Positions 1 to 64,000 of a DNA stretch of 64,000 nt are shown here, piece after piece. The stretch spans positions 2,447,448-2,511,447 of the forward strand of contig NZ_CP101750.1 in assembly GCF_026810505.1 (NCBI RefSeq), read 5' to 3'. The position numbers were made by a program, and so were the translations under genes. The stretch is from Streptomyces sp. Je 1-369 (GTDB lineage Bacteria; Actinomycetota; Actinomycetes; Streptomycetales; Streptomycetaceae). The notes beneath the pieces are model-generated. The model did not search any database. It saw only the letters and a list, made by a program, of their open reading frames with translations, and was not told the DNA's origin. Positions within the stretch are counted from its first letter, which is position 1. Each line of letters begins with the position of its first letter.

Positions 1-1
1 G

Positions 2-906
2 CTCGCCGTCGCGCTGGACTCCGACGACCGTGCCCACCTGCGCGAACTGCACGCCCTGCAGCAGCGTTCGGGCCTGGAGTCCGAGTGGCTGAACGGCCGC
101 GAGTGCCGTCGCCTCGAACCGATGCTGGCGCCGGGTGTGCGCGGCGGCCTTCGGGTCGACGGCGATCACCAGATCGACCCGCGGCGGCTCGCGGGCGCGC
201 TCGTGGTGGCCTGCGAGCGGGCCGGTGTGGTCTTCCACCGCGCCTGGGCCGAGCGTCTGTCGGTCGTACGCGACCGTGCGCACGGCGTCGTCCTCGCGGA
301 CGGCACCGAGCTGGGCGCGGGTCTGACGGTCCTCGCGGCGGGCAGCCTCAGCGGGCGCCTCGCGGGCGTCCCCGACGACGTCCTGCCGCCCGTGCGCCCC
401 GTCAAGGGCCAGGTCCTGCGTCTTACGGTGCCCGGGCCCTACGCCCCGTTCCTGAGCCGCACCGTGCGGGCCGTGGTGCGCGGCAGCCACGTCTACCTCG
501 TGCCGCGCGAGAACGGCGAGCTCGTCGTCGGCGCGACCAGCGAGGAGCTCGGCTGGGACACCACGGTCACCGCGGGCGGCGTGTACGAACTGCTGCGGGA
601 CGCGCACGAGCTCGTGCCCGGCATCACCGAGCTGCCGCTGACCGAGACCCGCGCGGGTCTGCGCCCCGGCTCCCCCGACAACGCGCCGATGCTCGGCCCG
701 ACACGGCTCGACGGGCTCCACCTGGCCACCGGGCACTTCCGCAACGGCGTCCTCCTGACGCCCGTCACGGGCGACGTCATGGCGCACGCCCTGACCACGG
801 GCGCGCTCCCGGAAGAGGCGCTCCCGTTCACCCCGCGCCGCTTCGACGGCGCGTCCCCCGAGATCTCCGCCCCGGCCCGCACGCAGCACGACACGGAGCA
901 GCCCGC

Positions 907-910
<4 letters not shown>
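2..910 (+). CDS. thiO: Glycine oxidase ThiO, 3' part only
   Basis: FAD-dependent amine oxidase that makes iminoglycine for the thiazole half of thiamine. The gene enters from the left edge, so the N-terminal FAD-binding Rossmann motif is missing. What remains has the substrate/FAD half typical of DAO-type enzymes: a segment ending in VPRENGELVVGATSEE and the C-terminal ETRAGLRPGSPDNAPMLGP and HLATGHFRNGVLLTP motifs that close over the isoalloxazine. Its TGA overlaps the thiS ATG (ATGA at 907-910), and thiG follows, so it belongs to a thiO-thiS-thiG operon. No TPP riboswitch is visible because the upstream part is outside the window. Confidence 0.93.
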
Positions 911-1919
<1,009 letters not shown>

Positions 1920-2022
1920 GCAGTCCCCCCAGGGGCTCCGCCTGTTACAGCTCGGCTGCAGTCCAGCCGTGAGGGCGCCCGCCCGGGACGAGGTGTCGGC
2001 GGCGGCTCGTAGACTCCCCTGC

Positions 2023-3981
2023 GTGGACACGACCCTTCAGGACCCGCTCGTCGGGCAGCTGCTCGACAGCCGTTACCGCATCGACGGGCGCATCGCGGTC
2101 GGCGGGATGGCCACGGTCTACCGGGCCGTGGACACCCGCCTCGACCGCGAGCTCGCGCTCAAGGTGATGCACCCGACGCTGGCGGCGGACGCCTCCTTCG
2201 TCGACCGCTTCATCCGCGAGGCCAAGTCGGTGGCCCGCCTCTCCCATCCGAACGTGGTCGGCGTTTTCGACCAGGGCACGGACGGGTCGTACGTCTATCT
2301 GGCGATGGAGTACATCGCGGGCTGCACCCTGCGCGACGTGCTGCGCGAGCGCGGGGCCCTGCAGCCGCGGGCGGCGCTCGACATCCTGGAGCCGGTCCTC
2401 GCCGCGCTCGGCGCCGCGCACCGCGCGGGCTTCGTGCACCGCGACATGAAGCCGGAGAACGTCCTCATAGGGGACGACGGCCGTGTGAAGGTCGCCGACT
2501 TCGGGCTGGTCCGCGCGGTGGACACCGTCACGAACACGACGGGCACGGTCCTCGGCACCGTCTCCTACCTCGCCCCCGAGCAGATCGAGCACGGCACGGC
2601 GGACACCCGCGTGGACGTGTACGCGTGCGGGGTCGTGCTCTACGAAATGCTGACCGGCGCCAAGCCGCACTCCGGGGACTCCCCCGCCCAGGTCCTCTAC
2701 CAGCACCTCAACGAGGACGTGCCGCCCCCGTCGGCGGCCGTCCCCGGGCTCGCGTTCGCGCTCGACGAGCTGGTCGCCTCGGCCACGGCGCGCCATCCCG
2801 ACGTCCGTCCGTACGACGCGGTGGCGCTGCTCGCCCAGGCCAGGGAGGCGCGTGCCGCCCTGACCGAGGAGCAGCTCGACGCGGTGCCCCCGCAGGCGCA
2901 CCCGGCGGACCACGACGGCTCCGAGGACCGTACGAGCGTGATCCCGCGCGCGGCACGCTCCGTCCAGCTCCCGCTGCCCGCCGAGGGTGAGCGGAGCGGC
3001 GAGGACGCGTTGAACCGCACCAGCGTCCTGGCGACCCCGCCGCCGGGACCACCCGCTCCGCCCGCCCCCGCCCGGAGCTCCCGCAGGCGGTTCGACCCAC
3101 GCCGCCGCACGCTCGTGGTCATAGCCGGCGTCCTGCTCGTCCTCGGCATCGGCACCGGCGTCTGGTACATCAACTCGGGCCAGTTCACGGAGGTCCCGCC
3201 GCTCCTCGCGAAGACCGAGGCGCAGGCGAAGCAGCGGCTCGACGACGCCGGGCTCGACGTGAAGGACATCAAGCGCACCTACAGCGACACGGACAAGCGC
3301 GGCACGGTCATGAAGACCGACCCCGCGTCCGGCGACCGCATCCGGCAGAACGACGGGGTGACGCTGACCATCTCCCTGGGCCCGGAGACCGTGAAGGTCC
3401 CTGACCTCGAGAACATCCCGCTGGCCAAGGCGGAGAAGGAGCTCAAGAACTCCGGACTCGCACCGGGCATGGTCACCAAGAAGTTCGACGAGTCCATCGA
3501 CAAGGGCTCCGTGATCAGCACGGACCCGCGGTCCGGCTTCACCCGCAAGGCGGGCTCGGCCGTCGCCCTGGTCGTCAGCAAGGGCCGCCCGGTCGAGGTC
3601 CCCGACGTGACCGGCGAGTCCGAGGACGACGCGAGGGCCGATCTGGAGGACGCCGGGCTCAAGGTCGGGATCGCCCCGTCGCGGGTCAACTCCGACGAGG
3701 ACAAGGGCGACGTCGCCAAGCAGTCGCCCGAAGCGGACGAGACGATCGCCGAGGGCGACACGGTCGAGCTGACGATCTCCAAGGGTCCGCCGATGGTCGA
3801 GGTCCCCGACGTCACCGGGATGAGCGTCGACGAGGCCAAGGAGGAGCTGGAGGGTGCGGGCTTCGAGGTGGACGAGGACCGCGGGCTGCTGGGGATCTTC
3901 GGGGACACGGTGAAGAAGCAGTCGGTGGACGGCGGCGACACGGCGCCCAAGAACTCGACGATCACCATCACGATCCGCTGA
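2023..3981 (+). CDS. Transmembrane Ser/Thr protein kinase with four PASTA domains (PknB type)
   Basis: Receptor-like kinase thought to read peptidoglycan fragments or lipid II. A kinase domain fills about residues 15-275: glycine loop IAVGGMATVY, catalytic Lys47, HRD loop with Asp141 and DFG. A proline-rich linker follows, then one membrane segment near residues 362-383 and four outer PASTA repeats to the end. An open frame reaches back to GTG 1969, but I chose GTG 2023 because TAGACT (2010-2015) ends exactly 7 nt before it, the layout of a leaderless mRNA, and the family begins with TLQDPLVG close to the N terminus. The gene stands alone between the thiamine operon and nfo. Confidence 0.93.
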   Translation: MDTTLQDPLVGQLLDSRYRIDGRIAVGGMATVYRAVDTRLDRELALKVMHPTLAADASFVDRFIREAKSVARLSHPNVVGVFDQGTDGSYVYLAMEYIAGCTLRDVLRERGALQPRAALDILEPVLAALGAAHRAGFVHRDMKPENVLIGDDGRVKVADFGLVRAVDTVTNTTGTVLGTVSYLAPEQIEHGTADTRVDVYACGVVLYEMLTGAKPHSGDSPAQVLYQHLNEDVPPPSAAVPGLAFALDELVASATARHPDVRPYDAVALLAQAREARAALTEEQLDAVPPQAHPADHDGSEDRTSVIPRAARSVQLPLPAEGERSGEDALNRTSVLATPPPGPPAPPAPARSSRRRFDPRRRTLVVIAGVLLVLGIGTGVWYINSGQFTEVPPLLAKTEAQAKQRLDDAGLDVKDIKRTYSDTDKRGTVMKTDPASGDRIRQNDGVTLTISLGPETVKVPDLENIPLAKAEKELKNSGLAPGMVTKKFDESIDKGSVISTDPRSGFTRKAGSAVALVVSKGRPVEVPDVTGESEDDARADLEDAGLKVGIAPSRVNSDEDKGDVAKQSPEADETIAEGDTVELTISKGPPMVEVPDVTGMSVDEAKEELEGAGFEVDEDRGLLGIFGDTVKKQSVDGGDTAPKNSTITITIR

Positions 3982-4065
3982 ACCCGCGCGTCGAGTCCCG
4001 CACGCCGAGCCCCGCGCCCGGGCCCCCGGACGGGGCACCCCCGGGCGCGTGCCACCCTTGATGGC

Positions 4066-4950
4066 GTGAGCAGCAACATCTCCCCCAGCACCACGTCCCG
4101 CAACCCCGTGGGCGGTCACGTCCCGGTGGCCGGCGGACTCGCCTCCGTCGGCCTCTCGTACGCCAGGGACCTCGGCGCCGAGGCCGTCCAGGTCTTCGTC
4201 GCCAACCCGCGCGGCTGGGCCACCCCGCCCGGCAACCCGAAGCAGGACGAGGAGTTCCGCGCGGCCTGCGCCGCCGAGAGGATCCCCGCGTACGTCCACG
4301 CGCCGTACCTGATCAACTTCGGCTCGCACACCGAGGCGACCGTCGACAAGTCCGTGGACTCCCTGCGCCACTCGCTGCGCAGGGCGCGTGAGATCGGCGC
4401 GCTCGGCGTCGTCGTGCACACCGGGTCCGCGACCGGCGGCCGGGAGCGCGCCGTCGCCCTGGAACAGGTGCGCGAGCGCATGCTGCCGCTCCTCGACGAG
4501 CTGACGCATGACGACGACCCGTTCCTGCTCCTGGAGTCGACGGCGGGCCAGGGCGCCTCGCTCTGCTCCCGCACGTGGGACTTCGGCCCGTACTTCGAGG
4601 CGCTCGACTCGCACCCCAAGCTCGGCATCTGCCTGGACACCTGCCACATCTTCGCGGCGGGCCACGACCTGACGGGCCCGAGCGGCATGAAGCAGACCCT
4701 CGACCTCCTCGTCGACACCGTCGGCGAGGGCCGCCTGAAGCTCGTGCACGCCAACGACTCCAAGGACGTCGTCGGCGCCCACAAGGACCGTCACGAGAAC
4801 ATCGGAACCGGCCACATCGGCGAGGAGCCCTTCCGGGAACTGATGCTCCACCCCGCCACCGAGGGCGTCCCCCTGGTCATCGAGACACCCGGCGGCAAGG
4901 AGGGCCACGCGGCGGACGTGGCGCGCCTGAAGGAGCTGCGGAGCGTCTAG
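4066..4950 (+). CDS. nfo: Deoxyribonuclease IV (AP endonuclease family 2)
   Basis: Zinc-dependent endonuclease that cuts DNA 5' of abasic sites in base excision repair. The 294-residue protein carries the family's tri-zinc ligand motifs in order: YVHAPYLINF, VVHTGS, LLESTAGQG, CLDTCHIFAAGHD, HANDSK, HENIGTGHIG and IETPGGK. It starts at GTG 4066 with no clear ribosome site. It converges with the oxidoreductase gene, with only 19 bp between the stops. The N-terminal SNISPSTTSRNPVGGH is slightly extended against the E. coli enzyme. Confidence 0.92.
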   Translation: MSSNISPSTTSRNPVGGHVPVAGGLASVGLSYARDLGAEAVQVFVANPRGWATPPGNPKQDEEFRAACAAERIPAYVHAPYLINFGSHTEATVDKSVDSLRHSLRRAREIGALGVVVHTGSATGGRERAVALEQVRERMLPLLDELTHDDDPFLLLESTAGQGASLCSRTWDFGPYFEALDSHPKLGICLDTCHIFAAGHDLTGPSGMKQTLDLLVDTVGEGRLKLVHANDSKDVVGAHKDRHENIGTGHIGEEPFRELMLHPATEGVPLVIETPGGKEGHAADVARLKELRSV

Positions 4951-4969
4951 CCGCTCCAGCGGGAACTGC

Positions 4970-5602
4970 TCAGAGCTCGGGGCCGTCCCCGGGCTCTTCC
5001 TGGTACGAGTAGCGCTGTTCCAGCCAGGGGTCGCCCAGGTTGTGGTAGCCGCGCTCCTCCCAGAAGCCGCGGCGGTCCGCCGTCATGTACTCGACGCCGC
5101 GGACCCACTTGGGGCCCTTCCAGGCGTACAGGTGCGGCACCACGAGGCGGAGCGGGAAACCGTGTTCCGCGGTGAGCAGTTCGCCGCCTTTGTGCGTGGC
5201 GAGGATCGAGCGGTCGGAGGCGAAGTCCGCCATCCGCATGTTGGAGCTGAAGCCGTACTCGGCCCAGACCATGACGTGGGTGGCGTTGGCCGCGGGCGGC
5301 ACGATCTCCAGGAGCTTGCGGGCCGGGAGCCCGCCCCACTCCGCGCCCAGCATGCTGAACTTCGTCACGCAGTGCAGATCGGCGACAACGCTGTCGTAGG
5401 GCAGCGCGGAGAACTCCTCGTGCGACCAGCAGTGCTTCTCGCCGTCCGCCGTGGCCCCGAAGACCCTGAACTCCCAGCGCTCGGGCCGGAACTTCGGCAC
5501 CGGTCCGTAGTGCGTGACCGGCCAGCCCCGCTGCAGCCGCTGACCCGGCGGAAGCTCCGGCTCCGCTGCCTGTCGAGATGCGCGTTCCGCCGGCTGACCC
5601 AT
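4970..5602 (-). CDS. Sulfite-oxidase-like molybdopterin oxidoreductase
   Basis: Protein of 210 residues made only of the molybdopterin-binding SUOX fold. The Cys of DLHCVTKFS is the expected molybdenum ligand, and HGFPLRLVVPHLYAWKGPKWV is the conserved cofactor-binding end. No signal peptide or heme/dimerisation domain is seen, unlike true sulfite oxidase or TAT-exported YedY, so it is probably cytosolic and its substrate is unknown. ATG 5602 has AGGA 7 nt upstream. It is divergent from bfr. Confidence 0.85.
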   Translation of the reverse strand: MGQPAERASRQAAEPELPPGQRLQRGWPVTHYGPVPKFRPERWEFRVFGATADGEKHCWSHEEFSALPYDSVVADLHCVTKFSMLGAEWGGLPARKLLEIVPPAANATHVMVWAEYGFSSNMRMADFASDRSILATHKGGELLTAEHGFPLRLVVPHLYAWKGPKWVRGVEYMTADRRGFWEERGYHNLGDPWLEQRYSYQEEPGDGPEL

Positions 5603-5767
5603 GGCTCCATCCTGACAGACCCGGGGCGGTGGACGTGACCAGCCGGAGCCCGGGTGGCACCGATCGGGGCAACTCCTACTAAGCGTGCACTTACTGGACG
5701 CCCTCCGAACACCGGTGCAAGGATGCGCGCTACCTGCCCAGTCACTCGTGCGGAAGGAGCCTCTGCG

Positions 5768-6247
5768 ATGCAGGGCGACCCCGAGGTCATTGAATTTCTC
5801 AACGAGCAGCTGACCGCCGAACTCACGGCGATCAATCAGTACTTTCTCCACGCCAAGATGCAGGAAAACTTCGGCTGGACGAAGCTCGCGAAGTACACCC
5901 GTGCCGAGTCGTTCGACGAGATGAAGCATGCGGAGGTGCTGACCGACCGGATCCTGTTCCTCGACGGTCTGCCCAACTACCAGCGGCTCTTCCACGTACG
6001 CGTGGGCCAGACGGTCACCGAGATGTTCCAGGCCGACCGGCAGGTCGAGGTGGAGGCGATCGACCGCCTGAGGCGCGGGATCGAGGTGATGCGCGCCAAG
6101 GGCGACATCACGTCCGCAAATATCTTCGAGTCGATCCTCGCGGACGAGGAGCACCACATCGACTATCTCGACACACAGCTCGAGCTCGTCGAGAAGCTGG
6201 GTGAGGCGCTGTACATCGCGCAGCTCATCGAGCAGCCGGAGGGCTGA
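5768..6247 (+). CDS. bfr: Bacterioferritin
   Basis: Heme-containing 24-mer iron-storage ferritin, 159 residues, the standard length. Ferroxidase ligands Glu18, Glu51, His54, Glu94, Glu127 and His130 are all present, and Met52 in DEMKHAE is the heme axial ligand. A strong GGAAGGAG site precedes ATG 5768; an open frame reaches further upstream but has no such site. Its ferredoxin partner bfd lies tail to tail 17 bp away on the other strand. No iron box is seen in the 165 bp upstream, unlike bfd. Confidence 0.96.
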   Translation: MQGDPEVIEFLNEQLTAELTAINQYFLHAKMQENFGWTKLAKYTRAESFDEMKHAEVLTDRILFLDGLPNYQRLFHVRVGQTVTEMFQADRQVEVEAIDRLRRGIEVMRAKGDITSANIFESILADEEHHIDYLDTQLELVEKLGEALYIAQLIEQPEG

Positions 6248-6264
6248 ACCGAGCAGCCGACGGG

Positions 6265-6504
6265 CTAGGCCGCCTCGGGAAGTTCCGCCTCGGGAGCCAG
6301 CGCCACAGCCGGTTCCCCCTGGTCCACGAGGTCACGGCGGGGGCAAGCGCCCCGGCCGAGCAGCGCCTGGATGCGGCGTACGCACGAACCACAGTCCGTG
6401 CCCGCCTTGCAGGCCGACGCTATCTGGCGGGGGGTGCAGGCACCGTCCGCCGCGTGCTTCTTCACCTGCGCCTCGGTGACCCCGAAGCAGTTGCAGACGT
6501 ACAC
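6265..6504 (-). CDS. bfd: Bacterioferritin-associated [2Fe-2S] ferredoxin
   Basis: Small protein that docks on bacterioferritin and passes electrons to its heme so that stored iron can be released. Cluster ligands are Cys4, Cys6, Cys38 and Cys41 (MYVCNCFG and DCGSC). At 79 residues it is longer than the E. coli protein (64) by an Ala/Glu/Pro-rich tail. GTG 6504 is preceded by GGGAGGTGA. An iron box 50-70 bp upstream predicts derepression when iron is scarce, which fits iron release. Confidence 0.92.
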   Translation of the reverse strand: MYVCNCFGVTEAQVKKHAADGACTPRQIASACKAGTDCGSCVRRIQALLGRGACPRRDLVDQGEPAVALAPEAELPEAA

Positions 6505-6552
6505 GCGGTTTCACCTCCCGGGCAGGACTCATCGGTAGCGCCGTCCCGATTG

Positions 6553-6571
6553 ATCGGTGAGGCTAACCTAA
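6553..6571 (-). promoter_or_regulatory. Iron box (DmdR/IdeR operator) upstream of bfd
   Basis: Read on the minus strand this is TTAGGTTAGCCTCACCGAT, 15 of 19 matches to the actinobacterial iron-box consensus TTAGGTTAGGCTAACCTAA. It lies between the aroH terminator and the bfd start, where an iron-loaded DtxR-family repressor would block bfd transcription. Confidence 0.75.
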
Positions 6572-6615
6572 CCTTACCCGCGACGTCCTGCACACAAAAG
6601 CCCCGGATACGCCGG

Positions 6616-6646
6616 TGGGGCGCGGATCACATGGATCCGCGCCCCA
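6616..6646 (-). terminator. Terminator after aroH
   Basis: Perfect 13-bp inverted repeat (6616-6628 with 6634-6646) around a 5-nt loop, starting 22 bp beyond the aroH stop. There is no U tract, which is usual in this GC range. It separates aroH from the bfd promoter. Confidence 0.75.
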
Positions 6647-6668
6647 CGCGCGCGTACGGACGGGAGAA

Positions 6669-8986
<2,318 letters not shown>

Positions 8987-8996
8987 GACGTACCTC

Positions 8997-9034
8997 CATA
9001 CGCTGGCGTACGGTCGACCGTACGGTAGCGTATG
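8997..9034. promoter_or_regulatory. 38-bp palindrome, likely TetR operator
   Basis: A perfect 18-bp core palindrome, CGTACGGTCGACCGTACG (9007-9024), is extended by matching 8-bp arms CATACGCT (8997-9004) and AGCGTATG (9027-9034); only the 2-bp spacers between arms and core do not match. It spans the ribosome site of the leftward SRPBCC gene and the start of the rightward TetR gene, so one bound repressor could silence both. Confidence 0.8.
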
Positions 9035-9625
9035 GACATGGCGCAACGGCAGCAGAAGAAGTCCCCGGTGAAGCCCCGGCTGACCGCCGACGACTGGGCG
9101 GACGCCGCCCTGACGGCGATCGGCGAGGGCGGTCTCGCGGCCGTCGCCGTGGAGCCGCTCGCCGTCCGCCTCCGCACCACCAAGGGCAGCTTCTACTGGC
9201 ACTTCGCGAACCGCGACGCGCTCGTCGAGGCCGCCCTCGACCGCTGGGCCGAACTCCACACGGAGGGGATGATCAGCCACGTGGAGGCCGAGCCCGACCC
9301 CCGCGAGCGGATCCGGCTGCTCTTCGCCGAGGCGATCACCGCCGCCGCCTCCGGCCCTCTCGAGGTGTCCCTGCTGGCGACCGCCGGGCATCCGCAGGTC
9401 GCCGCGGCCCTGCGGAAGGTCACCGAGCGCCGGGTGGCGTACGTGGCCGGGCTCTTCGCCGACCTCGGCTTCCCCCCGGCGGAGGCGCGTCGGCGCGGTC
9501 TCCTCGCGTACAGCGTCTATCTGGGCCACACCCAGCTCGGCCACGCGGTGCCCTCGGTCGTGCCGTCCGACGCGGAGCTCGGCGCGTACCTCGACGAGAG
9601 TCTCGATCTCCTGATGATGCGCTAG
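9032..9625 (+). CDS. TetR-family transcriptional regulator
   Basis: Protein of 197 residues with the N-terminal TetR helix-turn-helix (VAVEPLAVRLRTTKGSFYWHFANRDALVEAALDRW region, read in two parts) and an all-helical ligand domain. ATG 9032 and ATG 9038 are both in frame. TAGCGT (9026-9031) lies 6 nt before 9038, so the shorter start on a leaderless mRNA is possible. The start lies inside a long palindrome, predicting autorepression together with control of the divergent SRPBCC gene. Its last codons overlap the apparent trp promoter. Confidence 0.88.
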   Translation: MDMAQRQQKKSPVKPRLTADDWADAALTAIGEGGLAAVAVEPLAVRLRTTKGSFYWHFANRDALVEAALDRWAELHTEGMISHVEAEPDPRERIRLLFAEAITAAASGPLEVSLLATAGHPQVAAALRKVTERRVAYVAGLFADLGFPPAEARRRGLLAYSVYLGHTQLGHAVPSVVPSDAELGAYLDESLDLLMMR

Positions 9626-9635
9626 GGTGCGGGAC

Positions 9636-9695
9636 ATGCACGCGCAGACGACGACTCGTAACTGGTGGTGGCCCGCTCATCCGGCGACCCACTGA
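9636..9695 (+). CDS. trpL: Trp leader peptide
   Basis: Nineteen-codon frame MHAQTTTRNWWWPAHPATH with three consecutive Trp codons at 9660-9668, directly upstream of a terminator and the anthranilate synthase gene. This is the classical attenuation design also reported for Streptomyces trpE leaders. TAGGGT (9623-9628) ends 7 nt before the ATG, so the peptide is probably translated from a leaderless mRNA whose -10 box overlaps the tetR stop codon. Confidence 0.9.
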   Translation: MHAQTTTRNWWWPAHPATH

Positions 9696-9718
9696 CTCTG
9701 CGCGCACACAGACTCGCG

Positions 9719-9751
9719 AAGGCCGCCCGAGGGGCGGCCTTCAGTGTTTTC
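9719..9751 (+). terminator. trp attenuator terminator
   Basis: Ten-bp perfect stem (9719-9728 with 9732-9741), 3-nt loop GAG, followed by TCAGTGTTTT. It starts 23 bp after the leader-peptide stop. Stalling at the Trp triplet under Trp starvation should favour an alternative upstream pairing and read-through into trpEG. Confidence 0.85.
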
Positions 9752-9803
9752 CGGCCTTCGCCGGGAGCGGGCCGTTCCTCTCCGAGTGAGAAGGAACAGC
9801 CCC

Positions 9804-11729
9804 ATGCAGCCAACACAGCAGCCAACACAGCAGCCGACACAGCAGCTGACCGACCTCCTGTCCGACGATCGCCCCTTCGCCCTGCTGCGCCGCCGCACCC
9901 CGGGCCTCGACCACGACACGGTCGAGGTCCTGACCGGCCCGACGGGCACGTACGAGCGGCTCGCGGACATCCCCGAAGGGCTCGCCCTCGTGCCGTTCCG
10001 GCAGATCAGGGAGCGCGGCTTCGATGTCCGTGACGACGGCACGCCGCTGACCGTCCTGACGCCCGAGGAGCGGTACGAGGTGCCGCTCGCCGACGCCCTC
10101 GCGGCGCTGCCCGCGCACGACGTGCGGGTCGAGGGCGGGGCCTTCGACGTGGACGACACTGCGTACGCGGACATCGTGGAGCGGGTCCTGCGCGAGGAGA
10201 TCGGGCGGGGCGAGGGCGCCAACTTCGTCATCCGTCGGACGTACGAGGGTGAGATCCCGGGGTTCGGACGTGCGGACGCCCTCGCGCTCTTCCGGCGGCT
10301 GCTCGTCGGCGAGCGGGGCGCGTACTGGACGTACGTCGTGCACACCGGGGACCGGACGCTCGTCGGGGCGAGCCCCGAGGTGCATGTGCGGATGTCCGGC
10401 GGGACCGTCGTCATGAACCCGATCAGCGGCACCTACCGCTACCCCGCCGAGGGCCCCACCGCCGACGGCCTGCTGGCCTTCCTCTCCGACGGCAAGGAGA
10501 TCGAGGAGCTCTCGATGGTCGTCGACGAGGAACTCAAGATGATGTGCACGGTCGGCGACATGGGCGGAGTGGTGATCGGGCCTCGCCTGAAGGAGATGGC
10601 CCATCTCGCGCACACCGAGTACGAGCTGCGGGGCAAGTCGTCGCTGGACGTGCGGGAGGTCCTGAAGGAGACGATGTTCGCGGCGACCGTCACCGGGTCG
10701 CCCGTGCAGAACGCCTGCCGTGTCATCGAGCGCCACGAAGCGGGCGGCCGCGGGTACTACGCGGGCGCCCTCGCCCTCATCGGCAGGGACGCGGGCGGCG
10801 CGCAGACGCTGGACTCCCCCATCCTCATCCGCACCGCCGACATCTCCCCGGCAGGGCGGCTGCGGGTGCCGGTGGGCGCCACGCTGGTGCGCGGCTCCGA
10901 CCCGATGAGCGAGGTCGCCGAGACGCACGCGAAGGCCGCGGGTGTGCTCGCCGCGCTCGGCGTACGCCCGGGGCGCCCCCGCGAGGAGGACGCGCGGCCC
11001 GCGCTCGCCGACGATCCCCGGGTGCGGGCGGCGCTCGACGGGCGGCGCGCGGCGCTCGCGCCGTTCTGGCTGCGGATGCAGGAGCGCGCGGACGAGCTGG
11101 CCGGGCACGCGCTCGTCGTGGACGGCGAGGACACGTTCACGGCGATGCTCGCGCACGTCCTGCGCTCGTGCGGCCTGGAGGTGTCGGTGCGGCGGTACGA
11201 CGAGGAGGGGCTGCGTGAGGCCGTGCTCGCGCACGAGGGGCCCGTGGTCCTCGGCCCGGGTCCTGGTGACCCGTCCGACCTGGCCGACCCGAAGATGCGG
11301 TTCCTGCGCTCGCTGGCGGCGAACGTGATCCGTACCCACGGGCACGGCGTGTTCGGCGTCTGCCTCGGGCACGAGCTGATCGCGGCCGAGCTGGGTCTGG
11401 AGATCGTGCGGAAGGAGGTGCCGTACCAGGGCGCGCAGACGGGCATCGACCTGTTCGGGCGTACCGAGACCGTCGGGTTCTACAACAGCTTCGTGGCGCG
11501 CTGCGACGACGACGCGGCGGTGGAGCTCGCCGCGCACGGCGTCGAGGTCAGCAGGGATACGGCGAGCGGTGAGGTGCACGCGGTGCGCGGGGAGTCCTTC
11601 GCGGGCGTGCAGTTCCACCCGGAGTCGGTGCTTACGCTGCGTGGCGCCGGGATCGTGCGGGAACTGCTCGGTCAGCTCTTGTCCGGTGCCGGGACGAGGA
11701 CGTTGTCGGAGCGGCGGCCCGCCAGGTAG
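9804..11729 (+). CDS. trpE: Fused anthranilate synthase, components I and II (TrpEG)
   Basis: Converts chorismate and glutamine to anthranilate, first step of Trp synthesis. The 641-residue protein joins a TrpE domain (GASPEVHVRMSGGTVVMN, NPISGTY, HEAGGRGYYAGALALIG) to a C-terminal glutamine amidotransferase with nucleophile Cys520 in GVCLGHE and His605/Glu607 in FHPES. The fused form occurs in Streptomyces and rhizobia. ATG 9804 is preceded by GAAGGAAC; an upstream ATG at 9744 lies in the attenuator and is rejected. The N terminus repeats QPT four times. The last 58 bp overlap the convergent dehydrogenase gene. Confidence 0.93.
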   Translation: MQPTQQPTQQPTQQLTDLLSDDRPFALLRRRTPGLDHDTVEVLTGPTGTYERLADIPEGLALVPFRQIRERGFDVRDDGTPLTVLTPEERYEVPLADALAALPAHDVRVEGGAFDVDDTAYADIVERVLREEIGRGEGANFVIRRTYEGEIPGFGRADALALFRRLLVGERGAYWTYVVHTGDRTLVGASPEVHVRMSGGTVVMNPISGTYRYPAEGPTADGLLAFLSDGKEIEELSMVVDEELKMMCTVGDMGGVVIGPRLKEMAHLAHTEYELRGKSSLDVREVLKETMFAATVTGSPVQNACRVIERHEAGGRGYYAGALALIGRDAGGAQTLDSPILIRTADISPAGRLRVPVGATLVRGSDPMSEVAETHAKAAGVLAALGVRPGRPREEDARPALADDPRVRAALDGRRAALAPFWLRMQERADELAGHALVVDGEDTFTAMLAHVLRSCGLEVSVRRYDEEGLREAVLAHEGPVVLGPGPGDPSDLADPKMRFLRSLAANVIRTHGHGVFGVCLGHELIAAELGLEIVRKEVPYQGAQTGIDLFGRTETVGFYNSFVARCDDDAAVELAAHGVEVSRDTASGEVHAVRGESFAGVQFHPESVLTLRGAGIVRELLGQLLSGAGTRTLSERRPAR

Positions 11730-12676
11730 TCCAGGACGTTGCGCACCGTGGTGTCGATGATCTGGCCGACGGCGTCCACCGTGTAGTACGCCTGGTGGGA
11801 GGTGACCACGACGTTGGGGAAGGTGACGAGGCGGGCCAGGGTGTCGTCGGCGACGACCTCCAGGGACTTGTCGAGGAAGAAGAGGCCCGCCTCCGCCTCG
11901 TACACGTCCAGGCCCACCCCGGTGAAGCGTCCCGCGCGCAGCTCGCAGACCAGGGCCTCGGTGTCGATCAGGCCGCCGCGGCTGGAGTTCACCAGGATCG
12001 CGTCGTCCTTCATCGTCCGCAGCGCCTCGGCGCCGATGAGGTGCTGCGTGGACGGGAGCAGCGGTACGTGGAGGCTGACGAGGTCGGCCTCGGCGAGGAG
12101 TTCGGCCTTGTCCACGTACTTCATGCCGAGTTCGACGCAGGCGGGGTTCTCGGCGACGTCCCAGCCGAGCAGGCGCATGCCGAAGCCGTGCGCGATGCGG
12201 GTGAACGCCTCGCCGATCTTGCCGGTGCCGAGCACGCCGACCGTGCGGCCCCGCAGGTCGCGGCCCATCAGGCCGTCGAGGCGGAAGTCGAAGTCGCGGG
12301 TGCGGTTGCTGGCGCGGACGATGCGGCGGTTGACGGCCATCGCGAGGGTCCAGGCGAACTCGGCCACGGAGTAGGGCGAGTAGTACGAGACGCGGGCGAC
12401 GGTCAGGCCGAGGCGCTCGGCGACCAGCAGGTCGATGTTGTTGAACCCGGTGGACCGCTGCGCGATCATCTGCGTCCCCCCTGCGGCGAGGGTCTGCAGG
12501 ACGCGGTTGTTGAGCGTGGCGTTGACGCTGGAGGAGACGATCTCGTAGCCCGCGGCGATGGGGGCGGTGTCCTCGTTGAGGAAGACGTCGACACAGCGGA
12601 CGTCGTGGTGTCCCTGGAAGGCCTTCTCGATCAGCGGCTTCTCGTCGGACTGCACGCCGAACGCGAGGATCTCCAT
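11672..12676 (-). CDS. D-2-hydroxyacid dehydrogenase (D-lactate dehydrogenase type)
   Basis: NAD-dependent reductase of 2-keto acids, 334 residues. Visible are the nucleotide-binding GVLGTGKIGEAF, catalytic Arg in NSSRGGLIDTEAL, Glu in DVYEAEAGLFF and His in TSHQAYYT; the RSTGFNNIDL and YSPYSVAEFAW motifs and overall length match fermentative D-LDH (LdhA) best. ATG 12676 follows TAGACT (12684-12689 on the minus strand) by 7 nt, supporting a leaderless start. The 3' end overlaps trpEG by 58 bp tail to tail. The true substrate cannot be read from sequence. Confidence 0.88.
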   Translation of the reverse strand: MEILAFGVQSDEKPLIEKAFQGHHDVRCVDVFLNEDTAPIAAGYEIVSSSVNATLNNRVLQTLAAGGTQMIAQRSTGFNNIDLLVAERLGLTVARVSYYSPYSVAEFAWTLAMAVNRRIVRASNRTRDFDFRLDGLMGRDLRGRTVGVLGTGKIGEAFTRIAHGFGMRLLGWDVAENPACVELGMKYVDKAELLAEADLVSLHVPLLPSTQHLIGAEALRTMKDDAILVNSSRGGLIDTEALVCELRAGRFTGVGLDVYEAEAGLFFLDKSLEVVADDTLARLVTFPNVVVTSHQAYYTVDAVGQIIDTTVRNVLDYLAGRRSDNVLVPAPDKS

Positions 12677-12697
12677 GGCCGCCAGTCTAGGGAGCAC

Positions 12698-12736
12698 CTC
12701 CCAGGACGGCACCCGGAGCGGGCGCCGTCCCAGGAG
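12698..12736 (-). terminator. Terminator after pfkA
   Basis: Thirteen-bp inverted repeat (12698-12710 with 12724-12736). Two G-U pairs are allowed only in the minus-strand RNA, so it should work for leftward transcripts, that is pfkA. Confidence 0.65.
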
Positions 12737-12760
12737 GGCCCGGATCGGCCGGGTTCCGGA

Positions 12761-13798
12761 TCAGCCGAAGAACACCCCGACCTCTTCGTACAGCGCCGGG
12801 TCCACCGTCTTCAGGCGGGCCGTGGCCTCGGCGATGGGCACCCGCACGACGTCCGTGCCGCGCAGCGCGACCATCTTCCCGAAGTCGCCGTCCCGCACGG
12901 CCTCGATCGCGTGCAGCCCGAACCGCGTGGCGAGCCAGCGGTCGAAGGCGCTCGGGGTGCCGCCGCGCTGCACGTGCCCCAGGACGGTGGTGCGCGCCTC
13001 CTTGCCGGTGCGCCCCTCGATCTCCTTGGCCAGCCACTCGCCGACCCCGGAGAGCCTGACGTGCCCGAAGGAGTCCTGCGTGCCGTCCTTGAGGACCATC
13101 TCGCCGTCCTTGGGCATCGCCCCTTCGGCGACGACGACGATGGGGGCGTACGACGCCTTGAAACGCGAGGTCACCCAGGCGCAGACCTGGTCGACGTCGA
13201 AGCGCTGCTCCGGGATGAGGATGACGTTCGCGCCGCCCGCGAGCCCCGAGTGCAGGGCGATCCAGCCCGCGTGGCGGCCCATGACCTCCACGACGAGGAC
13301 GCGCATGTGCGATTCGGCGGTGGTGTGCAGACGGTCGATCGCCTCGGTGGCGATGCCGACGGCGGTGTCGAAGCCGAAGGTGTAGTCGGTGGCGGAGAGG
13401 TCGTTGTCGATGGTCTTGGGGACCCCGACGACCGGGACGCCGTACTCGTCGGTGAGCCGCGCGGCGACGCCGAGGGTGTCCTCGCCGCCGATCGCGATGA
13501 GGGAGTCCACCTCGTACTTGGCGAGGTTCTCCTTGATGCGGCGCACCCCGTTCTCCGCCTTGAACGGGTTGGTGCGCGACGAGCCGAGGATGGTGCCGCC
13601 GCGCGGCAGGATGCCGCGGACCGCGGGGATGTCGAGCGGGACGGTGTCGCCTTCCAGCGGACCGCGCCAGCCGTCCCGGAAGCCGATGAAGTCGTAGTCG
13701 TACTCCTGCACGCCCTTGCGGACGACGCCGCGGATCACTGCGTTGAGCCCGGGGCAGTCGCCACCACCGGTCAGTACGCCGATTTTCTTGGCCCCCAT
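12761..13798 (-). CDS. pfkA: 6-Phosphofructokinase, PfkA superfamily
   Basis: Phosphorylates fructose 6-phosphate in glycolysis. The 345-residue protein has GVLTGGGDCPGLNAVIRG, GGEDTLG, PKTIDNDL (catalytic Asp131) and MGRHAGWIA. At the two positions that separate donors it carries Asp107 (E. coli Gly104) and Lys128 (E. coli Gly124), the pair found in pyrophosphate-dependent actinomycete enzymes such as that of Amycolatopsis methanolica; see findings. The ATG is preceded by GAAGGGGA. A 10-bp inverted repeat flanks the promoter region. Confidence 0.93.
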   Translation of the reverse strand: MGAKKIGVLTGGGDCPGLNAVIRGVVRKGVQEYDYDFIGFRDGWRGPLEGDTVPLDIPAVRGILPRGGTILGSSRTNPFKAENGVRRIKENLAKYEVDSLIAIGGEDTLGVAARLTDEYGVPVVGVPKTIDNDLSATDYTFGFDTAVGIATEAIDRLHTTAESHMRVLVVEVMGRHAGWIALHSGLAGGANVILIPEQRFDVDQVCAWVTSRFKASYAPIVVVAEGAMPKDGEMVLKDGTQDSFGHVRLSGVGEWLAKEIEGRTGKEARTTVLGHVQRGGTPSAFDRWLATRFGLHAIEAVRDGDFGKMVALRGTDVVRVPIAEATARLKTVDPALYEEVGVFFG

Positions 13799-13817
13799 AG
13801 GAGCAGTCCCTTCGCCT

Positions 13818-13861
13818 CAGTGACCTGATGCGAGTCACGCTAATGGTGATCCAGGTCACTG
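13818..13861. repeat. Inverted repeat in the pfkA upstream region
   Basis: CAGTGACCTG (13818-13827) and its exact reverse complement CAGGTCACTG (13852-13861) are separated by 24 bp, beginning 20 bp upstream of the pfkA start. The spacer holds a TTAGCGT sequence on the pfkA strand that could be a -10 box. Possible paired operator; no regulator is assigned. Confidence 0.5.
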
Positions 13862-13932
13862 CGGCACGGTGCGGACGGTCAATTCCCTTGCCATGCTGGG
13901 GAGTTGATCATGCACGTTCACCCGTACGAGGG

Positions 13933-14661
13933 TCAGGCGCTGTCGATGCCTCGCTCTATCGCGTACCGCACGAGCTCGACCCTGTTGTGCAGCTGGAGCT
14001 TGCCCAGGGTGTTCTGTACGTGGTTCTGCACGGTGCGGTGCGAGATGACCAGGCGCTCGGCGATCTGCTTGTAGCTGAGGCCCTTGGCGACCAGGCGCAG
14101 GACCTCCGTCTCGCGGTCGGTGAGCCGCGGGGCCTTCGGGTCCTCCGGGGTGCCGGCCACGGGCTCGGTGGCCAGGCGGCGGTACTCGCCGAGGACCAGG
14201 CCCGCGAGGCCCGGCGTGAAGACCGCGTCGCCGACCGCCGTACGGCGCACCGCGTCGATCAGCTCCTCGGTGGACGCCGACTTCAGCAGGTAGCCGGTGG
14301 CGCCGGACTTGACCGCCTCCAGGACGTCGGCGTGCTCGCCGCTCGCCGAGAGGACCAGGACGCGCAGCGCCGGGTTGGCGGCGACGAGCTCCTTGCAGAC
14401 CTGCACGCCCGGCTTGAGCGGGAGGTTCAGGTCGAGGACCAGGACGTCGGGGGCGGCGGCCTGCGCGCGGCGCACCGCCTGCTCGCCGTCGCCCGCCGTC
14501 GCGACCACGTCGAGACCGGCTTCCGCCAGGTCACGGGCCACGGCGTCGCGCCACATGGGGTGGTCGTCGACGACCATGACCTTGATCGGGTCCGCCACCC
14601 GCCCGGCCCCGCCGGGACCCGTGGCCCCGGTGGCCGGTTCCTGTCGCTGCTGCTCGCTCAT
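13933..14661 (-). CDS. macR: Response regulator, NarL/LuxR type (MacR position)
   Basis: DNA-binding output of a two-component system, 242 residues. The receiver domain covers about residues 25-145 with phosphoacceptor Asp77 in LVLDLNLPL and DD at 32-33; a LuxR helix-turn-helix (LTDRETEVLRLVAKGLSYKQ and following) lies near residues 178-235. ATG 14661 overlaps the kinase stop (ATGA), so the pair is translationally coupled. The symbol rests on architecture and on its place between pfkA and an acyltransferase, as remembered for the S. coelicolor MacRS pair, which controls membrane-protein genes of development. Confidence 0.85.
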   Translation of the reverse strand: MSEQQRQEPATGATGPGGAGRVADPIKVMVVDDHPMWRDAVARDLAEAGLDVVATAGDGEQAVRRAQAAAPDVLVLDLNLPLKPGVQVCKELVAANPALRVLVLSASGEHADVLEAVKSGATGYLLKSASTEELIDAVRRTAVGDAVFTPGLAGLVLGEYRRLATEPVAGTPEDPKAPRLTDRETEVLRLVAKGLSYKQIAERLVISHRTVQNHVQNTLGKLQLHNRVELVRYAIERGIDSA

Positions 14662-15899
14662 CTCGCCTTTCCCGCCTTCCCCCGTGTGTCCCGCGCCTGT
14701 ACGCGCGGCACTCTCAGTTCCACTTCCGTGCCCTGGCCCGGCACCGAGATCAGCTCGGCCGTTCCCCCGATGTCCCGCAGCCGCCCGCGAATGGACAGGG
14801 CCACCCCGAGGCGCCCCTCCCCCTCCGCCTCCACGAGCCGCCCCTCCGGAATCCCCGGACCGTCGTCCCTGACGGTGACGATCACCTCGCCCGGCTCTTC
14901 CTCGACCAGGATCCACGCGCGGGCCTGCGCACCGGCGTGCCTGCGGACATTGTCCAGGGCCGCACCGACGGCGGCCGCCAGCTCCCTCGCCGCCCCCGGC
15001 ACGAGGAGCACCGGCGCCCCGGGCTCGGACAGCGTGACCTTCGACCCCGCGTGCGAGGCGAGGAGTGGGCGCAGATCGCAGGGTGCCGCGTCGTCCGGCT
15101 CGTCGTCCGGCACCTCGACGGCGCGGACGACGGCGCCCTGCGCGATGTCCTCCGACGCGTGCGAGGCGGGCACCATGCCACCGGCGACCAGGGTGCGCAG
15201 GGCGACCTCCTGCTCGCCCGCGAGGCGGCCGAGCTCCGCGGCCTCGCCGCCGATGGCGGTGCCGCGCCGCTGCACCATGGCGAGGACCTGGAGGACGCTG
15301 TCGTGGATGTCGCGGGCGAGCCGCTCGCGTTCGCGGGTCGCGGCCTCTATCTCCAGGGCGCGGGCCAGGGTGCGCTCGGAGGCGCGGGCCAGCTCCACGA
15401 CGTAGCCGATGGCGATGGAGGCGATGCAGACCAGCAGGACGTTGTGCAGGGTGTCGCGGCTGAACGCGCCGCGCTGCACCACGTTGGCGACGCCCACCAG
15501 GAGGGACGCCGATGCCGCCCAGCGCCAGCCGCCCTTGATGGCGAACGCGAGCACGGAGCCCGCGGTCCATATGGAGGGCAGCGTCGGGGAGCCGTCGACG
15601 ATGCGCTGCTGCGAGTCGGCGAGCGGGGTGAGGAGGATGCCGACGATCGCGACGGTCAGGTCCGCGAAGAGGAACCGCCGGGTGCAGCTCGCCGCGTTCG
15701 CGACGCGGGGCAGGGTCGCCAGGGTCCAGGGGGCGAGCACCGCGTAGTAGGCGACGGCCAGCCAGGGGCGGTCGAGCTTCTCGTGCGCCGCCACGAAGAG
15801 CCCGATCGCGTACAGCATCGTCAGGACGCGGTAGGCGGTGAGCGCGCGCCACAGCGGCTGCTCGACCGACATCCTCATGACTTTCTCGCGCTTGGCCAT
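14658..15899 (-). CDS. macS: Sensor histidine kinase, NarX/DegS type (MacS position)
   Basis: Membrane sensor kinase of 413 residues. Several hydrophobic segments fill the first 170 residues (about five passes), then a HisKA_3 dimerisation domain with His199 in RLARDIHDSVLQVL and a C-terminal ATPase domain (NVRRHAGAQ, VRDDGPGIPEG, GRLGVALSIRGR). ATG 15899 was chosen; the open frame extends 9 codons further upstream without a ribosome site. It sits 43 bp behind plsC, so the three genes may share a transcript. Confidence 0.85.
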   Translation of the reverse strand: MAKREKVMRMSVEQPLWRALTAYRVLTMLYAIGLFVAAHEKLDRPWLAVAYYAVLAPWTLATLPRVANAASCTRRFLFADLTVAIVGILLTPLADSQQRIVDGSPTLPSIWTAGSVLAFAIKGGWRWAASASLLVGVANVVQRGAFSRDTLHNVLLVCIASIAIGYVVELARASERTLARALEIEAATRERERLARDIHDSVLQVLAMVQRRGTAIGGEAAELGRLAGEQEVALRTLVAGGMVPASHASEDIAQGAVVRAVEVPDDEPDDAAPCDLRPLLASHAGSKVTLSEPGAPVLLVPGAARELAAAVGAALDNVRRHAGAQARAWILVEEEPGEVIVTVRDDGPGIPEGRLVEAEGEGRLGVALSIRGRLRDIGGTAELISVPGQGTEVELRVPRVQARDTRGKAGKAR

Positions 15900-15942
15900 G
15901 TCCCCCACCGCCGCCCGTGTGCCCACCCCTGAACGGACGCGG

Positions 15943-16680
15943 CTAGGAGCCGGCCCGTTCCTTGTCGCCCTTGTCCGCCGTCTTGGCGGCCTTCGCCGCC
16001 TCGGTGATCTGGCGCTTCGCGGCCGTCGCGTAGATGTCGACGTACTCCTGGCCGGAGAGCTTCATGATCTCGTACATGACCTCGTCGGTCAGCGCGCGCA
16101 GCACGAAGCGGTCCTGCTCCATGCCCTGGTAGCGCGTGAAGTCGAGGGGCTTGCCGATGCGGATGCCGGGACGCATCAGCTTGGGCATGACCTTGCCGGG
16201 CGGCTGGATCTTCTCGGTGTCGATCATCGCGACGGGGAGCACGGGCGCGCCGGTGGCGAGCGCCACGCGCGCGAGGCCGCCGGGCTTGCCCCGATAGAGG
16301 CGCCCGTCGGGCGACCGCGTGCCCTCGGGGTAGATGCCGAAGAGCTCGCCGCGCTCCAGGACCTCGATGCCGCTCTTGATGGCCGCCTCGCCCGCGCCGC
16401 GGCCGCCGGAGCGGTCCACGGGCAGCTGGCCCACGCCCTTGAAGAAGGCCGCGGTGAGCTTGCCCTTCACGCCGGGCGAGGTGAAGTACTCCGCCTTGGC
16501 GATGAAGGTGACCTTGCGGTCGAGGACCGCGGGAAGGAAGAAGGAGTCCGAGAACGAGAGGTGGTTGCTCGCGAGAATCGCTGGGCCCTCGGCGGGGACG
16601 TTCTCAAGGCCCTCCACCCAGGGCCTGAAGCCGAGCTTCAGCGGCCCTCCGATGGCAACCTTCATTGCGCCGTAGATCAA
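15943..16680 (-). CDS. 1-Acyl-glycerol-3-phosphate acyltransferase (PlsC family)
   Basis: Membrane-associated acyltransferase of phospholipid synthesis. The HX4D catalytic motif is NHLSFSD (His40, Asp45) and the phosphate-binding motif is EGTRSPDG. The best start is TTG 16680: AGGAGG sits 8 nt upstream, whereas the next in-frame ATG (16665) is too far from any ribosome site. This gives 245 residues. The C terminus is a Lys/Ala-rich helix. It is divergent from the esterase gene. Confidence 0.88.
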   Translation of the reverse strand: MIYGAMKVAIGGPLKLGFRPWVEGLENVPAEGPAILASNHLSFSDSFFLPAVLDRKVTFIAKAEYFTSPGVKGKLTAAFFKGVGQLPVDRSGGRGAGEAAIKSGIEVLERGELFGIYPEGTRSPDGRLYRGKPGGLARVALATGAPVLPVAMIDTEKIQPPGKVMPKLMRPGIRIGKPLDFTRYQGMEQDRFVLRALTDEVMYEIMKLSGQEYVDIYATAAKRQITEAAKAAKTADKGDKERAGS

Positions 16681-16809
16681 ACCGAGTGCCTCCTGTGTCT
16701 GTGGATCAGACCTTAACCCGGGGTACGGCCAATGGGCCCGACGACCCTGGTCGGTGTCAGTCCGGTCGCGTACGGTGAAGTACTCCCACCTCTCACGAAG
16801 GAGACCGAA

Positions 16810-17589
16810 GTGCCGGTCCTCCCCGGAGCCGAGCCGTACCGCCGCGAAGGCGGCGAGGTCGGCGTCCTCCTCTGCCACGGCTTCACCGGATCCCCGCAGT
16901 CGCTGCGCCCCTGGGCCGAGTACCTCGCGGAGCGCGGCCTCACCGTCTCGCTGCCGCTGCTGCCCGGCCACGGCACACGCTGGGAGGACATGCAGGTCAC
17001 GGGCTGGCAGGACTGGTACGCGGAGGTGGACCGCGAGCTGCGGTCGCTCCTCGAGCGGTGCGAGCGGGTCTTCGTCTTCGGGCTCTCGATGGGCGGGGCG
17101 CTCGCGCTGCGCCTGGCGGCGAAGCACGGGGACGCGGTCGCCGGTCTCGTCCTGGTCAACCCGGGGAACAAGGTGCACGGCCTCGCGGCGCACGCGCTGC
17201 CCGTCGCCCGGCACCTCGTGCCGAGCACGAAGGGCATCGTCAGCGACATCGCGAAGCCCGGCTCGGAAGAGGTCGGGTACCACCGGATCCCGCTGCACGC
17301 CGCGCACTCCCTGCGCCGCTTCTTCCGCGTGGTCGACGCCGAACTGCCGCAGGTGACCCAGCCGCTGGTGGTGCTGCACAGCCCGCGCGACCACGTGGTG
17401 CCGCCCGCCGACTCGGCCCGGATCCTCAGCCGCGTCTCCTCCACGGACGTCGCGGAGATCCTGCTGGAACAGAGCTACCACGTCGCGACGTTGGACCACG
17501 ATGCGGACCGGATCTTCGAGGAGAGTTACGCGTTCATCGCCCGGCTCGCCCCCAGCGTCGGTAAGGAAGGGACGGCCACCGGTGGCTGA
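16810..17589 (+). CDS. Alpha/beta hydrolase, carboxylesterase Est30 / monoacylglycerol lipase type
   Basis: Serine esterase of 259 residues. Oxyanion motif LLCHGFTGSPQ, nucleophile Ser93 in GLSMGG, acid Asp194 in SPRDHVVP and His224 in SYHVATLDHD form a complete triad; the sequence between strands 6 and 7 can form a lid. The pattern resembles Geobacillus Est30. GTG 16810 has AAGGAGA upstream, so the longer open frame from 16732 is not used. The last 8 bp overlap the next gene. Next to plsC it may serve lipid turnover, which is inference. Confidence 0.85.
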   Translation: MPVLPGAEPYRREGGEVGVLLCHGFTGSPQSLRPWAEYLAERGLTVSLPLLPGHGTRWEDMQVTGWQDWYAEVDRELRSLLERCERVFVFGLSMGGALALRLAAKHGDAVAGLVLVNPGNKVHGLAAHALPVARHLVPSTKGIVSDIAKPGSEEVGYHRIPLHAAHSLRRFFRVVDAELPQVTQPLVVLHSPRDHVVPPADSARILSRVSSTDVAEILLEQSYHVATLDHDADRIFEESYAFIARLAPSVGKEGTATGG

Positions 17590-18253
17590 GCACGAGGCGG
17601 ACCGCGAGGACAGCCGCGAGCCCGAGAAGAGCAAGGTGCCCGCGGACGGCACCCCCGTGGACGGGACACCCGCGGACGGCGTGCCCCTGGACGAGGACGC
17701 CGCCTGGCGGGCAATCGTCGCGGGGTACGGCGAGGAGCCCGCGGATCCGCCGGGCGCCAAGCCGTTCAAGTCCATCGAGGACCTGGCGCTCCTGGAGACG
17801 GAGACGAACGGCCCGGCGGGCGACCCGGACGTGACGACGGACGGCAAGTCCGGCATCGACAAGTCGAGACCGGGCAAGAGCGGCCCCGACAAGCCGCTCG
17901 GCAGCTCCGTCTCCTTCGCGCCCGGCGTCGGCTCCGGCACCGGCGGCCCGCGCGACTACAGCACGCCGGAGCCCTCCGAGAAGGACTTCGACGCGGACGA
18001 CGAGGGCCACTTCGTGCCGCCCGAGCCGCCGCCGCTGCCCGACGCCGACGTGACGGCCAAGTTCGCCTGGCTCGCCGTGCTCGGCGGCCCGCTGCTCGTC
18101 CTGCTTGCCGTGCTGTTCGGCTGGCAGATGACGTGGTGGCTGACCACGCTCGGCATCGGCGGCTTCCTGGGCGGATTCGCCACGCTGGTGATGCGGATGA
18201 ACAGCGGGGACGACGAGGAGGACGACGACCCGGGACGCGGCGCGGTCGTCTGA
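17582..18253 (+). CDS. Conserved two-pass membrane protein, function unknown
   Basis: Protein of 223 residues. The first 155 are hydrophilic and of low complexity (Pro/Asp/Gly/Lys), beginning with a highly charged EADREDSREPEKSK stretch; two membrane segments follow at about 160-182 and 184-203; the end is a short acidic tail (DDEEDDD). GTG 17582 overlaps the esterase stop by 8 nt, implying coupled translation. No enzymatic motif is seen. A terminator follows at 18279. Confidence 0.75.
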   Translation: MAEHEADREDSREPEKSKVPADGTPVDGTPADGVPLDEDAAWRAIVAGYGEEPADPPGAKPFKSIEDLALLETETNGPAGDPDVTTDGKSGIDKSRPGKSGPDKPLGSSVSFAPGVGSGTGGPRDYSTPEPSEKDFDADDEGHFVPPEPPPLPDADVTAKFAWLAVLGGPLLVLLAVLFGWQMTWWLTTLGIGGFLGGFATLVMRMNSGDDEEDDDPGRGAVV

Positions 18254-18278
18254 GCCCTCACCTCACCCACAGCCTTCG

Positions 18279-18309
18279 GGGCCCGTCCGGAACCTCTCCG
18301 GGCGGGCCC
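18279..18309 (+). terminator. Terminator after the membrane-protein gene
   Basis: Twelve-bp stem with one G-U pair (18279-18290 with 18298-18309) around a 7-nt loop, 25 bp after the stop and before the ECF sigma gene. Confidence 0.65.
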
Positions 18310-18422
18310 TCACGCATGTCGCGCACCCCGGTGGAACCCGATCGGCCCGAGCGGCGAAGGAGAGGTGAACCACCGAACGAGCCCAAGCCTTCACGGCGTT
18401 CAGACGAACGAAAGGAGCCCCG

Positions 18423-19049
18423 ATGACCGTCGACCCCGGCGGCCCCCTTCGCACGGGGCAGCGCCCCTGCGAGAAGAGCGACGCCTGGTCCATCGAGCGG
18501 TCCCGGGATGAGCCCGAGCAGTTCGCCGCCCTCTTCGACCGGCATGCCGACGCCGTGTACCGGTACGCGGCCCGCCGGCTCGGCCCCGAGGCGGCGGAAG
18601 ACCTGATGTCCGACACCTTCACCACCGCCTTCAAGGAGCGCCACCGCTACGACCTGGCGCGGGCCGACGCCCGCCCCTGGCTGTTCGGCATCGCGACCAA
18701 CCTCGTCGGCCGGCACCGCAGGGCCGAGGCCCGCCGCTTCAAGGCGCTGGCCAGGGTGCCCGCGCCGGTGCCGCACGACGAGCCGGTCGCCGACCTCGCG
18801 GTCGCCCGCGCGGGCGCCGAGGGGCTCCGCGGCGACCTGGCCGCGGCCCTGGCCGGGCTCTCGGCCAGGCACCGCGACGTGGTGCTGCTCGTGGCGTGGG
18901 CCGACCTCAACTACGAAGAGGCGGCGCAGGCGTTGGGTGTGCCCGTCGGCACCGTCAGATCGAGGCTGCACCGGGCCCGCAGCACATTGCGCGAAGCACT
19001 GGGCGGATCCGATCCGACAGCTTTCCAGGAGGCACACGCCCATGAATGA
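18423..19049 (+). CDS. ECF-type RNA polymerase sigma factor
   Basis: Sigma70-family alternative sigma factor of 208 residues. Region 2 runs from FAALFDRHADAVYRYAARRL to ARPWLFGIATNLVGRHRR, and region 4 from LSARHRDVVLLVAWADLNYEE to VGTVRSRLHRARSTLRE with the helix-turn-helix. No extra C-terminal regulatory domain is present. AAAGGAG precedes ATG. Its stop overlaps the downstream gene by 8 nt; that partner, not a ZAS-type anti-sigma factor, is its only neighbour. Confidence 0.92.
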   Translation: MTVDPGGPLRTGQRPCEKSDAWSIERSRDEPEQFAALFDRHADAVYRYAARRLGPEAAEDLMSDTFTTAFKERHRYDLARADARPWLFGIATNLVGRHRRAEARRFKALARVPAPVPHDEPVADLAVARAGAEGLRGDLAAALAGLSARHRDVVLLVAWADLNYEEAAQALGVPVGTVRSRLHRARSTLREALGGSDPTAFQEAHAHE

Positions 19050-20040
19050 GCTCGATGAACTGCGCGACTGGGACGCGGGGGCTCCCCCGCTGGACGACGA
19101 CACCCGCCACCGCGCGCGGGTGCGCCTGTTCGCCGCGATGAACGACGAACCGGCCGCGCCGGTACGCCCCCTCCGGCGCCGCCCCGTGCTGCGCGTCGCC
19201 GTCGCCGGGACCGTCGCGGCCGCCGTCGCGGGCACCGTGCTGGTCGCGGTGAACACCGGAGGCGACGACGAGGTCCGCGCCAAGCCGCCCGGCGACAGCG
19301 CGCCGTCGATGCGCAACGTCAGCGCCCGGGCCGTGCTCAACGGCGCCGCCGCCTACGAGCGCAAGCACGAGAGGACCGTCGCCCCGCGCGACGACCAGTA
19401 CATCTACACGAAGGAGATCATCGAGGAGACCGAGAAGGACACGGGCCGGGTCGAGCGGCATGTCGACGAGAACTGGCGTTCCGTGGACGGCTCCAGGCGC
19501 TCCTGGGTGATGGAGATCGGCAAGGGCTGGTGGTCGGAGCCGCTCAAGGAGAACGAGGGGATGTGGCCTCCGCAGGACTGGGGCACCTTGAGGAAGCTGC
19601 CGACCGACCCGGAGAAGCTGATCCTGTCGCTGCTGCACAAGTCGGGGCCGAACGACAGGAACGACTCCCTGGACGAGGTCACCGACCAGGAGTGGACGGA
19701 CATCCACTTCAGCCTCGCCGGTCTCCTGAAGCTGGTCCCGGTGATGCCGAAGGGCCTGCGCCCGGCCGCGTACGAGGCGCTGGGCATGGTGCCCGGGGTG
19801 AAGGCGGTCCCCAACCAGCAGGACGCCAAGGGCCGCACGGGGGTGGCCATCACCTACGACGACCCGACGCAGCAGGGCCCGTCGTTCGGCGGTCACTTCA
19901 TCTTCGACCCGAAGACGTACGCGTTCCTGGGCTTTCGTGACACGCGCACCACGGGTGACGACACGGACCCGAAGACGTACACCCAGCTCTCGTACCTCGA
20001 CAGCTGGGCGATCACCGACAAGGTGAAGCAGCGCCCTTAG
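19042..20040 (+). CDS. CU044_5270-type membrane-anchored partner of ECF sigma factor
   Basis: Protein of 332 residues: about 48 cytoplasmic residues rich in Asp/Arg, one membrane segment (VAVAGTVAAAVAGTVLVAV), then a large outer domain with no catalytic motif. The layout and its overlap with the sigma gene match the CU044_5270 family that accompanies one ECF group in actinobacteria; a role as sensor or anti-sigma factor is inferred from context. The cytoplasmic part lacks the HXXXCXXC zinc motif of ZAS anti-sigma factors. GGAGG precedes ATG 19042. Confidence 0.8.
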   Translation: MNELDELRDWDAGAPPLDDDTRHRARVRLFAAMNDEPAAPVRPLRRRPVLRVAVAGTVAAAVAGTVLVAVNTGGDDEVRAKPPGDSAPSMRNVSARAVLNGAAAYERKHERTVAPRDDQYIYTKEIIEETEKDTGRVERHVDENWRSVDGSRRSWVMEIGKGWWSEPLKENEGMWPPQDWGTLRKLPTDPEKLILSLLHKSGPNDRNDSLDEVTDQEWTDIHFSLAGLLKLVPVMPKGLRPAAYEALGMVPGVKAVPNQQDAKGRTGVAITYDDPTQQGPSFGGHFIFDPKTYAFLGFRDTRTTGDDTDPKTYTQLSYLDSWAITDKVKQRP

Positions 20041-20044
20041 TGGC

Positions 20045-20803
20045 TCAGGACGTCACCGCGGGGATTCTGAGGGCGGCCAGGACCGGCAGGTGGTCCGTGG
20101 CCGCCCTCAGGTCGTCCCCGCTCACCCCGGGCAGGTCCAACGGCACGCCGCAGCCGAGGACTTCGATGCCGGAGGTCGCGAAGAGCGCGTCGATGCGCTG
20201 GTGCGGGTCGTCCGGCGTGGAGGTGTTCTCGCCGCCCCACGGCCTGGCCGTCCAGCAGTCCTGGAGTCCGGCGGCGAGCTTGCGGAACGTCCGGCCGCCG
20301 GGCCGCTCGTTGAGGTCGCCGCCCGCGACCGCGTGGTCCACGCCTATCCCCGCGAGCCGGTCGAGCAGCATCCCGCCCTGGTCGTACCGCTCGTCGGCCT
20401 GGAGGCTCAGGTGGCAGCTCAGGACGCCGAGCCTGGCGCCGCCGAAGCGGACGACGGCGGTCGCGAAGCCGCGCCGGTGCAGGCCGGGGGTGAGCGGGAG
20501 CAGTACGTCCTCGGTGCGCTCGACGGTGGCGCGCAGCGAGCAGAGCAGCGCGGGTCCTGCCGCGGAGCCGCCGCCGGAGAGGATCACCAGGTCGGCCGCG
20601 CGCGCGAGGCGGGCCAGCTTCTTGCGCCAGCGGAAGAACCGCGGGGCCTCCTGGATCAGGACGAGGTCGGGGGCGCAGGCGGAGATGGTGCGGGCGAGCG
20701 CGGCGGTGTCGTCGCGCATCGAACGGATGTTGTAGCTGAGCACCCGGATGACGGCCGAACCGTCGGGTTCGGTGCGGGAGTTGGGGAGCGGTTCGCTGAC
20801 CAT
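20045..20803 (-). CDS. Endonuclease/exonuclease/phosphatase-fold protein
   Basis: Mg-dependent phosphodiesterase fold, 252 residues. Landmarks are VLSYNIRSM, LVLIQEAP, VAGGDLNERPGG and the closing ATDHLPVLAAL with the catalytic His; substrate (nucleic acid or phospholipid) is not readable. ATG 20803 lies 7 nt after TATCTT, suggesting a leaderless start. It converges with the sigma-partner gene, 4 bp between stops, and lies behind glkA with a terminator-like hairpin between. Confidence 0.82.
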   Translation of the reverse strand: MVSEPLPNSRTEPDGSAVIRVLSYNIRSMRDDTAALARTISACAPDLVLIQEAPRFFRWRKKLARLARAADLVILSGGGSAAGPALLCSLRATVERTEDVLLPLTPGLHRRGFATAVVRFGGARLGVLSCHLSLQADERYDQGGMLLDRLAGIGVDHAVAGGDLNERPGGRTFRKLAAGLQDCWTARPWGGENTSTPDDPHQRIDALFATSGIEVLGCGVPLDLPGVSGDDLRAATDHLPVLAALRIPAVTS

Positions 20804-20821
20804 GGCGATCAAGATACGACA

Positions 20822-20856
20822 GCGCCCGCCGCTCCCCGAAGGGACGCGACGGGCGC
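20822..20856 (-). terminator. Terminator-like hairpin after glkA
   Basis: Imperfect hairpin: outer 7-bp arms GCGCCCG/CGGGCGC with two further short paired blocks inside. It lies between the glkA stop and the next gene on the same strand. Confidence 0.5.
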
Positions 20857-20878
20857 CGCCACACGTGCCGTACCGATG

Positions 20879-21832
20879 TCACATGACCGGGTCGGGTTCC
20901 CGCGCCAGGTCCGCCGCGCCGACCATGCCCGCCTTGTTGCCCAGCTGGGCGGCGATGACCTGGGCCTCGGGGCGCCAGGCCGCGCCGACGAGCCATCGCT
21001 TGAAGGACTTGCGGATCGGGTCGAGGACCAGTTCGCCCTCGTCCGAGAGGCCGCCGCCGACGATGAACGCCGACGGGTCGAAGAGCGACGCCAGGTCGGC
21101 GAGGCCCGCGCCCGCCCAGCGGGCCAGCTCGCGGTAGGAGTCGATGGCGACGGCGTCGCCCTGCCGCGCGGCCATCGAGATGTGCTTGCCCTCGACGCCC
21201 TCGGGGGTGCCGTCGCCCAGCGAGAGCAGGTACTCGGCGTTCTCGGGGGTGGCGTTGGCGCGCTGCTTCGCGTACCGCACGAGGGCGCGTCCCGAGGCGT
21301 ACTGCTCCCAGCAGCCCTGGCTGCCGCAGCCGCAGAGCAGGCCGTCCGGCACCATCCGGATGTGGCCGAACTCGGCGGCGACGCCGAAGTGACCGCGGCG
21401 CAGCTTGTTGCCGATGATGATGCCGCCGCCGAGGCCGGTGCCGAGCGTGATGCAGATGACGTTGCGGTGACCCTTGCCGCCGCCGAAGCGGTACTCGCCC
21501 CAGGCCGCCGCGTTCGCGTCGTTCTCCACGACCACGGGCAGGCCGACGCGCTTCTCGACCTCTTCCTTGAGCGGTTCCTGGCGCCAGTCGATGTTCGGCG
21601 CGAAGTAGACCGTGGAGCGCTGCCGGTTGACGTACCCGGCGGCGCCGATGCCGACGCCGACGATGTCGTGCCCGGCCCGTGCGCCCGCCACGGCGGAGGC
21701 GATCGCGTCGACGATGGCCTCGGAAGTACCAGGGGTCGGCACCTTGAAGGTCGAGAGGATGTTGCCGTCCTCGTCGACCACTCCGGCCGCGATCTTGGTG
21801 CCGCCGATGTCGACGCCGATGGTGAGTCCCAT
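20879..21832 (-). CDS. glkA: ROK-family glucokinase
   Basis: ATP-dependent glucose kinase, 317 residues, the size of S. coelicolor GlkA, which also acts in glucose repression. Visible are the phosphate loop VDIGGTKIAAG, catalytic Asp in VENDANAAAWGE, LGTGLGGGII, and the zinc motif CGCGSQGCWE that marks ROK proteins. No DNA-binding domain is present, so it is the kinase and not a ROK repressor. Upstream on the same strand lies a DUF5304-type gene, the arrangement reported for SCO2127-glkA. Confidence 0.95.
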   Translation of the reverse strand: MGLTIGVDIGGTKIAAGVVDEDGNILSTFKVPTPGTSEAIVDAIASAVAGARAGHDIVGVGIGAAGYVNRQRSTVYFAPNIDWRQEPLKEEVEKRVGLPVVVENDANAAAWGEYRFGGGKGHRNVICITLGTGLGGGIIIGNKLRRGHFGVAAEFGHIRMVPDGLLCGCGSQGCWEQYASGRALVRYAKQRANATPENAEYLLSLGDGTPEGVEGKHISMAARQGDAVAIDSYRELARWAGAGLADLASLFDPSAFIVGGGLSDEGELVLDPIRKSFKRWLVGAAWRPEAQVIAAQLGNKAGMVGAADLAREPDPVM

Positions 21833-21884
21833 GAATCCCTCAGTTCGATCGAGCCCCGCTACGGCCCACCGTACCCGAGGGGGA

Positions 21885-22391
21885 TCAGTCCAGATCGATG
21901 TGTTCGCCCGCGGAGGAGCCCCCGTCACGGCGGTCCTTGCCGGGTGCGTCGTCCTTCGTGACGTCGTCCGTGCCGTCGTCCGGGCCGTCGCCGCGGGTCC
22001 ACCGGCTCTCCTGGCCCTCGACCGCCGAGCGGTAGGCGGCGAGCAGCTCGGAGCCCGCCGCGGCGAGGTGGTCGAAGACGTCGGGGTTGCGTTCGACGAC
22101 CGGCTCGACGACCGCCTTCGCCTCCTTGGCGACCTGCCGGAGCGTCTGCTCGACGGCGCCCTGCGCGACCGCGCCGAGCAGCGGCGCCTGGAGTCCGGAG
22201 AGCTTGTCCGAGACGGCGTCGAAGAGCTTGCGCAACTCCTCGGCCGCGGAGCCGGGCGGCGGCCCGTACTGCGCGCGGCGGCGGGCCTTCTCCGCGGCGA
22301 GGTCCTCGGCGCACGCCCGCTCCCAGGCGTCGGCGTGACTTTCCTGGGGTTCCGGGGCTTCCGGGGCTTCGCGCCCGGTGGCATCGCTCAT
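21885..22391 (-). CDS. DUF5304-type protein upstream of glkA (SCO2127 position)
   Basis: Protein of 168 residues, highly charged, with an amphipathic central part (SAAEELRKLFDAVSDKLSGLQ) and an acidic, disordered tail. No membrane segment or catalytic motif. ATG 22391 was chosen; a longer frame exists without a ribosome site. In S. coelicolor the gene in this place was linked to glucose utilisation and repression; that role is transferred by position only. Probably co-transcribed with the ArsA-like gene (34 bp upstream) and glkA (52 bp downstream). Confidence 0.75.
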   Translation of the reverse strand: MSDATGREAPEAPEPQESHADAWERACAEDLAAEKARRRAQYGPPPGSAAEELRKLFDAVSDKLSGLQAPLLGAVAQGAVEQTLRQVAKEAKAVVEPVVERNPDVFDHLAAAGSELLAAYRSAVEGQESRWTRGDGPDDGTDDVTKDDAPGKDRRDGGSSAGEHIDLD

Positions 22392-22425
22392 GCCACTCGA
22401 CGTTACCCGAATGGAGGTACGGCGT

Positions 22426-23598
22426 TCACCGCTCTCGCGGCCACAGGTCCGGGTCGGGCGCGAAACGCACCCTGAGCTCGCCCTCGCGCAGCCCGGCTCC
22501 CGCAACGGTGCAGCGGCGCAGCGCGGACGGCAGGGTGACGATGCGGCGGTAGGGGCCCGCGGTGACGACGAGCTCGTCGCCGCGCCGGACCAGGCCGAGC
22601 TCCTCGCGGGTGACGGAGGGGAGCGGGATGTGCCATACGTACGTGTGGCTCCCGTCGTCCTCGGGGGCTTCGGTGACGGGCCAGGCGGCGGGGGCGGGGG
22701 CCGCTGCGGGCGCGGTCAGGCCGAGGGCTTGGAGGTCGTCGGTGCCGCGGGGGTCGCGGCCGAGGTGCGGGACCCTGACGACGTGGTCGTACGTCGACTC
22801 CCACGCGTCGAGCGTCTTGTGCTGCTGGGCGCCGAGCCCGGCGAGCCAGGTGTCGGGGCTCGCGTCCGGCAGGATCCGGTTGGCGACGAGGAGGTCGGTG
22901 CGCAGGCCGTGCAGGGCGAGGCCGGTGGCGGCGGTACGGACGGCGTCGGCGCCCGCGGGGCCGGGTTCGGCGACCAGGCGGACGGTGGTGCCGGGGGCCT
23001 CGATCACGCGCTGGACGGCGGCGAGTTCGTCCTCCCTGTCGGCCGCGGTCTCGTACAGCCAGGCGGCGGGCATGGGGACACCGGCGAGGCGGCCGAGCAT
23101 GGGGCGCAGGGCGCGGGCCGCCTGGCGCTCGGGCGGGAGCAGTCGGCGCAGGTAGCGGCGGAGCTGCTCGGGCAGGGCGAGGGTCGCGAGGGCCTTCGGG
23201 GTGGGCGGCAGGTCGACGACCACGGTGTCGTACGTGCCGTCGCGGGCGGCGTCGCGCAGGGCCCGCAGGAGGGCCAGCTCCTCCGCGCCGGGCAGCGGGG
23301 TCAGCTCCTCTCCGTCGAGCCGCTCGGCACCGAGCAGGTCGAGGGCGGAGGCGGCACGTTCCTGCAGGGCGAGCAGGTCGTCGCGGAAGCGGTCGTCGGG
23401 GGCGAGGCGGAGGGTGGTGAGCGCGGGATGCGCGGCCTGGGGGCGGAGTGCCTCGCCGAGTGCCGTGCCGAGGGTGTCGGCGCGGTCGGCGGAGATCACC
23501 AGGGTCCGGTGGCCGGCCCGCGCCGCGGCGAGCGCGGTGGCGGCGGCGACGGTGGTACGTCCGGAGCCGCCGGGGCCGGTGAGGAGGAGGGTGCGCAT
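22426..23598 (-). CDS. ArsA-like P-loop ATPase
   Basis: Protein of 390 residues from the ArsA/Get3 branch of deviant-Walker NTPases. The P loop is GPGGSGRTTVAAA, with Arg where most ArsA proteins have Lys, and switch II is VVVDLPPTPKAL. The last 80 residues (YRRIVTLPSALRRCTVAGAG, GELRVRF) form the small beta domain of the actinobacterial paralogue pair. No arsenite-binding cysteines are seen, so metal export is unlikely; the role is unknown. ATG 23598 is only loosely supported. Confidence 0.82.
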   Translation of the reverse strand: MRTLLLTGPGGSGRTTVAAATALAAARAGHRTLVISADRADTLGTALGEALRPQAAHPALTTLRLAPDDRFRDDLLALQERAASALDLLGAERLDGEELTPLPGAEELALLRALRDAARDGTYDTVVVDLPPTPKALATLALPEQLRRYLRRLLPPERQAARALRPMLGRLAGVPMPAAWLYETAADREDELAAVQRVIEAPGTTVRLVAEPGPAGADAVRTAATGLALHGLRTDLLVANRILPDASPDTWLAGLGAQQHKTLDAWESTYDHVVRVPHLGRDPRGTDDLQALGLTAPAAAPAPAAWPVTEAPEDDGSHTYVWHIPLPSVTREELGLVRRGDELVVTAGPYRRIVTLPSALRRCTVAGAGLREGELRVRFAPDPDLWPRER

Positions 23599-23712
23599 GG
23601 GGGTGAACGGTACGTCAGGCGCGGGGCGCCGGGGCGGGGGCGCCGGGGCGGGGGGCGCCCACTCGCCGTAGGGGGCTGCTTCGTTCGCGGCTGCCGGTTG
23701 GTCGTGGCTGGT

Positions 23713-23745
23713 CGCGCAGTTCCCAGCGCCCCTGAAAGCAGGGGC
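23713..23745 (+). repeat. Intergenic repeat element, copy A
   Basis: Variant of the core GCGCAGTTCCCCGCGCC (one change, CCC to CCA), continued by a 7-bp hairpin (23728-23734 with 23739-23745). The same core occurs at 27223, 27315, 27401 and 54361. It lies just after the START-domain gene and may end its transcript. Confidence 0.65.
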
Positions 23746-23769
23746 TGCGCCCCGCTTTCCCTGAGGCCC

Positions 23770-24210
23770 CTAGGCTTCCTTCGACTCGACTCGCTTCTTC
23801 AGGCCTGCCAGGGCTCGGTCGATGATGACCTTTTCTGCCTTGCGCTTGATCATGCCGAGCATGGGGATCTTGACGTCGACGGTGAGGCGGTAGGTGACCT
23901 CGGTGCCGGAGGCGGTGGGGCGGAGCAGGTAGGAGCCGTCCAGGGAGCGGAGCATCTGGGACTTCACGAGGGTCCAGCTGACCTCGTCGTCGCCGGTCCA
24001 CGTGTAGCCCAGCGTCTGGTCGTCCTTGATCGCGCCCGCGTCCATGACGAGGCGGACCTGCTCGGCGCGGCCCCGCTCGTCGGTGGCGAGCACCTGGGCC
24101 TCCTTCACCTCACCCGTCCAGTCCGGGTAGCGAGCGAAGTCGGCGATCACTCCCATGACCTCGGCCGGTGCCGCCTCGATCGTGATGCTCGAGCTGGTGT
24201 GTTCCGCCAT
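23770..24210 (-). CDS. SRPBCC (START-like) protein
   Basis: Protein of 146 residues with the polyketide-cyclase/START fold: ITIEAAPAEVMGVIADFARYPDWTGEV opening, a conserved central beta sheet, and a C-terminal amphipathic helix (KAEKVIIDRALAGLKKRV). Such proteins bind hydrophobic ligands in a cavity; the ligand is unknown. AGGAG precedes ATG 24210. It lies upstream of the ArsA-like gene on the same strand, separated by a repeat element. Confidence 0.85.
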   Translation of the reverse strand: MAEHTSSSITIEAAPAEVMGVIADFARYPDWTGEVKEAQVLATDERGRAEQVRLVMDAGAIKDDQTLGYTWTGDDEVSWTLVKSQMLRSLDGSYLLRPTASGTEVTYRLTVDVKIPMLGMIKRKAEKVIIDRALAGLKKRVESKEA

Positions 24211-24286
24211 CGCTGTGGCTCCTCCAGATGCGGTCGTCCGGGATGGGGTGGTGTGTACCGCGTGAAGGCTACCGCGCGCGGCGAGG

Positions 24287-25063
24287 TCACCACTCCAGGG
24301 CCCAGGGCCTGGACGTCCCGGCGAAGTGCCCGACGTTCACGCACTCCGTCGCGCCGACGCGCCTGCGCCGGACCAGCGGCTGGTGGACGTGGCCGAAGAG
24401 GGCGTACTTGGGGCGGGTCCGGTGGATCGCGTCGAGCAGGGCCCGGCTGCCCCGCTCGAAGCGGCGCGCCACGGTGTCGTAGAGGAGCTCGGGTACGTCC
24501 GGCGGGATGTGGGTGCACAGGACGTCGACCTCGCCGACGGCCTCGATCTTGGCGGCGTACTCCTCGTCGGAGATCTCGTAGGGCGTACGCATCGGGGTGC
24601 GCAGGCCGCCGCCGACGAAGCCGAAGACGCGGCCGCCGATCTCGACGCGCTCGCCGTCGAGGACGGTGGTGCCCGGTCCGGCGTACTCGGGCCACAGGGA
24701 GGGGATGTCGACGTTGCCGTAGGTGGCGTAGGTCGGGGTGGGCAGGACGGCGAACATCTCGGCGTACTGCTTGCGGACGGCGCGCTCGATCACCGCGGCC
24801 CGGTCGCTGTCGACCGTCGCCCACAGTTTTCGGCCGAATTCCCTGGCGTCGTCAAAACGGCGTGCGGTACGCAGCTCCACCAGCATGGACGCGTTCTCGG
24901 CGCCGAACAGGTCGGGGAAGATGCCGCGCGAGTGGTCGGCGTAGTCGAGGAAGAGCACGAGGTCGCCGAGGCAGACCAGCGCGTCCGCGCCGTCCCCCGC
25001 ACGCGCGAGCGCCTCGGTGTTGCCGTGCACGTCACTGACCACGTTGACCCGGAAAGCTGGCAT
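24287..25063 (-). CDS. Metallophosphoesterase
   Basis: Calcineurin-like phosphoesterase, 258 residues. The two-metal motifs are complete: SDVHGN, LGDLVLF, YGNVD, CTHIPPD and FGHVHQP. This set fits a small-molecule phosphodiesterase or protein phosphatase; substrate unknown. ATG 25063 is favoured over GTG 25072 because TAGGGT ends 7 nt before it, the leaderless layout. Confidence 0.88.
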   Translation of the reverse strand: MPAFRVNVVSDVHGNTEALARAGDGADALVCLGDLVLFLDYADHSRGIFPDLFGAENASMLVELRTARRFDDAREFGRKLWATVDSDRAAVIERAVRKQYAEMFAVLPTPTYATYGNVDIPSLWPEYAGPGTTVLDGERVEIGGRVFGFVGGGLRTPMRTPYEISDEEYAAKIEAVGEVDVLCTHIPPDVPELLYDTVARRFERGSRALLDAIHRTRPKYALFGHVHQPLVRRRRVGATECVNVGHFAGTSRPWALEW

Positions 25064-25260
25064 GCCGATCACCCTAGGACGGTCGTCCCGAGGGCGGTAG
25101 AGGCCCGGTCCAGCGGCCGGACCTGCGGTTACTTCCGAGTCGGGAAGACGGTGGCGTACTGTGCGATTCAGACCACGACGACGTGTGACGCACCGAACAT
25201 CTGGGCCCGCCCCCCTACCGAACCAGCCATACCGATGGGTAACGTCCGGGCAGTCCAGTA

Positions 25261-25288
25261 GTGCTCAGCCCCCCACTCGACTGAGCAC
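25261..25288 (+). promoter_or_regulatory. Inverted repeat upstream of the acyl-CoA synthetase gene
   Basis: GTGCTCAG and CTGAGCAC (25261-25268, 25281-25288) form perfect 8-bp arms around 12 nt, about 75 bp before the start. It could be an operator or a leader hairpin. The rest of the 298-bp gap 25064-25361 shows only a TACTGT box near 25158 that may be a -10 element. Confidence 0.4.
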
Positions 25289-25361
25289 CTGCCCGATCTT
25301 GGACCGCACCGTCGCAGCACACAACGTCGTGGCGCCGGCGCCCTATGTAGGAGCAGCAGTC

Positions 25362-27158
25362 TTGCGCGAGTTCAGCCTTCCGGCCCTGTACGAGGTCCCT
25401 GCGGACGGCAATCTGACCGACATCGTCCGTAGAAATGCCGCGCAGCACCCCGACGTCGCCGTCATCGGCCGCAAGGTCGAAGGACGCTGGCAGGACGTCA
25501 CGGCCAAGGCCTTCCTCGCCGACGTGCGCGCCACCGCCAAAGGCCTGATCGCCGCCGGAGTGCGTCCCGGCGACCGCGTCGGCCTGATGTCCCGCACCCG
25601 GTACGAGTGGACGCTCCTCGACTTCGCCATCTGGAGCGCCGGCGCGGTCACCGTCCCCGTGTACGAGACGAGCTCCGCCGAGCAGATCCAGTGGATCCTC
25701 GGGGACTCCGGCGCCGTGGCCTGCGTCGTCGAGCTCGACGCGCACGCCGCGGCCGTCGCGTCGGTGCACGAGGCGCTGCCCGCCCTGAAGCACGTCTGGC
25801 AGATCGACGCGGGCGGCATCGAGGAGCTGCACGGCGCCGGCGCGGAGGTGCCGGACGCGACCGTCGACGAGCGCAGCGGCGCCGCGAAGGCCGACGATCC
25901 GGCCACGATCGTCTACACCTCGGGCACGACGGGCCGCCCCAAGGGCTGTGTCCTCACCCACCGCAGCTTCTTCGCGGAGTGCGGCAACGTGGTGGAGCGA
26001 CTGAAGCCGCTGTTCCGTACGGGCGAGTGTTCGGTCCTCCTCTTCCTCCCCGTCGCCCACGTGTTCGGACGCCTGGTCGAGGTCGCCGCGCTGATGGCGC
26101 CGATCAAGCTCGGCCACGCGCCCGACGTCAAGAACCTCACGGACGAGCTGGCCTCCTTCCGGCCGACGATGGTCCTCGGTGTGCCGCGCGTCTTCGAGAA
26201 GGTCTACAACTCGGCGCGCGCGAAGGCGCAGGCCGACGGCAAGGGCAAGATCTTCGACAAGGCGGCGGACACGGCGATCGCGTACAGCCGCGCGCTGGAC
26301 ACGTCGTCGGGCCCGTCGCTGGGCCTGCGCCTCAAGCACGCGCTCTTCGACAAGCTGGTCTTCAGCAAGCTGCGCGCGGTCCTCGGCGGGCGTGGCGAGT
26401 ACGCGATCTCCGGCGGCGCCCCGCTCGGCGAGCGCCTGGGCCACTTCTTCCGCGGCATCGGCTTCACGGTCTTGGAGGGCTACGGCCTCACGGAGTCCTG
26501 CGCGGCCACGGCCTTCAACCCGTGGGACCGCCAGAAGATCGGCACGGTCGGCCAGCCGCTGCCCGGCTCGGTCGTGCGGATAGCGGACGACGGCGAGGTC
26601 CTGCTCCACGGCGAGCACCTGTTCTCGCACTACTGGAACAACGAGGGCGCGACGGAAGAGGCCCTGGCGGACGGCTGGTTCCACACGGGTGACATCGGCA
26701 CGCTCGACGAGGACGGGTATCTGCGGATCACCGGGCGCAAGAAGGAGATCATCGTCACGGCCGGCGGCAAGAACGTCGCGCCCGCCGTCATCGAGGACCG
26801 CATCCGCGCGCACGCGCTGGTCGCCGAGTGCATGGTCGTCGGCGACGGCCGTCCGTTCGTGGGCGCGCTGGTGACCGTCGACGACGAGTTCCTCGGCCGC
26901 TGGGCGGCGGAGCACGGTAAGCCCGCCGACTCCTCCGCGGCCTCCCTCCGCGACGACGCGGATCTCCTCGCGGCGATCCAGAGCGCGGTGGACGACGGCA
27001 ACGCGGCGGTCTCCAAGGCGGAGTCCGTCCGTAAGTTCCGGGTCATCGGCTCCCAGTTCACGGAGGAGTCGGGGCACTTGACTCCGTCGCTGAAGCTGAA
27101 GAGGAACGTGGTGGCCAAGGACTACGCGGACGAAATCGAGGCGATTTACCGCGGGTAG
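25362..27158 (+). CDS. Long-chain fatty-acid-CoA ligase (AMP-forming)
   Basis: Activates fatty acids to acyl-CoA through an acyl-adenylate. The 598-residue protein has the AMP-binding P loop YTSGTTGRPKG, GYGLTES, GWFHTGDIG, the hinge LRITGRKKEIIV and the C-terminal lysine region SLKLKRN. TTG 25362 (MREFSLPALYEV) has AGGAG 8 nt upstream and matches the family's usual N terminus; the open frame extends further upstream but without a ribosome site. It converges with the GT4 gene across a repeat-rich spacer. Confidence 0.92.
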   Translation: MREFSLPALYEVPADGNLTDIVRRNAAQHPDVAVIGRKVEGRWQDVTAKAFLADVRATAKGLIAAGVRPGDRVGLMSRTRYEWTLLDFAIWSAGAVTVPVYETSSAEQIQWILGDSGAVACVVELDAHAAAVASVHEALPALKHVWQIDAGGIEELHGAGAEVPDATVDERSGAAKADDPATIVYTSGTTGRPKGCVLTHRSFFAECGNVVERLKPLFRTGECSVLLFLPVAHVFGRLVEVAALMAPIKLGHAPDVKNLTDELASFRPTMVLGVPRVFEKVYNSARAKAQADGKGKIFDKAADTAIAYSRALDTSSGPSLGLRLKHALFDKLVFSKLRAVLGGRGEYAISGGAPLGERLGHFFRGIGFTVLEGYGLTESCAATAFNPWDRQKIGTVGQPLPGSVVRIADDGEVLLHGEHLFSHYWNNEGATEEALADGWFHTGDIGTLDEDGYLRITGRKKEIIVTAGGKNVAPAVIEDRIRAHALVAECMVVGDGRPFVGALVTVDDEFLGRWAAEHGKPADSSAASLRDDADLLAAIQSAVDDGNAAVSKAESVRKFRVIGSQFTEESGHLTPSLKLKRNVVAKDYADEIEAIYRG

Positions 27159-27222
27159 CGTTGGCGGTTTCGCCCACGCGCCGTGGGGGCGCCCCGCCGT
27201 CGGCGCCGCCCGCCACGCCGTG

Positions 27223-27246
27223 GTTGCTCGCGCAGTTCCCCGCGCC
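27223..27246 (+). repeat. Intergenic repeat element, copy B1
   Basis: Twenty-four-nt element with core GCGCAGTTCCCCGCGCC in forward orientation, followed by CCTGGGGCAGG. Its exact reverse complement is copy B2 at 27315-27338, so the two could pair into a large hairpin between the converging acyl-CoA ligase and glycosyltransferase genes. Confidence 0.75.
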
Positions 27247-27314
27247 CCTGGGGCAGGGGCTACGCCCCGCCCCTCCCCGCCGCACCCTGCGAGGCGGCAA
27301 AGCCGCCTTTCAGC

Positions 27315-27338
27315 GGCGCGGGGAACTGCGCGAGCAAC
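27315..27338 (-). repeat. Intergenic repeat element, copy B2
   Basis: Exact inverted copy of the 24-nt element at 27223-27246. A GGCGGC-AAA-GCCGCC hairpin lies between the two copies near 27293-27307, so nested stems may form a two-way terminator. Confidence 0.75.
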
Positions 27339-27400
27339 CCCCACCGGCCGCCAGCCACACAGCAAGCTCCCCCGGGCAGGGGCGCAGGCGGGTTTTCAGG

Positions 27401-27420
27401 GGCGCGGGGAACTGCGCGAG
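27401..27420 (-). repeat. Intergenic repeat element, copy B3
   Basis: Third copy in this 290-bp spacer, inverted, with the same core preceded by TTTTCAG. It ends 28 bp before the stop codon of the GT4 gene. Confidence 0.7.
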
Positions 27421-27448
27421 CGGCCCGCACCGGCCAGGACGTCCTGCG

Positions 27449-28591
27449 CTACAGGAGCGACTTCAGGTTTTCCGCCAGCGTGTCCCAGCGCCACCGCTCC
27501 TCCACCCACGCCCGCCCCTGCTCCCCCATCCGGGAGCGAAGCTCCGCGTCGCCGAGCAGGGCGACGATCCGGTCCGCCGCCTCCTCGGGCGCGGCACCCC
27601 GCACGACCCACCCCGTCTCCCCGTCCCGCACCGCATCCGGCGCCCCGCCCGAGTCCCCCGCGACAACGGGAAGGCCCGTCGCGGACGCCTCCAGGTAGAC
27701 GATGCCGAGGCCCTCGACGTCCAGGCCCCCGCGCCGGGTCCGGCAGGGCATGGCGAAGACGTCGCCCGCGCCGTAGTGCGCGGGCAGTTCCGACCAGGGC
27801 ACGGCCCCCGTGAAGCGGACGGAGTCCGCGACCCCCGTCTCCGCCGCCAGCCGACGCAGGTCCTTCTCGTACGGCCCGCCCCCGACGATCAGCAGCACCG
27901 CGTCCGGCTCCGCGGAGAGAATCCTCGGCATGGCGAGGATCAACGTGTCCTGGCCCTTGCGCGGCACGAGCCGCGACACGCACACCACCACGGGCCGGTC
28001 TGTGAGGCCGAGCCGCGCCCGCACCGCGTCACCGCCCGACCCCGGGTGGAACGTCTTCTCGTCGACGCCGGGCGGAAGTTGGACCATACGGCCCGCCGCC
28101 GCAGGGCTCAGCGCCGCCGCGATCCGCGAGCGCGTGTACTCGCCGAGATAGGTGATCGTGTCCGTCGAATCGCCGATCCGGCGGAGGAGTTGGCGGGAGG
28201 CCGGAAGCTGCGCCCAGCCCGCCTCGTGGCCGTGCGTCGTCGCGACCAGCCGCGTCGCCCCCGCCTTGCGCAGCGCGGGCGCCATGAGCCCGAGCGGCGC
28301 CGCCGCCCCGAACCACACCGACGTACAGCCGTGTTCACGCAGGAGCGACACCGCGCGGCGGGTGACGCGCGGGGTCGGCAGCAGCATCGTCGTGGAGTCG
28401 CGTACGACCTGGAAGGGCTGCTCGGCGTCGAACGCGGCCGTCGCCTCCGCGCCCTCGCGGCCCCGCTTCCACGTGGAGGCGTAGACGACGAGGCGTTCGG
28501 GGTCCAGGCGCAGCGCCATGTTGTGCAGGAACGCCTGGATGCCACCGGGCCTGGGCGGGAAGTCGTTCGTGACGATCAGGGTCTTGTGCAT
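27449..28591 (-). CDS. Glycosyltransferase family 4, PimB'-like mannosyltransferase
   Basis: GT-B fold transferase of 380 residues. N-terminal TNDFPPRPGGIQAFLHN and C-terminal CRTRRGGLDVEGLGIVYLEA, with the EX7E-type nucleotide-sugar motif, closely match actinobacterial PimB', which adds the second mannose of phosphatidylinositol mannosides from GDP-mannose on the inner membrane face. No membrane segment is seen. ATG 28591 is used. Next to a GT87 membrane glycosyltransferase, a role in envelope glycolipids is reasonable inference. Confidence 0.85.
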   Translation of the reverse strand: MHKTLIVTNDFPPRPGGIQAFLHNMALRLDPERLVVYASTWKRGREGAEATAAFDAEQPFQVVRDSTTMLLPTPRVTRRAVSLLREHGCTSVWFGAAAPLGLMAPALRKAGATRLVATTHGHEAGWAQLPASRQLLRRIGDSTDTITYLGEYTRSRIAAALSPAAAGRMVQLPPGVDEKTFHPGSGGDAVRARLGLTDRPVVVCVSRLVPRKGQDTLILAMPRILSAEPDAVLLIVGGGPYEKDLRRLAAETGVADSVRFTGAVPWSELPAHYGAGDVFAMPCRTRRGGLDVEGLGIVYLEASATGLPVVAGDSGGAPDAVRDGETGWVVRGAAPEEAADRIVALLGDAELRSRMGEQGRAWVEERWRWDTLAENLKSLL

Positions 28592-28704
28592 CGCGCACGA
28601 CAGTACCGAAAGTTGACGGCCCCGCCTCTTCGCCCGCCCCCACCCCGCCCGGCATCATGACCCCTCGAATCACAATGAAGTATGTGAAAAGGGGCGAGGC
28701 GCTC

Positions 28705-29943
28705 ATGGCACGCATCCTGACCGTCTGGGGGCTGACCAGGGGCCTCCTCATGCTCTTCGTCCTGCACGTGCTCACGGCCCCCGGACCCGACGTGACCAGC
28801 GACGTGTCCGTCATCTACCAGGGCTGGTACGAGATTCTGCGCACCGGTACCTTCCCCCTCGACGACGTCACCTGGCAGTACCCGCCCGGCGCCGCCCTCG
28901 CGGTCCTCTCCCCGGCCCTGCTGCCTTTCCTCGGATACGCGCCCGCCTTCTTCGTGCTGTGTCTGCTGTGCGATGCGGCGGTGTGTGCACTGCTCGTGTA
29001 CGCCGGTCAGCGGCCCGGGAAGTCGTTGCGGGGTGCCTGGGTGTGGGTGATCGGCGTGGCCCTGCTCGGGCCCACCTCGTACGCGCGGTACGACGTGATG
29101 GTTGCCGCCGTCGCGGTCGCCGGGCTGCTCGCAGGGGCGCGGCAGCCGCGCACGATGGGGGCGCTCGCGGGGTTCGGCGCGCTGCTCAAGGGGTGGCCGG
29201 TGCTGCTGCTCGTCGGCGCGCCGCGCGGGCGGGCGACGCGGCGGTCGTGGGTCGCGGCCGCGGGTACGGCCCTTGTGCTCGCCCTGGCGTTCCTCGTGAC
29301 GATGCCGGGCGCCCTGGCCTTCCTCACCTTCCAGCGCGACCGCGGCACCGAGGTGGAGTCGCTGGGCGCCCTCGTCTTCCACCTCGCGCGCCACTTCGGC
29401 TGGCAGGGCGAGGTGCGGCTCAATTACGGCTCGGTGGAATTCCTGGGGCCGTACGTGCCGCTGGTGAGCACCGTCGCCCAGGGGCTGTCGGTGGCCGCCT
29501 TCTGCTGGTTGCTGGTGTGGCGGCTGCGGGCCCGGGCCCGGGCGGCGAGTACCCCCGCGGACGCGGCGTTCGTGGCGGTGCTGCTCTTCACCACGACGAG
29601 CCGGGTGATCAGCCCGCAGTACATGCTGTGGCTGGTCGGGACGGCCGCCGTGTGCCTGGCGTTCCGTGCGAGTCCCATGGTGGTGCCGGCGCGGCTGGTG
29701 CTCGTGGCCACGTTCGTGACGTTCCTGGAGTTCCCCGTCTGGTTCTCGCACGTGGTGGCCGGTGATCCGCTGGGCCTGGTCCTGCTCCTCGTACGCAACG
29801 GCCTGCTGGTCGCGGCGACCGTGCTTGCCTGCCGGAACCTGTGGCGCCGGACGGTGTCCGCGCCGCGCGGGGCCGCGTCGCGCCCGGTGCCGGAGCAGAT
29901 CAGCCAAGCTCCGCGCGCAGATACGTACGCCAGCGCGCCGTGA
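28705..29943 (+). CDS. GT87-type (DUF2029) polyprenyl-dependent membrane glycosyltransferase
   Basis: Multi-pass membrane protein, 412 residues, about ten hydrophobic segments. After the first segment the outer loop contains DVTWQYPPGAALAVL, the conserved DXXWXYPP signature of GT87 mannosyl/arabinosyl transferases using polyprenyl-phosphate sugars. ATG 28705 follows GGGGCGAGG; upstream in-frame ATGs at 28657 and 28675 are possible. It diverges from the PimB'-like gene and its last 44 bp overlap the convergent peptidase gene. Confidence 0.8.
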   Translation: MARILTVWGLTRGLLMLFVLHVLTAPGPDVTSDVSVIYQGWYEILRTGTFPLDDVTWQYPPGAALAVLSPALLPFLGYAPAFFVLCLLCDAAVCALLVYAGQRPGKSLRGAWVWVIGVALLGPTSYARYDVMVAAVAVAGLLAGARQPRTMGALAGFGALLKGWPVLLLVGAPRGRATRRSWVAAAGTALVLALAFLVTMPGALAFLTFQRDRGTEVESLGALVFHLARHFGWQGEVRLNYGSVEFLGPYVPLVSTVAQGLSVAAFCWLLVWRLRARARAASTPADAAFVAVLLFTTTSRVISPQYMLWLVGTAAVCLAFRASPMVVPARLVLVATFVTFLEFPVWFSHVVAGDPLGLVLLLVRNGLLVAATVLACRNLWRRTVSAPRGAASRPVPEQISQAPRADTYASAP

Positions 29944-31105
29944 AGTCCTCGGGCGTGGTGTCCAGGACGCCCCGCAGCGAGCCCTCGACCGCGCCGTCAC
30001 GCCCCTCGTGGGCGCCCACCGCCTCGTAGAAGTCCGTGAGCTTACGCTCGCCCCACTGCTCGGCGATCATCCGGCAGGCCAGCCACGCGCCCTCGTACGC
30101 CCCCGCGAGCTTCGTGGCGTCCCCGCCGAAGCCGAAGTCCTCGTCCTCGGGGAGCGCGGCGGGCAGGTGGCTGCGCTGCACCGCGCGGCGCAGCTCGGGG
30201 GCGGCCTGTGCGGCGGTGCGTCCGGTGCCGCGGTAGCCCACCCAGTCGGCGAAGCCCTCGGAGAGCCAGAGCGGGGTCGCCTCGGAGGTCTCCGTGCGGG
30301 TCGCGACGTGCGTCGCCTCGTGGGTGAGGACGACCCGCTTGCCGAAGTCGCCGAGCACGCCGTACGCCTCCGGGTTGACGATGATCCGGTCGGCGGGGGC
30401 CTTTCCCGACCCGCCCGTCTCGCCGGTGGTGACCGCGGCGATCCCGCGGTAGCCGGACGCGGGCGCCCCGAGGAGCCCCGCCATGCCGTCCAGCGACCGG
30501 GGCACGAGGACGACGATCCGCCCCGGCCACTTCCCCGGCCAGGCGTCCCGCACCGCGGGCACCGCCCGGTCGGCGAGCTCGCGGTGGGCGCGCAGGTCGG
30601 CGGCGCTCTGCCCGACGCCGAGTACGAGGCTGCGCTCGCCGCGCTCGGCGGTCACGCGCCCCTGGTCCCAGAGCTGTTCGCCGGTCTTCTTCGCGGGCCG
30701 CTCGTCGGTGACGTACCACTGCCCGCCGGTGCGCCTGAGCGTGAGCGTGCGCTCGGCGGTGACCGGCGCGCGGTCGTAGCCCTTGATGCGGTAGTGGAGT
30801 TCGGCGCTCGCCGTGGCCCTGGCACCGTCGCGGTCAAGGGCGGTCAGCCGGTAGTCCCAGGAGTCCAGCGGGACGGCGCGCAGGCGCCCGAAGAGGTCCT
30901 CGGCGCCCTTCGCGGGGCGCTCGGTCCCGTCGTACGCCCTCTCGTTCCCGTCGAGGACGGCCGCCGCCCGCCGGTCGAGGACCTTGCGCACCTCGCCCGC
31001 GGCCGCGTCCGGGACGGGGTCGCGGCCGCCGCATCCGGTGAGCACGACGAGACAGAGGGCGCAGCACAGCGCCACCAACCATGACCCACGTCCGTGACCT
31101 GCCAC
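29900..31105 (-). CDS. Lipoprotein with HEXXH-like (HEATH) metallopeptidase motif
   Basis: Protein of 401 residues. A signal peptide ends in a lipobox (VVLTGCGG, Cys25), then an NTF2-like part (KVLDRRAAAVLDGNERAY to WYVTDER) and a C-terminal zinc-peptidase-like domain with LTHEATHVATRT and, 25 residues on, LSEGFADWVGY, the gluzincin pattern HEXXH-E. Active zinc peptidase is inferred. GTG 31105 follows TACGAT by 7 nt, so the mRNA may be leaderless. The 3' end overlaps the GT87 gene by 44 bp tail to tail. Confidence 0.8.
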   Translation of the reverse strand: MAGHGRGSWLVALCCALCLVVLTGCGGRDPVPDAAAGEVRKVLDRRAAAVLDGNERAYDGTERPAKGAEDLFGRLRAVPLDSWDYRLTALDRDGARATASAELHYRIKGYDRAPVTAERTLTLRRTGGQWYVTDERPAKKTGEQLWDQGRVTAERGERSLVLGVGQSAADLRAHRELADRAVPAVRDAWPGKWPGRIVVLVPRSLDGMAGLLGAPASGYRGIAAVTTGETGGSGKAPADRIIVNPEAYGVLGDFGKRVVLTHEATHVATRTETSEATPLWLSEGFADWVGYRGTGRTAAQAAPELRRAVQRSHLPAALPEDEDFGFGGDATKLAGAYEGAWLACRMIAEQWGERKLTDFYEAVGAHEGRDGAVEGSLRGVLDTTPEDFTARWRTYLRAELG

Positions 31106-31143
31106 CTTCCCGATCGTACGGGTCGTGTGCGGCGGGCCGCCCG

Positions 31144-32172
31144 TCAGATCCGCGTCACGGACGAGACCGGCATCATGCCGACGGGGTCGTAGCGGACCGG
31201 CGCTCCGGGGTAGGGGGCGTGCACCACCTGGCCGTTGCCCATGTACATCCCGATGTGGCTGGCGTCGTCGCGGTAGGCGACCAGGTCACCGGGCTGCGCC
31301 TCGGACAGGGACACCTGGCGCCCCGCGTACCGCTGGGCCTGCGAGGTGCGCGGCAGGCCCACCCCGGCCTGGGCGTACGACCACTGCATCAGGCCGGAAC
31401 AGTCGAATCCGGAGGGCCCGTTGGCGCCCCACACGTAAGGCCTGCCGATCGCGGACCTGGCGGCGGCGATCGCGGCGGCGGCGCGCGAGGACGACGGGGC
31501 GCCGCCCAGTTCCGGCAGACCTTCGCGCCCGCCGGACCGCGAGGACCTGTCGTACGCCGCGCGGTCCTTGCCGGACAGCGAGTTGAGCAGCTGCCTGGCC
31601 TTGGCGAGCTTGTGTTCGACGGTGCGCTTGTGACGGGCGACGGTGGTGCGGCTCTTCTCCAGCTCGGCGAGTTTGCGGCCCGCCTCGGCGCGCTGCTGCG
31701 CGAGGGTGCGCTGCGCCCGCTGGAGGTCGGCCAGTTCGCCGGCCTGGCGGGCGCTGACGCGGTCGAGGACCGAGGCCCGCTCCAGGTAGCCGTCCGGGTC
31801 GGAGGAGAGCATGAGGGCCAGTGCGGGGTCGATGCCACCGGCGCGGTACTGCGCTCCGGCGAGGGCGCCGAGGGCGCCGCGCATCCGGTTGATGCGCTCC
31901 TGGCCGCGCGCGACGCTGTCCTTGACGCGGGCGACCTGCCCCCGCAGCTTGTCGGCGCGCTCGTCGGCCTTGTTGTACGACTCGGTCGCGTGCTCGGCCT
32001 CTTCGTAGAGCCGGTCCACCTTGGCGCGCGTGTCGGACGGCTTGTCCTGCGGCGCGGCACCTGCGGGCGCGGCAGCGAGGGCCGCCGCCGCGGTGGCCGC
32101 TGCCGCTGAAAGGACGGTCACGCGCGTGCTCCGGGCGGGGCCGGGCTGTGCGGGACGGCGATGGAACCCCAC
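31144..32172 (-). CDS. Secreted NlpC/P60 endopeptidase with coiled-coil domain (copy 1)
   Basis: Peptidoglycan hydrolase of 342 residues. A signal peptide ends near AGAA40, a long coiled coil covers about 45-215, and the C-terminal NlpC/P60 domain has nucleophile Cys258 in GFDCSGLMQW and the His in ASHIGMYMGN. The RipA/CwlO-like coiled coil suggests control by a partner such as FtsEX, which is inference. GTG 32172 has GGAAGGGAGA upstream. Paralogue of the next gene. Confidence 0.9.
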   Translation of the reverse strand: MGFHRRPAQPGPARSTRVTVLSAAAATAAAALAAAPAGAAPQDKPSDTRAKVDRLYEEAEHATESYNKADERADKLRGQVARVKDSVARGQERINRMRGALGALAGAQYRAGGIDPALALMLSSDPDGYLERASVLDRVSARQAGELADLQRAQRTLAQQRAEAGRKLAELEKSRTTVARHKRTVEHKLAKARQLLNSLSGKDRAAYDRSSRSGGREGLPELGGAPSSSRAAAAIAAARSAIGRPYVWGANGPSGFDCSGLMQWSYAQAGVGLPRTSQAQRYAGRQVSLSEAQPGDLVAYRDDASHIGMYMGNGQVVHAPYPGAPVRYDPVGMMPVSSVTRI

Positions 32173-32383
32173 GGGACGCCGCTCTCCCTTCCGCTGACGA
32201 ACCCCGGGCCGTCCCGGGGAATGCGCGCCGACAGTAGCCGTGCGCGAACGGACGGCCAAAGACCCGAACGGGTACGGAAGGGGCGCGGACAGCCCGACGC
32301 CCCGCTTCAGACGCAGGTCATCAACGGGGCGTGGGGTCAGCGGGAGTTGCCGGAATTCGCCCGTTCGGACGGTGTCGGCAATT

Positions 32384-32404
32384 CGTTGACGGCGGGCGTC
32401 AACG
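32384..32404 (-). terminator. Terminator after NlpC/P60 copy 2
   Basis: Eight-bp perfect stem CGTTGACG/CGTCAACG with a 5-nt loop, 9 bp beyond the stop of the upstream hydrolase gene. It separates the two paralogues, which then need separate promoters. Confidence 0.6.
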
Positions 32405-32412
32405 GTGGGTCG

Positions 32413-33444
32413 TCAGACGCGGACGCCGAACTGGAAGGTGCCGAGGTAGGAAATCGACTCGTAGCGCACGGAGGCGCCGGGGTGCGGGGCGTGCAGCACC
32501 TGGCCGTTGCCCGCGTAGAAGCCGACGTGCGCGAGGTTGTTGAAGAACACCAGGTCGCCGGGCTTGAGCTCGCTGCGGCCGATCCTCGTACCGTCGTTCT
32601 GCTGGGTGTACGTGGTCCGGGAGATGTGCACGCCGGCCTGCGCGAACCCCCACTGGGTGAGGCCGGAGCAGTCGTAGGAGTTCGGTCCCGTGCCACCGGA
32701 GACGTAGGGCTTGCCGATCTGGGTGGCGGCGGCGGCCATGGCGGCGGCGCCGCGACCGGACGCCGGGGTCTCGTCGCCGAGGTCCACGCGCTTGTCGGCG
32801 GCGCGGCTCGCGCGCTTCTGCTCCTTGGCGTCCAGCGCCGCCTTCTCCTTGGCGGTCAGCGTGTTGAGGAGCTTCTGCGCCTCGCCGAGCTTGCCCTGGA
32901 CTTCCTTCTTCTTCTTGCCGAGCTCCGTGCGGGTGTCGGCGAGGTCGTCCAGCTTGCCGGCGGCCTCCTTGCGCTGCTGCGCGAGGTCCCGCTGCTTCTT
33001 CTGGATCTTCTTGAGCCCGTCGACCTGCTGGCTGCTCAGCTGGTCGAGGGTGGACGCCTTGTCGAGGTAGTCGTCCGGGTCGGAGGAGAGGAAGAGCTGC
33101 AGGGAGGGGTCGATGCCGCCGGAGCGGTACTGGGCGCTGGCCATCGAACCGAGGCCGTCGCGCAGGTCGTTGAGCTCCTCCTGGCCGCGGGCGACCTTGT
33201 CCTGGAGGTCGCCGATCTGCTTCTCGAGCTTCTCCTGCTTCTCCTTGGCCCCGTTGTACTTGTCGGTGGCCCGCTCCGCGTCTTCGTAGAGCTTGTCGAC
33301 CTTGGACTTGACCTCGTCCTTGCTCGGCTTCGGCGCGGCCTGGGCGGCGCCCTGCGAGGTGAGGGCCACGGCAGCGGCGGCGGTTGCGGTGAGCACGGTC
33401 ACGCGGGTGCGGCTCGGCTGCTTGGGTCGACGGTGGGACGCCAC
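32413..33444 (-). CDS. Secreted NlpC/P60 endopeptidase with coiled-coil domain (copy 2)
   Basis: Second hydrolase of the same build, 343 residues: signal peptide ending at AQAA, coiled coil rich in Lys/Glu to about residue 220, then the NlpC/P60 domain with Cys259 in SYDCSGLTQW and His in AHVGFYAGN. It keeps RVTVLTATAAA and SSDPDDYLDKAS segments in common with copy 1, so the pair arose by duplication. GTG 33444 is preceded by GAAGGAG. It has a well-formed promoter and a structured leader upstream. Confidence 0.92.
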   Translation of the reverse strand: MASHRRPKQPSRTRVTVLTATAAAAVALTSQGAAQAAPKPSKDEVKSKVDKLYEDAERATDKYNGAKEKQEKLEKQIGDLQDKVARGQEELNDLRDGLGSMASAQYRSGGIDPSLQLFLSSDPDDYLDKASTLDQLSSQQVDGLKKIQKKQRDLAQQRKEAAGKLDDLADTRTELGKKKKEVQGKLGEAQKLLNTLTAKEKAALDAKEQKRASRAADKRVDLGDETPASGRGAAAMAAAATQIGKPYVSGGTGPNSYDCSGLTQWGFAQAGVHISRTTYTQQNDGTRIGRSELKPGDLVFFNNLAHVGFYAGNGQVLHAPHPGASVRYESISYLGTFQFGVRV

Positions 33445-33540
33445 GAAGGCGGCTCCTTCTTCCTCCAGCCGCCTACCGAGACCCGGTGGGCGGGTACCGC
33501 CGCCGTCACCCCGGATGGGTGATCAACCGAGCGGAGGTTC
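33445..33540 (-). other. Structured 5' leader of NlpC/P60 copy 2
   Basis: About 95 nt of predicted mRNA leader containing two hairpins: TCACCC/GGGTGA with a 5-nt loop, and CCGCCCACCG/CGGTAGGCGG (9 of 10 pairs) directly before the GGAGGAAGAAGGAG ribosome region. It could be a cis-regulator. It is too short for a standard c-di-AMP (ydaO) riboswitch, though that class is known before other Streptomyces wall hydrolases. Confidence 0.5.
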
Positions 33541-33546
33541 GAGGTG

Positions 33547-33576
33547 ACATTAGTGACCTTCTTGTGATCAGTTCAA
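33547..33576 (-). promoter_or_regulatory. Vegetative-type promoter of NlpC/P60 copy 2
   Basis: TTGAAC (33571-33576) and TAATGT (33547-33552) on the minus strand, spaced 18 bp, in unusually AT-rich DNA. This is the clearest sigma70/HrdB-like promoter in the window. The remaining 157 bp up to the NYN gene stop show no further element I can name. Confidence 0.7.
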
Positions 33577-33733
33577 ATCACACTGACAAAAAATCGTTTC
33601 TGGAGTTCATTCTTTACTCATGACGCACGGTCAGTGATGATCTTCTGACGCTACGTCGCGTGAGGGACGCCTCAATTCGGGCATAGGGCACAGGAGTTAC
33701 CGAGTGCCGCTTAGCCCACCGAAAGCCTCGCCC

Positions 33734-35083
33734 TCAGCCGCGCGAAAGCCTCTTCAGGAGGACCGCCGAAGCCACCGGCCGCGCCCCCGCCTTCGCGATC
33801 CCGTCGGCCACCTCGCGGTCGGTCGAGACGACCACCACGGGCCGCCCCGGCGGCTCCGCCCGCACCAGCTGACGGATCAACTCGTCAGCCGTGACGCCTG
33901 GCTTGGAGAACAGCACCCGCACCCCGCGCGGCGGCGCGAGCAGCACGGGCGCGGCCAGCTCCGCGCCGTCGAAGACGCAGGTGACCTCGGCGCCCGACTG
34001 CAGGGCGAGCTGCGAGAGCGAACCGAGCAGCCGCAGCCGCTGCTTCTCCAACGGCATGGTCGGATAGCCGGTCTTGGTGACGTTGTAGCCGTCCACCACC
34101 AGGTGGGCCTGGGGCAGCGCGAGGAGCTGGTCCAGGATCGCCGGGTCGTTCTCGGAGAGCGCGCGGGCGGCGATGTCCTTGGGCGACATCCGCCCCGGCT
34201 CGACGGCGTCCACGGTCTCCGCGGGCCGCACGGAGACGGGCGGCAGGGCGAGCTCGCGCCGCAGCCCCTGCGCCGCGTCGAGGACCGTGTCGAGCAGCAG
34301 GCGCACCCGCATGTCCTCGACGCTGCGCCCCTCGCGCGCGGCCCTGCGGCTGGCCTCGAGGGCCGCCTCGGTCTCGCCGAGCCGCGCCTTGAGCCGCCGC
34401 GTCTCGCTCTCGGCGGCGGACACCTGCGCCTGCCCCTCGGCGCGCACGGCCTCGGCCTCCGCCGCGGCCTTGCGCAGGGCGGCCTCGCCGCGCTTGACGT
34501 CGCTGAGCGCGCCGCGCAGCTTGCGGTGCATCGATTCGGCTTCCCTGCGGGCCGATTCGAGCTCGGCGCGCAGCCGCTCGGTCTCCGCCTTGGTCTGGCC
34601 GCGGGCCGCGACGAGCTCTTCGCGCAGCCGCTCCAGCTCGGCCCTGGTCTCGTCGTCGACGCGTTCGGCGTCGGCCCGCTGGGCCTCCTCGCCCGCGGCG
34701 GTGACCAGCTTCACCCAGCCGGTGGGCCGCAGCACGTAGGCCGCGGCGGCCACGTCCAGGGGGTCGGCGGCGGGGGGCGGCGAGCCCGCGTCCAGGGCGC
34801 CGGCGAGCTCGGGCTGGACCTCCCTGAGGCGTTCGCCGATGCGCTGCCGGAAGAGGGTGTCGTTCTCCACCGCGGCCGCCATGGCGTTGGCCGCGAACTT
34901 CGCGCGCCGGGTCGGCGTGAACCGCGCGTACTGCCGCAGCTGCGCGGGCAATTCGGCCAGGGTGAGGCCGCCGAAGCCGTCCGAGACGATCTGGACGACC
35001 CGCCGCCGCACACCGTCGGGCAGCGGACGGTCGAGCACCTCAGCGGCGCCGTCGTCCGGCTCCCCGCCTGCGCTCTCCACCAT
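33734..35083 (-). CDS. NYN-domain (YacP-like) RNA-binding protein with coiled coil
   Basis: Protein of 449 residues. A helical N-terminal part is followed by a long coiled coil (about 145-250, repeated Glu/Arg/Ala heptads) and a C-terminal NYN/PIN-like domain beginning AHLVVDGYNVTKTGYPTM and containing VTCVFDGAEL and VVVVSTDREVADGIAKAGA, acidic residues typical of YacP/Rae1 nucleases. A ribonuclease role is inferred. ATG 35083 is used. It is 34 bp downstream of the zinc-ribbon gene on the same strand. Confidence 0.85.
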   Translation of the reverse strand: MVESAGGEPDDGAAEVLDRPLPDGVRRRVVQIVSDGFGGLTLAELPAQLRQYARFTPTRRAKFAANAMAAAVENDTLFRQRIGERLREVQPELAGALDAGSPPPAADPLDVAAAAYVLRPTGWVKLVTAAGEEAQRADAERVDDETRAELERLREELVAARGQTKAETERLRAELESARREAESMHRKLRGALSDVKRGEAALRKAAAEAEAVRAEGQAQVSAAESETRRLKARLGETEAALEASRRAAREGRSVEDMRVRLLLDTVLDAAQGLRRELALPPVSVRPAETVDAVEPGRMSPKDIAARALSENDPAILDQLLALPQAHLVVDGYNVTKTGYPTMPLEKQRLRLLGSLSQLALQSGAEVTCVFDGAELAAPVLLAPPRGVRVLFSKPGVTADELIRQLVRAEPPGRPVVVVSTDREVADGIAKAGARPVASAVLLKRLSRG

Positions 35084-35117
35084 CCGTCACCCCACTAGCT
35101 GTGCGGGCCCCGCTCCC

Positions 35118-35357
35118 TCAGGAGTCGGTGCCCGGCCTGTCCACGAGTTCCACCTGATCCACCGCGTTGCACCAGCGGCAGCGCACCGACTCGATGGTCT
35201 CACTGACCACCTCGCGTTCCTCGACGTTCGACTCTCCGGCCAGGTCGAGATGGACATACTCGACGACCTTCGAGCTGCGGGTCACGTCGAAACGCGTGAG
35301 ATTGCCGCACAGCGTGCAGCGCCACCGGGTGGTGTCCGTCGGCAGGGGGACCGTCAT
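35118..35357 (-). CDS. Small zinc-ribbon protein, function unknown
   Basis: Protein of 79 residues with two CXXC pairs (Cys14/Cys17 and Cys60/Cys63) that can hold one zinc. The middle part is acidic (GESNVEEREVVSE). ATG 35357 is preceded by GGGAAAG; an upstream in-frame start adds 23 residues without a ribosome site. Size and motif are common in Streptomyces but no function is known to me. Confidence 0.75.
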   Translation of the reverse strand: MTVPLPTDTTRWRCTLCGNLTRFDVTRSSKVVEYVHLDLAGESNVEEREVVSETIESVRCRWCNAVDQVELVDRPGTDS

Positions 35358-35490
35358 CGTGGCTGCTTTCCCTCGGTGTCCTTGGTGCGTATTGCCCGTA
35401 ACCCTAAGGCCTGTAAGGGGCACCACGCGGCGGCCTCCACAGCGGCATGGCGGTCTGTGCGGGAAGCGCCCGTTACGTCATGCTCTGTTC

Positions 35491-36228
35491 ATGATCGCCA
35501 CATGGGGTACGAAGGCGGCCCGGCTGCTCAGGGGCCAGTCCGCCACGGTGACGTACGGACTGATCGCCGTCTGCTGTGTGATCTTCGTGATCTCGCCGGT
35601 GTCCGGGTTCAACCCCTCGTACGGCAGGGGCAACGAACTGCTCGCCGCGCAGCAGGCCTACTTCGAGCGGTGGGGCGTCGTCCCCGTCGAGCTCTTCAAG
35701 GGCGTCCCCGACGCCGCCCTCGGCCCGTTCACCGCTCTGTTCGTGCACGGGAGCTGGCTGCATCTGCTCGGCAACATGCTGTTCCTGTACGTGTTCGGGG
35801 TCATGGTCGAGGAACGCATGGGGCGCCTCCTGTACGCGTTCTTCTACGTCTGCTGCGGCTACTTCGCGCTGCTCGCCTACGCCGCAGCCCACGCGGGCTC
35901 CGACCAGACGCTCGTCGGGGCGTCCGGGGCGATCTCCGCCGTCCTCGGCGCCTTCCTCTATCTCTTCCCTGAGGCGCGCGTCACCAGCCTCTTCCCGTTC
36001 CTCTTCTTCCTGCCGCTGCGCTTTCCCGCGTGGGTGGTGCTGCCGTTCTGGGTGGCGCTGCAGTGGCTGGCGGCGGGGCAGGGCGGCAAGGGCACGGGAG
36101 TGGCCTATCTGGCGCACCTCGTGGGCTTCTCGCTCGGCTTCCTCTTCGCGTGGGGGTGGAGTCTGCGGAGGACTAGAGTGCATGGGAAAGGCAGCGCACC
36201 GGCCACCGAGGGAGACAGCCAGCCGTGA
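35491..36228 (+). CDS. Rhomboid-family intramembrane serine protease
   Basis: Six-pass membrane protease, 245 residues. Rhomboid hallmarks are present: HGSWLHLLGNMLFL with Asn95, catalytic Ser145 in GASGAISA and catalytic His209 in YLAHLVGF. The cytosolic ends are short. ATG 35491 has no clear ribosome site. The stop overlaps the GTG of the following Lrp-like gene (GTGA), so the two are translated together. Confidence 0.93.
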   Translation: MIATWGTKAARLLRGQSATVTYGLIAVCCVIFVISPVSGFNPSYGRGNELLAAQQAYFERWGVVPVELFKGVPDAALGPFTALFVHGSWLHLLGNMLFLYVFGVMVEERMGRLLYAFFYVCCGYFALLAYAAAHAGSDQTLVGASGAISAVLGAFLYLFPEARVTSLFPFLFFLPLRFPAWVVLPFWVALQWLAAGQGGKGTGVAYLAHLVGFSLGFLFAWGWSLRRTRVHGKGSAPATEGDSQP

Positions 36229-36506
36229 TCACCGCGATCGTGCTCATCAAGACCAGCGTGGACCGGATTCCGGAGATCGCCGAGTCGATCGCCGCGCTCG
36301 ACTCGGTCAGTGAGGTCTTCTCCGTGACCGGTACGTACGACCTGATCGCGATGGTGCGCGTGCCCCGCCATGACGACCTCGCGGACGTCATCCCCGGCCG
36401 GATCAGCAAGATCCCCGGCGTCGAGGGCACGGACACGCACGTCGCCTTCCGTACGTACTCGCAGCACGACCTCGAAGCAGCCTTCGCGATCGGCCTCGAC
36501 TCCTGA
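36225..36506 (+). CDS. Lrp/AsnC ligand-binding (RAM) domain protein
   Basis: Protein of 93 residues that is only the RAM effector-binding domain of Lrp-type regulators (AIVLIKTSVDRIPEIAESI, VTGTYDLIAMVRV), without a DNA-binding domain. Such stand-alone domains bind amino acids and form oligomers. GTG 36225 has GGAGA upstream and overlaps the rhomboid stop by 4 nt. Confidence 0.9.
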   Translation: MITAIVLIKTSVDRIPEIAESIAALDSVSEVFSVTGTYDLIAMVRVPRHDDLADVIPGRISKIPGVEGTDTHVAFRTYSQHDLEAAFAIGLDS

Positions 36507-36515
36507 GCAATGCCT

Positions 36516-36562
36516 CATGAGGATCTCCCGCGCATGAGGATCTCCTCCGCATGAGGATTTCT
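36516..36562 (+). repeat. Three direct repeats upstream of the two-component operon
   Basis: CATGAGGATCTCC at 36516-36528 and 36533-36545, with a third slightly changed copy at 36550-36562; the spacing is a constant 17 bp. They directly adjoin the putative regulator box at 36561. Confidence 0.7.
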
Positions 36563-36578
36563 TCATCCGCGCCTCATC
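36561..36578 (+). promoter_or_regulatory. Putative OmpR-type response-regulator box, copy 1
   Basis: CTTCATCCGCGCCTCATC, with half-sites TTCATC and CTCATC 11 bp apart, the spacing typical of OmpR/PhoB regulators. The same 18 bp with one change lies at 39094-39111 before the SLC13 gene. It is 35 bp upstream of the small secreted protein that opens the two-component operon. Confidence 0.65.
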
Positions 36579-36612
36579 CGTGCGGTGCGGTGCGTCGCGC
36601 ACCCTCGCAGGC

Positions 36613-36954
36613 ATGGTCTTCTCCCACCGCATGGCCGCCCTGGCCGCAGTCGTCGCGATCCCGCTCGGCATCGCCACGACCAGCTACCTCCTGACGGACA
36701 GCCCCGAGCAGCCCAAGGCCCCGCCCAAGGTGGAGCTGGAAAGCGACTCGCCGTCCTCGAAGCCGGCCCCTCCACGGCCCGCCCCGAGTGACGAGAAAGT
36801 GTCCCCGCCGCCGGTGAGTGAGAATCCCTCGAACGATGACAGCGGAAACAGCGGAAATCACGGAACCAGCGACGAAGACGCCGCCGACGACAACGACGAC
36901 GGCAGCGGCGGCCGGGGCGACCAGGACGACGACGGCCCCGGCGACGACGGCTGA
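36613..36954 (+). CDS. Small secreted hydrophilic protein
   Basis: Protein of 113 residues: a hydrophobic N-terminal helix (MAALAAVVAIPLGIATTSYLL) that can act as signal peptide or anchor, then a Pro/Ser/Lys part and a very acidic Asp/Asn/Gly tail. Small secreted hydrophilic proteins of this type precede sensor kinases in Streptomyces. No ribosome site is obvious before ATG 36613. The last 119 bp overlap the predicted kinase start in another frame, where the same repeats read as Thr/Ala. Confidence 0.65.
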   Translation: MVFSHRMAALAAVVAIPLGIATTSYLLTDSPEQPKAPPKVELESDSPSSKPAPPRPAPSDEKVSPPPVSENPSNDDSGNSGNHGTSDEDAADDNDDGSGGRGDQDDDGPGDDG

Positions 36955-38407
36955 ACCCCGGCACCGCTGGATAACGGCCCGGGTCCGCATCCTGCTGTGG
37001 CTGCTCGTCGTGATGACGGTCGCGCTCACGGCGGTCGCGGCCACCACCCGCTCGGTCCTGCTCCGCGACGTCGACCACCGCATCGACGCGCTCCTCGCCC
37101 AGGAGACCGCGGAGTTCACCAACCTCGCGCGCGAGGGCGTCGATCCCCACACGGGCGAGAGGTTCACCGACCCCGACCCGCTCCTGCGGCTCTTCCTCTC
37201 CCGGCAGTACGCCGATCCCGACGAGGAACTCCTCGGCCTGGTCGGCCGCCCCGGCACGGTGCCCGCCAAGAAGGAGCAGTCGCGCGAGGCCCGGATCGAC
37301 CACCCGCTGGCCGAGGACCCCCACGCGCTGCGTACCGTCTTCGCCTCACCCGACGCGACCGGCACGGTCCACCGCGAGCTGGGCGAGATCCGCTGGGCGA
37401 AGGTGGAGATCGGGGCGGGCACCGGCCGTCCGGCCGCCGCGTTCGTCGTGGCGTTCCACCCCGCGGGCGAACAGGCCAAGGCCGGTGACGTGTTCACCAT
37501 GCTGCTCGCCATCTCCGGCGTCGCGCTCCTGATGACGACGGGCATCGGCTGGGCGGTCGCGGGCCGCATCCTCAGACCGGTGCGTCTGGTGCGCACGACC
37601 GCCGCGCAGCTCACCGAGCAGGACCTGACGCGGCGCATCCCGGTCCAGGGCAGGGACGACATCGCGGCGCTCGCCGAGACGTTCAACGGCATGCTTGACC
37701 GGCTGGAGCGGGCGTTCGCCGCACAGCGCGAGTTCGTCGACGACGCGGGGCACGAGCTGCGCACGCCCATCACCATCGTGCGCGGCCATCTGGAGCTGAT
37801 GGGCGACGGTCCCGGCGAACGCGAGGAGACCGTCCGCATCGTGACGGAGGAGCTCGACCGGATGAGCCGCATCGTCGAGGACCTGCTGCTCCTCGCCAAG
37901 GCCGAGCGGCCCGACTTCGTCACCCCGGAGCCCGTGCAGCTCGCCGAGCTGACCGCGGACGTCTTCGTCAAGGCGCGGGCGCTGGGCGACCGTGCCTGGC
38001 GGCTCGCCGAGGTCGCCGACGCCGAGGCGGGGCTCGACCCGCAGCGCATCACCCAGGCGATGGTGCAGCTGGCGCAGAACGCCGTCCAGCACACCGCCCC
38101 CGGGCAGCGGATCGGCATCGGCTCACGGCGGTGCGCGGGACGCATCGAGTTGTACGTCGCCGACAGCGGGCCCGGCGTACAGCCGCAGGACACCGGGGTC
38201 ATCTTCGAGCGGTTCCGGCGCGGCACCGCACGGCGCGGCTCCCGGGCCACCGGGGCGGGCCTCGGTCTCGCCATCGTCAAGGCCATCGCGGAGAGCCACG
38301 GGGGCGGCGTCGAGCTGCGCCCCACGGACGGCGGCGGCGCCACCTTCGTACTCGTACTCCCCGAGGGGCAGCAGGAAGGGGCGGAGCGGCAGTGCACCGG
38401 ATACTGA
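36836..38407 (+). CDS. Sensor histidine kinase (HAMP, HisKA)
   Basis: Orthodox sensor kinase of 523 residues. A Thr/Ala-rich leader of about 45 residues precedes the first membrane segment (ILLWLLVVMTVALTAVAA); an outer sensor loop, second membrane segment (MLLAISGVALLMTTGIGWAV) and HAMP follow, then HisKA with His306 in DDAGHELRTP and the ATPase domain (NAVQHTAPG, VADSGPGV, GAGLGLAIV). ATG 36836 is uncertain; GTG 36818 is also in frame and no ribosome site is clear. It overlaps the upstream small gene by 119 bp and the regulator gene by 16 bp. Confidence 0.88.
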   Translation: MTAETAEITEPATKTPPTTTTTAAAAGATRTTTAPATTAEPRHRWITARVRILLWLLVVMTVALTAVAATTRSVLLRDVDHRIDALLAQETAEFTNLAREGVDPHTGERFTDPDPLLRLFLSRQYADPDEELLGLVGRPGTVPAKKEQSREARIDHPLAEDPHALRTVFASPDATGTVHRELGEIRWAKVEIGAGTGRPAAAFVVAFHPAGEQAKAGDVFTMLLAISGVALLMTTGIGWAVAGRILRPVRLVRTTAAQLTEQDLTRRIPVQGRDDIAALAETFNGMLDRLERAFAAQREFVDDAGHELRTPITIVRGHLELMGDGPGEREETVRIVTEELDRMSRIVEDLLLLAKAERPDFVTPEPVQLAELTADVFVKARALGDRAWRLAEVADAEAGLDPQRITQAMVQLAQNAVQHTAPGQRIGIGSRRCAGRIELYVADSGPGVQPQDTGVIFERFRRGTARRGSRATGAGLGLAIVKAIAESHGGGVELRPTDGGGATFVLVLPEGQQEGAERQCTGY

Positions 38408-39054
38408 TCGTCGAGGACGAGGAGCGCATCGCGTCCTTCGTCGAGAAGGGTCTGCGCGCCAACGGCTTCACGACCACCGTGGTCGCCGACGGCGAGAGCG
38501 CCTACGACTACGCCCTGACCGGCGGCTTCGACCTGATCGTGCTGGACATCGGCCTGCCGGGCAAGGACGGCTTCACGGTCCTGCGGCAGCTGCGCGAGGC
38601 CCGGGTGACCACGCCCGTCATCGTGCTGACCGCGCGGGACTCGGTGCGGGACACGGTGGCGGGTCTGGAGGGCGGCGCGGACGACTGGATGACCAAGCCG
38701 TTCCGTTTCGAGGAGCTGCTTGCCCGGGTGCGGCTGCGGCTGCGCACGGCGGCCGGGGCGCCCGAGGTGACGGTGCTGCGCAGCGGTGAGGTCACGCTGG
38801 ACCTGCGGACGCGCAGGGCGCGTTCGGCGGGGCGCACGGTGGACCTGACGGCGCGTGAGTTCGTACTCCTGGAGCTGTTCCTGCGCCATCCGGGGCAGGT
38901 GCTCTCTCGGGAGCAGATCCTTTCGCACGTGTGGGGGTACGACTTCGACCCCGGGTCCAACATCGTGGACGTATACGTGCGGGCGCTGCGCAAGAAGCTG
39001 GGGTCGGAGCGGGTCGAGACGGTGCGCGGGATGGGGTACCGGCTGCCGGAGTGA
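38392..39054 (+). CDS. OmpR-family response regulator
   Basis: Protein of 220 residues: receiver domain with phosphoacceptor Asp52 in LIVLDIGLPG and Lys in MTKPF, and a winged-helix DNA-binding domain (VDLTAREFVLLELFLRHPG, REQILSHVWGYDFDPGSN, RALRKKLG). GTG 38392 begins inside the kinase gene, after GGAAGGGGCGGA. It probably binds the shared TTCATC-CTCATC boxes on both sides of its operon; that is inference from their spacing. Confidence 0.92.
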   Translation: MHRILIVEDEERIASFVEKGLRANGFTTTVVADGESAYDYALTGGFDLIVLDIGLPGKDGFTVLRQLREARVTTPVIVLTARDSVRDTVAGLEGGADDWMTKPFRFEELLARVRLRLRTAAGAPEVTVLRSGEVTLDLRTRRARSAGRTVDLTAREFVLLELFLRHPGQVLSREQILSHVWGYDFDPGSNIVDVYVRALRKKLGSERVETVRGMGYRLPE

Positions 39055-39093
39055 CCACCGGCGCGAGGTGACCACCGGTTCGGGTGAACTTTC

Positions 39094-39111
39094 CTTCATC
39101 TGCGCCTCATC
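39094..39111 (+). promoter_or_regulatory. Putative OmpR-type response-regulator box, copy 2
   Basis: CTTCATCTGCGCCTCATC, 17 of 18 identical to the element at 36561, again with 11-bp half-site spacing. It lies 34 bp before the SLC13 transporter start, so the two-component system may control that gene. Confidence 0.65.
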
Positions 39112-39144
39112 GAAGGCTCACGGCCCGGCACCACGCTGAACGGC

Positions 39145-40557
39145 GTGACCCTGAACCTGCGGCAAGCCGTGACCCTCTGCGCGGCGCTCAGCATCTGCGC
39201 CCTGCTCGCGGTCCCCGGGAACTTCCCGGGCCTCGGCGGCGACGCCCGGCTCACCCTTGCCGTCTTCGCGCTGGCGACCTGCGCCTGGATCGGCACACCG
39301 GTCGACGACACGTACATCGCGCTCGGCGCGGGCCTCGCCCTCACCGCGACCGGCGTGATCAGCAGCGACACCCTGTTCGGCACCCTCGGCGACGAGACGG
39401 TGTGGCTGCTGATCTGCGCCTTCGTGCTGGCCGCGGCCGTGGCGCGCAGCGGGCTGGCGGGGCGGGCCGCGGCGTTCCTGGTCAGCGGGGCGGGCAGCGT
39501 ACGGCAGTTGACGCATCTGACGACGGCGGCGCTGGTCGTGACCGCCTTCGCGGTGCCGGCGACCTCGGGGCGCGCCGCGCTCGCGCTGCCCGTCTTCGTC
39601 GCGCTCGCCAAGGTCCTCGCCGACCGGAAGCGACTGGTCGTGATGCTCGCACTGCTCTTTCCGACCGTGATCCTGCTGTCCGCGGTCGCGACTCTGATCG
39701 GTGCGGGGGCACATCTGATCACGGTGTCGGTCCTGTGGGAGGCGACCGGTGACCGGATCGGCTTCGCGCAGTGGCTGCTGCTCGGGTTGCCGCTCGCCAT
39801 GACTTCATCCCATCTGGCGGCGGAGGCCGTCCTGTTGACGACCACCCGGCGCGCCGACCGCGAAGGCCCGGTCCGCATCACCCTCGACCAGCTCCAGGCA
39901 CACAGCGAACAGCCCGTCACCGGCCCCTGGGAGCCCGCCGAGACGCGCTGCGCCCTGCTCCTCGCCACCGTCGTCGCCCTGTGGTGCAGCGAGCCGCTCC
40001 ACCAGGTGCCGCCCGCCGTCGTCGCGCTGATCGGAGCGGTCGTGGCCGCCTCACCCGCGCTCGGCACCGTCGGCCTCAAGGACGCCCTCAGGACGGTGCC
40101 TTGGGCGCTGCTCCTGTTCATGGCGGCGACGATGGCGATGGGGGTCGCGCTCGCCGACTCCGGGGCGGCGCGGTGGCTGGTGTCCGGGCTGCCCCTGGAC
40201 CTTCCCGCGTGGCTGTTCCTCGCCGTGGTCGTCGCGGTCAGCACGGCCGCGCACCTCGTCCTGCAGTCACGTTCGGCCCGTTCCTCCGTCCTGGTCCCGC
40301 TGGTCGTGGCGGCGGCTGTCGGCGCGGGCGTCAACCCGGTCGCCGCGGCGCTCGCCTCCACGGCAGCGGCCGGGTTCTGCCACACCCTGCCCGCCTCCGC
40401 GAAGCCCGTCGCCCTCTTCGCCGACATCCCGGACACCCCCACCTACACCCCGCGTGACCTGCTGCGGCTCTCCGCGGTCCTCGCGCCGCTGACCGCCGCG
40501 CTGGTCCTGCTCTTCGCCGTGACGCTCTGGCCGCTGCTCGGCGTCCCCGTCCGCTGA
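39145..40557 (+). CDS. SLC13/DASS-type anion transporter
   Basis: Integral membrane protein of 470 residues with about 12 hydrophobic segments. It resembles the ArsB/NhaD and divalent-anion:sodium families: paired halves each with a re-entrant Ser/Thr-rich stretch (PATSGRAALALPV and the later SARSSVLVPLVVAAAVGAGVNP). A dicarboxylate or glycerate-type substrate is suggested by the glycerate kinase gene 26 bp downstream. GTG 39145 has no strong ribosome site. Confidence 0.8.
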   Translation: MTLNLRQAVTLCAALSICALLAVPGNFPGLGGDARLTLAVFALATCAWIGTPVDDTYIALGAGLALTATGVISSDTLFGTLGDETVWLLICAFVLAAAVARSGLAGRAAAFLVSGAGSVRQLTHLTTAALVVTAFAVPATSGRAALALPVFVALAKVLADRKRLVVMLALLFPTVILLSAVATLIGAGAHLITVSVLWEATGDRIGFAQWLLLGLPLAMTSSHLAAEAVLLTTTRRADREGPVRITLDQLQAHSEQPVTGPWEPAETRCALLLATVVALWCSEPLHQVPPAVVALIGAVVAASPALGTVGLKDALRTVPWALLLFMAATMAMGVALADSGAARWLVSGLPLDLPAWLFLAVVVAVSTAAHLVLQSRSARSSVLVPLVVAAAVGAGVNPVAAALASTAAAGFCHTLPASAKPVALFADIPDTPTYTPRDLLRLSAVLAPLTAALVLLFAVTLWPLLGVPVR

Positions 40558-40583
40558 CCCTCCGCGTCCACCTGGAGACCACC

Positions 40584-41783
40584 GTGCTGACCCGTTTCGC
40601 CATCGCCCCCAGCGGCTTCAAGGAGTCGCTGTCCGCGAGCTCCGCGGCCGAGGCCATCGCCGCGGGGGTACGCCGTGTCGTCCCGCACGCCGAGACCGAT
40701 CTGATCCCGCTGGTGGACGGCGGCGAGGGCACGGCCCGCGCGCTGGCCTCCGCGAGCGGCGGCCGCCTCGTCGCGCTGCCCGCGACCGGCCCCGTGGGCC
40801 AGCCCATCGGCACCCACTTCGCCCTGCTGCCCGACGGCACGGCGGTCGTCGAGATGGCGGCCGTGGCCGGTCTCTCGCTGGTCCCCCGCGATCTGCGCGA
40901 TCCGGGTGCCACCACGACGTACGGCGTCGGCGAGCTGATCCGCGCGGCGCTCGACACGGGCGCCCGCCGCATCCTCGTCGGCTGCGGCGACTCGGGCACC
41001 TCGGACGGCGGCGCGGGCGCCCTGCAAGCCCTGGGCGCCAGACTCCTGGATCTCGACGGCTGGGAACTGCCGCGCGGCGGGCGGGAGTTGACGCGCCTGA
41101 ACCGCATCGACCCGAGCGGCATCGATCCGCGCATCGCGGACACCGAGATCCGCGTCGCCTGCAACCCGTACAACGTCCTGTGCGGCAAGCACGGCGTCGC
41201 CCGCGTCTTCGGGCCCCAGAAGGGCGCGACGCCCCTCCAGGTCGAGCGGCTGGCCGCCGCCCTTGAGCACTGGGCCCACCTCCTCACGCGGGACCTCCAC
41301 GTGCGCGCCGACCTCTTCGAGGGACCCGGCACGGGCGCGTCGGGCGGACTCGGCGCCGGGCTCGCCGCTCTCGGCGCCGCCCTGCTCCCCCGCTTCGACG
41401 TCCTGCTCGACCGGATCGACCTCGACGCACGGCTCGCCCGCGCCGACCTCGTCATCACCGCGGAGGGCGCCCTCGACCACCAGACGCCGCGCGGCAAGGT
41501 CCCGGCCGAGGTGGCCCGCCGCGCCAAGCTGTCGGGCAGGCCCGTCCTGGTGCTCGCGGGCACGATCGGGGACGGCGCGCACACCGTGCGCTCCGTCGGC
41601 GTCGACGCCTACAGCTCGATCCTGCCCGCCCCGATGTCGATGACCGAGGCGCTCGGCAGGGGCGGCGAGTTCCTCACCGACGCGACGGAGCGGGCCCTGC
41701 GAATGATCCGGCTCGGCTCACGCCTGCCCACTCATGCGGCGGCGCCGGTGTCCGGCACGCAACGCCCGTCCTCTGTGCGGTAG
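40584..41783 (+). CDS. Glycerate kinase (GlxK family)
   Basis: Phosphorylates D-glycerate, 399 residues. Motifs: APSGFKESLSA at the start, PLVDGGEGTA, VGCGDSGTSDGGAGALQALG, VARVFGPQKGA and ADLVITAEGALDHQTPRGKVP, all diagnostic of this kinase family. GTG 40584 follows TGGAGA. It is probably co-transcribed with the transporter upstream, giving an uptake-and-phosphorylation module. Its last 52 bp overlap the convergent cysteine-desulfurase-like gene. Confidence 0.92.
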   Translation: MLTRFAIAPSGFKESLSASSAAEAIAAGVRRVVPHAETDLIPLVDGGEGTARALASASGGRLVALPATGPVGQPIGTHFALLPDGTAVVEMAAVAGLSLVPRDLRDPGATTTYGVGELIRAALDTGARRILVGCGDSGTSDGGAGALQALGARLLDLDGWELPRGGRELTRLNRIDPSGIDPRIADTEIRVACNPYNVLCGKHGVARVFGPQKGATPLQVERLAAALEHWAHLLTRDLHVRADLFEGPGTGASGGLGAGLAALGAALLPRFDVLLDRIDLDARLARADLVITAEGALDHQTPRGKVPAEVARRAKLSGRPVLVLAGTIGDGAHTVRSVGVDAYSSILPAPMSMTEALGRGGEFLTDATERALRMIRLGSRLPTHAAAPVSGTQRPSSVR

Positions 41784-43105
41784 CTCCAGCGCGCACCGTC
41801 CGCCACCAGTTCCTTGACGGCGCGCACGAAACGCTCGACGTGCTCGTCGGGGGTGCCCGCGCCGAAGCTCACGCGGATCGCGTTCAGCGACTTCTCGCCG
41901 GGCGCGGCCTCGGGGGCGCCGCACTCGCCGGGCTCGTCGGGCTCGCTGTCGAGGAGGGTGCGCACCAGCGGGTGGGCGCAGAACAGGCCGTCGCGTACGC
42001 CGATGCCGTACTCGGCGGAGAGCGCGGCGGCGAAGTGCGAGCTGTTCCAGCCGTCCACAACGAAGGAGATGACGCCCACGCGCGGCGCGTCGTCGCCGAA
42101 GAGGGAGAGGATCCGCACCTGCGGCACCTCGGCGAGGCCCTCGCGGACCTCCTTGATGAGGTGCTGCTCGCGGGCGACGAGCTCGTCGAAGCCCGCGTCG
42201 GTGAGCGCCTTGCAGGCGGAGGCGATGGAGTAGACGCCGATGACGTTCGGGGATCCGGCCTCGTGGCGGGCGGCGGTGTCGTGCCACTCCACGTCCACGC
42301 CTCCGTCGGCACGTCGCGCCACCTTCCGCGAGGCGCCGCCGCCCGCGAGGTAGGGCTCGGCGTCGCGCAGCCAGTCGGAGCGGCCCGCGAGGACCCCGGA
42401 GCCGAACGGCGCGTACAGCTTGTGCCCGGAGAACGCGACCCAGTCGACGTCCAACTCGGCGATGGAGACGGGGTGGTGGGGCGCGAGCTGCGCGGCGTCG
42501 AGGACGATGCGGGCGCCGTGCGCGTGGGCGGCGGCGGCCAGCTCGCGCACCGGCCACAGCTCGCCGGTGACGTTGGAGGCGCCGGTGACGCAGACGAGGG
42601 CGGGGCCGTAGGGGTCGCGGTCGGCGAGGGCGCGCTCCAGGGTGTGTACGGCCTCCTCGGGGGTGCGCGGCGCGTTGAGGTACGTCACCCGCGCGTCCCG
42701 CCACGGCAGCAGCGAGGCGTGGTGCTCGGTCTCGAAGACGAAGACCTGGCAGTCGGCGGGCAGGGCGGAGGCGAGGAGGTTCAGGGAGTCGGTGGTGGAG
42801 CGGGTGAAGACGACCTGGTCGCCCTCGCGGCAGCCGAGGAACTCGGCGACGGTCTTCCGGGAGTTCTCGAAGAGGTCGGTCGACAGCTGCGAGAGGTACC
42901 CGGCGCCGCGGTGCACGCTGCCGTAGTACGGGGCGTAGGCGGCCACGTCGTCCCAGACGCGCTGCAGCGCCGGCGCGCTCGCCGCGTAGTCGAGCGCCGC
43001 GTAGCTCACCTCGCCGCCGGTGACCAGCGGGACGGTGACGTCACGGCCGAGGACGGCGAGCGGGGCACAGACGGACGGGTCGACGGCGACACTGGAAACA
43101 GACAT
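41732..43105 (-). CDS. Cysteine desulfurase-like PLP enzyme (SufS/CsdA branch)
   Basis: Class V aminotransferase fold, 457 residues. PLP lysine Lys229 in AFSGHKLYAPFG; Cys376 in RDGLFCAHP stands where SufS has its persulfide cysteine (HHCAQP). The substrate may be cysteine or a related sulfur amino acid; that is not settled by sequence. GGGAG lies 6 nt before ATG 43105. A SAM-IV riboswitch and a small reading frame in its 300-nt leader tie it to sulfur metabolism. Confidence 0.88.
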   Translation of the reverse strand: MSVSSVAVDPSVCAPLAVLGRDVTVPLVTGGEVSYAALDYAASAPALQRVWDDVAAYAPYYGSVHRGAGYLSQLSTDLFENSRKTVAEFLGCREGDQVVFTRSTTDSLNLLASALPADCQVFVFETEHHASLLPWRDARVTYLNAPRTPEEAVHTLERALADRDPYGPALVCVTGASNVTGELWPVRELAAAAHAHGARIVLDAAQLAPHHPVSIAELDVDWVAFSGHKLYAPFGSGVLAGRSDWLRDAEPYLAGGGASRKVARRADGGVDVEWHDTAARHEAGSPNVIGVYSIASACKALTDAGFDELVAREQHLIKEVREGLAEVPQVRILSLFGDDAPRVGVISFVVDGWNSSHFAAALSAEYGIGVRDGLFCAHPLVRTLLDSEPDEPGECGAPEAAPGEKSLNAIRVSFGAGTPDEHVERFVRAVKELVADGARWSYRTEDGRCVPDTGAAA

Positions 43106-43201
43106 GGCGAACTCCCGTAAGAGACAAGTGAGTTCACTGCGACGACGGCCGCGCTCGATCCATGCGGCGGTGCAGTGATGAAGAGAAGAAGGGTGCGCGG
43201 A

Positions 43202-43219
43202 AAGGGGCCGAAGGCCCTA
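43202..43219 (-). terminator. Hairpin after the six-codon frame, possible attenuator
   Basis: GGGCC-TTC-GGCCC with partly paired flanks, followed by CTTTCC. Its left arm overlaps the TAG stop of the short reading frame, so a ribosome on that frame would open the hairpin. Confidence 0.55.
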
Positions 43220-43237
43220 GCACATTCGCTTGCTCAC
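43217..43237 (-). CDS. Six-codon leader reading frame, VSKRMC
   Basis: GTG start with a good ribosome site (AAGGGAG, 7 nt away), then Ser-Lys-Arg-Met-Cys and TAG. It lies between the SAM-IV riboswitch and the gene it controls. Ending on Met and Cys codons just before a hairpin suggests a sensor of charged tRNA-Met/Cys. It could be chance; only conservation would tell. Confidence 0.5.
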   Translation of the reverse strand: MSKRMC

Positions 43238-43292
43238 GAGACTGCTCCCTTGAGGACCAGGACCCCAGGGCTGTGACATTCACCGATGTCCA

Positions 43293-43413
43293 GGGGTCCG
43301 CGCTTGCCATACGCCTCGCTGCGTACGGCCTGGTCTTCACCCGGGGCACCCCGCCACGGACGGAGGGTTGCCGGACAGCGGGCCGGGGCCGTAGTCGCTG
43401 TCACTCATGACCT
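43293..43413 (-). ncRNA. SAM-IV riboswitch
   Basis: On the minus strand the 121-nt segment contains, in order, AGGTCATGAGTGACAGCG, the CCGGCAACCCTCC core, GGGGTGCCCCGGGTGAAGACC and a closing GGCAAGCGCGGACCCC, which matches the SAM-IV consensus as I know it, including the outer P1 pairing (GGTC with GACC) and the pseudoknot region. SAM-IV aptamers occur in actinomycetes before sulfur-metabolism genes and lower expression when S-adenosylmethionine is high. Confidence 0.88.
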
Positions 43414-43448
43414 GTGCAGCATCCTGCCACACGATCTTCGGAGCGCAA

Positions 43449-43475
43449 GGCGCAGTCCAGATTCCGGACTGCGCC
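43449..43475 (-). terminator. Terminator after trpD
   Basis: Ten-bp perfect stem GGCGCAGTCC/GGACTGCGCC with a 7-nt loop, 14 bp beyond the trpD stop. Confidence 0.75.
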
Positions 43476-43488
43476 GTGCGTCACATCC

Positions 43489-44553
43489 TCAGCGGTTGCT
43501 GGCGGCCACCCAGCGCTCCAGGGCCCGCTTCGCGGCCCCCGAGTCGATCGCCCGCGCCGCCTTCGCCATACCGGCGCCGATCTGCTCCACGAGGGGCTGA
43601 CCGGTGGGTGCGAGGGCGACCAGCGCCGCCGCCGAGTTCAGCAGCACCGCGTCCCGCACCGGCCCGGTCTCCCCGTCCAGGAGCCGCAGCGCGACCTCCG
43701 CGTTGTACGAGGCGTCGGCGCCCCGCAGCGCCTCGACGGGCACCAGGTCGATCCCGACGTCCCGCGGGTCGAACGCCTCCTCGCGCACGGCACCGTCCCG
43801 CACCACCCAGATCCGCGAGGTCGCGGTCGTCGTCAGCTCGTCGAGCCCGTCGTCGCCGCGGAAGACCAGCGACGAGTTGCCCCGCTCGGCGAAGACCCCG
43901 GCCACGATGGGCGCCATCCGCGGGTCGGCGACACCGACCGCCTGGGCGCGCACCTTCGCCGGGTTGGTGAGCGGGCCGAGGAGGTTGAAGACGGTACGGA
44001 TGCCGAGCTGGCTGCGGGCGCCGCCCGCGTGGCGCAAAGCGGGGTGGAACTTCACGGCGAAGCAGAAGGTGATGCCCGCCTCGTCGGCGACCTCGACCAC
44101 CCGCTGGGGGGTGAGGTCCAGGTTGACGCCGAGCTTCTCCAGGACGTCGGAGGCGCCGGACGCGCTGGAGGCGGCGCGGTTGCCGTGCTTGACGACCTTC
44201 GCGCCGGTGCCCGCGACGACGATCGCGGACATGGTCGAGATGTTGACGGTCTTGGCGCCGTCGCCGCCGGTGCCGACGATGTCGACGCTCGGGCCCGGCA
44301 CGTCGATGACGTTGGCGTGCGCGTACATGGCGCGTACCAGACCGGAGATCTCCTCGACGGTCTCGCCCTTGGCCCGCAGCGCGACCACGAAGCCCGCGAT
44401 CTGGGCGTCGGTGGCCTCACCGCGCATGATGCGGTCCATGGCCCACGCCGTGTCGTCGGCGCTCTGGTCGCGGCCGTCGAGCAGGCCGTTCAGTACGTCG
44501 GGCCAGGAACGGTCCGCCGCGGTGTCGCCTCCTGCGGGGGTCACAGCGTTCAT
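43489..44553 (-). CDS. trpD: Anthranilate phosphoribosyltransferase
   Basis: Second committed step of Trp synthesis: anthranilate plus PRPP. The 354-residue protein has the PRPP-binding [14 protein letters not shown], anthranilate-binding KHGNRAASS and [10 protein letters not shown] motifs of the family. AGGAG precedes ATG 44553. It is 32 kb from trpEG and stands alone beside the respiratory cluster, the usual actinomycete arrangement. No Trp leader peptide is seen in its 163-bp upstream region. Confidence 0.96.
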
Positions 44554-44641
44554 AGCCGCTCCTGGTTTTTTTCGTCTGCGTATGTAGGAAACACCCCTAC
44601 ACGTAGGGATGGGACCACCCTATCCAGCCGCCAGGACGGCA

Positions 44642-44674
44642 AAGAGCCCCGTCCATGCAATGGACGGGGCTCTT
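44642..44674 (-). terminator. Terminator of the ctaE-qcr operon
   Basis: Fifteen-bp perfect stem (44642-44656 with 44660-44674), loop GCA, 43 bp beyond the qcrB stop. Confidence 0.8.
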
Positions 44675-44716
44675 GCCGTGGCGACCAGGTGGTCAGTGCT
44701 TCAGAGCGTCAGCTGA

Positions 44717-46357
44717 TCAGTGGTGGCCGTGGCCGCTCGTGATCTCCTTGTACTCGTCGGCGGTGGGCTTGGGGATCTGACCCTCTTCCCCGTAGTAGCC
44801 CTTGGAGAGCTTCGCCCGGAGCTTCTGCGAACCGGACAGCTTGCGCTCGACACCGTTCTCGTCGACCGACGGACCGAGCTCGACCGGCTTGTACTGCTCG
44901 TGCGCGGTGAGCGTGTGCAGCTGCTCCTTGCTGAGCGGCTCGTGGACCTCGATGAACTCACCGTGCGGCAGCCGCTTGATGAGACCCGACTCGCGGCCGT
45001 GCAGCACCTTGTCCTTGTCGCGCCGCTGCAGACCCAGGCAGATCCGCTTGGTCACGATGAAGGCGATGACCGGTCCGGCGAAGAAGGCGATCCGGACGAA
45101 CCAGGTGATCGCGTTCAGCGACAGGTGGAAGTGCGTGGCCCACAGGTCGTTGCCACCGCCGACCAGCATGACCATGTACGCCGTGATCCACGCGACACCG
45201 AAGGCCGTACGGGTCGGGGCGTTGCGCGGGCGGTCCAGGATGTGGTGCTCGCGCTTGTCGCCGGTGACCCAGGACTCGATGAACGGGTAGACCGCGATGG
45301 CCACGAGGACCAGCGGGAAGACCACGACCAGCGGGATGAACACGCCCAGGGCGAGCGTGTGGCCCCAGAGGTTGATCTCCCAGCCCGGCATCACACGGAT
45401 CAGACCCTCGGCGAAGCCCATGTACCAGTCGGGCTGGGCACCGGTGGACACCTGGTCCGGCCGGTAGGGACCGATGGCCCAGATCGGGTTGATCGAGGCG
45501 ATCGCCGCGATGACCGCGATGACACCGAAGACCAGGAAGAAGAAGCCTCCGGCCTTGGCCATGTAGACCGGCAGCAGCGGCATGCCGACGACGTTCTTGT
45601 TGCTCTTGCCGGGGCCCGCGAACTGCGTGTGCTTGTGGTAGAAGACCAGGATCAGGTGCGCCACCACGAGGCCGAGCATGATGCCCGGCAGCAGCAGGAT
45701 GTGGACCGAGTAGAACCGGGCCACGAAGTCGCCGCCGGGGAACTCGCCGCCGAACAGGAACATCGACAGGTACGTGCCGACGATCGGCATCGACAGGATG
45801 GCGCCCTGCATGAAGCGGACACCGGTGCCTGAGAGCAGGTCGTCCGGGAGCGAGTAACCGGTGAAACCGGTGAACATGCCGAGGACGAACAGCAGGAAGC
45901 CGAAGACCCAGTTGACCTCGCGGGGCTTGCGGAACGCACCCGTGAAGAAGACGCGCATCATGTGCACGAACATGCCGGCGAGGAAGATCAGCGCCGCCCA
46001 GTGGTGGATCTGCCGGATCAGCAGACCACCGCGCACATCGAAGGAGATGTGCATGGTCGAGTTGAACGCCTCCGACATCAACTGTCCCTGCATCGGGATG
46101 TAGCTGCCGTGGTACTCCACCTCGTTCATCGACGGGTGGAAGAACAGGGTCAGGTACACACCCGTGAGGATGATGATGATGAAGCTGTACAGGCAGATCT
46201 CACCGAGCATGAAGGACCAGTGGTCCGGGAAGATCTTGCGCATGTTGGCCTTGGCGAGGGAGTAGATCCCCAGCCGGCCGTCGGCCCAGTCCGCTACCCG
46301 CTCACCGGCGGGCGCCTTCTGGCGGTTGTCGTTCGATGATGTCGTGGTGGTGCTCAT
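44717..46357 (-). CDS. qcrB: Cytochrome b subunit of the bcc complex
   Basis: Quinol-oxidising membrane subunit of the actinobacterial bc1-type complex, 546 residues. It has eight or more membrane spans; the heme-ligating histidines lie in HISFDVRGGLLIRQIHHWAA and in ARFYSVHILLLPG/VVAHLILVFYHKH; the Qo-site loop contains PDWYMGF, replacing the PEWY of mitochondria as in other actinobacteria. The hydrophilic C-terminal extension is typical of the phylum. ATG 46357 overlaps the qcrA stop by 4 nt. Confidence 0.97.
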   Translation of the reverse strand: MSTTTTSSNDNRQKAPAGERVADWADGRLGIYSLAKANMRKIFPDHWSFMLGEICLYSFIIIILTGVYLTLFFHPSMNEVEYHGSYIPMQGQLMSEAFNSTMHISFDVRGGLLIRQIHHWAALIFLAGMFVHMMRVFFTGAFRKPREVNWVFGFLLFVLGMFTGFTGYSLPDDLLSGTGVRFMQGAILSMPIVGTYLSMFLFGGEFPGGDFVARFYSVHILLLPGIMLGLVVAHLILVFYHKHTQFAGPGKSNKNVVGMPLLPVYMAKAGGFFFLVFGVIAVIAAIASINPIWAIGPYRPDQVSTGAQPDWYMGFAEGLIRVMPGWEINLWGHTLALGVFIPLVVVFPLVLVAIAVYPFIESWVTGDKREHHILDRPRNAPTRTAFGVAWITAYMVMLVGGGNDLWATHFHLSLNAITWFVRIAFFAGPVIAFIVTKRICLGLQRRDKDKVLHGRESGLIKRLPHGEFIEVHEPLSKEQLHTLTAHEQYKPVELGPSVDENGVERKLSGSQKLRAKLSKGYYGEEGQIPKPTADEYKEITSGHGHH

Positions 46358-47409
46358 CCGCGCTCCCAGAAGGCAGGACCGACGGGCTCTTCGAAGTCGC
46401 CGAGCGCCTCGAGGTAGCCCTTTTCGTTCACGCCGATGCGCAGCTGCGGCAGGGCGTGGCCGGCCGGGCCGAAGATCACTCGGGCACCGTCGGAGAGATC
46501 GAAGGTGGACTGGTGGCACGGGCAGAGGACGTGGTGCGTCTGCTGCTCGTACAGGGAGATCGGGCAGCCCACGTGGGTGCAGATCTTGGAGTACGCCACG
46601 ATGCCCTCGTGCGACCACTCCAGCTCGCGCTTGTCCTTGATGTTCTCCGGCTGGATCCGGACGATCATCAGGGCGGCCTTGGCGATCTGGGTCTGGAAGT
46701 CGTGGTCGTGCTCGGACATGCCCTCGGGCATGGCGAAGGTCAGCGAACCGACCGCCACGTCCGCGGGCCGCAGCGGCTCGTGGGTGTTCATGTTCACGAG
46801 CATCTTGCCCTTGGCCCACTTGGTGTGCCGGAGCTTGTCCTCGGGCAGCGGCCCGAGGTCGCGCAGCAGGACGACACCGGAGAGCGGGACCAGGGCCAGC
46901 GCGCCGAACATCGTGTTCCGGATCAGCTTGCGCCGACCGAAGCCCGACTCCTCGGCACCCTGCTTGAAGTCCGCCATGACCTTGGCGCGGACCTCGGGCT
47001 CAGCCGCGATCTCGTGCCGCTCGTCGGTCATCTCGACGTCGGACATCAGGGTGCGGGCCCAGTGGACCGCGCCCGCGCCGATGCAGAACAGCGCCACGCC
47101 GAGGGTGGTGCCCAGGGCGAAGTTCAGGCCGCTGATGTGACCGATCGGCCAGATGAAGACGCTCTTGTCGGCGGGGATCGCCACGTACGAGGCGATGAAG
47201 CCGACCGTCGCGATCATCGACAGCGTGAACATGAAGGCCACGGCACGCTCGGACCGCCGGGCGGCCCGCTCGTCGATGTCCTGGACGCGGTGCTCGTGGG
47301 GCGGCAGCCCCGGGTCGGCGAACGGGTTCTCTTCCGTGGTCGCCACCGAGCCGTGCTCGGTCTCCTGCTTGCTGGGCAGGTTCTCTTCTGGAATCTCTTG
47401 GCTACTCAT
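46354..47409 (-). CDS. qcrA: Rieske iron-sulfur subunit of the bcc complex
   Basis: Three-span Rieske protein of 351 residues. The [2Fe-2S] ligands are in CTHVGC and CPCHQS near the C terminus; the N-terminal cytosolic part is charged, followed by two adjacent membrane spans and a third just before the Rieske domain, the actinobacterial topology. ATG 47409 (MSSQEIPEENLP) overlaps the qcrC stop by 4 nt, and the qcrA stop overlaps qcrB. Confidence 0.97.
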   Translation of the reverse strand: MSSQEIPEENLPSKQETEHGSVATTEENPFADPGLPPHEHRVQDIDERAARRSERAVAFMFTLSMIATVGFIASYVAIPADKSVFIWPIGHISGLNFALGTTLGVALFCIGAGAVHWARTLMSDVEMTDERHEIAAEPEVRAKVMADFKQGAEESGFGRRKLIRNTMFGALALVPLSGVVLLRDLGPLPEDKLRHTKWAKGKMLVNMNTHEPLRPADVAVGSLTFAMPEGMSEHDHDFQTQIAKAALMIVRIQPENIKDKRELEWSHEGIVAYSKICTHVGCPISLYEQQTHHVLCPCHQSTFDLSDGARVIFGPAGHALPQLRIGVNEKGYLEALGDFEEPVGPAFWERG

Positions 47410-48215
47410 GACTTCTTGGCCTTTGCGGTCCGAGCGGCGACCCACACGGCGACCGCGATCAGCGAGCCGAGACCGAAGATCCAGCCGAAGAGGCCTTCAC
47501 TGACCGGACCCAGACCACCCAGCTTGAGACCGCCAGGGCTCTCGGTCTTCTCACCGTTGACCGCGTCGAGGTACGCGATGATGTCCTTCTTGTTCTTCTC
47601 CGGCATCGTCGTGTCGGGGAAGGACGGCATGTTCTGCGGGCCGGTCTGCATGGCCTCGTAGAGGTGCTTCGGAGAGACACCTTCGAGCGACGGCGCGAAC
47701 TTGCCGTGCGTCAGCGCGCCACCTTCACCGGTGAAGTTGTGGCACTGGGCGCAGTTGGTGCGGAACAGCTCGCCACCCTTGGCGATGTCCGCCCCGTCCG
47801 GGCTGTACTGCTTCTCGGTCGGGACCGAGGGACCGGCACCCAGCGACGAGATGTACGCCGCCAGCTGGTCGATCTGGGCCTGGTTGTAGATGACCTTCTT
47901 CTTGGGCGCCTGGGCACCCGGCTGCTGGAGCGGCATACGGCCGGTGCCGACCTGGAAGTCGACAGCGGCGGCGCCCACGCCCACCAGGCTCGGACCGTCG
48001 GAGGAGCCCTGACCGCCGGTTCCGTGGCAGCTGGAGCAGCCCACGGCGTAGAGCTTCTTGCCCTCGTCGATGGCGAGGGACTGGGCGGTGTCATCGGCCT
48101 GCGCCTTGTCCGCCGGCGCGAACGCGGCGTACAGCCCCCCGGTGGCCGCCAGCGCGAGGAGTAGGACGACGACCGCCGCCAGCGGATGGCGTCGTCGTGC
48201 GGAGAGCTTTTTCAC
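47406..48215 (-). CDS. qcrC: Diheme cytochrome c subunit of the bcc complex
   Basis: Membrane-anchored cytochrome cc of 269 residues that passes electrons straight to CtaC, since these bacteria lack soluble cytochrome c. Two heme motifs, CSSCH and CAQCH; N-terminal signal anchor; C-terminal membrane span (GWIFGLGSLIAVAVWVAA). GTG 48215 is used. 77 bp separate it from ctaE upstream. Confidence 0.97.
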   Translation of the reverse strand: MKKLSARRRHPLAAVVVLLLALAATGGLYAAFAPADKAQADDTAQSLAIDEGKKLYAVGCSSCHGTGGQGSSDGPSLVGVGAAAVDFQVGTGRMPLQQPGAQAPKKKVIYNQAQIDQLAAYISSLGAGPSVPTEKQYSPDGADIAKGGELFRTNCAQCHNFTGEGGALTHGKFAPSLEGVSPKHLYEAMQTGPQNMPSFPDTTMPEKNKKDIIAYLDAVNGEKTESPGGLKLGGLGPVSEGLFGWIFGLGSLIAVAVWVAARTAKAKKS

Positions 48216-48292
48216 GGATTACCCCGGTGTCAGGATCTTCTGCGTCGATGCTTCTGGAATGTTTCGGATTGCGTCGCGTGAGCGACCTCCGC

Positions 48293-48913
48293 TTACTTGA
48301 TCATGTAGATCGTGGCGAAGAGGCCGATCCAGACCACATCGACGAAGTGCCAGTAGTAGGACACGACGATGGCTGCGGTCGCCTGTTCGTGGGTGAACCT
48401 CCTGGCCGCGTAGGTGCGGCCGAGGACCAGCAGGAAGGCGATGAGGCCGCCTGTCACATGCAGTCCGTGGAAGCCGGTGGTCAGGTAGAAGACCGAGCCG
48501 TAGGGGTCGGACGAGAGCGAGAGGCCCTCGTGCTTGACCAGCTCGGTGTATTCGTACACCTGACCGCCGATGAAGATCGCACCCATGATGAAGGTGACGA
48601 TGAACCACATCCGGAGCTTCTTCACATCCCCGCGTTCAGCTGCGAACACGCCCAGCTGACACGTGAGGGAGGAGAGCACCAGGATCGTGGTGTTCGTCGC
48701 CGAGAACGGGAAGTTAAGGGCCGAGGCCATTTCCTTCCAGTGATCAGGACCTGTCACCGATCGCAGGGTGAAGTACATCGCGAAGAGGGCCGCGAAGAAC
48801 ATCAGCTCGGAACTCAACCAGATGATGGTTCCGACGCTGGTGAGGTTCGGTCGATTGACCGGCGGGTGCGCGTGCCCGGTATCTACTGTCGTTGCTGTCG
48901 CCACGACCGACAT
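48293..48913 (-). CDS. ctaE: Cytochrome aa3 oxidase subunit III
   Basis: Five-span subunit of the terminal oxidase, 206 residues, with [12 protein letters not shown] and the closing [18 protein letters not shown] motif. It opens the ctaE-qcrC-qcrA-qcrB operon. No ribosome site is seen before ATG 48913; instead the start codon lies inside a 21-bp palindrome (48904-48924). Confidence 0.96.
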
Positions 48914-48924
48914 TATGTCGGTCG
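48904..48924. promoter_or_regulatory. Palindrome covering the ctaE start codon
   Basis: CGACCGACAT and ATGTCGGTCG are perfect 10-bp arms around one base. The ctaE ATG (48913-48911) lies at the end of one arm. It could be an operator or an mRNA hairpin hiding the start. Confidence 0.6.
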
Positions 48925-49116
48925 CTTATCCCGCCCTCACCCCGGGGGGTGCCGTTCGGAGTGTCTACGGGGTGTGTCCTGCCCGGATGGCCCATCGGAG
49001 GCCTGTCCGAAGCGCTGTTGACGGGGTGTCGGGAGGAGTAGCATCCGCGCATCGGTTCCCGATCCCATGACGGCACAGCTCAGCTCGACGCAACAGCTCG
49101 ACGTATCGGAGGAACA

Positions 49117-49515
49117 ATGCAGCCGACCGCCACGGTGCTGGTCTACAGCGACAACGCGAGCACCCGCGAGCAAGTCAGGTTGGCCACGGGCCGCAGGCCG
49201 GCCACGGACGTTCCCCAGGTCCAGTTCATCGAGTGCGCGACGCCGCACGCGGTCATCAAGGAGCTCGACCGGGGCGGCATCGACGTCTGCGTCCTCGACG
49301 GCGAGTCGGCGCCCGGCGGCATGGGTGTCTGCCGTCAGATCAAGGACGAGGTCTTCCAGTCGCCGCCCGTGCTGCTCCTGATGGGGCGCCCGCAGGACGC
49401 CTGGCTCGCCACCTGGAGCCGGGCGGAGGCCGCGGTGACCCTGCCGGTCGACCCGGTGGAGTTCGCGAGCGCGCTGGCCGGGCTGCTGCGCGGCAGGACG
49501 GCCGTCGAGGCCTGA
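49117..49515 (+). CDS. Degenerate receiver-domain protein
   Basis: Single-domain protein of 132 residues with the CheY-like fold: VLVYSDNAST at the acidic-pair position (one Asp lost), Asp61 in VCVLDGESAPGG at the phosphoacceptor position, and AVTLPVDPVEF where a Lys-Pro is expected, so the conserved Lys is missing. It may work without phosphorylation. GGAGG precedes ATG. It diverges from ctaE, next to the respiratory genes, and is followed by a two-way terminator. Confidence 0.8.
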   Translation: MQPTATVLVYSDNASTREQVRLATGRRPATDVPQVQFIECATPHAVIKELDRGGIDVCVLDGESAPGGMGVCRQIKDEVFQSPPVLLLMGRPQDAWLATWSRAEAAVTLPVDPVEFASALAGLLRGRTAVEA

Positions 49516-49556
49516 GCGGCGCTCCAGCGGTTCACGAGCGGCGCACCTGATTCACC

Positions 49557-49590
49557 GAGAGGGGCCCACGCCACGGCGCGGGCCCCTCTC
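49557..49590. terminator. Two-way terminator between receiver-like gene and L,D-transpeptidase gene
   Basis: Eleven-bp perfect stem GAGAGGGGCCC/GGGCCCCTCTC with a 12-nt loop between converging genes. Confidence 0.8.
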
Positions 49591-49621
49591 GTGCGTCTCT
49601 GACAGCCTCTCTGCCGGTCCG

Positions 49622-50866
49622 TCAGACGTGCGGCCGCAGCCTGGCCGCGTCGGCCGCCGCGGGGCCCTCCTTGGCCCCGGAGAGCAGCGCGCTGCCCTTG
49701 CGCCACTTCTTCCAGCTCAGGTTCCAGTCGCCGAGTCCGTTGCCGAACGCCGGCATGTCCTCGCCGTAGCTGTTGATGACCGTCACGAGGTCGCCCTGCC
49801 GGACCGTCTCGTAGAACCAGGCGGCGTTCCCGGTGCTCATGCCGGTGCAGCCGTGGCTGGTGTTCGCGGCGCCCTGCGAACCCACCGACCAGGGCGCGGC
49901 GTGCACATACTCACCCGAGTCGGTCACCCGTGTCGCGTAATAGACCATCTTGTCGTAGAAGTCCGATGCGCCGATGCTGGCACTGGTCATACGTACGGAG
50001 TACTCCTTGCCCAGCACCACCTTGACGCCGTTGCGCGTCGAGTAGCCGGGCTTGCCCGTGGTCACGGGCATGGAGTTGATCTCCTCGCCGTTGCGGTAGA
50101 CCGTCATGTAGTGCGATCCGGCGTCCGTCACGGCCTCGACGCGGTCGCCGATGGTCAGCTTGAGCGGCTTGGCCTCGCCGCCCCACAGCTTGTCCTTGAC
50201 CTTGAGGCCCTCCAGGTTGCTGGAGACGCTGACGGTCGCGCCGGCGGGCCAGTACTCCTTCGGGCGGTAGTGCAGCGTCTCGCTGTCCACCCAGTACCAG
50301 GAGCCCTCGGTGGCGGGCGCCGAGCGGACCTTCAGGGCGCGCTCGACGACCGCTCTGGCCTCCTTGCCCTTCACCGGCTTGCTGAGCGAGGCGGTGACGG
50401 GCTGTCCGACGCCGTACTTGCCCGCGTCGGGGCCGAAAGTGACCTTGAGCCGCTTCTCCTTGGAAGGCAGGTCGGTGTCGAAGGTCAGGACCTTGCGGCC
50501 CGGCGCCCCCTCGTCGTCCTCCGCACTCACCCGCACGGTGTAGTGGGCGCCTGCCGCAAGAGGCGTGGTGCTGTGCCACCGGGCGCCGTCGGCCGAGAGT
50601 TCGCCCGCCACGTACCGCCCCATCGCGTCGGTGGCCAGCACGTCGGTGATGCGCCCGTCCTCGCCCTGAGCCGTGACCTCTAGGGGCTTGTCCGGATCCG
50701 CCTTCGTGCTGCCCACCGGGCCGTTGAAGGCGATCTGGTCCGCCGCGTCGTACGGCTTCGCCGAGAGCGGGTGGTCGGAGCTCCCGCAGGCCGTGGCCCC
50801 CGCACCGAGTGCGGCCACCAGCATCGTGCAGCTCAGTACCGTGCGAATTCGCGGAGAGTGGCTCAT
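49622..50866 (-). CDS. L,D-transpeptidase (YkuD) lipoprotein
   Basis: Cell-wall cross-linking enzyme making 3-3 peptide bonds, 414 residues. A lipoprotein signal ends at GATACGSS; two Ig-like domains follow (about 45-250); the YkuD domain has the catalytic SHGCTGMS with its Cys and an upstream YVHAAPWSVGSQG. ATG 50866 lies 6 nt after TACCGT, so a leaderless start is likely. It sits inside the respiratory cluster, as in S. coelicolor, without an evident link to it. Confidence 0.93.
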   Translation of the reverse strand: MSHSPRIRTVLSCTMLVAALGAGATACGSSDHPLSAKPYDAADQIAFNGPVGSTKADPDKPLEVTAQGEDGRITDVLATDAMGRYVAGELSADGARWHSTTPLAAGAHYTVRVSAEDDEGAPGRKVLTFDTDLPSKEKRLKVTFGPDAGKYGVGQPVTASLSKPVKGKEARAVVERALKVRSAPATEGSWYWVDSETLHYRPKEYWPAGATVSVSSNLEGLKVKDKLWGGEAKPLKLTIGDRVEAVTDAGSHYMTVYRNGEEINSMPVTTGKPGYSTRNGVKVVLGKEYSVRMTSASIGASDFYDKMVYYATRVTDSGEYVHAAPWSVGSQGAANTSHGCTGMSTGNAAWFYETVRQGDLVTVINSYGEDMPAFGNGLGDWNLSWKKWRKGSALLSGAKEGPAAADAARLRPHV

Positions 50867-50934
50867 AAACACACGGTATGAAGGTTCATCACGTCCGGCG
50901 CGGCGAGTGACCCGTCCGTGGGATGTCGGTTACG

Positions 50935-50978
50935 CCGAAGGGCCCCGGCGCTCCTTACGGAGTGCCGGGGCCCTTCGG
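50935..50978 (-). terminator. Terminator of the ctaC-ctaD-ctaF operon
   Basis: Twenty-bp stem (50935-50954 with 50959-50978) with one G-U pair and loop TTAC, 20 bp beyond the ctaF stop. Confidence 0.85.
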
Positions 50979-50997
50979 ATGCGGGAGGACTACCGAC

Positions 50998-51396
50998 TCA
51001 CTGGGTCTGGTTCTCGCCGCGGTAGTACTCGAACACCCAGCCCCACAGGCCGATCAGGAGGATCGGGGCCGAGAAGTACAGCAGCCACCAGCCGAAGACG
51101 ACGCCCATGAAGGCGAGCGCGCCACCGACGGCCAGGGAGAGCGGCTGCCAGCTGTGCGGGCTGAAGAAGCCCACCTCGCCGGCCTCGTCCGCGACGTCGG
51201 CCTCCTTGTTGTCCTGTGCGGAGGCGTCGACACGCCGGGCCGTGAAGGCCAGGTAGTAGCCGATCATGATGCACAGGCCGAAGGCCAGGAAGAGCGCCGT
51301 GGTACCGGCGGGCTCCTTCGACCACACGCCATAGACGATCGCCATGGCGAGGACGAAGACGCTCAGCCAGATGAACATCTTGCCCTGGATCTTCAC
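50998..51396 (-). CDS. ctaF: Cytochrome aa3 oxidase subunit IV, actinobacterial type
   Basis: Small subunit of 132 residues with four hydrophobic segments ([37 protein letters not shown], two near the C terminus) and the motif [13 protein letters not shown] typical of actinobacterial CtaF. AAGGAGG precedes GTG 51396, which overlaps the ctaD stop by 4 nt. Confidence 0.95.
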
Positions 51397-53129
51397 TTCG
51401 CGGCCTCCTTGTCGCCGCCGAACAGCGCGGTGTCCTTCTGTCCGTCGTTCTCGAGGTGGCCGATCGCCGCGATCTCAGGGTGATGCAGGTCGAACGCCGG
51501 CGATTCCGAGCGGATGCGCGGCAGGGTGAGGAAGTTGTGCCGCGGGGGCGGGCAGGACGTCGCCCACTCCAGCGAGCGGCCGTAGCCCCACGGGTCGTCG
51601 ACCTCGACCTTCTTGCCGTACTTGGCGGTCTTCCAGATGTTGTAGAAGAACGGCAGGATCGACAGGCCGAGCAGGAACGAACAGATCGTCGAGATCGTGT
51701 TCAGGGCCGTGAAGCCGTCGGCGTGCAGGTAGTCCGCGTACCGGCGCGGCATGCCCTCGGCACCCAGCCAGTGCTGGACGAGGAACGTGCCGTGGAAGCC
51801 GATGAACAGCGTCCAGAAGGTGATCTTGCCGAGCCGCTCGTCGAGCATCTTGCCGGTGAACTTCGGCCACCAGAAGTGGAAGCCGGAGAACATCGCGAAC
51901 ACCACGGTGCCGAACACCACGTAGTGGAAGTGCGCCACCACGAAGTACGAGTCCGAGACGTGGAAGTCCATCGGCGGCGAGGCCAGGATGACGCCCGTCA
52001 GACCACCGAAGGTGAAGGTGATCAGGAAGCCGACCGCCCAGAGCATCGGGGTCTCGAAACTCAGTGACCCCTTCCACATCGTGCCGATCCAGTTGAAGAA
52101 CTTCACACCGGTTGGCACGGCGATCAGGAACGTCATGAAGGAGAAGAACGGCAACAGCACGCCGCCGGTGACGTACATGTGGTGGGCCCACACGGTCACG
52201 GACAGACCCGCGATGGCGATCGTCGCGCCGATGAGGCCCATGTAGCCGAACATCGGCTTGCGGGAGAACACCGGGATCACTTCGGAAATGATTCCGAAGA
52301 ATGGCAGGGCGATGATGTACACCTCTGGATGGCCGAAGAACCAGAAGAGGTGTTGCCACAGCAAGGCGCCGCCGTTTGAGGCGTCGAAGATGTGGGCGCC
52401 GAATTTACGGTCCGCCTCCAGGGCGAACAGCGCGGCGGCCAGGACCGGGAAGGCCAGCAGGACGAGCACCGCGGTCAGCAGCACGTTCCACACGAAGATC
52501 GGCATGCGGAACATCGTCATGCCCGGAGCGCGCATGCAGATGATCGTGGTGATGAAGTTGACCGAGCCGAGGATCGTACCGAAGCCGGAGAACGCCAGAC
52601 CCATGATCCACATGTCCGCGCCGATGCCCGGCGAGCGGACCGCGTCCGACAGCGGGCTGTACGCGAACCAGCCGAAGTCGGCCGCACCCTGCGGGGTGAG
52701 GAACCCGCCGACCGCGATCAGCGAGCCGAACAGGTACAGCCAGTAGGCGAACATGTTCAGCCGCGGGAAGGCCACATCGGGAGCACCGATCTGGAGCGGC
52801 ATGATCCAGTTCGCGAAACCGGCGAACAGCGGCGTCGCGAACATCAGCAGCATGATCGTGCCGTGCATCGTGAACGCCTGGTTGAACTGCTCGTTCGACA
52901 TGATCTGCGTGCCGGGACGGGCCAGTTCGGCGCGCATGAAGAGCGCCATGACGCCGCCGATGCAGAAGAACGCGAACGACGTGACCAGATAGAGCGTGCC
53001 GATCGTCTTGTGGTCAGTGGTGGTCAGCCACTTGATCACGACGTTTCCCGGCTGCTTGCGCCTGACCGGCAGCTCGTCCTCGTACGAGTCTGCTGCCGCG
53101 GCACCCTGGGGTTCGTTGAGGATGCTCAC
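51393..53129 (-). CDS. ctaD: Cytochrome aa3 oxidase subunit I
   Basis: Catalytic 12-span subunit of 578 residues carrying heme a and the heme a3-CuB centre. The CuB and heme ligands are visible in [22 protein letters not shown] (cross-linked His-Tyr), WAHHMYVTG and [13 protein letters not shown] 53129 overlaps the ctaC stop (GTGA). Confidence 0.98.
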
Positions 53130-54088
53130 AGGTTGTTCGTCTCCCGGTTCTTCTCATGGCCCGTCTGCTCGATGCCGGCCGGGATGTAACCGGTCTGGTT
53201 CTTCTTCACGAGGTCCTCGAGGTGCTGCTTGTAGCGCTCGGGAGAGACGACCTTGACGTTGAAGAGCATCCGGGAGTGGTCGACGCCGCAGAGCTCGGCG
53301 CACTTGCCCATGAAGGTGCCCTCCTTGTTGGGAGTCACCTCGAAGGCGTTGGTGTGACCCGGGATGACGTCCTGCTTCATGAGGAACGGCACCACCCAGA
53401 AGGAGTGGATGACGTCACGCGAAGTCAGAACGAAACGGACCTTCTCGCCCTTGGGGAGCCAGAGGGTCGGCCCGGGGTTGCCGTTCTGGGGGTTCCGCTC
53501 GCCGGGCGTACCGACTTCGTAGACACCGCCGGCGTTGGCCGGGAAGTCCTTGCGGAAACGGTCCGGAATGGCGTCCAGGTCCTTGGACGTCTTGGCGTCG
53601 CCCTTGTCGGAACCGGGCACGTCCTCGATGTAGTTGAAGCCCCAGCTCCACTGATAGCCGACCACGTTGACCGTGTGGGCCGGCTTGTCTTCGAGCTTGA
53701 GGAGCTTCGACTCGTCACGTGCCGTGAAGTAGAAGAGGACCGACACGATGATGAGCGGAACCACCGTGTACAGCGCCTCGATGGGCATGTTGTAACGCGT
53801 CTGCGACGGTACTTCCACCTTGGTGCGGCTGCGCCGGTGGAAGATGACGCTCCACAGGATCAGGCCCCATACCAGCACGCCCGTGGCGAGCGCTGCCGCC
53901 CACGAGCCCTGCCAGAGGGAGAGAATCCGCGGAGCCTCTTCCGTTACCGGGGTGGGCATTCCAAGGCGGGGGAAATCCTTGTATGTGCAACCGGTGGCGG
54001 TCGCCAGGATCAGGCCCGCAGTCAGCACCTGCGGCAGCTTCCGCCGCATCGGGCGCCGCGACGAGCGGTCGGAGCCGTTGGGACTCAC
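53126..54088 (-). CDS. ctaC: Cytochrome aa3 oxidase subunit II
   Basis: CuA-bearing electron entry subunit, 320 residues. Lipoprotein-type signal with lipobox ATGC (Cys34), two membrane spans, then the cupredoxin domain with the CuA site [12 protein letters not shown] and the aromatic [13 protein letters not shown] loop of about 45 residues between them ([20 protein letters not shown]) is the charged insertion seen in actinobacteria that docks QcrC. GTG 54088 is the start of the ctaC-ctaD-ctaF operon. Confidence 0.97.
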
Positions 54089-54167
54089 GTAGCGCCTTCC
54101 CGAGAGTCTCGCCCGCGCGGTCGGCTGCGGCCTCCACGCTGGTCGGTCGCCGCCCTGCGGCGGGCAG

Positions 54168-54196
54168 GGGTTTGGATGTTTATGCGGACCAAACCC
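54168..54196. promoter_or_regulatory. Inverted repeat in the ctaC upstream region
   Basis: GGGTTTGG (54168-54175) and CCAAACCC (54189-54196) are perfect 8-bp arms around 13 bp, about 80-110 bp before the ctaC start. Possible operator for respiratory control. Confidence 0.5.
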
Positions 54197-54360
54197 TACT
54201 GGACGCTATTTGGGGTCGCGCGGGGAGGGTGCCTAACGCGCCGCGGGTCACTCCGAAGGGTGGGACCAGGCTCCCTCGGCCGCTTTCTGACGGAGGGTCG
54301 GGACGCCTCCGAGCTCGGCGGAATCTGCTGGTCCGGGGGTGCGGGTGGCCGGTGGCTGAG

Positions 54361-54385
54361 CGCGCAGTTCCCCGCGCCCCTGGGG
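54361..54385 (+). repeat. Intergenic repeat element, copy C
   Basis: Carries the exact core GCGCAGTTCCCCGCGCC followed by CCTGGGG, as in copy B1. Unlike the other copies it lies upstream of two divergent genes, so it is not simply a terminator. Confidence 0.7.
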
Positions 54386-54436
54386 AGCGGCCCCTGCGGG
54401 GCGCTCCCCCCTGACCGGACGTCTTAGCGTGGGGGT

Positions 54437-55813
54437 GTGGCCTACTTCGATGTTGCTTCCTCCGCTCCTCTTCATCCCGTTGCACGGCAGGCGCTGCACG
54501 CGTCGCTGGACGAGGGGTGGGCCGATCCGGCGCGGCTCTACCGCGAGGGGCGGCGGGCGCGGCTGCTGCTTGATGCCGCGCGGGAGGCGGCCGCCGAGGC
54601 CGTGGGGTGCCGGCCCGACGAGCTCGTCTTCACCTCCTCGGGAACCCGTGCCGTGCACTCCGGGATGGCCGGGGCGCTGGCCGGGCGGCGGCGCGCCGGA
54701 CGCCACCTGATCGTGTCGGCCGTCGAACATTCGTCGGTACTCCATTCGGCCGAGGCCCATGAGGCCGACGGCGGGGCGGTGACGGAAGTCGGGGTGGGCC
54801 GGGCCGGGGCGGTGGACCCGGAGGCGTACGCCGCGGCGCTCCGGGACGACACCGCGCTCGCCTGTCTGCAGTCCGCCAACCACGAGGTCGGCACGGTGCA
54901 GCCGGTCGCCCGGGTCGCGGAGGTGTGCCGGGCCGCCGGGGTGCCGCTCCTGGTGGACGCGGCGCAGTCGCTGCCCTGGGGGCGTGTCGACGGGGACTGG
55001 TCGCTGCTGACCGGGAGTGCCCACAAATGGGGCGGTCCGGCAGGAGTCGGGCTTCTCGTCGTGCGGAAGGGAGTGCGCTTCGCCGTGCAAGGGCCCGTCG
55101 ACGAGCGGGAGTCCGGGCGTGCCGTCGGCTTCGAGAACATTCCGGCGATCGTGGCGGCGGCCGCCTCGTTGCGGGCGGTGCGGGCCGAGGCGGACGCGGA
55201 GGGGGTACGGCTGCGGGAGCTGACGGAGCGGATCAGGGCGCGGGTGCCGGGGCTGGTGCCGGACGTGGAGGTGGTGGGCGATCCGGTGCGGCGCCTGCCG
55301 CACCTCGTCACCTTCTCCTGTCTCTATGTCGACGGGGAGACGGTGCTGCACGAGCTGGACCGGGCCGGTTTCTCCGTGTCGTCCGGGTCCTCGTGCACCA
55401 GCTCGACGCTGACGCCGAGCCATGTGCTGCGCGCCATGGGGGTGGTCAGCGAGGGGAACGTACGGGTGTCGCTGCCGTTCGGGGCCGAGGAGGCGGAGGT
55501 CGAGCGGTTCCTGGAGGTGCTGCCCGGGGTCGTGCGGGGGGTGCGGGAGACCCTGGGCGCGCCGGTCGGGGGCGGGGCCGGGGACGCGGAGGCCGTGACC
55601 GTCGACGCGCTGGGGATGAGCTGCCCGCTGCCGGTGATCGAGCTGGCCAAGGCGATCGGGCGGGTACGGGTGGGCGGCACCGTCACCGTCCTCGCCGACG
55701 ACGAGGTCGCGGCCGTGGACATCCCCGCCTGGTGCTGGACGCGGGAGCAGGAGTACGTGGGCGAGCGGCCGGCGGACCGCGGTGTCGCGTACGTGGTCCG
55801 CCGGAGCTCGTGA
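54437..55813 (+). CDS. Cysteine desulfurase fused to a TusA-type sulfur carrier
   Basis: Protein of 458 residues joining two sulfur-trafficking domains. Residues 1-385 are a NifS/IscS-type desulfurase: PLP Lys197 in GSAHKWGG, active Cys320 in SSGSSCTSS. Residues 388-458 are a TusA domain with Cys396 in GMSCPLPVIELAK. The fusion would let a persulfide move from Cys320 to Cys396 within one chain, for example for tRNA thiolation or molybdopterin; that is inference. GTG 54437 follows TAGCGT by 6 nt, the leaderless layout. Confidence 0.9.
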   Translation: MAYFDVASSAPLHPVARQALHASLDEGWADPARLYREGRRARLLLDAAREAAAEAVGCRPDELVFTSSGTRAVHSGMAGALAGRRRAGRHLIVSAVEHSSVLHSAEAHEADGGAVTEVGVGRAGAVDPEAYAAALRDDTALACLQSANHEVGTVQPVARVAEVCRAAGVPLLVDAAQSLPWGRVDGDWSLLTGSAHKWGGPAGVGLLVVRKGVRFAVQGPVDERESGRAVGFENIPAIVAAAASLRAVRAEADAEGVRLRELTERIRARVPGLVPDVEVVGDPVRRLPHLVTFSCLYVDGETVLHELDRAGFSVSSGSSCTSSTLTPSHVLRAMGVVSEGNVRVSLPFGAEEAEVERFLEVLPGVVRGVRETLGAPVGGGAGDAEAVTVDALGMSCPLPVIELAKAIGRVRVGGTVTVLADDEVAAVDIPAWCWTREQEYVGERPADRGVAYVVRRSS

Positions 55814-55832
55814 CCGGCTGAGCGTTGGGCCC

Positions 55833-56807
55833 CTAGGCCAGGTGGGGCTCGACCTCGGCGGCGGCCTCGTCGCCGTACGCCTTGGTGAAGCGGTCCATGA
55901 AGTTGCTGCGGCGCAGCTCGTACTCCTGCGTGCCGACGGTCTCGATGACCAGGGTCGCGAGCATGCAGCCGACCTGCGCCGCGCGCTCGTGGGAGACGCC
56001 CCAGGCGAGGCCCGAGAGGAAGCCCGCGCGGAACGCGTCGCCGACGCCGGTCGGCTCGACCTTCGCCTCCTCCTCCGGGACGCCGACCTCGACCGGGTCC
56101 TTGCCGACGGCCTCTATGCGGACGCCGTTCGCGCCGAGGGTCGTCACGCGGTGGCCGACCCGCGAGAGGATCTCGGCGTCGGTCCAGCCGGTCTTGGACT
56201 CGATGAGCCCCTTCTCGTACTCGTTGGAGAAGAGGTACGTCGCCCCGTCGAGGAGCGTGCGGATCTCCTCGCCCTCCATCCGCGCGATCTGCTGCGAGAA
56301 GTCCGCGGCGAACGGGATGCCGCGGGAGCGGCACTCCTCGGTGTGGCGGAGCATCGCCTCGGGGTCGTCGGCGCCGATCGAGACGAGGTCGAGGCCGCCC
56401 ACGCGGTCCGCGACGGTCTTCAGTTCGATGAGGCGGGCCTCGCTCATCGCGCCCGTGTAGAAGGAGCCGATCTGGTTGTGGTCGGCGTCCGTGGTGCAGA
56501 CGAAGCGCGCGGTGTGCAGCGTCTCGGAGATGCGGACCGAGGCCGTGTCCACGCCGTGCCGGTCGAGCCAGGCGCGGTACTCGTCGAAGTCGGAGCCGGC
56601 GGCGCCGACCAGGATCGGGCGGGTGCCGAGCTGCCCCATGCCGAAGGTGATGTTGGCGGCGACACCGCCCCTGCGCACGTCGAGGGCGTCGACGAGGAAG
56701 GAGAGGGAGACCGTGTGCAGCTGATCGGCGACCAGCTGGTCGGCGAAGCGGCCGGGGAAGGTCATCAGGTGGTCGGTGGCGATGGAGCCGGTGACTGCGA
56801 TACGCAC
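55833..56807 (-). CDS. adoK: Adenosine kinase-type PfkB kinase
   Basis: PfkB-family kinase of 324 residues. It follows the mycobacterial adenosine kinase almost segment by segment: VTGSIATDHLMTFPGRFADQ, VSLSFLVDAL, RGGVAANI, TGVGDAFRAGFL with the catalytic Asp, and IETVGTQEYE at the end. The adenosine substrate is therefore likely, though sugar kinases of this family look similar. AGGAG precedes GTG 56807 by 9 nt. It converges with the NifS-TusA gene. Confidence 0.85.
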   Translation of the reverse strand: MRIAVTGSIATDHLMTFPGRFADQLVADQLHTVSLSFLVDALDVRRGGVAANITFGMGQLGTRPILVGAAGSDFDEYRAWLDRHGVDTASVRISETLHTARFVCTTDADHNQIGSFYTGAMSEARLIELKTVADRVGGLDLVSIGADDPEAMLRHTEECRSRGIPFAADFSQQIARMEGEEIRTLLDGATYLFSNEYEKGLIESKTGWTDAEILSRVGHRVTTLGANGVRIEAVGKDPVEVGVPEEEAKVEPTGVGDAFRAGFLSGLAWGVSHERAAQVGCMLATLVIETVGTQEYELRRSNFMDRFTKAYGDEAAAEVEPHLA

Positions 56808-56941
56808 GGCTGGATGCTCCTGTGGAGGAGAGGCGAGGATTGACAGTTCACGCTACCGGGTCGAGGCACCCCGCCTGAAGTGCCAAAACTACCCGATAGT
56901 AGGGCTTTTTTCGTGAGCGTCCGGATGCATACGGTGCCGTT

Positions 56942-57166
56942 ATGACCGTTATCCCGAAGGATGTCGTCCTGAAGCGTCGCGCCACGGCCACCGAGGGCGC
57001 CGAGAGCATGGAGTCGCTGCGCGGCGACTGCGCCCGCATGGTGCCGCACTGGGCGGTGCCCGCCGCGGCCGCGGCCGCCCCCGTGCCGCCCTCGCTGATC
57101 CACGGCATCAGCGTCCCGCCCTCCTCCGCGCGCCTGATCGGCGAAATGTCGGAGTACGGAGACTGA
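56942..57166 (+). CDS. Hypothetical 74-residue protein
   Basis: Small protein with an N-terminal basic part (MTVIPKDVVLKRR), an Ala-rich centre and a Pro/Ser-rich, acidic end; no motif or membrane segment. TACGGT ends 6 nt before ATG, the same leaderless layout as proven-looking genes nearby, which is the main reason to accept it. Divergent from adoK. Function unknown. Confidence 0.55.
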   Translation: MTVIPKDVVLKRRATATEGAESMESLRGDCARMVPHWAVPAAAAAAPVPPSLIHGISVPPSSARLIGEMSEYGD

Positions 57167-57332
57167 GGGAGACTGATCGCAGGGTCCCGGCGCGTGCCGA
57201 AGGGAACCGTGCGCTCCCCTCCTGCGTCCCATCGCCGTCCCCCGTAAAGGGGAACTGGGATACGACGAAGCCCACCGGTGGCAGTCACCCGTGGGATGTC
57301 CGGGACAGCAGTGCAGTCGAAGGAGCGATGCG

Positions 57333-58868
57333 GTGAGCACCGAGCGATCCGATCAAGAGGCGTCCGAGCCGCAGCGGCGGCGGTCCCGCCTGGCCGTCGC
57401 CTCGGTCGCGGCCACCGTGCTGCTGGTCGGCGGCGGTGGGGCGTACTTCGCGGCGTCCGCGTCCGGCGGTGGCGGCAACGGCGGCGGTGACGGGGCACCC
57501 GCGGGGGACGGCGGCAATCCGCCGCCCCTCGCCCTGGACGGCTATCCGGCCGCCGACCGGCAGGGCGACAGCAAGAGCGGCACCGGCGGCACCGGCGACT
57601 CCCCCGGCATCGCGCCCGGCGAGCCCGACCCGAACGGCGCGCGCTACAGGGCGACCACCAAGCTGCCCGAAGGACCGGAGTCGGCCTCGGTGTACCACGC
57701 ACGCGGTGAGGTCACCGCGGCCGAGGTGAGCAAGCTCGCGAAGGCCCTGGGTGTGGAGGGGACGCCGACGTCGCAGGACGGCACCTGGAAGGTGGGGCAC
57801 TCCAACGACGGTTCCGGGCCCTCGCTGCAGGTGAACAAGGAGGCGCCCGGCACCTGGACCTACGCGGGGCACGGCACGGGCGGCACCGACAACTGCTCCC
57901 GCGGCAAGCCCTGTTCCAAGAGCTCCGTCGCACCGAACGGCGAGACGGGCGACGCGGTCGGCGAGCAGGCGGCCAAGGACGCCGCGGCGCCCGTCCTGAA
58001 GGCCCTCGGGCAGGACGACGCGAAGCTGGACGCGACCCAGCTGATGGGTGCCGTACGGGTGGTGAACGCCGACCCGAAGGTGGACGGCCTGCCGACGTAC
58101 GGCTGGTCGACCGGCATCCAGGTCGGCGCGGGCGGCGAAGTGGTCGGCGGCAGCGGCCAGTTGAAGGCGCCGGAGAAGGGGGCGAAGTACCCCGTCATCA
58201 GTGCCCAGAAGACCCTGGACCAGCTGAACGCGGCGGGCGGCGGCGGCCGCGTCGGCATCGGCGGCTGCGCGACTCCGGTGCCGCACGCCGACGACGAGAC
58301 GAAGAACGAGGGCGGCAGCGGCCCGAAGCAGGCCCCCTGCAAGCCGTCGTCCGAGGCGGCGAAGCCGCAGCCGGTCTCCGTCAGCGGCGCCACGTTCGGC
58401 CTCGCGACGCACTTCGTGGACGGCAAGCAGACCCTCGTACCGTCCTGGCTGTTCGACGTGAAGCCGCAGGGCGCGCAGGACACGTTCACGGTGACGCACC
58501 CGGCGGTCGCGCCCGAGTACCTGACGTCGCCGAGCACGCCGGGCACCCCGACGCCCACGAAGCAGCCGGGCGACAAGGGTGACGGCAGCGATCAGGGTGG
58601 TACCGGTACGGACAAGACGCGCCTCACGTCCTACAGCGCCGACGGGAAGTCGCTGACCGTGCACTTCTGGGGCAGCGCCTGCAGTGAGTACGCCGCGTCG
58701 GCGCAGGAGGACGGCGACCGCGTGAAGGTCGCGGTCAAGGAGACCGGCAAGACCGGTGACGTCTGCATCATGATGGCCAAGGACCTCAAGAAGAAGGTCA
58801 CCCTGGACAAGCCGCTGGGCGACCGCGAGGTCGTGGACTCGGCGGGCGACACGGTCCGGCGGAAGTAA
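57333..58868 (+). CDS. Secreted or membrane-anchored protein of unknown function
   Basis: Protein of 511 residues: short cytoplasmic start, one membrane segment (LAVASVAATVLLVGGGGAYFAA), a Gly/Pro/Ser-rich linker, then an outer domain with two Cys pairs (NCSRGKPCSK, GGCATPVPH with APCKPSS) probably joined as disulfides, plus a final pair in SACSEYAA and DVCIMMAK. A flexible Pro/Thr/Lys linker divides the outer part in two. GTG 57333 has AAGGAG upstream. No family function is known to me. Confidence 0.8.
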   Translation: MSTERSDQEASEPQRRRSRLAVASVAATVLLVGGGGAYFAASASGGGGNGGGDGAPAGDGGNPPPLALDGYPAADRQGDSKSGTGGTGDSPGIAPGEPDPNGARYRATTKLPEGPESASVYHARGEVTAAEVSKLAKALGVEGTPTSQDGTWKVGHSNDGSGPSLQVNKEAPGTWTYAGHGTGGTDNCSRGKPCSKSSVAPNGETGDAVGEQAAKDAAAPVLKALGQDDAKLDATQLMGAVRVVNADPKVDGLPTYGWSTGIQVGAGGEVVGGSGQLKAPEKGAKYPVISAQKTLDQLNAAGGGGRVGIGGCATPVPHADDETKNEGGSGPKQAPCKPSSEAAKPQPVSVSGATFGLATHFVDGKQTLVPSWLFDVKPQGAQDTFTVTHPAVAPEYLTSPSTPGTPTPTKQPGDKGDGSDQGGTGTDKTRLTSYSADGKSLTVHFWGSACSEYAASAQEDGDRVKVAVKETGKTGDVCIMMAKDLKKKVTLDKPLGDREVVDSAGDTVRRK

Positions 58869-58911
58869 CGCGGCACACACCGCGAGCAGCACACACCGCG
58901 AGCAGCACACA

Positions 58912-58955
58912 CGAAGGCGGCGGCCCCCTGGGAACTCAGGGGGCCGCCGCCTTCG
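58912..58955. terminator. Two-way terminator between the secreted-protein gene and erpA
   Basis: Nineteen-bp perfect stem (58912-58930 with 58937-58955), 6-nt loop, between converging genes. Confidence 0.88.
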
Positions 58956-58974
58956 ACGTGGGTGCCTCGCAGCC

Positions 58975-59331
58975 TCAGCTGAAGGAGTCGCCGCAGGCGC
59001 AGGAGCCCGTGGCGTTCGGGTTGTCGATCGTGAAGCCCTGCTTCTCGATGGTGTCCACGAAGTCGATGGAGGCGCCGCCCAGGTAGGGAGCGCTCATCCG
59101 GTCCGTGACGACCTTCACGCCGTCGAAGTCCTTGACGACGTCGCCGTCGAGCGTGCGCTCGTCGAAGAACAGCTGGTAGCGAAGGCCCGAGCAGCCGCCG
59201 GGCTGAACGGCGACGCGCAGCGCCAGGTCGTCCCGGCCCTCCTGCTCCAGCAGGCCCTTCACCTTGCCCGCGGCGGCGTCCGACAGGAGGATGCCGTCGT
59301 TCACGGTGGTGGTCTCGTCCGATACGGACAT
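58975..59331 (-). CDS. erpA: Iron-sulfur cluster insertion protein ErpA
   Basis: A-type carrier that delivers Fe-S clusters to apo-proteins, 118 residues. The three cluster cysteines are in GGCSGL and GSCACGDSFS at the C terminus. GGGAGAAG precedes ATG 59331 (MSVSDETTT); the upstream open frame is not needed. Divergent from nadA, whose product is a [4Fe-4S] enzyme and plausible client. Confidence 0.95.
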   Translation of the reverse strand: MSVSDETTTVNDGILLSDAAAGKVKGLLEQEGRDDLALRVAVQPGGCSGLRYQLFFDERTLDGDVVKDFDGVKVVTDRMSAPYLGGASIDFVDTIEKQGFTIDNPNATGSCACGDSFS

Positions 59332-59523
59332 CTGCTTCTCTCCCGGGTTGTACGGAGACTGCTTGCCGACGGTTGCAACCGGCGGGGCCGCGGATTCATT
59401 CCGGGCCGAGCGCTTACGTCTTACCCCTTCATGCTCGCACATGGCACGGCGAGGAACAGCGGGCCGCCGGACGGCGAATGCGTCACATCGACACTATGGC
59501 CATCGTCAAAGTGACACGAAGCG

Positions 59524-59538
59524 GTTATGATAGATAAC
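59524..59538 (+). promoter_or_regulatory. Inverted repeat at the nadA promoter
   Basis: GTTATGATAGATAAC has perfect 5-bp arms around 5 bp and contains TATGAT, a good -10 box, so a bound repressor would cover the promoter. It is 50-65 bp upstream of the nadA start. The regulator is not known. Confidence 0.5.
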
Positions 59539-59587
59539 GTCAATTAGACGAAAAGGATCGTCTGCAGAGTCAGAAAGGGTGCGTGTT

Positions 59588-60796
59588 GTGACCACCGCCC
59601 AGTCCCCCGCGGACAGCGTGACCCTCGATGTACAGCCCACGCCCCTCGCCCTGCTGCTCCTCGGCCGCGAGGCCGACCCCAGGAGCGAGCGCGGCGTGGA
59701 GTGCCCCGGCGATCTGCCGTCCCCCTCCGACCCGGACCTGGTGGAGCGCGCCCGCGCCGCCAAGGAGAGGCTCGGGGGCAAGGTCTTCGTGCTGGGCCAC
59801 CACTACCAGCGCGACGAGGTGATCCAGTTCGCTGACGTCACCGGTGACTCCTTCAAGCTGGCGCGTGACGCGGCCGCGCGGCCGGACGCCGAGTACATCG
59901 TCTTCTGCGGTGTGCACTTCATGGCCGAGTCCGCGGACATCCTGACGACGGACGACCAGAAGGTCGTACTGCCCGACCTGGCCGCGGGCTGCTCGATGGC
60001 CGACATGGCCACCGCCGAGCAGGTCGCCGAGTGCTGGGACGTGCTGACCGAGGCCGGCGTCGCCGAGCAGGTCGTGCCCGTCTCGTACATGAACTCGTCG
60101 GCCGACATCAAGGCGTTCACGGGCAAGCACGGCGGCACGATCTGTACGTCGTCGAATGCCAAGCGCGCCCTTGAGTGGGCGTACGGGCAGGGGGAGCCCG
60201 GTTCGACGAAGGTGCTCTTCCTGCCGGACCAGCACCTGGGCCGGAACACCGCCGTGCGCGACATGGGCTTCTCGCTCGACGACTGCGTCGTCTACAACCC
60301 GCACAAGCCGGGCGGCGGCCTGACCGCGGAGCAGCTGCGCGACGCGAAGATGATCCTGTGGCGCGGGCACTGCTCGGTGCACGGGCGCTTCTCGCTGGAG
60401 AGCGTGGAGGACGTCCGCGCGCGCATCCCCGGCGTGAACGTGCTGGTGCACCCGGAGTGCAAGCACGAGGTCGTCGCCGCGGCGGACTACGTGGGCTCCA
60501 CGGAGCACATCATCCAGACCCTGGAGGCGGCTCCCGCCGGTTCCAAGTGGGCGATCGGGACCGAGCTGAATCTCGTACGCCGCCTGGCGAACCGTTTCGC
60601 CGCGGAGGACAAGGAGATCGTCTTCCTCGACAAGACGGTCTGCTTCTGCTCGACCATGAACCGCATCGACCTGCCGCACCTGGTCTGGACGCTGGAGTCC
60701 CTCGCGGACGGCAAGCTCGTCAACCGGATCGAGGTGGACCGGGAGACCGAGCAGTTCGCGAAACTGGCGCTGGAGCGGATGCTGGCGCTGCCGTAG
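59588..60796 (+). CDS. nadA: Quinolinate synthase NadA
   Basis: Condenses iminoaspartate and dihydroxyacetone phosphate to quinolinate for NAD synthesis, using a [4Fe-4S] cluster. The 402-residue protein has VLGHHYQRDEV, FCGVHFMAESA, PDLAAGCSMADM, LWRGHCSVHGRF, HPECKHEV and the C-terminal CFCSTMN cysteine pair. GTG 59588 (VTTAQSPAD) has AAAGGG 8 nt upstream and is preferred over GTG 59579, which lies within that ribosome site. nadB/nadC are not seen in this window. Confidence 0.95.
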   Translation: MTTAQSPADSVTLDVQPTPLALLLLGREADPRSERGVECPGDLPSPSDPDLVERARAAKERLGGKVFVLGHHYQRDEVIQFADVTGDSFKLARDAAARPDAEYIVFCGVHFMAESADILTTDDQKVVLPDLAAGCSMADMATAEQVAECWDVLTEAGVAEQVVPVSYMNSSADIKAFTGKHGGTICTSSNAKRALEWAYGQGEPGSTKVLFLPDQHLGRNTAVRDMGFSLDDCVVYNPHKPGGGLTAEQLRDAKMILWRGHCSVHGRFSLESVEDVRARIPGVNVLVHPECKHEVVAAADYVGSTEHIIQTLEAAPAGSKWAIGTELNLVRRLANRFAAEDKEIVFLDKTVCFCSTMNRIDLPHLVWTLESLADGKLVNRIEVDRETEQFAKLALERMLALP

Positions 60797-60813
60797 GGCG
60801 GCTGTCGTGATCA

Positions 60814-60861
60814 ACCCGGAAGGGGCGCCCCTCGTCGTGACGAGGGGCGCCCCTTCCGGGT
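60814..60861. terminator. Two-way terminator between nadA and the RND gene
   Basis: Twenty-three-bp perfect stem (60814-60836 with 60839-60861) with a 2-nt loop, the longest perfect hairpin in the window, between converging genes. Confidence 0.9.
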
Positions 60862-60873
60862 TCGTGCCGGGTG

Positions 60874-63800
60874 TCAGGGCTGGGACGGCTCCGGGGTGTG
60901 GGGCCGGGCCTCGGACTCGGACTTCTTCGTCCGCCTCGCCTCGCGCTTCGCGCGCCTGCGGTCCTTGCGGAGTTCCACCATCGCGTAGAGCGTCGGGACC
61001 AGGAGGAGGGTGAGGAGGGTCGAGGTGATGAGGCCGCCGATGACGACCACCGCCAGCGGCTGGGCTATGAAGCCGCCCTCGCCCGTGATGCCCAGGGCCA
61101 TCGGGAGCAGGGCGAAGATGGTCGCCAGGGCCGTCATCAGGATCGGGCGGAGTCGGTGGCGGCCGCCTTCGATGACCGCCTCGACCGTGCCGTAGCCCTG
61201 TCCGCGGTACTGGTTGATGAGGTCGATCAGCACGATCGCGTTCGTGACGACGATGCCGATGAGCATCAGCATGCCGATCATCGCCGGGACGCCCATCGGT
61301 GTGTCCGTGGCGACCAGGAGGCCGATCGCGCCCGTCGCCGCGAACGGGATGGAGACCAGCAGGATCAGCGGCTGGACCAGCGAGCGGAACGTCGCGACCA
61401 GGAGCATGAAGACGATCGCGACGGCTGCCAGCATGGCCAGGCCCAGCTTGGCGAACGCCTCGTCCTGGTCCTCGGAGACGCCGCCGATCGAGGCCGTCGC
61501 ACCGTCGGGAAGCTTCAGCGCGTCGAGCTTCTTCGTGAGGTCCGCGCTGACCGCACCCGTGTTGTCGCCGGTCGGCTTCGCCGTGATCGTCGCCGCGCGG
61601 GCACCGTCGATGCGGGTCATCGAGACCGGCCCGTCGACCAGTCGGACGTCGGCGATGTCGCCGAGCCGCACGCCGGGGCGCAGGGTCAGTTTCCGCAGCT
61701 CGTCGAGGGTCTTCGCCGGTTTCGACGACTTGATCACGACATCGCGCTCGGTGTCGTCGAGGATCGCCTTGCCGCTGGTGGTGCCGCGTACCGACTGGGC
61801 GACGGCCTGGCCGAGGGTCGTCTCGTCGAACCCGGCCGCGGCCGCCTTGGCGGTGCCCTTGACCGAGATGCGCGGGACGCTCTGCGCCAGGTCGCTCTGG
61901 ACGTCGGTGACGTCGTCGAGCTTCGCGACCTCGTCCCGTACGTCGTCGGACGCCTCGCGCAGCACCTTCGCGTCGGCGGCCTTCACCACGACGCTCAGAT
62001 CCTGGTTGCCGAAGCCGTCACCGGCGGAGACGGTGGTCCTGCCGATCCCGGAGAGCTTGCCGAGCTCCTTCTCGACGAGGTCCTGCGTCGTGTCGTAGGA
62101 GGACTTGTCCTTGAGCGTGAGGGTGTACGACGCCTGGTTCGTGTCCGTGCCGCCGCCGAAGGCCGCCATGAAGCCGGAGGAGCCGACCGTGACCTGGTAG
62201 TCCTTGATCTCGTCGATGCCGGAGAGCATCTTCTCGACCTTCTTCGCCGCTGCGTCCGACGCCGACAGGCTCGTGCCGGGCTTCAGCTCCTGCTTGATGG
62301 TCAGGACTTCCTGCTCGCCCTGGTCGAAGAAGTTCGTCTTCAGGAGCGGCGCCATGCCGAACGTGCCGACCAGGATGACGAGCGCGATGCCGAGGCTGGT
62401 GAGGCGGCGGCGCGTCGCGAAGCGCAGGACGGGGACGTACATCCGCTGGAGCCTGCTGCGGCTCTCCTTCTCCTCGGCCTTGCGGCGGGCCTCCTCCGGG
62501 TCGACGCCCTGGATCGCCTTCGGGGCGCGCAGGAACCAGTACGAGAGGACCGGCACGACGGTGAGCGAGACGAGCAGGGAGGCGAGGAGCGCCGCCGTGA
62601 CCGTCAGCGAGAACGAGCCGAAGAGCTCGCCCACCATGCCGCCGACGAGGCCGATGGGGAGGAACACCGCGACCGTGGTGAGGGTGGAGGACGTGACCGC
62701 GCCCGCCACCTCACGGACCGCCTTCAGGATCGCCTGCTCGCGCTCCTCGCCGTAGCCGAGGTGGCGCTTGATGTTCTCCAGGACCACGATCGAGTCGTCG
62801 ACGACGCGGCCGATCGCGATGGTCAGCGCGCCGAGCGTGAGCATGTTGAGGGAGAGGTCGCGAGTCCACAGGACGATCAGGGCGAGGACGACCGAGAGCG
62901 GGATGGAGACCGCGGTGACCAGCGTCGAGCGGACCGACGCCAGGAAGACCAGGATGATGACGACCGCGAAGACCAGGCCGAGCGCGCCCTCCGTGGTGAG
63001 GCCCTCGATGGACTTGGCGACGGCCGGGCCCTGGTCGCTCGCGACCGTCAGGGTCGCGCCGGAGCCGAGGTCCTCGCGCAGGCCGGGCAGCTTGTCCTGG
63101 ACCGCGTCGGAGATGGCGACGGCGCTGCCGTCGTGGTCCATGGTGACGGCGACCGCGAGGCTCGGCTCGCCATCGGTGCGCGTGATGGACGTCGCGGTGG
63201 ACGGCCGCTGCTCGACCGTGGCGACGTCGCCGAGGCGCACCGGCTTGCCGGGCCGCTCACCGGGCGTGGCCTCGGGCGTGACGCGCAGGTCCTCGATCTG
63301 CCGCAGCGAGGTGTAGCCGCCGCCGACCTGCACGGTGCGGTTCTTGCCGCCCTCGTCGAAGGAGCCCGCGGGCAGGGTGGCGCCGCCCGCCTGGAGCGCC
63401 TTGCCGAGTGCGGCCGGGGTCAGCCCCGCCTTCGCCAGCCTGCGGTCGTCGGGGGTGACGTCGACCTGGAGGTCGCGCACGCCGTCGACGGTGACCTGGC
63501 CGACGCCGTCGATGTCCTTGAGGGACGGCACGACGGTGCGGTCCAACTGGTCGGCGAGGGCCTGCTGGTCCTTGTCGGAGGTGACGGAGAGGACGACGGT
63601 GGGGATGTCGTCGGTGGAGCCCGCGACGACCTGCGGGTCGACGTCGTCGGGGAGTTCGGCGCGGGCGCGGTTCACGGCCTGCTGGACGTCGGCGACGAGC
63701 TGCTTGGAGCCGCTGCCGTAGTCGAACGAGGCCATGATCACGGCGTTGCCCTCGCTCGCCGTGGAGGTGACGCCGGTGATGCCGTCGACCGCGTCGATGG

Positions 63801-64000
63801 TGTTCTCGAGCGGCTCGACGACCTGCTTCTCGACCACATCGGGAGACGCACCCTGGTACGGGGCGAGCACGGACACCATGGGCAGTTCGATGGAGGGCAG
63901 CAGCTGCTGCTTGAGCTGCGGTATCGCGATGGCGCCGAAGACGATCGCGATGATCGACATCAGCCCTATGAGTGCCCGTTGGGCAAGGCTGAACCTGGAA
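60874..64000 (-). CDS. RND efflux transporter (AcrB/HAE family), start outside window
   Basis: Proton-driven multidrug-type pump of more than 1040 residues; the reading frame continues through the right edge (SRFSLAQRALIGL before the first internal Met), so only a few N-terminal residues are missing. Twelve membrane spans in two repeats, with large outer loops after spans 1 and 7. Span 4 holds IAIGRVVDDSIVVLENIKRH, matching the AcrB proton-relay Asp pair. In a Gram-positive it must act without a TolC channel. The C terminus is Arg/Lys-rich, cytosolic. Confidence 0.92.
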   Translation of the reverse strand, partial: SRFSLAQRALIGLMSIIAIVFGAIAIPQLKQQLLPSIELPMVSVLAPYQGASPDVVEKQVVEPLENTIDAVDGITGVTSTASEGNAVIMASFDYGSGSKQLVADVQQAVNRARAELPDDVDPQVVAGSTDDIPTVVLSVTSDKDQQALADQLDRTVVPSLKDIDGVGQVTVDGVRDLQVDVTPDDRRLAKAGLTPAALGKALQAGGATLPAGSFDEGGKNRTVQVGGGYTSLRQIEDLRVTPEATPGERPGKPVRLGDVATVEQRPSTATSITRTDGEPSLAVAVTMDHDGSAVAISDAVQDKLPGLREDLGSGATLTVASDQGPAVAKSIEGLTTEGALGLVFAVVIILVFLASVRSTLVTAVSIPLSVVLALIVLWTRDLSLNMLTLGALTIAIGRVVDDSIVVLENIKRHLGYGEEREQAILKAVREVAGAVTSSTLTTVAVFLPIGLVGGMVGELFGSFSLTVTAALLASLLVSLTVVPVLSYWFLRAPKAIQGVDPEEARRKAEEKESRSRLQRMYVPVLRFATRRRLTSLGIALVILVGTFGMAPLLKTNFFDQGEQEVLTIKQELKPGTSLSASDAAAKKVEKMLSGIDEIKDYQVTVGSSGFMAAFGGGTDTNQASYTLTLKDKSSYDTTQDLVEKELGKLSGIGRTTVSAGDGFGNQDLSVVVKAADAKVLREASDDVRDEVAKLDDVTDVQSDLAQSVPRISVKGTAKAAAAGFDETTLGQAVAQSVRGTTSGKAILDDTERDVVIKSSKPAKTLDELRKLTLRPGVRLGDIADVRLVDGPVSMTRIDGARAATITAKPTGDNTGAVSADLTKKLDALKLPDGATASIGGVSEDQDEAFAKLGLAMLAAVAIVFMLLVATFRSLVQPLILLVSIPFAATGAIGLLVATDTPMGVPAMIGMLMLIGIVVTNAIVLIDLINQYRGQGYGTVEAVIEGGRHRLRPILMTALATIFALLPMALGITGEGGFIAQPLAVVVIGGLITSTLLTLLLVPTLYAMVELRKDRRRAKREARRTKKSESEARPHTPEPSQP

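Follow-up and report, generated by a model that had tools for sequence, protein, structure and literature searches.

We analysed a 64,000-nucleotide stretch of Streptomyces DNA, hereafter called the window, in which a gene for a class V aminotransferase is preceded on the minus strand by a SAM-IV riboswitch aptamer, a six-codon frame with its own Shine-Dalgarno (SD) site, and a hairpin that overlaps the stop codon of this frame (Table 1). The trpD gene (43489..44553) lies upstream of the leader. The product of the regulated gene matched PF00266 with 250.6 bits, and its score against the SufS model TIGR01979 was 251.6 bits, below the cut-off of 475.1; the gene has an SD site of its own (43116..43112, minus strand) and begins with the ATG at 43105. 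A first-pass annotation of this DNA had proposed a SAM-IV aptamer here, and a covariance-model search with RF00634 bore this out, giving a full-length match on the minus strand of 111.3 bits (E 1.1e-19) against a gathering threshold of 38. This was the sole Rfam match in the whole window at the gathering threshold. The aptamer is predicted to bind SAM and would thereby lower expression. The genome's second SAM-IV element (7904032-7904141) has an SD site and a start codon directly behind it, without the six-codon frame; by reading the sequence, this start opens a small protein of about 97 residues.

Table 1. Features of the aminotransferase leader and gene, in window positions
Feature	Positions	Strand	Evidence
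SAM-IV riboswitch aptamer (RF00634)	43295..43412	-	cmscan, model 1-116 of 116
3' strand of P1 (GACC) with its neighbour, GACCAGG, able to pair with CCTGGTC downstream (anti-P1)	43329..43335	-	RNAalifold consensus, 30 leaders
Switch hairpin, GGACCCC...GGGGTCC	43260..43299	-	Consensus stem
CCTGGTC, alternative partner for the 3' strand of P1	43255..43261	-	Consensus fold and leader survey
SD site AGGGAG of the short frame, proposed riboswitch target	43245..43250	-	Sequence; frameless leaders
Six-codon frame, GTG AGC AAG CGA ATG TGC TAG (VSKRMC-stop)	43217..43237	-	Orthologous leaders
Invariant core codons of the frame, CGA-ATG	43223..43228	-	Unbiased leader set
Hairpin GGGCC-TTC-GGCCC, first base being the G of the frame's stop codon	43205..43217	-	Leader survey, covarying arms
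C-rich, G-poor stretch 3' of the stop hairpin, possible Rho loading region	43165..43204	-	Base counts
Aminotransferase class V, SufS-like, 457 aa, regulated gene	41732..43105	-	PF00266; SufS TIGR01979

Conservation of the frame was measured in two sets of leaders. The unbiased set comprises the 80 Streptomyces loci most similar to the aminotransferase protein, a choice independent of the leader, while a larger set of 131 distinct leaders from all sources was found with a regular expression demanding CGAATG and is biased to that extent; this survey also missed two leaders that do carry the frame (L027 and L051). Leaders are related to one another, and counts of them are not independent. In the unbiased set, 79 of the 80 leaders carried a CGA-ATG frame of the six-codon kind, the exception being S. 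flaveus, and the CGA-ATG pair was invariant in all 79. The short frame of the first-pass annotation held up among orthologues. The family consensus peptide is xxKRMR-stop, with 18 peptide variants among the 131 leaders, whose start codons were GTG (116), ATG (8) and TTG (7) and whose stop codons were TAG (128), TGA (2) and TAA (1). In the window, the GGGAG of the SD site lies 7 nt before the GTG start, and GGAG stood 5 to 9 nt before the start in all 65 leaders parsed by a script whose narrow regular expression missed many loci. The motif with at most one mismatch occurred in 271 of 295 Streptomyces genomes, a count that includes some chance matches, as a backward control also matches occasionally. 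Other genera of the Streptomyces family contributed 34 loci, 14 of them best-scoring matches and 20 picked by hand from the list of matches; the frame was present in 16 of these, from nine genera.

Positional entropy, calculated over the 127 distinct leaders with a 21-nt frame, was close to zero across most of the frame compared with about 0.9-1.9 bits in most flanking columns; the CGAATG columns of this profile are fixed by the regular expression, and their unbiased measure is the 79 of 80 loci given above. The third base of codon 6 was by far the most variable frame position (1.45 bits), and codons 1-3 varied mildly. Two leaders have TGA as codon 6; the former TAG behind it has decayed to CAG in one and TGG in the other, and a stem remains. 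Both CGA and TAG are rare in the 80 orthologous aminotransferase genes, where CGA makes up 1.4% of Arg codons and TAG 3 of the 80 stops; the TAG of the frame may perhaps be held by the hairpin, which takes its first G from it. From its pattern of conservation, the short stretch behaves like a frame that is translated, and we infer that it is.

Between the aptamer and the frame lies the region that would act as a switch. An RNAalifold consensus of 30 chosen leaders contains a GACCA:TGGTC pairing that competes with P1, any one of its five pairs being broken in at most one row, and in the switch hairpin of this fold one pair changes from C-G to T-A in 4 of the 30 rows. The TGGTC/T element was correctly placed in 109 of the 131 leaders. 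Among the 21 without TGGTC or TGGTT, nine have CCTGGGTC, L171 has another variant and 11 lack the element; all ten variant leaders keep the switch hairpin. The switch hairpin is missing in 11 of the 131 leaders, in which the SD sits close behind the pseudoknot strand of the aptamer. When the anti-P1 pairing was enforced in folding, the SAM-free state had a more accessible SD, by prediction, than the state with P1 formed in 88 of 109 leaders; the gain exceeded 0.2 in 55, and a difference of that size in the opposite direction was seen in one. This comparison presupposes the anti-P1 structure, and 22 of the 131 leaders fall outside it (the 21 without TGGTC/TGGTT, and one skipped by a check on a neighbouring base). 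In the window's own leader, the predicted accessibility was nearly the same in the two states (0.28 versus 0.26), and folds without enforced pairs gave only a weak trend (76 of 131 leaders).

The best evidence that the riboswitch would act on the SD of the frame comes from leaders that have no frame. In S. flaveus, the start of the main gene stands directly behind the equivalent SD, and the same arrangement was found in 13 of the 34 loci from other genera, which otherwise carried the six-codon frame (16), long Cys-tailed leader peptides (3) or other short frames (2). Since the main gene of such leaders starts at the very place behind the aptamer where the short frame starts in the others, the aptamer would act on the SD found there, and the riboswitch probably gates whether the six codons are translated.

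The hairpin that the first-pass annotation had placed across the stop codon of the frame was also found to be conserved. A stem of four GC-pair equivalents lying at most 5 nt from the stop codon occurred in 117 of the 131 leaders compared with 7.6% of shuffles; control windows gave 16 to 29 of 131 at three downstream positions and 51 of 131 at an upstream one, which falls in the switch region. Leaving out the stop-codon G reduced the count to 70 of 131 at the same score. The arms change in a compensatory manner (GGGC/GCCC, GAGGCC/GGCCTC, GAGGC/GCCTC and GGCCG/CGGCC), and in most of the 14 leaders that lack the short stem, a longer stem or an insert takes its place, as judged by eye. The 30-leader consensus fold does not contain the stop hairpin; in it, the G's of the SD pair with the 3' side of the hairpin, and the 5' arm of the hairpin pairs with bases before the start of the frame. 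In five leaders (L021, L025, L075, L008 and L149), long inserts with inverted repeats lie inside the hairpin, right after TAGGGC, and are mostly followed by a second CAGGGC...GCCC-like copy; these inserts may be small mobile elements that target this hairpin.

The hairpin was rejected as an intrinsic terminator. No terminator-like site was found between positions 43000 and 43700, and a U-tract after the hairpin was nearly absent, with at least five T within 8 nt in 1 of 117 leaders and at least four in 20 of 117. Attenuation by the frame, as had been proposed for this leader, was therefore not supported in its classical form, and a run of regulatory codons was likewise absent from the frame, which holds one Met codon only in the 131 leaders. 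The 40 nt after the hairpin are instead skewed in composition, with C at least twice as frequent as G in 103 of 117 leaders compared with 52 of 400 windows from coding sequence, a control that is not untranslated region; in the wider stretch from 22 to 92 nt after the stop, the same skew was seen in only 47 of 131 leaders. Such a C-over-G skew would suit Rho.

Taken together, these features suggest a relay: SAM-IV, as an OFF switch, would decide whether the six codons are translated, and the frame would pass this decision on to the gene. At low SAM, the 3' strand of P1 would pair with CCTGGTC and leave the SD of the frame free, and a ribosome would translate the frame, perhaps slowed by CGA, a codon seldom used. 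On reaching the final codons and the stop, this ribosome would cover the 5' arm of the overlapping hairpin and stay close behind RNA polymerase, and premature termination in the C-rich leader, probably Rho-dependent, would be suppressed. At high SAM, P1 would form and mask the SD, no ribosome would load, the hairpin would form and transcription would end early. We put the relay from OFF switch through frame to downstream gene at about even chances. Its parts differ in strength: the gating of the frame is the firmer step, the frame might be coupled to termination, and the slowing of the ribosome at CGA-AUG is likewise something that might occur. A ribosome on the frame would cover the hairpin but not the whole C-rich stretch, which counts against the Rho part of the model. 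In S. clavuligerus, the aminotransferase-V gene behind a SAM-IV element is reported to rank among the most extreme cases of premature transcription units, the ratio of premature-transcript to coding-sequence reads falling more steeply there than at nearly all others (PMC8269248), an observation made on the gene and not on the six-codon frame.

An alternative to a frame that merely relays the decision of the riboswitch is that the frame is itself a second sensor. A ribosome stalled at CGA-AUG when charged Met-tRNA, or the tRNA that reads CGA, is scarce would keep the hairpin open, and SAM and methionine charging would be read in series. The invariance of CGA and AUG in the 79 unbiased frames speaks for such a sensor, and the invariant Met codon 5 leaves room for a methionine input, although there is a single internal Met codon, and attenuators usually carry several regulatory codons. 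Further support came from SAM-IV leaders outside the Streptomyces family. We collected 105 such loci, consisting of 25 best-scoring matches and 80 picked by hand from among the better matches listed, and presumptively assigned their gene types by N-terminal motifs: 51 metY, 31 aminotransferase-V and 23 unclassified. One locus of the metY type (L091), checked against NCBIfam, encoded an O-acetylhomoserine/O-acetylserine sulfhydrylase, and metY enzymes make homocysteine, the precursor of methionine. Short frames with an in-frame Arg-Met pair were found at eight of these loci, in six families and all before metY (8 of 51), with none before the 31 aminotransferase-V genes or the 23 unclassified ones. 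All eight frames use CGA-ATG, and at none of the 105 loci was the Arg of such a pair encoded by a different codon; from shuffles, a pair with CGA would be expected at 0.17 of the 105 loci in total, and one with any other given Arg codon at 0.14 to 0.30. The fact that simple occupancy by a ribosome fits the arrangement equally well weighs against the second sensor, and we consider it unlikely.

The eight metY-leader peptides (VSCQRMPRR, MTCRMPF, VTCRMRR, MCCCRMN, VNHHRMRR, MCRCRMTGVAGA, MRSCRMHTR and MCCCCRMTRR) have Cys directly before Arg in six cases, and some other metY leaders have Cys-only frames behind the SAM-IV element. At four loci, three of one family (L177, L178 and L180) together with L225, the SAM-IV aptamer is followed by a long leader peptide ending in a Cys-containing motif; the peptides of L177, L180 and L225 pass the cut-off of the putative leader peptide family NF042934 of NCBIfam, and that of L178 falls below it. 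The two sulfur sensors in series that were first imagined for the window thus do occur as an arrangement, at these four loci and not in the window, and among the leaders compared a SAM-IV element in series with a frame of Cys or Met codons is a recurrent design in other actinobacteria. Next to these, the Streptomyces frame resembles a related frame from which Cys has disappeared and in which Arg-Met has stayed. The frames of Streptomyces and of the metY leaders would then share common descent, and convergence is possible. It is conceivable, and we put it forward tentatively as a somewhat unlikely proposal, that CGA-AUG serves specifically to slow the ribosome or to sense methionine in the very short leader frames that actinobacteria place behind SAM-IV elements before different sulfur genes (metY in several families, the aminotransferase in the Streptomyces family), the SAM level and the speed of translation at the dicodon being read in series and the neighbouring Cys having been lost in the Streptomyces family. 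Its recurrence before another gene raises the question of whether one codon pair can set the speed of a ribosome, or sense methionine, in a natural regulator. At four further loci (L255, L260, L264 and L265; groups f21g59 and f21g82), the SAM-IV element seems to precede genes with secreted-like or lipoprotein-like starts, a target type that differs from both metY and aminotransferase-V.

We also considered the possibility that the conserved stretch is an RNA element, acting for example through an extended stem in which TGCG pairs with CGCA further downstream, or through pairing of the consensus-fold kind, and that the open frame is incidental. CGA never varies despite being a rare codon, as would be expected of such an element, and a match of at least 4 nt between the 3' part of the frame and the 24 nt after the hairpin was present in 85 of 117 leaders, compared with 45 on average, and never more than 59, in 200 shuffles. 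However, the outer TGCG/CGCA stem around the hairpin, while above shuffles, does not track codon changes: CGCA is missing in 43 of 112 leaders with TGCG, and it is kept in all four window-related leaders with TGTG, in three of which it is not required. Moreover, the SD, start codon, spacing and stop act as a unit of translation, the TAG is lost after a new TGA has arisen, and codon 6 wobbles freely. We therefore regard an RNA element with an incidental frame as quite improbable.

Another possibility is that the frame boosts translation of the main gene by termination and reinitiation, or stabilises the mRNA, without control of transcription. In the leader of M. tuberculosis ppe2, the signal of a B12 riboswitch is relayed by reinitiation (PMC11260477). 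In the Streptomyces leaders, however, the median distance from the stop of the frame to the start of the gene is 111 nt (65 to 260), the two stand in no preferred reading frame to each other (27/24/26 of 77 loci) and a separate SD serves the main gene, which makes a role in reinitiation or stabilisation very unlikely. The same random distribution of frames makes fusion of the short frame to the main gene by read-through or frameshifting unlikely.

The window had further been read as ending its frame in Met-Cys, with a Cys codon before the stop that senses charged Cys-tRNA. Codon 6 in the 80 unbiased loci was CGA in 44, CGT in 20, CGC in 13, TGC in one and TGA in one, with one locus frameless, so that Arg occupies this position in 77 of 80; in the 131 leaders it was CGA (74), CGC (26), CGT (25), CGG (1), TGC (2), TGT (1) or TGA (2). 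The exact Cys form of the frame was found in 5 of the 295 Streptomyces genomes, and the Met-Cys ending is thus a rare variant. Four of these five genomes are among the window's nearest relatives. When 115 loci were compared by gene DNA, the nearest relatives had TGC (L001, S. atriruber), TGA (L002, S. silaceus) or TGT (L123 and L271) at codon 6, and the further relatives shown had CGN. The fifth Cys-form genome (G335, locus L270) ranks 91 of 114 by gene identity, and because it does not lie near the window, Cys or TGN at codon 6 must have arisen at least twice. Cys at codon 6 is tolerated but nowhere common. Despite the TGC codon of the window, the repeated origin of the Cys form and the existence of Cys-codon frames behind SAM-IV elements in other actinobacteria, control of an attenuator through charged Cys-tRNA is scarcely credible, because codon 6 is Arg in nearly all unbiased loci, the exact Cys form is so rare, a near relative has TGA in its place and there is no intrinsic terminator, and we rejected it. 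Of the two sensors proposed in series, the SAM-IV element followed by a conserved frame and hairpin remains as two regulatory parts, and the cysteine reading falls away; across Streptomyces leaders, the frame, its Met codon and the hairpin are kept, and the Cys codon is not. Regulatory codons read off a single genome can mislead.

The proposed relay can be set beside known systems. Like other SAM-IV riboswitches, the element of the window matches its model over the full length and lies upstream of a gene for sulfur metabolism. It is unlike them in having a six-codon frame and a hairpin between the aptamer and the gene; outside the Streptomyces family, the gene starts at most 100 nt from the aptamer in 63 of 82 classified loci, including all 31 of the aminotransferase-V type. 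Cys-rich leader peptides, reportedly described for mycobacteria and other actinobacteria by Canestrari in 2020 and covered by NCBIfam NF042934, resemble the Streptomyces frame in being short frames before an actinobacterial sulfur gene, some of them also behind SAM-IV, whereas the Streptomyces frame has no conserved Cys near its stop, is six codons long and contains an invariant Arg-Met. That sulfur genes of actinobacteria have Cys leader peptides was predicted in 2005 (PMC1262725), and in M. smegmatis one such peptide frame has been seen to be occupied by ribosomes (PMC4633059).

Within Streptomyces itself, we take SCO2146, a cysteine desulfurase gene of S. coelicolor, to be the probable orthologue of the window's aminotransferase gene. 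In an ArgR study, SCO2146 and the threonine synthase gene SCO4293 have the same expression type (PMC3293853). A study of S. lividans places a SAM-IV element before the cysteine desulfurase gene SLIV_26975, and its threonine biosynthesis genes are preceded by a SAM element (PMC8079986), so that the pair of cysteine desulfurase and threonine synthase genes may be co-regulated by SAM. The same text reports eight leader peptides, among them that of metL, which contains RRMC; the six-codon frame is not mentioned in the excerpts, although the genus is the same (PMC8079986). A search of the window's own genome for metL-like peptides gave chance matches only, and the Cys-Arg-Met frame pattern was not found there. 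In the literature on SAM-IV and upstream frames, on SAM-IV in Streptomyces and on SCO2146, mostly open papers covered largely by title, we found no description of the six-codon frame, from which its absence from print does not follow.

Close parallels exist in M. tuberculosis, where riboswitches acting on upstream frames together with Rho or reinitiation are already known (PMC12810186, PMC11260477). At Mbox-rv1805A, the target of a translational riboswitch platform is a conserved upstream frame, and termination in the leader depends on Rho (PMC12810186). This system, like the Streptomyces leader, has a conserved frame behind the aptamer. It differs in that its ligand is Mg2+ and not SAM, its frame is annotated as the gene rv1805A, its authors place the main termination site before the frame, and the relay was tested by experiment, where ours is one that we infer (PMC12810186). 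In the second system, the B12 riboswitch masks the SD of uPPE2, whose translation is needed for the gene; reinitiation there takes place at an overlapping AUGA stop-start, unlike the Streptomyces leaders, in which stop and start are about 100 nt apart and in any frame (PMC11260477). Should the relay prove right, a frame of only six codons would carry the output of a SAM riboswitch, and a design so far described in M. tuberculosis, for Mg2+ and for B12, would extend to Streptomyces and to SAM.
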